Positions 1 to 35,701 of a stretch of 35,701 bases of DNA are shown here, in pieces. Numbering within the stretch: position 1 is the stretch's first letter; each line of letters opens with the position of its first letter. This DNA is from Paramuribaculum sp. GTDB taxonomy: Bacteria > Bacteroidota > Bacteroidia > Bacteroidales > Muribaculaceae. The DNA lies in assembly GCA_029060545.1 (NCBI GenBank), contig JAIDTT010000049.1, positions 1-35,701 of the forward strand, read 5' to 3'. Under the pieces are notes generated by a model. It saw only the letters and a list, made by a program, of their open reading frames with translations, was not told where the DNA came from and did not search any database. The translations under genes were made by a program, and so were the position numbers.

Positions 1-63
1 GGAAATCATGATCGGTGATATTTTGAGTGGTTTATTATTCGTGATTGGTCTTGGTTGACGATG

Positions 64-71
64 CAAAGTTA
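64..71 (-). promoter_or_regulatory. −7 promoter box pointing out of the left edge
   Basis: On the minus strand the sequence reads TAACTTTG, a perfect match to the Bacteroidales −7 consensus TAnnTTTG. No clear TTTG sits 19 to 21 bases upstream. It would serve a minus-strand gene that begins beyond the left edge. The first 144 bases otherwise hold no gene that I can see. Confidence 0.4.
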
Positions 72-144
72 CAATGCAGTGACAGGGTAGAGAACAATTA
101 CGCGTTAATGGATGTTAAATTCGTTACGCAGCTGTTACAACCAC

Positions 145-176
145 AAAAAAAATGGCTGCAACCTCCCGGTCGCAGC
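145..176 (-). terminator. Rho-independent terminator of the ECF sigma gene
   Basis: Read on the minus strand, a 9-bp stem (GCTGCGACC with GGTTGCAGC, one G·U pair) closes a GGGA loop and runs into eight T residues. It lies about 40 bases past the sigma-factor stop codon, so the sigma gene is probably a single transcription unit. Confidence 0.8.
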
Positions 177-214
177 TCATTTATAACCATGAAAAATATG
201 AATGAATATTGTAT

Positions 215-721
215 CTATCTATGATCCGAGAGTCGCTCCTGCAGCAGGTGACGTCCTGTGAAGATGCGGCTCTTTACCGCGCCTATAGTGAGACCCATCT
301 CATCAGCTATCTCATTGTATTTATAGCCGGATACGAGCATCACGAGGGGTATGCGGTAGAGTTTGTCGAGATGGCGTATCGCTTCTTCGATCTCGTAGGA
401 GGAATAGCTGTCTTCGGGCGACTCGGCAATGAGATCAGCCGAAGCTACATTGAGCAAATAAGAATCCTCAGTCGTGTCGTGTACAGTAGCCAGACGCGAC
501 ATTTTATGATACTGGTCGATGAAGATATTGCGCATTATGGTAAGCACCCATCCCTTGAAATTTTCGCCGGTAGTGTACTTATCTTCAGCCGTGATCGCCT
601 TGAGCATAGTGTCCTGCACCAGATCCTGAGCGTCGTCCGAATTATGGGTAAGAGTAAATGCGAAATTAAGCATCACATTCCGCATACCCGTCAGTTCTGA
701 TTGGAAAGAGGAGGAATTCAT
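215..721 (-). CDS. ECF-type RNA polymerase sigma factor
   Basis: A 168-residue sigma-70 family protein of the extracytoplasmic-function class. The first half carries a region-2 signature (hydrophobic helix, then DDAQDLVQDTMLKA and the downstream motif FKGWVLTIMRNIFID), which binds the −10 element and core RNA polymerase. The C-terminal third has the region-4 helix-turn-helix (IPLVMLVSGYKYNEIADEMG, then LTIGAVKSRIFTGR) that reads the −35-type element. The length is typical of minimal ECF factors. No anti-sigma gene adjoins it: the gene is followed by its own terminator, and the next gene upstream is unrelated. A consensus promoter lies about 60 bases before the ATG. Target genes cannot be inferred from the window. 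Confidence 0.93.
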   Translation of the reverse strand: MNSSSFQSELTGMRNVMLNFAFTLTHNSDDAQDLVQDTMLKAITAEDKYTTGENFKGWVLTIMRNIFIDQYHKMSRLATVHDTTEDSYLLNVASADLIAESPEDSYSSYEIEEAIRHLDKLYRIPLVMLVSGYKYNEIADEMGLTIGAVKSRIFTGRHLLQERLSDHR

Positions 722-777
722 ACGAGAGAGATATGATAGAATGGTTTATTATAAGTGATTGGTTGATTGTTCGACTA

Positions 778-808
778 CAAATATACACACCCTATTGTTA
801 AAACCAAA
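778..808 (-). promoter_or_regulatory. Promoter of the ECF sigma gene
   Basis: The minus strand shows TTTG (805–808), a 19-base spacer and TATATTTG (778–785), an ideal Bacteroidales −33/−7 pair. It leaves a leader of roughly 50 bases before the ATG at 721. Confidence 0.75.
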
Positions 809-872
809 ACATTTCCTCTAAAAAATCCCTAACCAAGCTTAACGATCTACTCATTAATAACGAAGTGCGATT

Positions 873-1727
873 TTATTCATCAGGTAGAAGATTTATCTTC
901 TGCTCTTTGGCGAAATCAGTGACAATATTTGCGACCTGACTGATAAAGTCGTCGGAAATGCTCGCTGAAAATTGGGGACAATGAATAAGCAACCGCTTAG
1001 CACCTGTCTCACATTTATTTATATTAATCCACAGGCGACCAATATTAATTGTATTTTGGATCCTAACGTCAAATACCTTTTCAAAATACGATTTATTCTC
1101 AGAATCAATTTTATAAGATTCACGCGGGAAATGCCCTACTGCCGCGATCACGACAGGAAATTTCTGAAAATAATTACTTGAAAGAAATGACACACGTTGC
1201 ACTACCGACTGTCGGCCTGATTCCTTTCTCTCATTATGCTTTTTGGAAGCTACTGAACTCATATCTGTGTGAAAGGACAGTCTGTGAAAATCAAGTTTAT
1301 CATTCTTTGTCAGCGGCGCTCTATCTGAAGAGATATTTTCAAATATTCGATTTATAAGTTTCTGATAGTTATACCATGTCCGTGCCGTACCCTCAGCTCC
1401 TTTCAATCTGTGGTTATTTTCGCTTCTTACCTGAAACTTCTGTCCCATATATGGAAAAAGTGGATTATAATTGAAAAGGGTATCAGGAGTAGAACATTCG
1501 GCAAGATCATCATATCCGGTATTATTCTGTATATTGAGAGTCCAATCCTTACGATTTCCTTCGATTGACCGCTTATAGTCATTACGCCCATCAACTTCTG
1601 TGGGAGCGTCCGGGTCGCTCGCTCCTTCCTGACCCAAGAAAAGGATTTTTGCATTTGGATTTCCGTGACCAATATAATTCTCGGAAGTTGAATCAATGAG
1701 TGACGTGAATTCTTTTGAGTATTCCAT
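873..1727 (-). CDS. Hypothetical protein, possible uracil-DNA-glycosylase-like fold
   Basis: A 284-residue soluble protein without signal peptide or membrane segment. I cannot name the family with certainty. The N-terminal stretch PNAKILFLGQEGASDP (about residues 25–40) resembles the first motif of the UDG superfamily (a β-strand followed by a Gly-rich, acidic active-site loop). A central hydrophobic strand (VVIAAVGHFP) and a C-terminal block, KRLLIHCPQFSAS followed by a helix, resemble the order of UDG motifs ending in a His–Ser loop. The gene follows the retron operon on the same strand after a 345-bp gap that holds a separate promoter, so it may be an independent accessory gene. It shares the AT-rich composition of the retron block. 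A UDG-fold hydrolase is inference from motif order only. Confidence 0.5.
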   Translation of the reverse strand: MEYSKEFTSLIDSTSENYIGHGNPNAKILFLGQEGASDPDAPTEVDGRNDYKRSIEGNRKDWTLNIQNNTGYDDLAECSTPDTLFNYNPLFPYMGQKFQVRSENNHRLKGAEGTARTWYNYQKLINRIFENISSDRAPLTKNDKLDFHRLSFHTDMSSVASKKHNERKESGRQSVVQRVSFLSSNYFQKFPVVIAAVGHFPRESYKIDSENKSYFEKVFDVRIQNTINIGRLWININKCETGAKRLLIHCPQFSASISDDFISQVANIVTDFAKEQKINLLPDE

Positions 1728-1949
1728 GATTTAAATTGTCGGTTGCCTACATTGACGCATTTCGGCACAGCGTCCGCTTTGGTATTGGAAAGGCGCGGAA
1801 ACCCCTCTCATCTTTGATTAGTCAGGTTCTGGTAAACCTTGAAGCTCAAATAATGGGAATGGCAGACCGCGCCCCTAAACGGGACAACCAGCCTACACGA
1901 TTCATTATTCGGTGCTTCGTTAAATTTACCAGATTTGACTAAACCGGAT

Positions 1950-1965
1950 AACTTACGGGTAAGTT
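1950..1965. repeat. Short inverted repeat in the 345-bp gap
   Basis: A 7-bp dyad, AACTTAC-GG-GTAAGTT, lies in the non-coding stretch 1728–2072 just downstream of a consensus minus-strand promoter. It could be an operator or a leader hairpin for the gene at 873–1727. Nothing else recognisable was found in this gap; the small open frames there look like chance. Confidence 0.4.
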
Positions 1966-1998
1966 GCTTGTGATATGAACATCCTCTGATGAATATTG

Positions 1999-2029
1999 CA
2001 AATTTAGAGAATTTTCTAAGATTCACAAA
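1999..2029 (-). promoter_or_regulatory. Promoter for the possible UDG-fold gene
   Basis: On the minus strand TTTG (2026–2029) and TAAATTTG (1999–2006) are separated by 19 bases, the ideal Bacteroidales arrangement. The nearest downstream gene starts at 1727, leaving an unusually long leader of about 265 bases that contains the dyad at 1950–1965. It separates transcription of that gene from the retron operon. Confidence 0.65.
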
Positions 2030-2072
2030 ATTGGATTCTGATCACGCGGATTGCCATTTTCTCTATTAATGC

Positions 2073-2291
2073 CTATATTGTGAGCAGTATTCTGCCTCCT
2101 TCCTTTACAAAGGTAGCGGGATTTCGGCAGACGGCTGCATAAACCTGTCTATCCGTCACAGGTCGGCCATCTACCCGAATATGTAGTCGCTCATTGTTGA
2201 TTATCTCGGCTATTCGCTGTGTAGTCATCCCATATCCTGAGGTGGCCAGCACATAAACCATCGCATCTTCCAATCGCATTTTAAGTCTCAT
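2073..2291 (-). CDS. Small HARE-type HTH protein, last gene of the retron operon
   Basis: A 72-residue protein that is almost entirely one winged-helix-like domain: an N-terminal helix (MRLEDAMVYVLATSG), a helix pair (MTTQRIAEIINNERL), a helix beginning TDRQVYAAVCRNP and a C-terminal strand pair (TFVKEGGRILLTI). This pattern fits the HARE-HTH family (HB1, ASXL, restriction endonuclease), which is linked to DNA binding in restriction and chromatin proteins. Its start overlaps the stop of the vWA gene by 4 bases, so it is probably translationally coupled. It could be a DNA-recognition subunit of the retron output complex or an operon-level regulator; which one cannot be told from sequence. Family assignment is by eye. 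Confidence 0.7.
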   Translation of the reverse strand: MRLKMRLEDAMVYVLATSGYGMTTQRIAEIINNERLHIRVDGRPVTDRQVYAAVCRNPATFVKEGGRILLTI

Positions 2292-3730
2292 AATATCATC
2301 TGTCTGTCAAAGTATTCATTAACTACGCCATCATTGCATAGATAGCGGTAATGGCATTCCTTAAGAAAATTAAAGCCATCCGGCATTTCATTGTTACGTT
2401 TGGCTGGATCATCCAATATGTCGAGTTGGTATGGTCGGGTATTAATCCCTAAGCCGTATAACTTCATACCCTCATTCCTGGCATTTTCAATGAGGGATGT
2501 GCTTTCTTTAGAAATATGACTCCAGATAAAGTCTGAGATGATGAGCAAATCTGCTCCTTTGAATGAATCAGCAAAGGACTGGTACTGTGGCATTGACCGC
2601 AACTTCTTGAAAATAAAATAAAAAAGTTTATTTTCATCGTTGCCGCCGCTGTAAGAATGAGACAGAAACGATAAAAATTTCTTTCGTTGCCATTGTAGAT
2701 CTTTAAGAATAAAGAACGAAAGATTATGGGAGTAGTTGATCATACATATAGGTCTTTTATCTCGCTGCGCTACTATAGCAACGGAGAGCGCCAGTGTCTT
2801 GGCCGTCACTTCCGGTTGGCCTTCCATTGAGCCACTTGTATCAACGCATATATAGATTGGGCCGGATTTATCATTTGCGGGCTTGCAGGAACGGGAGGCG
2901 GATGAAAACAGTTGAAGCCGCTTTTGAACATACCGTTGATAAAACAGATTCTCTGTAGTGTTTGCTCCCAACATAACCAACTCGGATGGTAATAGACTAT
3001 TGAGATCATTGCCTGTAGTTACGCCACTTATGTCACTGCGGGAAGCAGACTGAAATTTGCCTGAAATCTCATGAGCAGTGCCGCCGCTTCGGCCGATTTT
3101 CTTGGCAAGATCAACGATAACAGGGTCGAGTTGAAGAAGATAATCTGCGTCAGCCCGATGACTATCTGTCCGCATCCCGGGTGAATTACCTCGCGATGAA
3201 TCAGCATAGTGTTGAATTGCATCCGGAAGCGCACCATGTATTTTTTCCAGGCTGTTGGTCATATCCGTAATACCCGATTCTATATACACATCACCTTCGT
3301 CGGATATCAGCTCTTCTCCATCATCATCACCAAGCGGTATAGGCTTGTCTGAATCTCCTGCTTTAAGATTCATAGATCTGGCTTTACGGTTCTTTTCTTC
3401 AATGCTTAATGGGAAAAGGTGATTGGCGAGCCACGAGTTAAGAAAATCTTCCTTTTTACCGGTTCGCTTTTCTTCATTTTTCCAGTCATCGGGACTTAGG
3501 GAGTCGATAAAATTACTTATAACTGCAACTGAATAATTTTTCCAAAACAAGTCATCCTCCACGACACAATAAAATCGCGAGTCGCATACAATATCCCGGA
3601 TCATCTGATATACAGGGATTCGGGCTGCTCTCATTTTACTGATTAAATCAAGCATTATCACGCCATCTTTGGTAGTAGTGACGATACTTACCGCTCTGCG
3701 CAGATATGCAAGATGCCTCTTTCTCATCAC
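2288..3730 (-). CDS. vWA-domain protein (ViaA-like partner of the MoxR ATPase)
   Basis: A 480-residue protein. The N-terminal half is helical and charged with no domain I recognise, including an acidic stretch around residues 134–150. The C-terminal half is a von Willebrand A domain with a metal-ion-dependent adhesion site: DTSGSM at 297–302, a conserved Thr near 309 and an Asp at 400 in LLIISDFIW. This layout (unknown N-terminus, C-terminal vWA) is like ViaA, the partner of the MoxR-type ATPase RavA in enterobacteria, and the next upstream gene here is a RavA-like MoxR protein overlapping by 4 bases. By analogy it is the adaptor or target-binding partner of the ATPase. MoxR–vWA pairs recur in bacterial conflict systems, and here the pair is inside a retron operon. 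Confidence 0.88.
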   Translation of the reverse strand: MMRKRHLAYLRRAVSIVTTTKDGVIMLDLISKMRAARIPVYQMIRDIVCDSRFYCVVEDDLFWKNYSVAVISNFIDSLSPDDWKNEEKRTGKKEDFLNSWLANHLFPLSIEEKNRKARSMNLKAGDSDKPIPLGDDDGEELISDEGDVYIESGITDMTNSLEKIHGALPDAIQHYADSSRGNSPGMRTDSHRADADYLLQLDPVIVDLAKKIGRSGGTAHEISGKFQSASRSDISGVTTGNDLNSLLPSELVMLGANTTENLFYQRYVQKRLQLFSSASRSCKPANDKSGPIYICVDTSGSMEGQPEVTAKTLALSVAIVAQRDKRPICMINYSHNLSFFILKDLQWQRKKFLSFLSHSYSGGNDENKLFYFIFKKLRSMPQYQSFADSFKGADLLIISDFIWSHISKESTSLIENARNEGMKLYGLGINTRPYQLDILDDPAKRNNEMPDGFNFLKECHYRYLCNDGVVNEYFDRQMIL

Positions 3731-5142
3731 ATTAAATCTATTCTTGTCTTATAGACGGCAACGACCTCTTTAATAGGCTTATATAAATCGGAACCGACAA
3801 TAAAAAGATTATGATTCATTTCAATATACAGACGATTTGCAATTCCGTCAATGGTATCACCAATCTCTGCCATAAAGTCTTTACTTAACTGCTTGTCACA
3901 TTCTGTACGCAGAAAATAATTATAGTTGTTGATACAGATTACTCCATCTTTTACAAATCTCATCACGAACTGGCCCCGTGAACGAAGCATCAGTATACTA
4001 TCCGTGGTTTCCGACCCGAAGAACACATCATCGGGAGACGACTGCATACGCTGATAATCCTTTATCTTGATTTTCAATGGGCTGTCATCACATTTAATAA
4101 TATAATGCACTTGATCGGGCGAGTATAACCGTATGTCGTTTTTATCTAAATTGACGTGCCGTTTGTAACTTTTGTACTGCTCGAGTATGCTACCGAATAA
4201 TGTAGCCACCATAGTTTCCGCAATAATCTGTCGGATCACAATAATCGACGACTCATCACTCCAAAGCATATGAGATAATATAAGTACGTCTGATAGACCT
4301 ATCTCATTTCGTTCATTAAGATATGCCGACATTTTCATAACTCCGAAAGCCTTTTTCCAGCGTCGGTCGGAGACATAATACTTCAGATTACCGGGATCAG
4401 GAGCACCGGTTACAACATCTATTGCATTTACTTTATCATTAAGTTTTTTTCTTATTGTATAAAGGATCTCAAGAATATCATTAGGAACAGCGACTTTACT
4501 ACTTTCAGACTGTATTGACAGAAACTCATCGTGAGTCAACGGTTGATATTCTACTATCGGTAAACTGGAATCAGGCGCAGATAGTAATCTGAAAAAATTT
4601 GTTTTTTGAGTTATGGGGTTTACAACGTATCGCAACAGAAATCGATCCCAAAGGGCTTCAAGTCCCTCATCTTTTGCCGGAAGTTCATTGGAGGCGGCTA
4701 TTATTCCTTTGAGCGGAAGTTGTAATTCTTGATTACCATTGAGATATATCTTCTCGTTGAGAACAGTAAGGAGCGAATTCTGAATCGCAGGTCCCGCTTT
4801 CCAGATCTCATCCAGGAAAACTACCTCTGCATCAGGCAGAAAACCTGCCGTAACCCGCTCATAACAATCCTCATCCTTGAGTTTGGATATGCTCACCGGG
4901 CCGAATATCTCGTCGGGGGTAGAGAAGCGCGACATCAGGTATTCAAATACTATCGCATGATTAAACGCCTTTTTCAATCGTCGGGCAATCATTGATTTGC
5001 CGACACCCGGCAATCCAAGGAGAAAAATACTCTCTCCGGCAAGAGCACTGAGCAGACTTAGTGCAAGAGCCTCGTCGCGCTCAAAAGTGCCTTGCTTCAT
5101 CCCTGATAAAATTGCCGCTATTCTATCTCTGATGCCTGTCAT
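3727..5142 (-). CDS. MoxR/RavA-like AAA+ ATPase
   Basis: A 471-residue AAA+ ATPase. Walker A is GLPGVGKS (43–50), Walker B VVFLDE (107–112), sensor 1 lies in IIAASNELP (147–155) and an arginine-finger region is WDRFLLR (165–171). The segment SRFSTPDEIFGPVSI between the Walker motifs is characteristic of the MoxR/RavA group. The C-terminal 200 residues, which may bind partners, match nothing I recognise. The gene overlaps the vWA gene downstream and the hydrolase gene upstream by 4 bases each, implying stoichiometric co-translation. The family remodels protein complexes with a vWA partner; in this setting it probably activates or delivers an effector once the retron senses infection. That role is inference. 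Confidence 0.92.
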   Translation of the reverse strand: MTGIRDRIAAILSGMKQGTFERDEALALSLLSALAGESIFLLGLPGVGKSMIARRLKKAFNHAIVFEYLMSRFSTPDEIFGPVSISKLKDEDCYERVTAGFLPDAEVVFLDEIWKAGPAIQNSLLTVLNEKIYLNGNQELQLPLKGIIAASNELPAKDEGLEALWDRFLLRYVVNPITQKTNFFRLLSAPDSSLPIVEYQPLTHDEFLSIQSESSKVAVPNDILEILYTIRKKLNDKVNAIDVVTGAPDPGNLKYYVSDRRWKKAFGVMKMSAYLNERNEIGLSDVLILSHMLWSDESSIIVIRQIIAETMVATLFGSILEQYKSYKRHVNLDKNDIRLYSPDQVHYIIKCDDSPLKIKIKDYQRMQSSPDDVFFGSETTDSILMLRSRGQFVMRFVKDGVICINNYNYFLRTECDKQLSKDFMAEIGDTIDGIANRLYIEMNHNLFIVGSDLYKPIKEVVAVYKTRIDLM

Positions 5143-6071
5143 CGGTCTCTGTTAACAATAATATTATTATTGATATAAAATTGACCCTCGGTAACTTGTA
5201 CTCCCCCTGCACCATATATCTCTACCGAAGGGGTCCGGCAGTATCGATTACCATACACGAGTTGTACAGTCTCATCGTCCGTTCCGTCGGAAAGGGTAGG
5301 AAAATGTAAGTCAATGTCGCGACCGTCGTAGTGCTTCTTGCCCTGATATTCACGCACAATTTCTTCGTACCACTTTCGACCGATGCCCTTCTTATATATT
5401 TTATAGGCATTCTCATAGTTGTCCATATCACCGATGAAACCGATCTTGCCCGATGTAATCGATTCAAACGGGAGGTATACTCTGAGAGAGAAATCAGGCG
5501 ACTTCAGCCATTCGATTATGGGAATAAGAATATCGTTAATCACTTGCTCCGTGAGACGATGGCCGCCAGCAAACGTAGTCCAATAAAAATAGCGTTCGCA
5601 ATACTCGTCGCGACAGTCGCATACCTCATCCGCATCGCCAAAGAGTCCGATTACCGACTCCGGTGCTGAGTCATCTACACACTCGAGATTAGCTTCCATT
5701 TCCTCGAATTCATGACATAGCGTTTCCGTGACCATATAGGACTCAGCTCCATCTTCTCTTTTTGAAAAAAATTGCAGCTCCTTACCCTCATTCTCTTCAA
5801 GAAGTTGCGACACATGAAATGCCGGATTGACAAGGATTCGTCGATAGCCTTTCATCTGCGAGGCGTACATGGCGCCCATTGAAGTACCAATTACGATTGT
5901 ATTGTCGGAATGATACTCCCCGGCGAGACTCAGTAGAAGCTGAAGAGCCTTGATCGGGCTGACCGGAATGTCGGGGGTAATCACGTTGTCGAGTGGTAAC
6001 AGTTTTCGCAACAAAGCGGCTGTGTTGGCCTGTCCGGATGACGATAGGCCGTGGAGATAAATGATATTCAT
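5139..6071 (-). CDS. α/β-hydrolase, YqiA/UPF0227-like, with C-terminal extension
   Basis: A 310-residue protein. Residues 1–190 form a compact α/β-hydrolase like the YqiA/UPF0227 esterases: start MNIIYLHGLSSSG, nucleophile elbow GTSMG with Ser64, an acid at Asp146 or Asp148 in LFGDADEV and His171 in FAGGHRL, so the catalytic triad looks intact. Residues 195–310 are an extra domain with no match I know, rich in aromatic and acidic residues. It starts 5 bases after the RT stop and overlaps the MoxR gene by 4 bases. In a retron it is the best candidate for the toxic effector (lipid, ester or small-molecule hydrolysis), but the substrate is unknown. There is no signal peptide, so it should be cytoplasmic. 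Confidence 0.85.
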   Translation of the reverse strand: MNIIYLHGLSSSGQANTAALLRKLLPLDNVITPDIPVSPIKALQLLLSLAGEYHSDNTIVIGTSMGAMYASQMKGYRRILVNPAFHVSQLLEENEGKELQFFSKREDGAESYMVTETLCHEFEEMEANLECVDDSAPESVIGLFGDADEVCDCRDEYCERYFYWTTFAGGHRLTEQVINDILIPIIEWLKSPDFSLRVYLPFESITSGKIGFIGDMDNYENAYKIYKKGIGRKWYEEIVREYQGKKHYDGRDIDLHFPTLSDGTDDETVQLVYGNRYCRTPSVEIYGAGGVQVTEGQFYINNNIIVNRDR

Positions 6072-6076
6072 ATTGT

Positions 6077-7147
6077 TTATGTGTTAGGGGTTGAGTTTTG
6101 CTTTTCTTTCCACTGAAGGTGCGTAAATTTGCGCTTTAGCGTACGATAGGTAGAATCTTCCTTACCCTTGATCATTTCAAGGTAATTGATCTTGCCGTCA
6201 ATGACATTGGCAAGTCTCTTATTCGCACTCATATCGAAATCGTTGGTGAAGATATTCTGCGCTTTGGCATATCCATATTTGTCCCATAGATGAAGTAATA
6301 CCCGGAGTTGCTTTACATAAGTGCGGCTTACATTGACTTTGTCACTGATCACTATACCTGTTACTTCGCGGCGTACGCCCGGAACATATGTTTTCGTCTT
6401 CTTGTCGTTGATCCTAAGACCATGATCGCTCACTACCTTCTCAATCTTCGTTTGCCAATATGGAGTAATCCTCCTTATCGGTTTATGATGGCTGAATGTC
6501 ATATCATCAGCATAGCGCGAGTAACGGGCACCCATTCGTTCGGCCAGCCGAGCCATTTCCTCATCAAGTACTTTCAGCACGATGTTGGACAGCACCGGAG
6601 ATGTCGGTGCGCCTTGCGGCAGTACTTCAATACCGGCAGCATCAGGTACGGTGCATAGCCGGCATATAATATTGATAGCCTCTCTGCTCTGAATCTTATC
6701 GCCCAACTCACGAATTAGCGCCCGGCGAACCATTGTCTTCGTAATACACGGAAAAAAGTTTTGAAGGTCAATGTTGTAGATACATGTTTGCCCTACATGC
6801 ATGATTGCATTGTCTTTCACACTCTTTCCTATAACGAAGCCTGTAGCATTAGGCGAAGGCTCGAAGATAGATTGAAGTAGTATGTTGATAGCCGATTGAA
6901 TCCCTTTCAGTGGTTTTACCGGTGCACTGATTTTACGGACCCCGCCTGACTTTTTAGGTATCTCGAAATCGACGTATCCTTTGGCTCGGGTTCTGACATA
7001 AGCGAAATGCATGAGTTTCCGACCCGAGAGTGGCTCCGCCAGACTCCACTCCCCAAGAATAGGAGCAATGAAATTCAAGGTATCGAATAACTCGGTTCTG
7101 GATGAGATTGTGATATCTTTGAGGTATTCCGTTATTTTGTCTCGCAT
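6077..7147 (-). CDS. Retron reverse transcriptase
   Basis: A 356-residue RNA-directed DNA polymerase with retron signatures. Asp127 in YNIDLQNFFP is the first catalytic Asp, QGAPTSP (178–184) is motif 4, and YADD (212–215) in RYADDMTFS carries the other two catalytic Asp residues. The retron-specific NAxxH motif is present as NAIMH (113–117) and the VTG triplet of the Y region as VTGIVIS (262–268). There is no maturase or endonuclease domain, and motif 4 is not the IGxxxSQ form of diversity-generating retroelements. The ATG at 7147 follows an A-rich leader typical of Bacteroidetes. A structured ncRNA candidate ends about 100 bases upstream on the same strand. It should make msDNA from that RNA and bind it as the sensor half of the system. 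Confidence 0.95.
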   Translation of the reverse strand: MRDKITEYLKDITISSRTELFDTLNFIAPILGEWSLAEPLSGRKLMHFAYVRTRAKGYVDFEIPKKSGGVRKISAPVKPLKGIQSAINILLQSIFEPSPNATGFVIGKSVKDNAIMHVGQTCIYNIDLQNFFPCITKTMVRRALIRELGDKIQSREAINIICRLCTVPDAAGIEVLPQGAPTSPVLSNIVLKVLDEEMARLAERMGARYSRYADDMTFSHHKPIRRITPYWQTKIEKVVSDHGLRINDKKTKTYVPGVRREVTGIVISDKVNVSRTYVKQLRVLLHLWDKYGYAKAQNIFTNDFDMSANKRLANVIDGKINYLEMIKGKEDSTYRTLKRKFTHLQWKEKQNSTPNT

Positions 7148-7173
7148 CGTTTTTTTTGAAAAGTTAGCGATGG

Positions 7174-7215
7174 CAAAAATAGAGGTGATGTGTGAAAAGT
7201 CGTTTCATATATGAA
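7174..7215 (-). promoter_or_regulatory. RT operon promoter with shared operator dyad (site B)
   Basis: On the minus strand the −7 box TATTTTTG lies at 7174–7181. Upstream, a dyad at 7190–7210 reads ATATGAAA-N5-TTTCACAC. The whole 42-base unit has the same spacing as the units before the ncRNA (7560–7601) and the WYL gene (8562–8603). No TTTG −33 element is present; the dyad occupies that place. A second palindrome (TTCATATATGAA) overlaps its upstream half. Confidence 0.75.
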
Positions 7216-7250
7216 TTTTATTTTCTGATCTTTTTTACAGATGGATACTA

Positions 7251-7290
7251 TATAAAAAATGATGACGCACTCCGTATTGGAGCCGCCATC
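7251..7290 (-). terminator. Terminator of the retron ncRNA
   Basis: On the minus strand GATGGCGGCTCC (from 7290) pairs with GGAGTGCGTCATC (to 7261) through 12 base pairs, two of them G·U, with one bulged G and an AATAC loop. The run ATTTTTTATA follows. It sits just past the a2 repeat and separates the ncRNA from the RT promoter. Confidence 0.75.
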
Positions 7291-7553
7291 ATATTTAAGC
7301 AACGGTGATACTTTCGTGTGCGCCGGATGGTCGAGGCATCGGCAATGTGAGTTGTGAACGAAGGAGTGCACGCCACATCACCTAAAACGAAGTGACGGTG
7401 ATGATTGGTGCACGACTGGAGTGAACAGCTTGCAGAGCCTATGCCGAGTAATAAACTTTGTGGAGCGTTACTGTGGAAGAAACGAAGTCTGCCGAATACA
7501 ACAGACAGGTTGCAAAGTTCGTGCCGTTGCTTTCAATGTTCTCTGTCGTTTAA
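7252..7553 (-). ncRNA. Candidate retron msr–msd RNA
   Basis: Non-coding transcript of about 300 bases upstream of the RT, on the same strand. Evidence by eye: a consensus −7 box at 7560–7567 gives a start near 7553. A 9-base element AAGCAACGG (7524–7532) near the 5′ end is perfectly complementary to CCGTTGCTT (7297–7305) near the 3′ end, the position and size expected for retron a1/a2. A hairpin at 7487–7506 has an 8-bp stem and a TATT loop, itself inside a 7-bp stem formed by 7513–7519 and 7454–7460, fitting the msr. A long hairpin at 7366–7413 (GTGCAC arms, then CATCACC with GGTGATG, 14-base loop) inside GGCATAGGC (7437–7445) and GCCGATGCC (7335–7343) fits the reverse-transcribed msd. The branch G is not assigned; an AGC within a1 is one candidate. 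Exact ends are inferred. Confidence 0.8.
7297..7532. repeat. a1/a2 inverted repeat of the retron
   Basis: The plus strand reads AAGCAACGG at 7297–7305 and CCGTTGCTT at 7524–7532. These 9-base arms bracket all the predicted internal hairpins and lie inside the promoter and terminator of the ncRNA. A few more pairs with bulges may extend the stem outward (CATT with AATATG). Confidence 0.75.
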
Positions 7554-7559
7554 TAAACG

Positions 7560-7601
7560 CAAAGTTAGATAGTATATATGAAAATTCGTTTCATATATGA
7601 A
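7560..7601 (-). promoter_or_regulatory. ncRNA promoter with shared operator dyad (site C)
   Basis: The minus-strand −7 box is TAACTTTG (7560–7567). The dyad at 7576–7596 is the most symmetrical of the three, ATATGAAA-N5-TTTCATAT, and overlaps a perfect 14-bp palindrome (TTTCATATATGAAA, 7589–7602). Spacing from dyad to −7 box is identical to that in site B before the RT. Confidence 0.8.
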
Positions 7602-7622
7602 AGCTGATTGCAGAAAATATTG

Positions 7623-8540
7623 TTATATCCGATACAAGGCTGCCAAAGCATTGGATTTCTCAGTCAGAATATTGCGCAACCATATAGGAGCAAGCACTTC
7701 TATGTCGTCACCATGGCTCATCAGTTCCTGCACGAAGTCATAAGCCGGAGAGAGGAAGAACTCAAAAACACTATAGTCCTCAGTAACCTCCAATTCCTCC
7801 TGTGAGTGATGGAATGGCAACGAACGCAGATATTTCGGAAACTCCCGAAAACACTTGATTACTACGCGCGTAGGCATAGAATAGCCATCGGAGCATATTC
7901 CGTAGAAGTTTGCAAAAAACTCTTTGGCAGAAAAATCAGATGGATACTCGAATGTGTCGTCGGACAGAGATAAATCAGTAATACGGTCAAGAGCGAAAAT
8001 CAAGCGTTTTCTATCATTCATCGATTGTCCAAGCACATACCATCTGCGTTTGAACATTTTAAGACACAGTGGCTCGAGTTCCCGATCTTTGTCATTAGTC
8101 TTTGACGAGTGAAAGGATGTGTAGCGGAAGATGATACGACGATTTTCCTTCAGAGCCTGCGAGATAATCGGTAACCAGTCGCGGCCGCCTGGAACCGGTT
8201 CAAGCACAATCTTGTCAGCTATACTCTTGTTATCAAGCAGCAGGGATTCGGTAGCAATAGAGTCCTTAAGCCAATTTATCACCTCATTTGCTTCAATTTC
8301 ATCCTTATTGGCGATAAAATACTGACTGTTTTCTCGCATTGAAGTACACTGGATATCGACCCCCAACTCTGTAAGAATTGCCTGACGGTGATTATGGAAT
8401 GTGCGTTTCGACAATTCCGTGCCTTTATAGTTCAGCGAGGAATTGTCCCATTTTTCACTGATCTCCCTGAATGTGATCTTGCCGGCATCCAATATAGTAT
8501 TGATAAGCCATATATACTTACGAAGTGTAGAGTCTGCCAT
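7623..8540 (-). CDS. WYL-domain transcriptional regulator of the retron locus
   Basis: A 305-residue regulator. Residues 1–60 form an N-terminal winged HTH. The central part is a WYL domain (IISQALKENRRIIFRYTS, LEPLCLKMFKRRWYVLGQ, then RLIFALDRI), and the C-terminal part fits the WCX extension. WYL proteins are common regulators of phage-defence loci and may sense nucleic acid or nucleotides. I start at the ATG at 8540: an in-frame TTG at 8564 lies inside the −7 promoter box (TATCTTTG, 8562–8569) and cannot be transcribed from it. It is divergent in position but not in direction: WYL, ncRNA and RT all read leftward. Its own promoter and the two downstream promoters share a dyad, suggesting autoregulation plus control of the retron. 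Confidence 0.9.
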   Translation of the reverse strand: MADSTLRKYIWLINTILDAGKITFREISEKWDNSSLNYKGTELSKRTFHNHRQAILTELGVDIQCTSMRENSQYFIANKDEIEANEVINWLKDSIATESLLLDNKSIADKIVLEPVPGGRDWLPIISQALKENRRIIFRYTSFHSSKTNDKDRELEPLCLKMFKRRWYVLGQSMNDRKRLIFALDRITDLSLSDDTFEYPSDFSAKEFFANFYGICSDGYSMPTRVVIKCFREFPKYLRSLPFHHSQEELEVTEDYSVFEFFLSPAYDFVQELMSHGDDIEVLAPIWLRNILTEKSNALAALYRI

Positions 8541-8561
8541 ATCTTTGATGATTAATGACTG

Positions 8562-8603
8562 CAAAGATATATATAAAGTATGAAAAACGACTTCACACTT
8601 AAC
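8562..8603 (-). promoter_or_regulatory. WYL gene promoter with shared operator dyad (site A)
   Basis: The −7 box TATCTTTG (8562–8569, minus strand) is preceded by a dyad at 8578–8598 reading GTGTGAAG-N5-TTTCATAC. Together with sites B and C the half-site consensus is RTRTGAAR / TTTCAYAY with a 5-base centre. The location upstream of the regulator's own start suggests autoregulation. Confidence 0.75.
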
Positions 8604-9245
8604 TTATAGGGTAAATGGTGTGGCGGCGAGGATTAGGGGGGATTCGGGGCCGAGGTTGAAGAGGAGGTCGACGGCTGAGAGTCCGCCGACGAATGTCCGG
8701 CCGGCGGTGCGCTGCTGGTAGTATGGCATGGATCTCTCTGTGGCGATAGGCTGGCGGCGGAGATCGACGACGGGGAGGGTACCGGCGGAATCGGGCTCTA
8801 CAGAGCGTAAGCGGCGCACTGTATCGACTCCGAGCAGGCGGGTAAGCATTCGGTCCATCCTGCGGAGATAATCGACGAGAGGCTCTCCTACGACGTCGGA
8901 GTTGTAGAACGGGAGAAAGTCGTCGAGATAGTATTCAAAGAAAGGTGTGCGCCCGTAAGCGGATTTGAGTGCGGTGAGATGGATCTCCCACCAACGGTTG
9001 TGTCCGGAGATGATGATGTCGCTCCAGAGGGCTTGCGTCGCGCTCTGCGGTTTCTCGATGGGTATGGTGAGACGGATTATGCCGTTGGCGTCGGTGATTG
9101 TGCAGCGGTGCACCTCCTTCGCTCGCTTGTTGAACGGCATATCGTAATCTACGTCAGCATGGCTGGCATAGCTCTTGGCCACGTAGTATGCCACCGGGGG
9201 AAGATAGGCCGGTGGCAGGATGATGTGGCACTGTGATGGATGCAT
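8604..9245 (-). CDS. WbqC-like family protein
   Basis: A 213-residue protein of the WbqC-like family: N-terminal ILPPAYLPPVAYYVAKSY, then FNKRAKEVHRCTI, LTIPIEK and the aromatic HNRWWEIHLTALKSAYGRTP block followed by FFEYYLDDF. The family occurs in O-antigen clusters and, in Bacteroidetes, beside signal peptidase genes; its chemistry is not settled. It begins within the TGATG that ends lepB, so it is the third gene of a dapB–lepB–wbqC-like operon. Its stop lies only about 40 bases from the WYL promoter region, marking the right border of the accessory block. Confidence 0.88.
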   Translation of the reverse strand: MHPSQCHIILPPAYLPPVAYYVAKSYASHADVDYDMPFNKRAKEVHRCTITDANGIIRLTIPIEKPQSATQALWSDIIISGHNRWWEIHLTALKSAYGRTPFFEYYLDDFLPFYNSDVVGEPLVDYLRRMDRMLTRLLGVDTVRRLRSVEPDSAGTLPVVDLRRQPIATERSMPYYQQRTAGRTFVGGLSAVDLLFNLGPESPLILAATPFTL

Positions 9246-10645
9246 CAGAATCCGGGGTTTGCGTCTTTGAATATACGGTTCCAGCGGATGCCACCCGATA
9301 GTATGCTCTTGTCGGGGTCGAAGGAGATGAGCACGCGTATTGGCTTGCCTACGATGTGGTCTTCGGGCACGAATCCCCAGAAGCGCGAATCGAGCGAGTT
9401 GTCGCGGTTGTCGCCCATCATGAAGTAGTAGTCCATGGCGAAGGTGTATGTATCGGCGGGACGGCCGTCGATGTATACCTGACCATCACGTACGTAGGAG
9501 TCGGGGTGTCCTTCGTAGTTGCGGATAATGCGTTCGTAGAGCTGCCAGTTGTCGGGTGTGATGTCGACTGTGGCGCCGCGTGAGGGAATCCACAGTGGGC
9601 CGTAATCATTGTGGGTCCAGCCTTCGCTCAGGTCATAGGGGAAGAGATCCTCCCGCTCGGGATCTACGGGCATACGCTCCACAGCCACTACCTTTGGCAT
9701 CTGCTTGAGCTGCGCCAGACGGGCGTCGGTGAGGGGTGTAAGGTAGAGGTTGGGGGATATGGCGGTGCGGTCGATCTTGGCTACTTCGAGGCGATCCCAG
9801 TCGGCGGAAGTCATAGGCGAAGAGGTCTGGAAAATGTAGTTGAACTGGGCATCGGCGGGCCATGCCTGACGCTCGGAATTAATATATACATATCCGTCGA
9901 CGATGCTGAGAGTGTCGCCGGGCAGACCTACGGCGCGCTTCACATAGTTCTCGCGACGGTCGACCGGACGGTATACTACTTCACCGAAAATGGAGGGATT
10001 GGCAAGTATCACGTCGCGTCCGTGCATTCTCACCAGTGAATAGTAGTCGGGATTGGGAATCTTGGTGGCTACGGTGTCGCCTGCAGGGAAGTTGAACACT
10101 ACGATATCGCCTGCCTCGATCTGCGATGTACCTTTGAGCCGGTGATAATCCCATGTAGGCCACTCGGAGTAGCTCTTGGTGCCGGTAATCGGCATGGTGT
10201 TCTGCACCAGCGGGAAGTGGATAGGGGTGATGGGCACACGTGGGCCGTATGATACTTTGCTTACCCAAAGGTAATCGCCTGTAAGAAGTGTCTTTTCAAG
10301 TGAAGCGGAAGGTATCTGGTAATTCTGTCCTATGAACGTGAAGATGAAGTATACGAGTATGAGGGCATAGACGATAGCGTCGACCCAGCTCATTATCATC
10401 CTCACCATAGGATTAGGACTTTTCTTCCACCAGGTAAACGGTATGAAGCCTGTGATATAGATATCGAAGAGCAGGGGGAGGAATATCAGAGCCCACCAGC
10501 AGCCTACCCAGGCTACCCAGAATATGAAGAGAGCTGCGACGATGCCGAAGCGCACCCAGCGTGTGGCGCGTGTGGTTTTGATGGCCTTGATGGCGCGGGC
10601 TTTGAAGCCTTTGGCTTCGGAAGAGGATCGGGGGGTATCTGTCAT
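9245..10645 (-). CDS. lepB: Signal peptidase I
   Basis: A 466-residue type I signal peptidase that removes signal peptides at the outer face of the cytoplasmic membrane. Two or three N-terminal membrane segments (FGIVAALFIFWVAWVGCWW, ALIFLPLLFDIYITGF, then AIVYALILVYFIFTFIG) precede the nucleophile motif IPSASLEKTLL (Ser115), the general-base motif YVKRAVGLPGD (Lys236) and the box MMGDNRDNSLDSRFWGFVP near the end. A large insertion lies between the Lys motif and the GDNRDNS box, which is usual for Bacteroidales enzymes and explains the length compared with about 324 residues in E. coli. I start at the ATG at 10645, which overlaps the dapB stop as ATGA; a longer frame to 10732 would lie inside dapB. 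Confidence 0.96.
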   Translation of the reverse strand: MTDTPRSSSEAKGFKARAIKAIKTTRATRWVRFGIVAALFIFWVAWVGCWWALIFLPLLFDIYITGFIPFTWWKKSPNPMVRMIMSWVDAIVYALILVYFIFTFIGQNYQIPSASLEKTLLTGDYLWVSKVSYGPRVPITPIHFPLVQNTMPITGTKSYSEWPTWDYHRLKGTSQIEAGDIVVFNFPAGDTVATKIPNPDYYSLVRMHGRDVILANPSIFGEVVYRPVDRRENYVKRAVGLPGDTLSIVDGYVYINSERQAWPADAQFNYIFQTSSPMTSADWDRLEVAKIDRTAISPNLYLTPLTDARLAQLKQMPKVVAVERMPVDPEREDLFPYDLSEGWTHNDYGPLWIPSRGATVDITPDNWQLYERIIRNYEGHPDSYVRDGQVYIDGRPADTYTFAMDYYFMMGDNRDNSLDSRFWGFVPEDHIVGKPIRVLISFDPDKSILSGGIRWNRIFKDANPGF

Positions 10646-11391
10646 TTGAGGATGTCGATGAGTTTTGTGTTGGAAATGATACGGTGCATCAGCTGATCCA
10701 TGGTGAGGAATCCCTGCTGAGTGGCTACCCACTCGGCTGCCACTACGGCTCCCTGAGCGAAGCCCATACGACTTTTGGCGCTGTGGGTGATGGTGATGGT
10801 ATCTACGTCGGACTCCCAGGATATGGAGTGGATGCCGGGCACTTCTCCTTCGCGACGGTGGCCGATATGGAGTTGAGTGGGGGCCGGAGTATCTTCTGTC
10901 CAGGCGTCGATACGGTCGGTGGAACGGATAAGATCAGAAGCGAGTGATATCGCTGTGCCGCTCGGATGGTCGAGTTTATGGATATGGTGAACCTCCTCCA
11001 TCGAGGGGTGATACTGCGGGAAATCGTTCATAATGGCCGACAGGTAGCGGTTGAGGGCAAAGAAGATGTTGACCCCGATACTGTAGTTTGACGACCAGAA
11101 GAATGTGGCTCCTTCCTTACGGCAGAACTCTTCGATTTCGGGCATACGATCGGTCCAGCCTGTAGTGCCGGATACTACTTTGACTCCCTCGGCGAAAGCG
11201 CGCCGATAATTGTCGACGGCTGTGGAGGGAGTAGTGAACTCGATGGCGACGTCGGCGCTGCGGAACTCGGGCGACGAGAATCCTTCAGGATTGTCCACAT
11301 CTATTATGCTTACTATCTCGTGGCCGCGGGCCTTGGCAGCCTGCTCGATGGCTTTGCCCATCTTGCCATATCCTATAAGTGCGATTTTCAT
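10642..11391 (-). CDS. dapB: 4-hydroxy-tetrahydrodipicolinate reductase
   Basis: A 249-residue enzyme of the diaminopimelate/lysine pathway, reducing dihydrodipicolinate with NAD(P)H. The N-terminal Rossmann motif is IALIGYGKMGKAIE; the substrate region has HHIHKLDHPSGTA, the conserved catalytic His/Lys block, and FFWSSNYSIGVNIFF precedes it. I choose ATG 11391: the in-frame TTG at 11412 is part of the −7 box TATCTTTG and so precedes transcription. It leads the dapB–lepB–wbqC-like operon and faces away from rbfA. Confidence 0.97.
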   Translation of the reverse strand: MKIALIGYGKMGKAIEQAAKARGHEIVSIIDVDNPEGFSSPEFRSADVAIEFTTPSTAVDNYRRAFAEGVKVVSGTTGWTDRMPEIEEFCRKEGATFFWSSNYSIGVNIFFALNRYLSAIMNDFPQYHPSMEEVHHIHKLDHPSGTAISLASDLIRSTDRIDAWTEDTPAPTQLHIGHRREGEVPGIHSISWESDVDTITITHSAKSRMGFAQGAVVAAEWVATQQGFLTMDQLMHRIISNTKLIDILK

Positions 11392-11409
11392 GCTTATAAC
11401 TTTACTCTG

Positions 11410-11417
11410 CAAAGATA
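11410..11417 (-). promoter_or_regulatory. dapB promoter −7 box
   Basis: TATCTTTG on the minus strand, about 19 bases before the ATG at 11391. The upstream region is a T/A-rich run without a clean TTTG. It is back to back with the rbfA promoter. Confidence 0.65.
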
Positions 11418-11444
11418 AGCAAAGTAAACTTTTAAAAAAAATAG

Positions 11445-11452
11445 TACCTTTG
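11445..11452 (+). promoter_or_regulatory. rbfA promoter −7 box
   Basis: TACCTTTG on the plus strand, 60 bases before the rbfA ATG, in the short divergent region between dapB and rbfA. The area upstream is A-rich; a −33 TTTG is not evident. Confidence 0.6.
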
Positions 11453-11512
11453 CAAGCACAATGTCAGGGGTCTACTTGTTAGAATTCTGTAACCAAAATT
11501 GTAAATCTTTAT

Positions 11513-11860
11513 ATGGAAACAACTCGACAAGCCAAAATCTCACGCCTTCTGCAGAAGGAACTAAGCGAAATATTCCGCCGGCAGACGGCCAAAACACGAG
11601 GCACTCTGGTGAGTGTAAGCACTGTACGTGTATCACCCGACTTATCGTCGGCTAAAGTATATCTCTCGGTATTCCCGAGCGCACAGGCTCAGCAGGTAAT
11701 CGAGAGCATCAGCGCTTCAGGCAAGACTATCCGCTACGAACTGGCGCAGGTGGTGAAAAATCAGTTGCGCAAGACTCCGGAGCTGCAATTCTTCCTCGAC
11801 GACTCGCTCGACTATATCGACAATATCGACTCTCTGCTGGCCGCCGACAATAATAAATGA
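11513..11860 (+). CDS. rbfA: 30S ribosome-binding factor A
   Basis: A 115-residue RbfA, which helps mature the 5′ end of 16S rRNA in 30S subunits and cold adaptation. Visible family features are the opening RQAKISRLLQKELSEIFRR, VSVSTVRVSPDLSSAKVYLSV in the KH-like fold, and the end KNQLRKTPELQFFLDDSLDYI. The stop overlaps the start of the following permease gene by 4 bases, so the two are cotranslated. Confidence 0.96.
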   Translation: METTRQAKISRLLQKELSEIFRRQTAKTRGTLVSVSTVRVSPDLSSAKVYLSVFPSAQAQQVIESISASGKTIRYELAQVVKNQLRKTPELQFFLDDSLDYIDNIDSLLAADNNK

Positions 11861-13077
11861 GCGCAGCACTACGCATAGCCTGGCGCTACCTTCTGTGCCG
11901 AAAGAGCCATAGCTCTGTAGGTATCATCACGGTAGTGTCGATGCTTGGGGTCGCCGTAGCCACTACGGCGATAGTGTGCGTATTGTCGGTATTCAACGGT
12001 TTCGCGGAGGTAGCCCGCGAACGTATGTCGATGGTCGACGCTCCGCTCAAAGTTGTGCCTGATAAAGGCAAGATGCTTCCCTGCGGTGACTCGCTTGCCG
12101 CTGCGCTTGAGGCGCTGCCGGAAGTAGAGTGTGCCGTGGCCGTGGTGAGCGAAAACGCGCTTGCAGTGTATGGTGGCCGACAGATGGCTGTGACGATGCG
12201 CGGTGTGCCGGAAGGTAATGAGCGGGTGACGCATCTGAGCGAGACGGTGATCGACGGCGACTATACAGTATTGTCCGACGACTCACTGGCGGGGGGAGTG
12301 ATCAGTGTAGGCACTGCGCTGCAACTGGGAGCGCGTCCGCTTACGATGGATATAATCCGGCTCTACGTGCCGCGGCGTGTAGGGAGGATCTCGGCTGCCA
12401 CGGCTGCCAATTCGTTTTTGGCCGATTCGCTTGTGGTGACCGGTGTGTACCGCACTAACGATTCGGATCACGATGCCTCTACAGTAGTGGTGCCGATAGA
12501 TATGGCACGCCGGCTACTGCAGATGGATAGCGGCGAGGCTTCGGCCATAGAGATAGCTTCGGCACCCGGCGTAAGCGACGACAAGGCCATCGCAGCGATC
12601 CGTAAAGCGACAGGCGACGGCTACACGGTGCTTACCTTGCTAGAGCAGGAGGAGCAGTCGTTTAAGATGATTGCGGTGGAGAAATGGATCACATTCGTGA
12701 TGCTTGCCTTCATCCTCATCATAGCCTCATTCAATATAATCTCCACTCTGTCGATTCTCATTATCGAGAAAGACGACAACATCCGCACGATGCGCAATCT
12801 CGGAGCCACGCAAGGGCAGCTGCGCAGTATCTTCTTCTACGAAGGCTGGCTCGTGTCGGCCGTAGGGGGCTTAGCGGGTCTTGTAGTGGGAATAGGATTG
12901 AGCCTTGCGCAGCAGATAGGTGAATTTATCAAGATCAGCGGCAATGAAGCGGAGCTGTCGATCGTGGCGTATCCTGTGAAGGTAGAGGTCGCAGACATCC
13001 TCGCCATAGCCCTGCTCGTGATGGCTGTAGGCGCCGTGATAGGCTGGATAGCGAGCCGGTTTGTTCCCCGGCGTTAG
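11857..13077 (+). CDS. ABC transporter permease, LolC/LolE (FtsX) family
   Basis: A 406-residue inner-membrane permease. One N-terminal membrane helix (SVGIITVVSMLGVAVATTAIV) is followed by a large periplasmic domain (about residues 50–270) and three C-terminal helices (WITFVMLAFILIIASFNIIS, then GWLVSAVGGLAGLVVGIGL and ILAIALLVMAVGAVIGWIA), the MacB/LolCE topology. The segment IIEKDDNIRTMRNLGATQGQLRSIF is the cytoplasmic coupling loop. It probably extracts lipoproteins for export to the outer membrane. The matching ATPase (LolD) is not in the window. Its stop overlaps the convergent gene at 13074 by 4 bases. Confidence 0.9.
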   Translation: MSAALRIAWRYLLCRKSHSSVGIITVVSMLGVAVATTAIVCVLSVFNGFAEVARERMSMVDAPLKVVPDKGKMLPCGDSLAAALEALPEVECAVAVVSENALAVYGGRQMAVTMRGVPEGNERVTHLSETVIDGDYTVLSDDSLAGGVISVGTALQLGARPLTMDIIRLYVPRRVGRISAATAANSFLADSLVVTGVYRTNDSDHDASTVVVPIDMARRLLQMDSGEASAIEIASAPGVSDDKAIAAIRKATGDGYTVLTLLEQEEQSFKMIAVEKWITFVMLAFILIIASFNIISTLSILIIEKDDNIRTMRNLGATQGQLRSIFFYEGWLVSAVGGLAGLVVGIGLSLAQQIGEFIKISGNEAELSIVAYPVKVEVADILAIALLVMAVGAVIGWIASRFVPRR

Positions 13078-13601
13078 AGATGTGACAGAGCCTGAAGTTT
13101 TTCAATAATATCGCCGCGGGTCATCGAGTGGCACCGCCCGAGTTCGGCTGCAAAGTCGTGGGCGATGGTCTGCACGCCATAGTGAGAGAATACGCGGTGG
13201 AGATATCCGTAGTTCTTGTTAAAGAGATGTGTGGTCTCATCCTCTTCAAGCGAGCATGATCCGTAGCCTTCGTCGACGAGCAGCGATAGGAGTGCGGAAC
13301 GTGTGTCGGCATCCACATCTACGTGGCGTAGCAGAATACTGCGACACATCACATTGCCCATGAGCATGGCCATCTGGAGATTGAAGTTGGAGAGTATCTG
13401 ATGCCATGCGTGCTTGGCCGACATTGACGGATTGCCGCTGAAGAAGGATTCTTCGGTAAGTTCTACCACATCGCGCGGTTCGCGATCGATATCAATAGAG
13501 GCAAGTTTCTCTTCGCCGTCGAAAATCACAAGTGCTATGGCCATACCCGCAGCACCGTAGCAGCGATCGGCCGAGTCGGTATAACTGAATTGGCTGTTCA
13601 T
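13074..13601 (-). CDS. Conserved hypothetical protein
   Basis: A 175-residue protein with no family I can name. It is soluble and mostly helical, with an N-terminal strand region (GMAIALVIFDGEEKLASIDID) that looks like a small β-meander and a central helix, LSNFNLQMAMLMGNVMCRS. It begins 6 bases after the PorZ-like gene's stop on the same strand, so it is likely cotranscribed with it. Codon use resembles that of neighbouring core genes, which argues for a real, resident gene. Confidence 0.75.
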   Translation of the reverse strand: MNSQFSYTDSADRCYGAAGMAIALVIFDGEEKLASIDIDREPRDVVELTEESFFSGNPSMSAKHAWHQILSNFNLQMAMLMGNVMCRSILLRHVDVDADTRSALLSLLVDEGYGSCSLEEDETTHLFNKNYGYLHRVFSHYGVQTIAHDFAAELGRCHSMTRGDIIEKLQALSHL

Positions 13602-13607
13602 ACAAAA

Positions 13608-16067
13608 TTAATTGATAACCATTATTTTGGTGACTGCGCCCGATGATTGACCATCGGAGGCCGACGACACCATAACATAATATACACCCGAACGCACCCG
13701 CGCACCGGTGGATGTAGTGGCATCCCACACATACATGCCGCCTTCGGAGCGTCCCTGATGGAGTACGGCACCCGACGAATCGGCTATCTTCACGAGAGTA
13801 TTTTCCTTGAGTCCGGTGATGTAGACGCTACCTGAATACTCCGGACGCACGGGATTGGGATAGGCAAGTATTTGATCATAATCGTCGCGGGCAGGAGTGG
13901 CATCGCTTCGATATGAGAGCAGACCTACCGGGGTACCTACATAAATGGTGGAACCTGTGGGATCGGCATATACGGAATAAATCTCATTGGTAGGCAGTGG
14001 TGAATTGTCGGTATTGAAGTTGGCAATCACTTCATTGCCGGAAGGCGATACGAGGAAGAGGCCTGATCCTTCGGTGGCTATCCACTTGCGATTGGCCACA
14101 TCTACCGTCATATCCATTATATGGTCAGTGCCGAGCAGGTAGTCGGCAGCGTTTGTACCGTCGTTGCGCGGCACTTTGATATGGCTCACGCGGTTTTCGC
14201 CCGACTTGATGGCATTCTTGAGGTTGGTGATTTCAAATATGCCTATATCGGTACCAATCCATACACGTCCGTCGTGATCTTCAAGCACACTGCTGGTATG
14301 GAGGGGACGCACCGAGTTGCCGTCCTGATCTATAAGTGCACTTTCGAAGCATCGGAATGAGTCGTCGGAGAAGTCGTAGGGAGTACCATTGTTGTCGTAA
14401 AGCAATACGATTTCATTTATCGTGTGGTTGATCACAACCGTAATGTTGGACTTGCGGCAATGCAAGAAGCGCACATCCTGACCGCCCCAGTAGTCGATCG
14501 ATGGCATATCGATATCGATCCAGTCGTCGCGTGTGATATCGGCGGGATCGAGCCTGCGCTTCGATGCGGGGAGTACCATAAGCGGACTGCGTGTATATCC
14601 TTCGTTATAAGTGGCTACCCAGAGATTGCCATAGGGGTCGATGGAGATGCCATAGATGATGTTGCGGTTGTCAAACTTACCTATCAGCGAGTTGGTCTCG
14701 TCGAAGCGACCTATAAATTCCGTACCGCGCACTTTATATACACCATCGTCGGCCGTGGCCAGGAATACGATATCCTCATCGTCGGGGTCGGGAGCAAGTG
14801 AGGTAGGACTTATGGGATAGAAGCCCATGGTATTCTGAAGGCTACGCAGATAAGGCTGACGCGCTTCCACTGGATAACATGTGAAGTCGCGGAAAGATCC
14901 GTTGTCGAGATCAAGACAGGCAGCATTCTGTATCACGTCGAGACCACGAGTGGCAGGAGTACCGAATTTATATACGGTCAGACCATTGTTCTGCATAAAC
15001 AGGCGACGGCCGTCGTGGCTGGGGAAGAAGTAGCAGATGCGTCGCACCGAGAGATTATTGGGGCGGTAGCGATCGCTTCGTGTGGTCACACCTCCCTCGC
15101 CGTCGAATCCGTGGCAGGCGATACCTTCGGGACTGAGCGACCATATCTCATCAATACCTTTCCATGTACCCACCTTCATTGACGCGAACTCTTCGGGCAG
15201 ATCAGTAAGTTTCTGCTCCTTCAGATCGTCGTCGAGAGTATAGAGGGCGTTGTTGGCGTGATAATATATTCTGCCCTCTGCCCCGTGGATCAGATAGGGC
15301 GGAACTTTGGTCTTGCGCTGGGGAGCGCAATTGCTTACAGTATGCGCGCCGGTAGTAAAGTCAATGGTATGGCGCACGATCACATTGCCGACGTTGTTAA
15401 TGAACGCCAGAAATGAACCGTCGTCAACTCCAATAAGTTCCAAAGGATTGTCACTGTAGGCATAATGCTTTGTCAGAGCCTCAAGAGATGCCAGGCGTTT
15501 CCCTTTCTCGATTGAGCAGATGTAGCCGTCGACCTTCATCACCAGTCTGTCGCCTACACCGGTGATACCGTAGACGGGCATCTTGAAATTGGCCGACTGC
15601 ACTACTTCGCCTCGCGACACATTGTAGTGTACCATTCCGAAGTTGGTGGCGAGATACATATTGTTGCCGTCGAAATACACATCATTGATCGTGACAGGCT
15701 TGTCGATATCCGATGAAGCTATATCGGAGAAGTTGCGGGCTGTGCCGTCGTCGTATATGATGTCGATATTACCTGTGTCGTAGAATACGGCCAGATACTT
15801 GCCGTCGGGATTATAATATGCACCGGTGATATTGGTGTCGGTCAACCGGTTGTCGGTAGTATACTGGTATGTCTCTTCGTTTTTCGTATCGTAGGAAAAT
15901 AGACTGCCTCCCGATATGTAGTAGACTATCCCGGGTGTAACGATCGTCTTTTGCGATGGTGGGCAAAACGACGGATACATCTGCCAGGTACCCATCTCCT
16001 GAGCCGACGATATTGCAGCGCCGACCAGAAGAGCCATGGTAAGAAAAAGGTTTTTTATAAGATTCAT
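13608..16067 (-). CDS. PorZ-like β-propeller surface protein with type IX-like C-terminal domain
   Basis: An 819-residue exported protein. A signal peptide (MNLIKNLFLTMALLVGAAISSAQ) leads into two β-propellers built of repeated blades; two-component-regulator-propeller style repeats such as DHDGRVWIGTDIGIFEI and DPYGNLWVATYNEGYTRSP are visible, and the N-terminal TWQMYPSF start fits PorZ. The last 90 residues (ILAYPNPVRPEYSGSVYI, then GVYYVMV) form a C-terminal sorting-type domain seen in type IX cargo. In Porphyromonas PorZ is a cell-surface part of the type IX secretion attachment complex. The gene follows rdgB by 30 bases. The PorZ name is by architecture; a generic propeller surface protein is the alternative. 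Confidence 0.75.
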   Translation of the reverse strand: MNLIKNLFLTMALLVGAAISSAQEMGTWQMYPSFCPPSQKTIVTPGIVYYISGGSLFSYDTKNEETYQYTTDNRLTDTNITGAYYNPDGKYLAVFYDTGNIDIIYDDGTARNFSDIASSDIDKPVTINDVYFDGNNMYLATNFGMVHYNVSRGEVVQSANFKMPVYGITGVGDRLVMKVDGYICSIEKGKRLASLEALTKHYAYSDNPLELIGVDDGSFLAFINNVGNVIVRHTIDFTTGAHTVSNCAPQRKTKVPPYLIHGAEGRIYYHANNALYTLDDDLKEQKLTDLPEEFASMKVGTWKGIDEIWSLSPEGIACHGFDGEGGVTTRSDRYRPNNLSVRRICYFFPSHDGRRLFMQNNGLTVYKFGTPATRGLDVIQNAACLDLDNGSFRDFTCYPVEARQPYLRSLQNTMGFYPISPTSLAPDPDDEDIVFLATADDGVYKVRGTEFIGRFDETNSLIGKFDNRNIIYGISIDPYGNLWVATYNEGYTRSPLMVLPASKRRLDPADITRDDWIDIDMPSIDYWGGQDVRFLHCRKSNITVVINHTINEIVLLYDNNGTPYDFSDDSFRCFESALIDQDGNSVRPLHTSSVLEDHDGRVWIGTDIGIFEITNLKNAIKSGENRVSHIKVPRNDGTNAADYLLGTDHIMDMTVDVANRKWIATEGSGLFLVSPSGNEVIANFNTDNSPLPTNEIYSVYADPTGSTIYVGTPVGLLSYRSDATPARDDYDQILAYPNPVRPEYSGSVYITGLKENTLVKIADSSGAVLHQGRSEGGMYVWDATTSTGARVRSGVYYVMVSSASDGQSSGAVTKIMVIN

Positions 16068-16097
16068 TGCTTATTAATGAGAGAGTGTCGATAATGA

Positions 16098-16688
16098 TTA
16101 TTTCACAGCTGAGAGATGACGCAACAATTTCTGAGTGGCAAGGCCGCGGTGACTGATAGCATTTTTCTGGCCGGGAGCCATACAGGCGAAAGTCTCTGTG
16201 AAGCCTTCGGGGAGGAATACGGGATCGTAGCCGAAGCCTCCCGTACCCTGCTCATGCTCAAGTATGCGTCCCTCCACTCTGCCTTCGAAGAACCGGCGCT
16301 CATCGCCTTCGATAAGCGCTATCACGGTGACAAAGCGGGCGGTACGGCACTCCACTCCCTCAAGATTTTTCAGAAGCAGAGCCATATTGGCTTTGGAGTC
16401 GTGACCCGGTCCGGCATAGCGAGCCGAGCGTACACCCGGCTCACCGCCGAGTGCGTCGACTATCAGACCACTGTCGTCGGCAAAGCAGTCGTAGCCGTAG
16501 TGTTCTTTCACATAGAGGGCTTTCTGAAGGGCATTGCCCTCGAAGGTATCGGCATCCTCGGGAATATCGTCGTGACAACCGATGTCGGCAAGCGACAATA
16601 TGCGAATGTCGGAGCCTACGATCGAGCGTATCTCTTCAAGTTTGTGAGCGTTGTTGGTTGCAAAAACTATAGTGCGTACGGGCGTCAT
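16098..16688 (-). CDS. rdgB: XTP/dITP pyrophosphatase (Ham1 family)
   Basis: A 196-residue house-cleaning nucleotidase that hydrolyses dITP, XTP and related non-canonical purine nucleotides. The N-terminal FATNNAHKLEEI (substrate P-loop-like motif), CFADDSGLIVDALGGEPGVRSARYAG, GGFGYDPVFLPEG and FACMAPGQKNAISHRGLA are the standard Ham1 blocks with the catalytic Asp in ADDSGL. It lies 45 bases after leuS on the same strand and is probably in the same transcript. Confidence 0.97.
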   Translation of the reverse strand: MTPVRTIVFATNNAHKLEEIRSIVGSDIRILSLADIGCHDDIPEDADTFEGNALQKALYVKEHYGYDCFADDSGLIVDALGGEPGVRSARYAGPGHDSKANMALLLKNLEGVECRTARFVTVIALIEGDERRFFEGRVEGRILEHEQGTGGFGYDPVFLPEGFTETFACMAPGQKNAISHRGLATQKLLRHLSAVK

Positions 16689-16733
16689 CTGTCTTATTTT
16701 ATAATATATAATAACGTAGCGCCGACGCGGATA

Positions 16734-19511
16734 TTATACAACCACCACGTTGACAATCTTGCCGGGCACTACAATGATCTTCTTTATGGTCTTGCCTTCG
16801 AGCCAACGGGCAGCTGCAGGATCTTCGAGAGCCTTACGCTCCACTTCATCCTTATCCGTACCGGCAGCCACTTCGATGTTGAATCGTGCCTTGCCGTTGA
16901 AGGACACTGCGTAGCGCTGGGTCGACTCCTTGAGATACTCTTCGTTGTAGACAGGCCACTGCGCATCACATACCGTACCCTCCTCCTTCAGATCATGCCA
17001 AAGCTGCTCGGCCACGTGGGGAGCGAAGGGAGCCAATACTACGATGAGGTCGCGGAGCACCTTGCGCGACCGGCATTTCTGGGCCGTAAGTTCGTTGACG
17101 CAGATCATGAATGCGGCTACAGAGGTATTGAATGAGAATGATTCTATATCCTGTGTCACCTTCTTGATGAGCTTGTGGAGCGACTTGAGATTTTCGGCTG
17201 TAGGTTCGGAGTCGTCGACCTGCCAGGTGTTGTCCTTATAGAAGAGATTCCAAAGTTTCTTGATAAAGCGGTTCACGCCATCGATACCGTTGGTATCCCA
17301 GGGTTTGCTCTGTTCGAGCGGACCGAGGAACATTTCATACAGACGCAGTGTGTCGGCACCATACTGCTCCACGATATCGTCGGGATTCACTACATTGAAC
17401 ATCGACTTCGACATCTTCTCCACAGCATACCCGCATATGTAGCGTCCGTCGGGTTCGGTGATAAATTCGGCTGTAGCATACTCGGGACGCCAGCGACGGA
17501 ATGCTTCCGTATCGAGCACATCATTGGACACGATGTTGACGTCGACATGGATCGGAGTCACATCGTATTGGTCCTTCTGATTGAGGCTTACGAATGTATT
17601 GGTATTCTTGATTCGGTAAACGAAATTGCTTCGACCCTGAATCATACCCTGATTGATAAGTTTGCGGAAGGGTTCGTCCTCACATACCTTGCCGAGGTCA
17701 TAAAGAAATTTATTCCAGAATCGGCTGTAGATTAGGTGGCCGGTGGCGTGTTCGGTACCTCCTATATATAGGTCAACATTGCGCCAGTATTCGTTGGCTT
17801 CCTTCGACACGAGTTCATTGTCGTTGGCCGGATCCATATATCTCAGATAGTAGGCCGACGAGCCTGCGAAGCCGGGCATAGTGTTGAGCTCGATAGGATA
17901 TCCCTCCTTAGTCTGCCAGCCTTTGGCACGACCCAGGGGAGGCTCACCCTTTTCGGTGGGCAGATATGAGTCAACTTCGGGAAGAAGCAGAGGGAGCTCC
18001 GACATATCCATCATCTGGGGTACGCCATCCTTATAATATACGGGGAATGGCTCACCCCAATAGCGCTGACGCGAGAATATGGCGTCGCGCAGACGGTAGT
18101 TGACCTTCACTTTACCTATACCGGCTTTCTCTATATATTCTTTCGTACGGGCTATGGCATCCTTCACCTCAAGTCCGTTGAGATCGAGACCCTCCCCTGC
18201 CGAGTTGATCATCTTGCCCTCTTTGGCATCGAAACTCTCGGTAGATACGTCGGCACCTTCGATAAGAGGTATGACAGGAAGATCGAAGTGGCGTGCGAAA
18301 GCATAGTCGCGACTGTCGTGAGCAGGCACTGCCATGATGGCACCCGTGCCGTATCCGGCAAGCACATAGTCGCTTATCCAGATAGGTATCTTTTTGCCGG
18401 AAAGAGGATTGATGGCATAAGAGCCTGAGAATACGCCGCTCACTTTCTTGTCGATCATGCGTTCGCGCTCAGTCTTGTGTTTCACCTCATTCATATAATT
18501 GTCTACGGCCTCGCGCTGGTCGGGAGTCACCACCTTATCTACATAATCGCTCTCGGGAGCAAGTACCATGAAGGTGACACCGAATACGGTGTCGGCACGT
18601 GTGGTGAAGATAGTGAGTTTCTCGTCGGAATCGGCTACGGGGAATATCATCTCCGCACCCTCGCTGCGACCAATCCAGTTGCGTTGAGTCTCCTTGAGCG
18701 AGTTGGTCCAGTCGAGTTTTTCCAGACCATCGAGCAGACGGCCGGCATAAGCCGATACTCGCAGACACCATTGATACATCAACTTCTGTTCTACGGGATA
18801 ACCGCCACGCACACTCACACCTTCGCTGACTTCATCATTGGCGAGCACGGTGCCGAGTTCCTGACACCAGTTGACCATCGTATTGCCGAGGTATGCCAGG
18901 CGATAGTTCATCAGTGTATCGCTCTTCTGCTTTGCATCCATCGCTTTCCACTCTTCGGCTGTAAAGGAAATGGTATCATCGGTCACAGCTGCATTGACAC
19001 CTTCACTGCCGTGGAGTTCAAAGTGGGCTATAAGGTCGGCTATTGGCATTGCGCGATCGAGAGCGGTATCGTAGTAGTGGTTGAACATTTCAATGAATGC
19101 CCACTGAGTCCACTTGTAATAATCGGGATTACATGTGCGGATCTGTCGGCTCCAGTCGTAGCTGAATCCGATCTTATCGAGCTGTGAGCGGTAACGCTCG
19201 ATGTTAACCTTGGTAGTGACTTCGGGGTGCTGTCCGGTCTGGATGGCATACTGCTCGGCAGGCAGACCGTAGGCATCGTAGCCCATAGGATGAAGCACGT
19301 TGAAGCCCTGCAGACGTTTGTAGCGGCTGTAGATGTCGCTCGCTATGTAGCCGAGCGGATGACCTACATGCAGACCCGCACCCGAAGGATAGGGAAACAT
19401 ATCGAGCACATAGAATTTCTTCTTGTCGGGGCGCTCCTCTACTTTATATATATTATTGTCTTTCCAGTATTGCTGCTGGCGGGCTTCTATTTCTCTATGA
19501 TTGTATTCCAT
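16734..19511 (-). CDS. leuS: Leucyl-tRNA synthetase
   Basis: A 925-residue class I synthetase that charges tRNA-Leu. The N-terminal HIGH-type motif is HVGH (48–51) within [17 protein letters not shown], followed by [17 protein letters not shown]. The CP1 editing domain is present ([19 protein letters not shown], then [19 protein letters not shown], containing the universal editing Asp). KMSKS is intact in [16 protein letters not shown] in the C-terminal third. Length is as expected for Bacteroidetes. nadA ends 20 bases upstream, so nadA–leuS–rdgB–porZ-like form a likely run. Confidence 0.98.
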
Positions 19512-19531
19512 CTGTATATATATTTTCTTAA

Positions 19532-20512
19532 TTATTTACCTAATCGGGCTGAGAGTTCAAGCATTTTCTCTATCGGGCGTCGTGCCTTGTCGATAAGCTC
19601 GGGGGCTACCTCCACCAACGGTTGCTCGAAGCGAAGCGAGTTGTATAGTTTACGAAGAGTGATAAGCTTCATATACGAACATTCATTGCAGGCGCAAGTG
19701 GAATCGGCCGGAGGGGCCGGGATAAACTCCTTGTCGGGACAATCCTTCTGCATCTGATGAAGGATGCCGCTTTCGGTAGCTACTATAAACTGTCGTACCG
19801 GGCTCTTGGCCGCATAGTCGAGGAGTGCTGCCGTAGAGCCTATCTTATGAGCCATGAGTTGTAGCGGCTTCTTGCATTCGGGATGCACGAGCAACTCGGC
19901 CTGCGGATACTGCTTCATCAGATCCGCTATCTTCTCTACTGAAAATTGCTCATGCACATGGCAGGAGCCATCCCACACAAGCATAGTGCGACCGGTGATG
20001 CTGCTTATATAGTTGCCGAGATTTCTGTCGGGACCGAAAATGATTTTTTCGTCGGCCGGAAGTGATGCCACTATCTCCTTAGCGTTGCCGGAGGTGACTA
20101 CAATATCGGTAAGCGCTTTCACTGCTGCCGATGTATTGACATAGCTGATCACGGTATAGCCCGGATGTTGCTTTACGAAGGCTTCAAACTCTACAGCATC
20201 ACAGCTGTCGGCAAGCGAGCAGCCGGCGTTGAGGTCGGGCACTATCACACGTTTGTCGGGACAGAGTATCTTCACCGTCTCTCCCATGAAGTGCACACCG
20301 CACATCACTATGAGATTTTCCTTAAGTGTAGCCGCTATCTTGGCCAGTGCAAGAGAGTCGCCGATATAATCGGCCACATCCTGAATGTCGGCTTCCTGAT
20401 AATAATGGGCGAGAATCACGGCCCCCTTCTCTTTCTTGAGACGAATTATCTCCTCTTTGAGATCGAGAGCGGGATCCACCGGAGCGTCGACGTAGCCTTT
20501 TTCGATATTCAT
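19532..20512 (-). CDS. nadA: Quinolinate synthase A
   Basis: A 326-residue [4Fe-4S] enzyme that condenses iminoaspartate with dihydroxyacetone phosphate to quinolinate in NAD synthesis. Likely cluster ligands are Cys71 (MCGVHFMGE), Cys213 (HPECKKPL) and one of the cysteines in CACNECSY (273–278). Substrate-side motifs include [21 protein letters not shown] and [11 protein letters not shown]. Its partner nadB lies just across the 456-bp intergenic region, transcribed the other way, so the two NAD genes flank the candidate origin. Confidence 0.97.
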
Positions 20513-20524
20513 TATTATAATTGA

Positions 20525-20912
20525 AAATAGTTTTTTTTAAATAAAAATTTAATAAGAAGAAGAGTGGGTGTTGAAATGTATAATAAGTTTTCGGCCTGAT
20601 GCTTGACTCGTATGGTTATTAAAACCATGCTTACGGATATCAACAGTTTGTCAACATATTATAGATTTGCTTCTCAGCTTCTTATATACTTTATCAACAT
20701 AGTGTTGATAAAGTGCAAAGTTAACAACTTTTTTCCTCTTTACCTTCAAATCATCAACATTTGGTCTATTAAAAGATCTCCAAAATCTTCGGCTAACTTA
20801 TTTTGAAGTTACACTTCGGCGAGGTTATGGATTTTTTTGAAGAAAATGCAAATTTAATTATCAAAAGTTTGCCGACAGTTTTAAACACTTATTTACATAC
20901 TTATCAACATAC
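20525..20912. other. Candidate replication origin or DnaA-type box cluster
   Basis: The 456-bp non-coding stretch between nadA and nadB is AT-rich and contains three exact TTATCAACA 9-mers (20691–20699, reverse 20703–20711 and 20901–20909) and three with one change (20637–20645, 20648–20656 and 20751–20759). The central pair forms a 27-bp dyad with 12-bp arms around TAG (20688–20714). A 27-base A/T run (about 20530–20556) could be an unwinding element. The 9-mer differs at one position from the classical DnaA box TTATCCACA. Genes leftward read mostly minus and genes rightward mostly plus, as expected around an origin. Alternatives are a regulator-binding array controlling nadA/nadB. No protein gene is seen here. 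Confidence 0.5.
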
Positions 20913-20928
20913 TCAGAAATTATTGTGC

Positions 20929-20936
20929 TAACTTTG
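20929..20936 (+). promoter_or_regulatory. nadB promoter −7 box
   Basis: TAACTTTG, about 33 bases before the nadB ATG. The expected −33 position falls at the end of the 20901–20909 TTATCAACA box and shows no TTTG, so a protein bound to that box could influence transcription. Confidence 0.6.
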
Positions 20937-20968
20937 CAAAGTACAAAGATACCAAAAAACGATGCAAT

Positions 20969-22558
20969 ATGACATATAAGTATGATTATTTGGTAATTGG
21001 CTCAGGTATAGCCGGTATGAGTTTCGCTCTTAAAGTGGCGTCGGAAGATCATCGTGTAGCCCTCGTGTGCAAGACTACGCTCGATGAGGCCAACACTGCG
21101 CTTGCTCAAGGCGGAGTAGCATCGGTGACCAATATGGAGGTCGACGACTTTTCAAAGCATATCCACGACACTATGGTGGCCGGCGACTGGCTGAGCAAGC
21201 CCGAAGCAGTGGAAAAAGTAGTGAAGGAAGCTCCGGAACAGATACGCCAGTTGCTTGAATGGGGAGTAGACTTCGATAAGAAGGACGACGGCACGTTCGA
21301 TCTTCACCGTGAGGGTGGCCATAGTGAGTTCCGCATACTTCATCATGCCGACAATACGGGATTTGAAATCCAGCAGTCGCTCATCGAGGCTGTCAAGGCC
21401 AATCCTTATATAGATATATTTGAAAATCATTTTGCTATCGAAATCATCACTCAGCATCATCTGGGCAAGATAGTGACGCGTCGCACACCCGACATCACTT
21501 GTTATGGTGCTTATGTACTTAATCCCGAAGGTGGTGTCGATAAATTTTTGGCCAAGATCACGCTTATGGCTACCGGCGGTGTAGGTGCTGTATATACCAC
21601 CACTACTAATCCGCTTGTGGCTACAGGCGATGGTATAGCTATGGTGTATCGCGCCAAGGGTACGGTGAAGGATATGGAATTCATACAATTTCATCCTACG
21701 GCACTGTTTCATCCGGGCGACCGTCCGTCATTCCTCATCACCGAAGCTATGCGTGGCTATGGCGCGTATCTGCGCAATCACCTCGGTCAGCGCTTCATGG
21801 AGAAGTATGATCCGGAGCGTATGGAGCTCGCACCGCGCGATGTAGTGGCCCGCGCCATTGACTCGGAGATGAAGCAGTATGGCCTTGACCATGTGTATCT
21901 CGATGTCACTCACAAGGATCCGGAGGAAACCCGCCATCATTTTCCGAATATCTACGCCAAGTGTCTGTCGCTCGGTATAGATATTACCAAAGATTATATA
22001 CCCGTGGCACCGGCTGCTCACTATCTCTGCGGAGGTATAGCAGTGGATCTTGACGGACAGTCGTCGATTCAGCGACTGTATGCCGTGGGCGAGTGTTCAT
22101 GTACCGGACTTCACGGAGGCAACAGACTTGCATCCAATTCGCTTATAGAAGCAGTGGTGTATGCTGAAGCGGCTGCCCGCCACAGCCTTGACAATATTTC
22201 ATCATACGACTGGCGTACCGATGTGCCCGACTGGAATGATGAGGGCACCCGTCATCCCGAAGAGATGGTGCTCATCACCCAGAGTATAAGGGAGGTGAAT
22301 CAGATAATGGGTACGTATGTAGGTATTGTGCGCAGCAATCTGCGTCTTGACCGCGCCTGGAACCGCCTCGACATCCTGTATGAGGAGACCGAACGCCTCT
22401 TCAAGTGCTCCAAAGCTTCGCGTGATATCTGCGAGCTGCGCAATATCATCAATGTAGGTTATCTGATAATGCGTCAGGCCAAAGAGCGCAAAGAATCACG
22501 TGGATTGCACTTCACGCTCGATTATCCGCCTGTGGCTCATACAAAACAGGACGATTAA
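20969..22558 (+). CDS. nadB: L-aspartate oxidase
   Basis: A 529-residue FAD enzyme that oxidises L-aspartate to iminoaspartate, the substrate of NadA. The N-terminal dinucleotide-binding motif is YLVIGSGIAGMSFALKVA, with the second FAD segment at ANTALAQGGVA. The succinate-dehydrogenase-family active-site block is HREGGHSEFRILHHADNTG, and GGVGAVYTTTTNP, HPTALFHPGDR and HYLCGGIAVDLDG follow. The C-terminal helical domain is present, so the gene is complete. It leads the rightward gene run. Confidence 0.97.
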   Translation: MTYKYDYLVIGSGIAGMSFALKVASEDHRVALVCKTTLDEANTALAQGGVASVTNMEVDDFSKHIHDTMVAGDWLSKPEAVEKVVKEAPEQIRQLLEWGVDFDKKDDGTFDLHREGGHSEFRILHHADNTGFEIQQSLIEAVKANPYIDIFENHFAIEIITQHHLGKIVTRRTPDITCYGAYVLNPEGGVDKFLAKITLMATGGVGAVYTTTTNPLVATGDGIAMVYRAKGTVKDMEFIQFHPTALFHPGDRPSFLITEAMRGYGAYLRNHLGQRFMEKYDPERMELAPRDVVARAIDSEMKQYGLDHVYLDVTHKDPEETRHHFPNIYAKCLSLGIDITKDYIPVAPAAHYLCGGIAVDLDGQSSIQRLYAVGECSCTGLHGGNRLASNSLIEAVVYAEAAARHSLDNISSYDWRTDVPDWNDEGTRHPEEMVLITQSIREVNQIMGTYVGIVRSNLRLDRAWNRLDILYEETERLFKCSKASRDICELRNIINVGYLIMRQAKERKESRGLHFTLDYPPVAHTKQDD

Positions 22559-22587
22559 GCGTTATATATAATATAAATGTATAACGA

Positions 22588-23235
22588 ATGCACCGCAGGT
22601 ATCAACTGATATTATCCCTTATTCTGACTGTCTGTACGGTCTGCCCCGCTGTGGCTAAGCCTGATGAGGCTGATCTGATACCTATCCCGGAGCCGGGCGA
22701 TGGCCGCGTGCGCGATGTGCGTGGATATTATTTCACCGAAATCGACGGCGAAGAGGTGATGATGCTTGTGCTCAATGAAGTGACGGTGTATCCTCCGATG
22801 AAGTTCAAAAACAAGAAGGAGGAGGAATTCTACTGGCGTACAGTGCGTGATGTGAAGAAGGCTCTGCCATTTGCCAAACTTATCTGCGAGACACTACTCG
22901 AGACATACGAATATATCGAGACATTCCCAACGCAGAAGGAGCGCGACGACTATCTCAAAAGGATGGAAGACGCTATATTCAAGCAGTATAAGCCTGTGCT
23001 GAAGAAGTTTACCAAGTCGCAGGCACAGATGCTCTGTAAGCTTATCAAGCGACAGACCAATCAGAGCGGCTACAATATCATCAAGGCTTTCCTCGGCAGT
23101 TTCCGCGCGGGATTCTGGCAGACCTTCGGACGCTTATTCGGAGTGAACCTCAAAGTGGACTATCGCCCCGATAAGGATCACAATGATGCCATAATAGAAC
23201 GGGTGGCAACGGCTGTGGAATTAGGTACCCTTTAA
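22588..23235 (+). CDS. DUF4294 family exported protein
   Basis: A 215-residue protein with a signal peptide (MHRRYQLILSLILTVCTVCPAVA). The mature part contains the DUF4294 pattern: a β-strand-rich start (GYYFTEIDGEEVMMLVLNEVTVYPP), then KNKKEEEFYWRTVRDVKKALPFAKLI and a long helical, Lys-rich region ending with RAGFWQTFGRLFGVNL. The family is Bacteroidetes-specific and of unknown function. It follows nadB by 29 bases and may be cotranscribed. Confidence 0.85.
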   Translation: MHRRYQLILSLILTVCTVCPAVAKPDEADLIPIPEPGDGRVRDVRGYYFTEIDGEEVMMLVLNEVTVYPPMKFKNKKEEEFYWRTVRDVKKALPFAKLICETLLETYEYIETFPTQKERDDYLKRMEDAIFKQYKPVLKKFTKSQAQMLCKLIKRQTNQSGYNIIKAFLGSFRAGFWQTFGRLFGVNLKVDYRPDKDHNDAIIERVATAVELGTL

Positions 23236-23250
23236 CCAGTACAGTTTCTT

Positions 23251-23282
23251 TTTGCAGATTAACAGGCTTTTTGGTAACTTTG
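23251..23282 (+). promoter_or_regulatory. Promoter of the S24/HTH regulator gene
   Basis: TTTG (23251–23254), a 20-base spacer and TAACTTTG (23275–23282), close to the ideal Bacteroidales promoter, ending 34 bases before the ATG at 23317. Confidence 0.75.
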
Positions 23283-23316
23283 CCAAAAAAATACCAATAT
23301 ACCTATTCAGTAAGCT

Positions 23317-23991
23317 ATGGACGTCACACAGAGCCGGGCAGTAGCGCAGCGCATCAAGTACCTGATTGAGAAGCTAAATCTCAACCAGACACGCTTTGCG
23401 CGCAAACTGAGTCTCGATCCGGCCAATCTATCGAAAGCCCTCAATGGCAAATTACCAATCACAGCGGGACTGATCAACCGTATCGCCGCCGACTTTCAGG
23501 TGTCGAAACGCTGGCTCGCCACAGGTGCCGGTATGCCTTTTGAAAAGCCTGAGCTCAATCCCCCTCATCGGCATCCGGATACCGACGGACGTATGGTGCC
23601 GATTTATGATATCGACGTCACCGCCGGATGCAGCGAGCTATCGCTCGAATTTACTACCGACCGTATCATAGGTTCCATAATATTGCCGTCGGTAAAGCCG
23701 GGCAGCGTGATAGTGCGCGTGTCGGGCGACTCGATGCAGCCCGACATACTCGACGGATCCTATATAGCCGTGCGCCCCGTCACCGATCCCGACTGCATAT
23801 TCTGGGGTCAGATCTATGTGGTGGTGATGGACGACTACCGTATGGTGAAGCGTGTACGCCGCAATTCCGACCCCGATAAGGTGAATCTCGTGAGTTCCAA
23901 TCCTATCTATGATCCGATAGAGATACCCCGCTCCAAAATACGACATCTATATCTGGTGGAAGCGATACTTAATCTCAAATTGCAATGCTGA
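23317..23991 (+). CDS. HTH/S24 LexA-like transcriptional regulator
   Basis: A 224-residue repressor. Residues 10–70 are an XRE-type HTH (LNQTRFARKLSLDPANLSKA). The C-terminal half is an S24 serine-protease fold with SGDSM (Ser139 nucleophile) and Lys178 in MVKRV. An Ala–Gly pair at 103–104 in DVTAGCSEL fits the self-cleavage site of LexA or CI repressors. It may act as a damage- or stress-responsive repressor that inactivates itself. Its own promoter is strong and the next gene overlaps by 7 bases. No prophage genes lie nearby, so it is more likely a resident regulator than a phage repressor; its regulon is unknown. Confidence 0.88.
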   Translation: MDVTQSRAVAQRIKYLIEKLNLNQTRFARKLSLDPANLSKALNGKLPITAGLINRIAADFQVSKRWLATGAGMPFEKPELNPPHRHPDTDGRMVPIYDIDVTAGCSELSLEFTTDRIIGSIILPSVKPGSVIVRVSGDSMQPDILDGSYIAVRPVTDPDCIFWGQIYVVVMDDYRMVKRVRRNSDPDKVNLVSSNPIYDPIEIPRSKIRHLYLVEAILNLKLQC

Positions 23992-24713
23992 TGATACGCC
24001 ATATCATATTGAGTATAATTGCTTTATGCTCTGTTTCGGCCATAGCTCAGACCGACTACGACAGCTATGCCGTGAAGGCTCAGCGCTATTTCGGTTATAA
24101 GGAGTGGGCCAGTGCCGGCGCATTGTATTCGATACTTATATCCGAGCGTCCGGAAGTGACGGACAATTACAGCCACGCCATAGTGGCTGCCGGTATGCTC
24201 GGCGACTCTATCCAGCAAATCAATCTCACCCATATAGCGCTCACCAATCAGATCAACGTAGATTCACTCTTCACATCTACCGAGCGCACGAGCTTTGAAG
24301 TAGGCCAGACGTCACTCTATGAAAATTATCTGTTGCTCATCCGCTCCGACACTCCCTGGCTGGCGCGTGTGATCGACGGCTATCTGCTCCGCTACTATTC
24401 ATATCGCTCATACGGTCCCGGCATAGTGGAATACTCTCTGCGTATGCTCGAAGGTGCTCCTGCCGACGATCGTTTCCTCATGTCGCTTGCCGAGGGCTAT
24501 CTGCTCTGTGGCGATATCACCGAAGCTATCGACGCATACCGGCTCGCTGCTGAACTCAATCCGGCCAACTACCGCGCCCTGCTCTTTCTTGGCAACTACT
24601 ACAAGGAGCAACCCGACGATGACTCGCGATCGCTCGCCCGATTATACCTTCAGGCGGCCAATAATCTGCACTCCACACCTTACGTGGAGGAGGCGCTCCG
24701 AAATCTGCAATAA
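23985..24713 (+). CDS. Secreted TPR-like repeat protein
   Basis: A 242-residue protein with a signal peptide (IRHIILSIIALCSVSAIAQ) and helical repeats resembling TPR: AQRYFGYKEWASAGALYSIL, then FLMSLAEGYLLCGDITEA and AIDAYRLAAELNPANYRALL are clear repeat units. TPR proteins mediate protein–protein contacts; the partner is unknown. Start codons at 23985 and 23991 are both possible within ATGCTGATG; the first overlaps the regulator's stop by 7 bases. Confidence 0.8.
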   Translation: MLMIRHIILSIIALCSVSAIAQTDYDSYAVKAQRYFGYKEWASAGALYSILISERPEVTDNYSHAIVAAGMLGDSIQQINLTHIALTNQINVDSLFTSTERTSFEVGQTSLYENYLLLIRSDTPWLARVIDGYLLRYYSYRSYGPGIVEYSLRMLEGAPADDRFLMSLAEGYLLCGDITEAIDAYRLAAELNPANYRALLFLGNYYKEQPDDDSRSLARLYLQAANNLHSTPYVEEALRNLQ

Positions 24714-24719
24714 TATCAT

Positions 24720-24727
24720 TAACTTTG
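24720..24727 (+). promoter_or_regulatory. −7 box of the LOG-family gene
   Basis: TAACTTTG, 21 bases before the ATG at 24749. It contains the in-frame TTG at 24725, which therefore is not a likely start. No −33 TTTG is evident. Confidence 0.6.
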
Positions 24728-24748
24728 CAATTCCAAATCATATCGCGT

Positions 24749-25345
24749 ATGCTCACTAATATTCCTGACATCACCGACGCCATAACCGTATACGGCGCAT
24801 CATCGGAAGATATAGCCCTTTCATTCAAGGAGCAGGCTTTCGAAGCCGGTCGCCTTATAGCATTGTCGGGTCATCCGCTGGTATGTGGTGGCGGACGTGC
24901 CGGACTGATGCGCCAAGCCATCGAGGGCGCCGCTTCCGAAGGGGGAGTCACTGTAGGTGTGCTTCCATCCTTTATGGTGGCCAAAAACTGGCAGCATCCT
25001 GCGCTCACCTATATGGTGGAGACTGATTCGATGCATACGCGCAAGGCCACTATGGCCCGTATGTCGCAGGCCGTAATAGCCTGCCCGGGCGGTGTGGGTA
25101 CATTCGAGGAACTTTTTGAAATTATCACCTGGCGTCAGCTCGGTCTGTATTGCGGCAATATAGTGATACTCAATGTCGATGGGTATTATGATCCGATTAT
25201 CGAGATGCTGCGTTCGGCTGCCGCTAACGGATTCATGCATCCCGACTGCCTCGCCATTTGCCGTGTGGCTTCCGATGCCGCCGAGGCTGTGGAGATGGCT
25301 CTCGCTCCTGCCGATACCACCGACTATTCACGTAAAATTCACTGA
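24749..25345 (+). CDS. LOG-family protein (TIGR00730-type Rossmann fold)
   Basis: A 198-residue Rossmann-fold protein of the LOG / lysine-decarboxylase-like family. The signature PGGVGTFEELFE is present, with the accompanying RKATMARMS basic motif and an N-terminal VYGASSED and GHPLVCGGGRAGLM nucleotide-binding block. Characterised members hydrolyse nucleoside monophosphates at the N-glycosidic bond (cytokinin riboside 5′-monophosphate phosphoribohydrolase). The bacterial substrate here is unknown. I start at the ATG because the upstream TTG is part of a promoter box. It is 11 bases ahead of the DUF4271 gene. Confidence 0.9.
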   Translation: MLTNIPDITDAITVYGASSEDIALSFKEQAFEAGRLIALSGHPLVCGGGRAGLMRQAIEGAASEGGVTVGVLPSFMVAKNWQHPALTYMVETDSMHTRKATMARMSQAVIACPGGVGTFEELFEIITWRQLGLYCGNIVILNVDGYYDPIIEMLRSAAANGFMHPDCLAICRVASDAAEAVEMALAPADTTDYSRKIH

Positions 25346-25356
25346 TCCGTCAGCCC

Positions 25357-26238
25357 ATGCCGGTAGATACTCTGCATATAGCCAGCGATACTGTAAAAGC
25401 CGCCACACAGGTGGCTGATACTATTGTCGCTACTCCTCCGCCTCCTCGGCGCAAGAGTGTGCTTACCGGCGATACCCTCATCCTCACTGAAGATGCCGCG
25501 CCCTGGAATGCTGCCGAGCAGGCAGCCACCTATACAGGCAAGGTAGGTTATTACACCGGTGTGCAGGGTATACCGCGCCGCCCGATGCCGGGCTACGACT
25601 CACTGGTGATGTCGTTGGTGATCGGAGTGTTTCTGATCATAGCGGTGAATCTGCGCCACTATTCCACTTTTCTCAAGACATTCTGGTCCAATATCTTCTC
25701 CGTGCGTCAGCGACAGAATGCCTTCGACGAGCGCGCCACCGTGTCCGAGGCGCGGGTGATGTTCTCCCTCGTACTGCTGCTCTGTCTCGGCGAGGGAATA
25801 CTTCTGTACACAGGCCTTAATATAACTGATATAGACGGTATACCAACATTTGAGGGCGTCACACTTATGATTCTTGTGGCGCTGTTATACTATCTGTGGC
25901 AACTTGGAGCGTATCGTCTCATAGGTTATGTATTCACTACCCGCAGGCGTGCCTTGTCGTGGTTCAAGGGATTCACTTCGTCGCAGGCGCTGCTGGCCGT
26001 GATGCTTGCTCCTCCGGCCATGGTGGCTCTCTTTATGCCGTCGATGGCTCCGATCATCGTGGGAGTTGGACTATTGCTGTATGTAGTGGCGCGTCTTTTC
26101 TTCATAATCAAAGGATTTAGAATTTTTTACCACAATTCGTTCTCCCTTGTTTACTTTATTTTGTACCTTTGCAGTCTCGAAATAATACCTTTGATTTTTA
26201 TCTACAAAATCGCCGGTTTCATAACCTTCAGTCTCTAA
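25357..26238 (+). CDS. DUF4271 integral membrane protein
   Basis: A 293-residue protein. A Pro-rich soluble N-terminus (residues 1–80) precedes several membrane helices: LVMSLVIGVFLIIAVNL, VMFSLVLLLCLGEGILLYTG, LMILVALLYYLWQLGAY, AVMLAPPAMVALFM, PIIVGVGLLLYVVARLFFI and LVYFILYLCSLEIIPLIFIY. This matches DUF4271, a Bacteroidetes family that regularly precedes hemD. Function unknown. A promoter box for hemD lies within its 3′ end. Confidence 0.88.
   Translation: MPVDTLHIASDTVKAATQVADTIVATPPPPRRKSVLTGDTLILTEDAAPWNAAEQAATYTGKVGYYTGVQGIPRRPMPGYDSLVMSLVIGVFLIIAVNLRHYSTFLKTFWSNIFSVRQRQNAFDERATVSEARVMFSLVLLLCLGEGILLYTGLNITDIDGIPTFEGVTLMILVALLYYLWQLGAYRLIGYVFTTRRRALSWFKGFTSSQALLAVMLAPPAMVALFMPSMAPIIVGVGLLLYVVARLFFIIKGFRIFYHNSFSLVYFILYLCSLEIIPLIFIYKIAGFITFSL
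26164..26171 (+). promoter_or_regulatory. Internal −7 box before hemD
   Basis: TACCTTTG inside the 3′ end of the DUF4271 gene, 87 bases before hemD. The context upstream is T-rich but without TTTG at the standard distance. hemD may therefore have its own transcript besides read-through. Confidence 0.45.
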
Positions 26239-26257
26239 TTAGTAAACCATTACGTTA

Positions 26258-27007
26258 GTGAAAGTAAAGAAAGTATTAGTATCGCAGCCGAAGCCCGCGT
26301 CTGAGAAGTCGCCCTACTACGAGATAGCCGAGAAATACGGGGTTCAGATCGAATTCCGCCCCTTCATAAAGGTAGAGGGTCTTACGGCTAAGGAATTCCG
26401 TCAGTCGAGGATTAATATTTCAGACTTTACAGCTATCATATTCACAGCGCGCACGGCTATCGATCATTTTTTCCGTCTCTGTGAAGAGCTCCGCGTAGCT
26501 ATACCCGACACCATGAAATACTTCTGCACCACCGAGAGCATCGCCCTCTATCTGCAGAAATACATCGTATACCGCAAACGCAAGATTTTCCACGGCTCCA
26601 CCGGTAAGCTCGACGGTCTGGTGAGCGCCCTCACCAAGCACAATAAGGAGAAGTATCTCTTTGTGGTGAGCGATGTGCATAAGACCGACGAGACTAATGT
26701 GCTCGACAAGATCAATATCGACTATACCAAGGCTGTGATGTATCGCACGGTGAGCAACGACTTTGCTCCCGATGAGCCGTTTGACTACGATATGCTGCTC
26801 TTCTTCAGTCCTTCCGGTATCGACTCGCTGCTGAAGAATTTCCCCGACTTCAATCAGGGCGATATCCGTATCGGTACCTTCGGCTCCACCACGGCACAGG
26901 CTGTAAAGAATGCCGGACTGCGCCTTGATATGGAGGCACCCACCCAGCAGGCACCGTCGATGACAGCCGCTCTTGACCAGTTCCTGAAAGAGGAATCCAA
27001 GAAATAA
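26258..27007 (+). CDS. hemD: Uroporphyrinogen-III synthase
   Basis: A 249-residue HemD-family protein that would cyclise hydroxymethylbilane to uroporphyrinogen III in tetrapyrrole synthesis. The family is poorly conserved; visible blocks are VKKVLVSQPKP, FTAIIFTARTAIDHFF, the middle hinge KYLFVVSDVHK, LLFFSPSGIDSLLKNF (ring-closing segment) and IGTFGSTTAQAVKNAGLRL near the end. The start is GTG at 26258, 19 bases past the DUF4271 stop; no ATG fits better. The same gene order is common in Bacteroidetes. Confidence 0.88.
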   Translation: MKVKKVLVSQPKPASEKSPYYEIAEKYGVQIEFRPFIKVEGLTAKEFRQSRINISDFTAIIFTARTAIDHFFRLCEELRVAIPDTMKYFCTTESIALYLQKYIVYRKRKIFHGSTGKLDGLVSALTKHNKEKYLFVVSDVHKTDETNVLDKINIDYTKAVMYRTVSNDFAPDEPFDYDMLLFFSPSGIDSLLKNFPDFNQGDIRIGTFGSTTAQAVKNAGLRLDMEAPTQQAPSMTAALDQFLKEESKK

Positions 27008-27042
27008 GTAATACGCACTATCATAACGCTACTTCGGGTACC

Positions 27043-27477
27043 GTGTCGTCGCTCAGACTATACAAGAAAGAGAAGTTGCGCAGTCGCACCGCGCTCGGCA
27101 ATCTCTTCGGAGGTAGCCGTGGCGACCGACGTGCGTCGTCCGGCCCGGGTCCCGACGGCGGCTCGCTCGCTTATCCCTGGCGCGCTGTGTGGCGTATCAA
27201 TACCGAGCGCAGCCATGAAGGCGCCAAGGCGCAATTTGCGATCATGGTGCCGAAGCGCAGGCTCCGCCATGCCGTTGACCGCGTGACGATGCGCCGCCGT
27301 ATGCGTGAAGCCTATCGGCTCAACCGTCATCTCCTTCCTCCCGAAGCGGCCTGTCTTGATATCGTATTCATCTACGTGGCTCCGCAACTCACTTCCTATC
27401 GCAATACCCACGGCTCTCTTGTGAAACTGCTGGGTCGTGTAGCCGAATCCCTTGTGTCTGCATCTGAGAACCGATGA
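27043..27477 (+). CDS. rnpA: Ribonuclease P protein component
   Basis: A 144-residue basic protein, the protein subunit of RNase P that assists tRNA 5′ processing. The conserved block is [21 protein letters not shown] (shortened here) followed by RMREAYRLN, and the C-terminal DIVFIYVAP strand. An insert rich in Gly and Arg (about residues 25–42) makes it slightly long. The start is taken as GTG at 27043. It overlaps yidD by 4 bases, the usual rnpA–yidD pairing. Confidence 0.94.
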
Positions 27478-27686
27478 TACGCCGTCTGCTCACACTCCCC
27501 ATCCACTTCTACCGCTACTGCATCTCACCGCTCACTCCGGCGAGTTGCCGCTTCACACCTACATGCAGTGAATACGCCATCGAGGCCATAATGCGTCACG
27601 GCGCTATCAAGGGCATCTGGCTTGCTTTGCGCCGGATCTGCAGGTGTCACCCGTGGGGAGGCAGCGGATACGATCCCGTGCCATGA
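27474..27686 (+). CDS. yidD: Membrane protein insertion efficiency factor YidD
   Basis: A 70-residue protein with the full YidD pattern: [20 protein letters not shown], then [34 protein letters not shown]. It assists insertion of membrane proteins with YidC. It begins inside the ATGA at the rnpA stop and ends in an ATGA shared with the TatD gene, so rnpA, yidD and tatD are a translationally coupled trio. Confidence 0.96.
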
Positions 27687-28291
27687 CAGAAATAATAGAT
27701 ATCCATACTCATCGCCCAGGCCCCCAATCGATACTCAATGTGGAGCCTGGGGATCCTGTGCCGGCGCAGCCATTCAGCGTAGGCATACATCCCTGGCATC
27801 TTCACGATGCTACGCCACAACTATGGGAGCGACTCGAATTTATGGCATCACAGCCCGGCTGCATGGCGATAGGCGAGACAGGATTCGACCCTAACGCCGG
27901 AGCGTCGCTGTCGGAGCAAGCCGAAGCGTTCGAGCGCCACGTGGCTCTGAGCGAAAGGCTCGGAAAGCCGGTGATAGTGCATTGCGTAAAGTCGCTCGAT
28001 GCTCTCATAGGGGCTCGTCGACGTCTGCAACCTGCGCAGCCGTGGATATGGCACGGATTCCGCGGATCGCCTGAGATGGCTGACCAACTGCGCCGCCACG
28101 GCATACTCTACTCTCTCGGTCCGCGATTCAATCCGGCTACGGCGGCTTCCACTCCCCTTGCGGAGCTTCTGCTTGAGACCGACGACGATCCTTCGGTGAC
28201 GATAGCCGATGTGGCCGACCGTGTGGCGCAGGTACGCGGAATGTCGACGCGGGAGGTATTGGACAATGCAAAAACTTTTGTAAATTTGTGA
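27683..28291 (+). CDS. TatD-family metal-dependent hydrolase
   Basis: A 202-residue TatD-type TIM-barrel hydrolase. The metal ligands are visible: DIHTHRP (HxH), [14 protein letters not shown] and a C-terminal [10 protein letters not shown]. Family members are DNases or cleave other phosphoesters. It is shorter than the usual 260 residues, mainly in the middle of the barrel. The ATG at 27683 overlaps the yidD stop by 4 bases; an upstream GTG at 27644 lies within yidD and is rejected. It also carries the promoter box for upp in its last codons. Confidence 0.93.
28281..28288 (+). promoter_or_regulatory. upp promoter −7 box
   Basis: TAAATTTG within the final codons of the TatD-family gene, with a TTG-like −33 element at the proper distance (ending at 28261). 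It is 53 bases before the upp ATG. Confidence 0.6.
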
Positions 28292-28340
28292 GCGTTACTA
28301 CACCGACAATTCTACATACCCAATAATTCCCCATACAGCC

Positions 28341-28994
28341 ATGAAAGTAATCGACTTTTCAAAGACTCCTTCGCTCGTAAGCCAGTATATGGCCGAACTC
28401 CGTGATGTGAACGTACAGAAAGATATGCTGCGATTCCGCCGTAACCTCGAGCGCATCGGCGAAATCATGGCCTACGAGATAAGCAAGACGATCGAATATG
28501 AGACTGTCGACATCACCACTCCTCTCGATGTAGCCAAATGCCAGATCATTAAGGAGAAGCTGGTGCTTGCCACTATATTCCGCGCGGGTATCCCCTTCCA
28601 TAAGGGCTTTCTCGACTATTTTGACCATGCGCAGAACGCTTTCGTATCGGCCTACCGCAAATACCGCGAGAAAGAAAACTTCGACGTATTCATCGAATAT
28701 ATCGCTTCGCCCCGTATCGACGGCAAGACCGTGATCATCGCCGACCCGATGCTTGCTACCGGATCATCGATGGAGCTTAGCTACAAGGCTCTGCTTACCA
28801 AAGGCACTCCCGATAAGATTCATGTGGCTTCAGTAGTGGCCTCACAGGCGGCTATCGAATATGTGAAGAAGACATTCCCCGCCGACAAGACTACCGTATG
28901 GGTAGGCGCCATCGACGATAAGATCAACTCTCACTCCTATATCGTGCCCGGCCTCGGCGACGCCGGCGACCTGGCCTACGGCGTCAAAGAGTAG
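28341..28994 (+). CDS. upp: Uracil phosphoribosyltransferase
   Basis: A 217-residue enzyme that salvages uracil to UMP with PRPP. The PRPP-binding loop is VIIADPMLATGSSM, preceded by TIFRAGIPFHKGF and followed by HVASVVASQAAIEYV. The C-terminal uracil-binding block ends GLGDAGDLAYG, as in known UPRTases. Its stop overlaps the convergent MATE gene by 11 bases. Confidence 0.96.
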   Translation: MKVIDFSKTPSLVSQYMAELRDVNVQKDMLRFRRNLERIGEIMAYEISKTIEYETVDITTPLDVAKCQIIKEKLVLATIFRAGIPFHKGFLDYFDHAQNAFVSAYRKYREKENFDVFIEYIASPRIDGKTVIIADPMLATGSSMELSYKALLTKGTPDKIHVASVVASQAAIEYVKKTFPADKTTVWVGAIDDKINSHSYIVPGLGDAGDLAYGVKE

Positions 28995-30309
28995 CCTTCC
29001 GGAAATAATATACGAATAGAGCGGCAGCGCATAGCAGCGATACCGCGAAACTGTAGACCACACCCTGCACTCCCCAGCCCAAGGGATGAGCCATCAGGTA
29101 AGTGGCCGGCATACCGATCACTATGTAGCTCACGAATGCTATTCCGGTCATCGGGCGCACATGTGCCGTACCTCTCAAAGCGTTGGCAAAGGTGATCTGT
29201 GTGGCGTCGGCATACTGGTAGCATACCAATGGTACGAGCAGTGTCAGACTCATGGTCACCACCGCCGGATCATTGGTGAATATCCGTATCACCGTGCCTC
29301 CTGCGAAAAAGAATATAGCCGACGACATCGTGGCCGTGAGGAGCATCAGCCGGTAGCCTGCTCCGGCCGTGCGCCGCATCAGCGCCTTGTCGTCATGGCC
29401 GGCGGCATTGGCCACCATCACTGACACAGCTGTGGCCAGTCCGTAGTAGATACAGAAGCCGAGCATACCCAGACACACTATTACCTGATATGATGCCAGT
29501 TGGAGTGTGCCGAGAGTACCGCATATCACGGCCGCGATAGTGAAGGATCCTGCCTCGAAAAGCATCTGGAAAGCCACGGGCCAGGATGTGGAATAGATTC
29601 TTCCGCACTCCCCTCTTTCGAGGCGTGAGGCTGCGAATCCCTGCCGGTAGATGCGGAAATCAGATTTGGAGAAGAATACCCATATCAGCACTATACAGCA
29701 GGCTGCACGGGCCAGCAGTGTGGATAATCCGGCGCCGTTGAGCCCCATTTCGGGCATACCCCACCGGCCGTAAATGAAGGCGTAGTTGCCCGCAATGTTA
29801 AGTGCATTGGAGGCTATGATGATCCACATAGGCAGTTTGGTGCGCTGTATGCCGTAACTCCACTGGGCGAACACGCCGAAGAGGATAAGAGGCACCAGCG
29901 ATGCAAGCACGATGAGGTAATATGGGCGGATGAGAGGCAGCAGTTCCGGTGGCTGTCCCATAAGCGGCAGGAAGAGATAGAGCGCTCCCATCACGGCAAT
30001 CACAGCCAGTCCGAATAGCGAATTGACCCATAAGGCATTCTTCACCAGTGAGCCGATCTGCTTATGGTCATCGCGACTGAAGAGAGATGCCACAAGAGGT
30101 GTCACCCCGTAGGAGAATCCCATCAGGGTGAACAGGGCGGAATTGAACAGATTGTTGACAAACGAAGCCGCGGCAAGCGATTCGGTAGAGTAATTGCCTA
30201 CCATAGCCGTGTCGCAGAAGCTCACCACGATAGTGCCGAGCTGGCTCACGATGATAGGCGCGCCGAGGCGCAGCAGGGATATGTAGAGATCAGTACTGCT
30301 CCTGTGCAT
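28984..30309 (-). CDS. MATE-family efflux transporter
   Basis: A 441-residue integral membrane protein with about twelve helices in two similar halves, the MATE/DinF layout. The N-terminal half opens LRLGAPIIVSQLGTIVVSFC followed by DTAMVGNYSTESLAAASFV, a typical MATE signature; a second copy of the fold starts near residue 235 (WPVAFQMLFEAGSFTIAAVI). It should export drugs or metabolites by Na+ or H+ antiport; the substrate is unknown. Its start overlaps the panB stop by 20 bases, so panB and this gene form a two-gene operon. Confidence 0.93.
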   Translation of the reverse strand: MHRSSTDLYISLLRLGAPIIVSQLGTIVVSFCDTAMVGNYSTESLAAASFVNNLFNSALFTLMGFSYGVTPLVASLFSRDDHKQIGSLVKNALWVNSLFGLAVIAVMGALYLFLPLMGQPPELLPLIRPYYLIVLASLVPLILFGVFAQWSYGIQRTKLPMWIIIASNALNIAGNYAFIYGRWGMPEMGLNGAGLSTLLARAACCIVLIWVFFSKSDFRIYRQGFAASRLERGECGRIYSTSWPVAFQMLFEAGSFTIAAVICGTLGTLQLASYQVIVCLGMLGFCIYYGLATAVSVMVANAAGHDDKALMRRTAGAGYRLMLLTATMSSAIFFFAGGTVIRIFTNDPAVVTMSLTLLVPLVCYQYADATQITFANALRGTAHVRPMTGIAFVSYIVIGMPATYLMAHPLGWGVQGVVYSFAVSLLCAAALFVYYFRKATL

Positions 30310-31111
30310 TCGGGAAATCGACCTCCTTCACGTCGGATACGTAATGCTCCAGCGCCTGTTGCATCTCGTTGCCCATATCGCCGTAGCGGCGCATGAATTT
30401 GGGGCTGAATCCGCGGTTCATGCCGAGCATATCCTGTACCACCAGCACCTGACCGTCGACCTGTGAGCCGGCACCGATACCAATCACCGGCACCGATACG
30501 CTTTGAGCCACGCGGGCTGCAAGCGCAGCCGGAATCTTCTCCAGTACGATGGCGAAGCATCCCAGGCGCTCAAGCTCCAGAGCGTTGGCCATCAGTTTCT
30601 CGGCCTCTGCATCGCCCTTGGCGCGTACGCCGTAGCCGCCAAACACATTGACAGATTGCGGAGTAAGACCGAGATGTCCGCACACCGGGATACCGGCGGC
30701 GATCACGCGGCGTATCTCTTCCGAAATCTCGCGTCCACCCTCCATCTTCACACCGGCGGCTCCGGTCAGCTTCATTATTTTCACAGCCGACTCCACTGCT
30801 ACCTGAGGCTGTCCCTGATAGTAGCCGAACGGCATATCCACGATCACGATGGCGCGCTTTGCCGCACGCACCACGCCCTTGGCGTAGGTGATCATATCGT
30901 CGAGGGTGATAGGCACGGTGGTATCGTAGCCCATCATCACATTGGCGGCTGAGTCGCCCACCAGAATGAAGTCGACACCGGCGGCATCGACTATCGAAGC
31001 CATAGTGAAATCATACGAAGTGAGGCAGGCGATCTTCTCACCCTTCTCCTTCATCTTGCGTAGGGTCGCCGTAGTGACCTTGCTTTGAGCAAATTCGGAT
31101 ATATAACCCAT
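30290..31111 (-). CDS. panB: 3-methyl-2-oxobutanoate hydroxymethyltransferase
   Basis: A 273-residue TIM-barrel enzyme of pantothenate synthesis that adds a hydroxymethyl group from methylene-THF to α-ketoisovalerate. Conserved blocks are IACLTSYDFTMASIVDAAG, ILVGDSAANVMMGYDTTVP (Mg2+ site), DMPFGYYQ, AAGVKMEGG, VCGHLGLTPQSVNVFGGY and PVIGIGAGSQVDGQVLV. Complete with the expected length. Confidence 0.97.
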   Translation of the reverse strand: MGYISEFAQSKVTTATLRKMKEKGEKIACLTSYDFTMASIVDAAGVDFILVGDSAANVMMGYDTTVPITLDDMITYAKGVVRAAKRAIVIVDMPFGYYQGQPQVAVESAVKIMKLTGAAGVKMEGGREISEEIRRVIAAGIPVCGHLGLTPQSVNVFGGYGVRAKGDAEAEKLMANALELERLGCFAIVLEKIPAALAARVAQSVSVPVIGIGAGSQVDGQVLVVQDMLGMNRGFSPKFMRRYGDMGNEMQQALEHYVSDVKEVDFPNAQEQY

Positions 31112-31141
31112 GATTGGTCTATTGAATATTGGTTAGTGTGG

Positions 31142-31149
31142 CAAAGTTA
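31142..31149 (-). promoter_or_regulatory. panB promoter −7 box
   Basis: TAACTTTG on the minus strand, 30 bases before the panB ATG. It lies in the 173-bp region shared with the divergent guanylyltransferase gene. No −33 TTTG at the standard distance. Confidence 0.6.
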
Positions 31150-31284
31150 CGAAAAAACCGCGAGATTGGTCATATCCACCGCTTCCGCTCAACAATATTA
31201 CGAGATTTTGCGGATGCGGATTGGATATTTGAAAGTTAATGGCTAAATTAGCGGTATTATATTAACTTGACCAATTCTCCCGCC

Positions 31285-32367
31285 ATGGAATCATCCAATA
31301 GATATTGTGTAATAATGTGCGGCGGCATCGGCAGCCGCTTCTGGCCTTACAGCCGCACTGACAAGCCCAAGCAGTTTATCGACTTCTTCGGCACGGGCCG
31401 CTCACTGCTGCAGATGACCTACGACCGTATGGTACGCCTCGTGCCTGCCGACCATATCCTCGTGGTCACCAACGAGCGTTATGAGCAGCTCGTCAAAGAG
31501 CAGTTGCCCGACGTAAAGCCGGAGAATATACTCTCCGAGCCGGATCGCCGCAATACAGCCCCGTGCATCGCCTGGGCAGCATATCATATTGGCGCACTCG
31601 ATCCCGAGGCTTCCATCATCGTCACTCCCAGCGACCATCTCATAATGCGTGAGGCTGCTTTCGAGGAGTGTGTGGAGCGCGGATTTGACTTCATAGATTC
31701 GCACGACGCGCTGCTCACCATCGGCATCACACCCACCCGTCCTGAGACCGGCTACGGATATATTCAGATCGGCGACGAGGTATCGCCCGGATTCATGAAA
31801 GTAAAGACCTTCACCGAGAAGCCCGATCTGGAGCTTGCGCGAGTGTTTGTCGACACCGGCGAATTCTTCTGGAACGCCGGTATCTTCCTATGGAAAGTTG
31901 ACACGATCAAGCGTGCCCTTGCAAAGTATCTGCCCGACCTCGACGGTATATTCTGTTCAGGAGCCGACAAGTTCGGCACCTCCTGCGAGAAGGAATTTAT
32001 CGACTGCACATTCCCGTCGGCTCCCAGTATCTCTATCGACTTCGGTGTGATGGAGAAGGCCGACAATGTGTATGTGGAGTGCGCCGACTTAGGCTGGAGC
32101 GATCTCGGCACATGGAGCTCGCTCTATGAGATCTCGCCCAAGAATATTGCCGGCAACGTCACCCAGAAGTGCAACGTGATGGCCTACGACTCGTCGGGCA
32201 ACATCTTTATGGCTCCCGACGGCAAACTCGTGGTCGTATCGGGTCTGAAAGACTTTATCGTAGCTGATGCGGGCGACGTACTGCTCATCTGTCCGAAGGG
32301 CGAGGAGCAACGCATCCGCCAGATGGTCAACGAAGTCAACCAGCGCTTCGACGACAAATTCATGTAA
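31285..32367 (+). CDS. manC: Mannose-1-phosphate guanylyltransferase
   Basis: A 360-residue nucleotidyltransferase that makes GDP-mannose for surface glycans or GDP-fucose. The activation motif is MCGGIGSRFWPYSRTDKPKQ (written here within limits), then SEPDRRNTAPCIAWAA, IIVTPSDHLI, ETGYGYIQIGD and TFTEKPD, with WNAGIFLWK and DLGWSDLGTWSSLYE. The phosphomannose isomerase half found in longer bifunctional enzymes is absent. I start at ATG 31285, since the upstream TTG at 31267 gives only six extra residues without family support. The symbol is used for the activity. Confidence 0.94.
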   Translation: MESSNRYCVIMCGGIGSRFWPYSRTDKPKQFIDFFGTGRSLLQMTYDRMVRLVPADHILVVTNERYEQLVKEQLPDVKPENILSEPDRRNTAPCIAWAAYHIGALDPEASIIVTPSDHLIMREAAFEECVERGFDFIDSHDALLTIGITPTRPETGYGYIQIGDEVSPGFMKVKTFTEKPDLELARVFVDTGEFFWNAGIFLWKVDTIKRALAKYLPDLDGIFCSGADKFGTSCEKEFIDCTFPSAPSISIDFGVMEKADNVYVECADLGWSDLGTWSSLYEISPKNIAGNVTQKCNVMAYDSSGNIFMAPDGKLVVVSGLKDFIVADAGDVLLICPKGEEQRIRQMVNEVNQRFDDKFM

Positions 32368-32407
32368 TCCCGCGCCCACTGCTGACCCTGACCGAAAAAT
32401 AGTGTAG

Positions 32408-32950
32408 ATGGATCAGTATCGCAAGACCCCACGAGCCGGATTTATTCATTATGATGCTGGGATTTTTTTCCTTACAATCTGTACAAAAGGACAAAAGCAT
32501 TATTTTGGCGAAATATACGGAGGTGAGATGCATCTTAGTCCCATTGGCCGGTATGCCGAAGCACAATTGATATCGGTTACCGAAGTATGTGGCTATGTGG
32601 AAGTACCATTGTTTGTGGTAATGCCCAATCATGTACATATGATAGTCTGCATTCGTAGGGACGTGCCTTTGGCACGTAGTAATGAAGGAAATATACAGCG
32701 GTCGCCAAATCCTTCACTTAGAACAGATCCTATAAGCCAACGTCATGTGCCGGTATTGAGTAGATACGTCAATTCATTTAAGGGTGCTGTCACGAAGTAT
32801 GCCAAGTCGCTGGGTGTAGATTTTCATTGGCAGGGTAGGTATTACGATCATTACATTAGAAATAATCGTGATGGAAATAATATATCCGTCTACATAAGGA
32901 ATAATGTTGCGCGGTGGGAAGCCGATTGCTTCTATTCTCCTGTTGAATAG
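32408..32950 (+). CDS. REP-associated tyrosine transposase (RAYT, Y1 family)
   Basis: A 180-residue HUH single-strand transposase of the IS200/REP-associated type. The HUH motif is PNHVHMIV, and the catalytic Tyr lies in the C-terminal RYYDHYIRN block. The opening (RTP-like start, then GIFFLTICTKGQKHYFG) is characteristic. RAYTs bind and cut REP palindromes. A REP-like palindrome is embedded in its own frame at 32654–32677, encoding a segment just after the HUH motif, and an inverted copy follows its stop. The gene is full length and looks intact. It lies 40 bases past manC. Confidence 0.93.
   Translation: MDQYRKTPRAGFIHYDAGIFFLTICTKGQKHYFGEIYGGEMHLSPIGRYAEAQLISVTEVCGYVEVPLFVVMPNHVHMIVCIRRDVPLARSNEGNIQRSPNPSLRTDPISQRHVPVLSRYVNSFKGAVTKYAKSLGVDFHWQGRYYDHYIRNNRDGNNISVYIRNNVARWEADCFYSPVE
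32654..32677 (+). repeat. REP-like palindrome inside the RAYT gene
   Basis: CGTAGGGAC followed by GTGCC-TTT-GGCAC. The stem of five pairs and the GTAGGGAC head match the inverted copy at 32959–32982 apart from three transitions. It is in frame and translated as part of the transposase. Confidence 0.75.
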
Positions 32951-32958
32951 GAAATGCA

Positions 32959-32982
32959 ACATGCCGAAGGCATGTCCCTACG
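32959..32982 (-). repeat. REP-like palindrome after the RAYT stop
   Basis: On the minus strand CGTAGGGAC-ATGCC-TTC-GGCAT-GT, the same head and stem as the in-gene copy but in the opposite orientation. Two oppositely oriented REPs about 0.3 kb apart resemble the BIME arrangement mobilised by RAYTs. Confidence 0.75.
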
Positions 32983-33016
32983 AAAAAGACTGGATCGACA
33001 TATATTAAATCACGAA

Positions 33017-33062
33017 TGCATAAGAAGGTGGGCGATCACACGATTGCCCACCCTCTTATGCA
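33017..33062. terminator. Long hairpin terminator between RAYT and BspA-like genes
   Basis: TGCATAAGA (33017–33025) pairs with TCTTATGCA (33054–33062), and GGTGGGC (33027–33033) with GCCCACC (33046–33052), leaving a six-base loop and one mismatch. It lies between convergent genes and can terminate both. Its core 33027–33055 reappears inverted at 35302–35330. Confidence 0.75.
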
Positions 33063-33072
33063 TAGTATAAGT

Positions 33073-34782
33073 CTATTTCACCAGTATCTTTGCTGCTATC
33101 GCGCCTTGACGCACTATGTACACGCCACGACGGATTGTCTCGAGATTGGTTCCTGCAAATGTACCGTCCGGAGTATATATCATTATGGGCTTCGAATAGT
33201 CGATGGACATCGAATCAGTGTAGTCGCTTACCACTACTGTTATTCCGGCAGAGCTGTCTACGGTCACGAGACACTCGTCGGTAGATGTGGCGCCTTCGTT
33301 GTCAGTAACCGTTACGGAAATAGTGGTGGTCCCTTCCGAAACGGCTGTCACGTTCCCCTTCGTGTCTACCGAAGCTACTGTCGGATCTGAGCTTTTCCAT
33401 GATTCGGATTGTACTGTTACGTCAGAAAATGCCACAACATCAACTTTCAGAGCAGTCGTTTTTCCTACAGACAAACTAATGGAGGAACGGCTTAGAGTGG
33501 CCACAATACCATCAGCTTCTCGGAAATCGCTCACCATGCTCCATGCATTTTCATAGGCACTTTTGCTCCCTTTAGGTACATATACCACCGGTGACTCAGT
33601 CAGATCCGTAAGTGCATTCGAGCCTAGGGATTGAGGTGTCTCTCTCAGATCTACGATGCTTTTAAGGTCCGGACATGCTCTAAATGCCGATGCACCGATA
33701 CTGACTACTTCGGATGGGATTATCACTGTGTTCACCAAGCTACCTCTAAACAACTGATCGCCCAATGCAGTCACTCCGTCCGGTATGGTAAATGTGCCGG
33801 GTATGCCCCCGGGATATTGCAATAGGCTCGTCTTATCCTTGCTGAACATAAGGCCGTCCTCGCTGCAATAGCTGGGGTTGCCGGCATTGACGTTGATCTC
33901 CTTGAGTTCGGTACAATAAGCGAATGTGGAGCTACTGATATTAGTGCAGGATGCCGGCACAGAGCAACTCGTTATCTTGCACTCGGCCAGCGAGTATACT
34001 TCCGTTTGGGTGATACCGTCAGGTATATCATAATTTCCAGAGCGGGCCGATGGTAGCTGAATCAATGTGGTAGCTTCTTTATTATACAATACACCGTCGA
34101 TCGAGCGGTAGACAGGATTGTCTGGCGCCACATCTATCTGATCGAGTGAAGCACACATTGCAAAGACGGCCGTCCCTAATTTTTCCACCGATGCAGGTAG
34201 ATTAATGCTGGTCAGAGCATCAGTGGCGTAAAATGCATAATCGCCTATCTCAGTGACGTTGTCAGGGATTGTTATTGAAGTCAGAAAAGAACAGGAATTG
34301 AAGGCATGATTTTGGATTTTAGTGACACTTTCCGGGATGTGGTAGTCGCCCTTTTTGGATGCTGCACCTTCGATCAGTATTGTCATAGTTTTATTGAACA
34401 ATACGTTGTCCTCTGAGCAATAATTGGGATTATTCGCATTAACTTCAATAGAGGTCAACGAATAGCAAAGGTAGAAAGGGTAATTGCCTATCGATACTAC
34501 TGATGCCGGAATGGAGATCGATGTCATTTCCACACATCCGCCAAATCCTTGTGCCGGAAGACTTGTCACGTCATAAGTCACACCTCCGTTCTCCACTGTT
34601 TCAGGAATCACGATATCACCCGAGAGTGATTTATCGGCTGCTTTAACGCTCACTTTGGGTGTAGCAGACTCTGCTGTGACTGTATATCTCAAGCCGTCTA
34701 TATCGAAAGTATTACCGACGGCCGCATGGGAAAATCCGCTCACGAGCAATGTCATTGCTGTTAATGCAAATAGCTTTTTCAT
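33073..34782 (-). CDS. BspA-like leucine-rich repeat surface protein with Ig-like domain
   Basis: A 569-residue exported protein. Signal peptide MKKLFALTAMTLLVSGFSHA. Residues about 60–390 hold BspA/LRR_5-type repeats, for example SISIPASVVSIGNYPFYLCY, SITIPDNVTEIGDYAFYA and TVIIPSEVVSIGASAFRACP. A bacterial Ig-like (BIG2) domain follows (residues about 425–510: VASVDTKGNVTAVSEGTTTI). The C-terminus (IMIYTPDGTFAGTNLETI, then RGVYIVRQGAIAAKILVK) resembles a type IX C-terminal sorting domain. It is likely a surface adhesin. A consensus promoter is about 450 bases upstream and inverted terminator copies flank the gene. Confidence 0.9.
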   Translation of the reverse strand: MKKLFALTAMTLLVSGFSHAAVGNTFDIDGLRYTVTAESATPKVSVKAADKSLSGDIVIPETVENGGVTYDVTSLPAQGFGGCVEMTSISIPASVVSIGNYPFYLCYSLTSIEVNANNPNYCSEDNVLFNKTMTILIEGAASKKGDYHIPESVTKIQNHAFNSCSFLTSITIPDNVTEIGDYAFYATDALTSINLPASVEKLGTAVFAMCASLDQIDVAPDNPVYRSIDGVLYNKEATTLIQLPSARSGNYDIPDGITQTEVYSLAECKITSCSVPASCTNISSSTFAYCTELKEINVNAGNPSYCSEDGLMFSKDKTSLLQYPGGIPGTFTIPDGVTALGDQLFRGSLVNTVIIPSEVVSIGASAFRACPDLKSIVDLRETPQSLGSNALTDLTESPVVYVPKGSKSAYENAWSMVSDFREADGIVATLSRSSISLSVGKTTALKVDVVAFSDVTVQSESWKSSDPTVASVDTKGNVTAVSEGTTTISVTVTDNEGATSTDECLVTVDSSAGITVVVSDYTDSMSIDYSKPIMIYTPDGTFAGTNLETIRRGVYIVRQGAIAAKILVK

Positions 34783-35111
34783 ATTCTATCTAATCGGTGC
34801 CTCGGTCTTCCCCTCGTCGGCTTAGTGCGTTGATATACGAAAGCGTAGGAATCTGTATCTGTTGCCGTCCTACTGCTTGGGGCTTCTCGCATTGCCCTGT
34901 CTATGTCGGACGGCAACTGCAGAAGCCCACGCCAGTATATGCAATCAATACTTCCGCCACACATCTCTCTCAGAGGCTGCGACGAATGAAGGACAATCAC
35001 ATATCCACGGGCATCTACCGTTGCTTCACCCTTGACATAGACAGAAATTTTGCGAGAATTCCAAGCAGTCAAGAATCAGCGCGGATAAACGCTCTCAAAT
35101 GTATTTTCATA

Positions 35112-35136
35112 ATGGGTACACCCGGGTGGCACCCAT
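35112..35136. promoter_or_regulatory. 25-bp near-perfect palindrome in the BspA leader
   Basis: ATGGGT (35112–35117) pairs with ACCCAT (35131–35136) around the inner palindrome CACCCGGGTG (35119–35128); only one inserted base breaks the symmetry. It lies downstream of the BspA promoter and could be an operator or a leader hairpin. The stretch 34783–35359 (577 bp) otherwise holds a promoter, a terminator and an 11-base-looking inverted repeat (GTTGCCGTCC at 34861–34870 with GGACGGCAAC at 34907–34916), and no gene I can support. Confidence 0.5.
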
Positions 35137-35237
35137 CTGTCTGATACATCCCGACACACACCCTCCCTTCTCAAGACGGTCAGGCATCAATGCTTGTTCC
35201 GTCGTCTGGCGTTGGGTCTGCATGCGGTATGCATTTG

Positions 35238-35268
35238 CAAAAGTAATCAATTTTGTGTCATTTGCAAA
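35238..35268 (-). promoter_or_regulatory. Promoter for the BspA-like gene
   Basis: On the minus strand TTTG (35265–35268), a 19-base spacer and TACTTTTG (35238–35245): a consensus promoter. It leaves an untranslated leader of about 450 bases unless an unrecognised small gene lies between. Confidence 0.7.
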
Positions 35269-35301
35269 GAGTACGATTATAATCTACCGGTTGAAAATAG
35301 A

Positions 35302-35333
35302 GAGGGTGGGCAATCGTGTGATCGCCCACCCTC
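35302..35333 (-). terminator. Terminator of the inositol-phosphate synthase gene
   Basis: A perfect 10-bp stem (GAGGGTGGGC with GCCCACCCTC) with an inner extension by G·U pairing on the minus strand, followed by TCTATTTT. It begins 26 bases past the gene's stop. Its first 29 bases are the inverted copy of 33027–33055. Confidence 0.8.
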
Positions 35334-35359
35334 GTAGGATTGTGTATTGAATGATGCGT

Positions 35360-35701
35360 TTAGTCGATGGTCTCGTCGGCTTCGTAACCGCCCATTTCGC
35401 GGATAGCGTTCTTCAGCATTACGTACTGCTGGAAGAGGTGGTTGACGGGTACTTCGTCCTTTGTGTAGTCGTGCATCGGGCTCTTGAGGAAGAAGCTCAG
35501 GAAGCGCTGTATGCCGTAGCGGCCGGCGCGTGCAGCTACGTCGCTGAGGAGTACGAGGTCAAGGCAGAGGGGAGCTGCGAGGATAGAGTCGCGGCAGAGG
35601 AAGTTGATCTTGATCTGCATGGGATAGCCCATCCAGCCGAAGATGTCGATGTTGTCCCAGCCTTCCTTGTTGTCGTTGCGCGGGGGATAGTAGTTGATAC
35701 G
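35360..35701 (-). CDS. Inositol-3-phosphate synthase, C-terminal part
   Basis: The window cuts this gene: 113 codons of its 3′ end are present and the 5′ end lies beyond the right edge. The frame stays open from 35701, reading RINYYPPRNDNKEGWDNIDI then FGWMGYPMQIKINFLCRDSI and LAAPLCLDLVLLSDVAARAG, which matches the C-terminal conserved region of the myo-inositol-1-phosphate synthase family (NAD-dependent conversion of glucose-6-phosphate). In Bacteroidetes it supplies inositol lipids. A strong terminator follows the stop. An ATG at 35632 is internal and not a start. Confidence 0.9.
   Translation of the reverse strand, partial: RINYYPPRNDNKEGWDNIDIFGWMGYPMQIKINFLCRDSILAAPLCLDLVLLSDVAARAGRYGIQRFLSFFLKSPMHDYTKDEVPVNHLFQQYVMLKNAIREMGGYEADETID

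Follow-up and report, generated by a model that had tools for sequence, protein, structure and literature searches.

The window (the whole stretch of DNA analysed, 35,701 nt) comes from Paramuribaculum sp. (Muribaculaceae; GCA_029060545.1, contig JAIDTT010000049.1, positions 1–35,701). The locus covers positions 2073–8603. All of its genes lie on the minus strand, in the order WYL regulator, ncRNA, reverse transcriptase (RT), hydrolase, MoxR, vWA and small HTH protein. The features are as follows:

7623–8564, minus strand: WYL-domain transcription regulator, first gene of the cassette, an ORF with a TTG start (Pfam WYL 3.3e-13, WCX 5.4e-7)
7577–7595, minus strand: candidate operator before the ncRNA, the inverted repeat TATGAAACGAATTTTCATA (one mismatch against TATGAAACGAYTTTTCAYA)
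7297–7533, minus strand: retron ncRNA (msr-msd), recognized by an inverted repeat, profile matches upstream of the RT in relatives, alignment and covariation
7524–7532 and 7297–7305, minus strand: a1 arm and a2 arm of the ncRNA (inverted repeat)
about 7487–7506 and about 7335–7445, minus strand: conserved msr hairpin and long msd hairpin
7252–7296, minus strand: terminator-like hairpin (arms 7255–7267 and 7284–7296) followed by a T-run, just after the ncRNA (read as a terminator by eye)
7191–7209, minus strand: another copy of the candidate operator, this one between the ncRNA and the RT (no mismatch)
6077–7147, minus strand: retron RT, 356 aa, no fused effector domain (RVT_1 8.9e-19)
5139–6071, minus strand: UPF0227/YqiA-like α/β-hydrolase, probable effector (UPF0227 4.2e-11, 43.5 bits, cut-off 21)
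3727–5142, minus strand: MoxR AAA+ ATPase, RavA-like, with Walker A and B (bpMoxR 1.4e-51, 174.9 bits, cut-off 27)
2288–3730, minus strand: ViaA-like vWA protein with a DTSGS MIDAS motif (ViaA model 6.3e-30)
2073–2291, minus strand: HARE-like protein of 72 aa with a winged HTH; its gene overlaps the end of vWA (homologues and HARE-HTH matches)

The preliminary description had placed a WYL regulator at the head of the locus, and this is where it was found; the ATG at 8540 is the start conserved among relatives. It had also described the RT as fused to the genes behind it by junctions of 4–5 bases. The spacing was right: a 5-base gap separates RT and hydrolase, and the next three junctions are 4-base stop/start overlaps. 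The fusion was not, as the genes are separate ORFs. A fused polyprotein was rejected by inspection of the junctions.

The RT carries the signatures that had been read from it, namely NAIMH (NAxxH) at residue 113, QGAPTSP (QGxxxSP) at 178, YADD at 212 and VTG at 262. NAxxH, YADD and VTG are what we take to be retron RT hallmarks. The retron RT models of PADLOC were far ahead, with up to 313.8 bits over residues 42–349 versus 82.4 bits for group II introns, 55.4 bits for Drt2 and 53.5 bits for Drt3a. In the PDB, the RT matched the Ec67 retron RT (3.6e-33). The RT tree is all retron, with no non-retron outgroup; in it, the clade of the window is a branch of its own, apart from Ec67 and from a TIR-linked RT of E. 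coli (represented by only 194 aa). Motifs, model scores and tree, together with the covarying ncRNA and its a1/a2 arms directly upstream, agree with the initial retron assignment, which holds at the level of sequence. No relative of the RT or the hydrolase was found in the viral contigs searched.

By model score and structure database, the nearest RTs are those of retron types I-C (Ec67/Eco2), XI and XII, which likewise have the ncRNA upstream of the RT. In the PADLOC models of these types, the effector (Toprim, protease, TIR) lies within the RT gene, whereas the window has a separate hydrolase gene. The best PADLOC model was that of type XI, in which RT residues 42–349 matched profile positions 22–325 of 510, and residue 356 is the last of the protein. 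Type XI was rejected despite this best match, as there is no protease in the RT gene.

A structured RNA is present upstream of the RT, as had been suggested. It lies within 7148–7622 (z = −4.95; 0/100 shuffles were equally stable), and its conserved part is the 237 nt at 7297–7533 (z = −3.37; 0/200 shuffles). Directly upstream of the RT, the ncRNA is present in all seven loci of the RT clade and in RT relatives of 57–58% identity. Matches to the ncRNA came from 12 loci; nine were aligned, and the weakest three (L123, L124 and L132) were left out. The fold, including the a1/a2 arms, covaries: 23 of 70 pairs were changed on both sides (33 cells; 0/500 shuffles), and at most five such pairs were obtained when the partners were slid by one to three columns. 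A further locus, L152, was found later and is absent from the ncRNA alignment, the RT tree and the dN/dS table. An Rfam search of the window gave 0 matches. The terminator-like hairpin was observed in the window alone and was absent from the five relatives compared.

The operator element has two matches within the window (0.00 expected). With zero or one mismatch, the candidate operator also precedes the ncRNA in G239, G074, G241, G057 and L152. It is common to the loci whose WYL regulator, at the equivalent position, is 72–77% identical to that of the window. With up to four mismatches, the element was not found in G081, G161, L001 or G226; the G161 regulator is a different one (39% identity). 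At the place of the second copy, five relatives have an alignment gap.

The hydrolase consists of a core (about residues 1–190) and an extra C-terminal domain of ~120 residues (about 190–310). Its triad had been called intact, and Ser64, Asp148 and His171 (motifs GTSMG, GDADE and GGH) are indeed invariant in all six aligned sequences, i.e. the window and five relatives. They are likely to be the catalytic triad, and all six sequences matched the UPF0227 model. The UPF0227/YqiA esterases (PDB 9bi7 and 4fle) are alike in the α/β core and the Ser motif; compared with them, the hydrolase of the window adds the C-terminal domain and the linkage to a retron. This domain was found in none of 392 other genomes from an order-wide draw and gave no informative domain match (DUF2255 at E 0.11 in one of six). 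A single-sequence fold prediction of the hydrolase was too poor to be used (pLDDT 33).

Among 297 genomes, each of the six full-length hydrolases (window included) sits directly behind such an RT, and that of L152 does likewise. In the 9 of 15 pairs with measurable dS, dN/dS of the hydrolase was 0.07–0.18; some of these pairs involve loci without the trio of MoxR, vWA and HTH genes.

A role of the hydrolase as a general defence enzyme was considered and rejected: UPF0227-type relatives elsewhere match only residues ~1–190 and are mostly housekeeping-like singletons (12 neighbourhoods, judged by eye). One core-only relative, L043, adjoins two DUF262-like genes. Three further matches were recorded: a separate ORF with the C-terminal domain (L155), an N-terminal-only relative (L157) and a 362-aa ORF containing a 54-residue match at 33% (L156). 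Nothing on YqiA activity was found in the literature searched.

The MoxR and ViaA-like assignments made earlier were borne out by the domain models. MoxR matched RavA structures in the PDB (2.3e-80 over residues 5–312, with the C-terminal third outside the match); against the RavA model it reached 335.7 bits, under the equivalog cut-off of 681. The vWA protein reached 104.8 bits against the ViaA model, under the NCBIfam cut-off of 500, and had no PDB match up to E 1. The small HTH protein of the window matched HARE-HTH weakly (15.4 bits, cut-off 25.9), and 6/6 of the homologues scanned matched as well (best E 1.1e-4). Its predicted fold has three helices and two strands, at low confidence (pLDDT 49). 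Homologues at 53–86% adjoin MoxR–vWA genes or their remnants in five other loci.

The window shares with E. coli RavA–ViaA the adjacent genes for a MoxR ATPase and a ViaA-like vWA protein. It differs in that both proteins are under the equivalog cut-offs, a small HTH gene comes third and the context is a retron. MoxR–vWA ternary conflict systems, as far as described in the accessible text of PMC7159879, have the same pair, but Pfam found no VMAP or β-propeller domain in the proteins of the locus. MoxR–vWA pairs beside RTs of diversity-generating retroelements (DGRs), some with an HTH gene, are described in the available part of PMC10907252; the RT of the window, unlike these, is of the retron type. 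In the accessible main text of PMC7159879, the word retron occurs once (on DGR RTs), and it is absent from the available part of PMC10907252.

An arrangement unique to the window was rejected, since the cassette recurs in relatives. The neighbourhood is conserved beyond one strain: WYL, ncRNA, RT and hydrolase keep their order as a cassette, to which MoxR, vWA and HTH are optional additions. The trio is intact behind the hydrolase in the window and in G074; in L152, a faecal scaffold, MoxR and the first part of vWA follow before the record stops. Remnants of the trio were found in G239 and G081 (0/200 shuffles for these two) and in G057, and no trace in G241 or G161. Hence, the trio is probably ancestral and was repeatedly lost; with G241 and G161 lacking any trace, its ancestral presence is something we infer. 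Four loci (G239, G241, G081 and G161) have no working trio behind an intact hydrolase. In G057, the hydrolase, MoxR and vWA are broken, and the WYL, ncRNA, RT and HTH are still open. The RT relatives at about 51–58% (L001, G226 and G754) keep the ncRNA and have no hydrolase, which is thus dispensable for this RT group.

The hydrolase and the MoxR–vWA pair had been proposed to form one output module. The link of the hydrolase to the retron stood, but the single module was not supported in the form proposed, in view of the four loci with no working trio and of trio relatives with no RT in the stretches examined (G178, with vWA split into two ORFs, G103 and G141). The accompanying proposals, restraint by msDNA–RT and delivery or activation of the hydrolase by the ATPase–vWA pair, stay at the level of inference. 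Judged by occurrence, the hydrolase is a more constant partner of the RT than the trio, and the dN/dS values indicate that it is under purifying selection while the trio is lost.

The same trio relatives, the relatives of the MoxR–vWA pair with no RT in the stretches examined (G080 and G280) and the persistence of the retron in the four loci could also mean two independent systems on one transcript, a complete retron and a captured RavA–ViaA-like MoxR–vWA–HTH unit with its own job. We regard this as doubtful. The junctions with their 4-base overlaps are identical in the window and G074, and the gene order of L152 matches as far as the record runs, while the flanking genes of the loci differ (by eye). 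Moreover, the MoxR proteins linked to retrons group in a single clade (100/99), and the remnants lie at the equivalent site in three more loci.

Between the window and G074, MoxR (83%) and HTH (86%) are more similar than the RT, hydrolase and vWA (70% each), and MoxR–vWA pairs have been proposed as switches of conflict systems (PMC7159879 and PMC10907252, available text). The pair could accordingly be the true executioner or sensor, with the hydrolase regulating it. This is very improbable: the trio was lost and the hydrolase kept in four loci, and the reverse case (hydrolase lost, trio intact) was not seen in the seven clade loci or L152.

Parts resembling RavA–ViaA also feature in the biology of stress and antibiotics (PMC9489729, in the part available). 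The locus might derive from a retron and have taken up a host role, in stress or membrane control, in place of phage defence; we consider this improbable. The full-length hydrolase is patchy (6 of 297 genomes), the flanks differ and genes were repeatedly lost. Such features are typical of defence genes. Furthermore, the accessible text of PMC12548924 presents retrons at large as immune systems.

The reading we find moderately probable is a retron whose hydrolase effector is restrained by RT–msDNA, with the ATPase part as an optional accessory. The RT would copy the msd hairpin into msDNA. The RT–msDNA complex would bind the hydrolase, probably via the extra C-terminal domain, and keep it off; given the lack of an informative match and the useless fold prediction, this role of the domain is a guess. 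The hydrolase would be freed when a phage protein alters the msDNA or strips it off. The freed enzyme, a putative UPF0227-type esterase or thioesterase, would attack host acyl-esters (candidates are lipids, acyl-CoA and acyl-proteins) and stop host growth ahead of phage production. As accessories, the RavA/ViaA-like pair and the small winged-HTH protein would tune release or delivery, most likely at the membrane or on the complex. The trio is unlikely to restrain the hydrolase because loci without it keep the hydrolase intact. The pattern of G057, with the hydrolase, MoxR and vWA broken and the RT and ncRNA open, is as expected if RT–ncRNA is the restraint.

E. coli RavA–ViaA bind phospholipids at the inner membrane according to the available part of PMC9489729. 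Tentatively, and with less probability than the reading with an optional accessory, the locus may encode an msDNA-controlled, membrane-directed machine, in which the RavA–ViaA-like pair and a winged-HTH adaptor release or deliver a hydrolase that cleaves lipids or acyl-esters. The adaptor may then read the msDNA. If true, this retron output would be ATP-driven and membrane-targeted, not a nuclease, NADase or RNase, and its ATPase part would have been repeatedly discarded, leaving a simpler hydrolase-only retron.

There is precedent for effector replacement in Retron-Sda1 (PMC12548924, accessible text), which, unlike the window, has an ncRNA of type III-A1 and a HipA-DUF3037 partner working on its own. 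The type IX retron Kva2 (preprint PMC13405049, available part) likewise combines a winged-helix protein and a toxic effector in one operon. Its effector is a HEPN RNase, whereas the winged HTH of the window goes with MoxR–vWA, also outside retrons.

PADLOC models gave weak matches at most to the hydrolase, MoxR and vWA (E 0.0026 or worse). By sequence comparison, none of the partner genes corresponds to a retron effector of PADLOC-DB, and the combination appears unlike those of the 13 published retron types that could be checked there. For a retron with MoxR and vWA, only PMC7159879 surfaced in the literature searched, as far as its accessible text goes. The effectors that the accessible retron literature names comprise nucleases, NAD hydrolases, transmembrane and cold-shock proteins, phosphoribosyltransferases and a HEPN RNase. 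The literature searched, in its accessible parts, contained no hydrolase effector of retrons other than NAD hydrolases. A broad literature search gave none by title among the matches listed, and nothing was found on a retron with WYL and ncRNA in Bacteroides in the literature searched.

A UPF0227-type hydrolase with its own C-terminal domain would add new chemistry to the retron effectors. Loci with the full trio, with the trio deleted and with the hydrolase deleted form a natural series, which offers ready-made genotypes for the contribution of the AAA+ MoxR–vWA part. The proposals on MoxR–vWA conflict systems left it to experiment what such a pair adds to a toxin-like enzyme. The locus also brings gut bacteria of the Muribaculaceae type into retron work.

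The predicted retron cassette and the MoxR–vWA–HTH trio behind it lie on the minus strand of contig G000:C54, in a genome (G000) of 2.1 Mb and 109 contigs. The features of the window are:

minus strand, first: WYL regulator
minus strand, second: ncRNA
minus strand, third: RT
minus strand, fourth: hydrolase
minus strand, fifth: MoxR (RavA-like)
minus strand, sixth: vWA (ViaA-like)
minus strand, seventh: small HTH
873–1727: 284-aa protein without a Pfam match, downstream of the cassette; by eye, uracil-DNA-glycosylase-like
215–721: ECF-type sigma factor gene (Sigma70_r2, r4_2), downstream of the cassette; probably unrelated to it

RT and hydrolase are spaced by 5 bases, and the remaining three junctions are stop/start overlaps of 4 bases, so the five genes from RT to HTH look translationally coupled. 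The motifs named in the preliminary description were recovered in a motif check of the window proteins. A 51% homologue of the 284-aa protein is encoded directly upstream of the WYL–RT pair in genome G161 (L122, 5567–6388).

The top-scoring retron model gave the RT 313.8 bits; the scores for group II introns and Drt2 were 82.4 and 55.4. A PDB search returned the retron RTs Ec67 (3.6e-33) and Ec86 (1.9e-27) as top matches. Among close relatives, a single one is named (57%, in a Muribaculaceae genome bin), so the host probably belongs to this gut family. The RT tree comprised 44 RTs from the loci of this analysis, a set without a non-retron outgroup, and was rooted on the RT of Ec73. The window RT fell into a clade of seven (99/95) with those of G241, G239, G057, G161, G081 and G074. 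The next relatives were locus L001 and the lone RT of G226, while TIR-linked and Ec67-family RTs shared a separate branch (96/99). The locus is filed as a predicted retron, with no numbered type assigned.

Directly upstream of the RT is a conserved block of ~250 nt. A profile of this block, made from seven loci (the window, G074, G239, G081, G241, G057 and L001), also matched upstream of the RT in G161 (3e-83) and G226 (6e-44), and weakly at the same place in G267 (1.5e-7), G754 (3.4e-4) and G684 (0.0068). The consensus fold of nine aligned sequences had 70 pairs, 23 of them changed on both sides; shuffled alignments gave a mean of 7.1 such pairs (0 of 500 reached 23), and sliding the partners left at most 5. 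The fold was taken from the same alignment, and the shuffles are uncorrected for relatedness, which the slid-partner control preserves. In the a1/a2 stem, 6 of 14 pairs covary. A faecal scaffold (L152, 1375–1661) has an otherwise conserved ncRNA in which 38 nt of the msd hairpin tip are duplicated in tandem.

The candidate operator TATGAAACGAYTTTTCAYA occurs twice in the window (0.00 expected), before the ncRNA and between ncRNA and RT. It is also found upstream of the ncRNA in G239, G074, G241, G057 and L152, whose WYL regulators are all 72–77% identical. At up to 4 mismatches, it was not found in G161 (WYL 39% identical), L001 or G226; no copy was found in G081, where the WYL side lies beyond the contig end. 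Looser matches (4 mismatches) precede the WYL gene in G239 and G074, with matches of similar quality elsewhere in the loci, and one was seen by eye at ~8579–8598 of the window. Among the loci compared, only the window has a terminator-like hairpin 3' of the ncRNA; ncRNA and RT operon may thus be two distinct WYL-controlled transcripts there.

Any hydrolase match was present in 89 of the 297 genomes of the family draw, and a full-length one in only six (G000, G161, G239, G081, G074 and G241). All six full-length genes lie directly behind an RT, with the G161 contig carrying only the last 59 matching residues of its RT. Relatives limited to approximately residues 1–190 were mostly housekeeping-type singletons (12 neighbourhoods, by eye). 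No hydrolase C-terminal domain turned up in the 392 other genomes of an order-wide draw; in the family draw, G087 encodes it as a separate ORF (L155, 177–512; 49% identity) near a contig edge. Ser64, Asp148 and His171 do not vary among the six aligned hydrolases. In some pairs, the hydrolase diverged faster than the RT (69% versus 85% identity for G074–G239; 84% versus 91% for G074–G081). Its dN/dS was 0.07–0.18 in the 9 pairs, out of 15, for which dS was measurable (own Nei–Gojobori script). The hydrolase appears to be the core partner of the RT.

The trio is optional in this retron. It is intact in the window and G074. L152, a scaffold from human faeces (Mexico) with an unverified 'Bacteriophage sp.' label, runs from WYL, operator, ncRNA, RT and hydrolase through MoxR to the vWA start, where the record ends. 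G057 retains an open HTH and pieces of vWA and hydrolase. Scores in the remaining loci were compared with single-base shuffles. In G239, ~13 codons from the beginning of MoxR survive where the junction is expected (score 21.5, shuffled maximum 14.5, 0 of 200), and the HTH tail was recognised by eye. In G081, a stretch of ~70 bases from the Walker-A region of MoxR remains (score 23.5, shuffled maximum 16.5, 0 of 200). No trio trace was found in G241 or G161 against G074, as 42 and 125 of 200 shuffles scored as well. As the window RT is sister to the other six of its clade, the most parsimonious history is that the trio was ancestral and was lost repeatedly; for the two loci without a trace, independent gains are possible.

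MoxR relatives at E ≤1e-30 occurred in 34 of 297 genomes, and the retron-linked MoxRs formed one clade (100/99). MoxR–vWA with HTH, and no RT in the fetched stretch, was seen in G178 (vWA in two ORFs), G103 and G141; in G080 and G280, the pair had neither an HTH match nor an RT in that stretch.

PADLOC-DB gave only weak model matches for hydrolase, MoxR and vWA. In the literature covered, we found no published report of a retron RT with hydrolase and MoxR–vWA; the locus may still belong to a rare listed type. Three RT relatives at 51–58% (L001 5584–8696, L121 and L123) keep the ncRNA, weakly in L123, and lack the hydrolase. In one of them, an AAA_21 ATPase and a DUF4276 gene follow ~350 bases downstream; the other two have no obvious adjacent effector. 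Such relatives suggest effector exchange.

A second Bacteroidota arrangement (L125, L126, L127, L128, L136, L140, L087, L088, L090 and plasmid record L142) begins with a retron-type RT, frequently extended at its C terminus, after which come proteins of ~350–390, ~200 and ~520–680 aa; WYL and helicase sometimes accompany them. The first protein matched HisKin-conflict PF22561 in L125, the one tested, and is longer in L088; the last had a weak response-regulator match in L125 and a response regulator annotation in L142. In L129, L135 and L137, an RT with a different C-terminal extension precedes a ~293-aa protein, which had no Pfam match up to E 0.01 in L129, the one tested.

Gene content, conservation, selection, covariation and loss pattern are observed; the mechanism is proposed. 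Two papers describe published retrons in which the effector is held by msDNA–RT (PMC13158370, PMC13405049). By analogy, msDNA–RT would restrain the effector, presumably the hydrolase, whose C-terminal domain may dock on RT–msDNA. The loss pattern fits because the hydrolase persists where the trio is gone, and because G057, with its hydrolase broken, keeps WYL, ncRNA and RT open. Against the proposed mechanism, some RT relatives carry the ncRNA without a hydrolase. E. coli RavA–ViaA acts at the inner membrane and binds phospholipids, according to PMC9489729; such a role would fit an ester-cleaving partner and proves nothing for this locus. In the proposed mechanism, the trio would tune or target the hydrolase.
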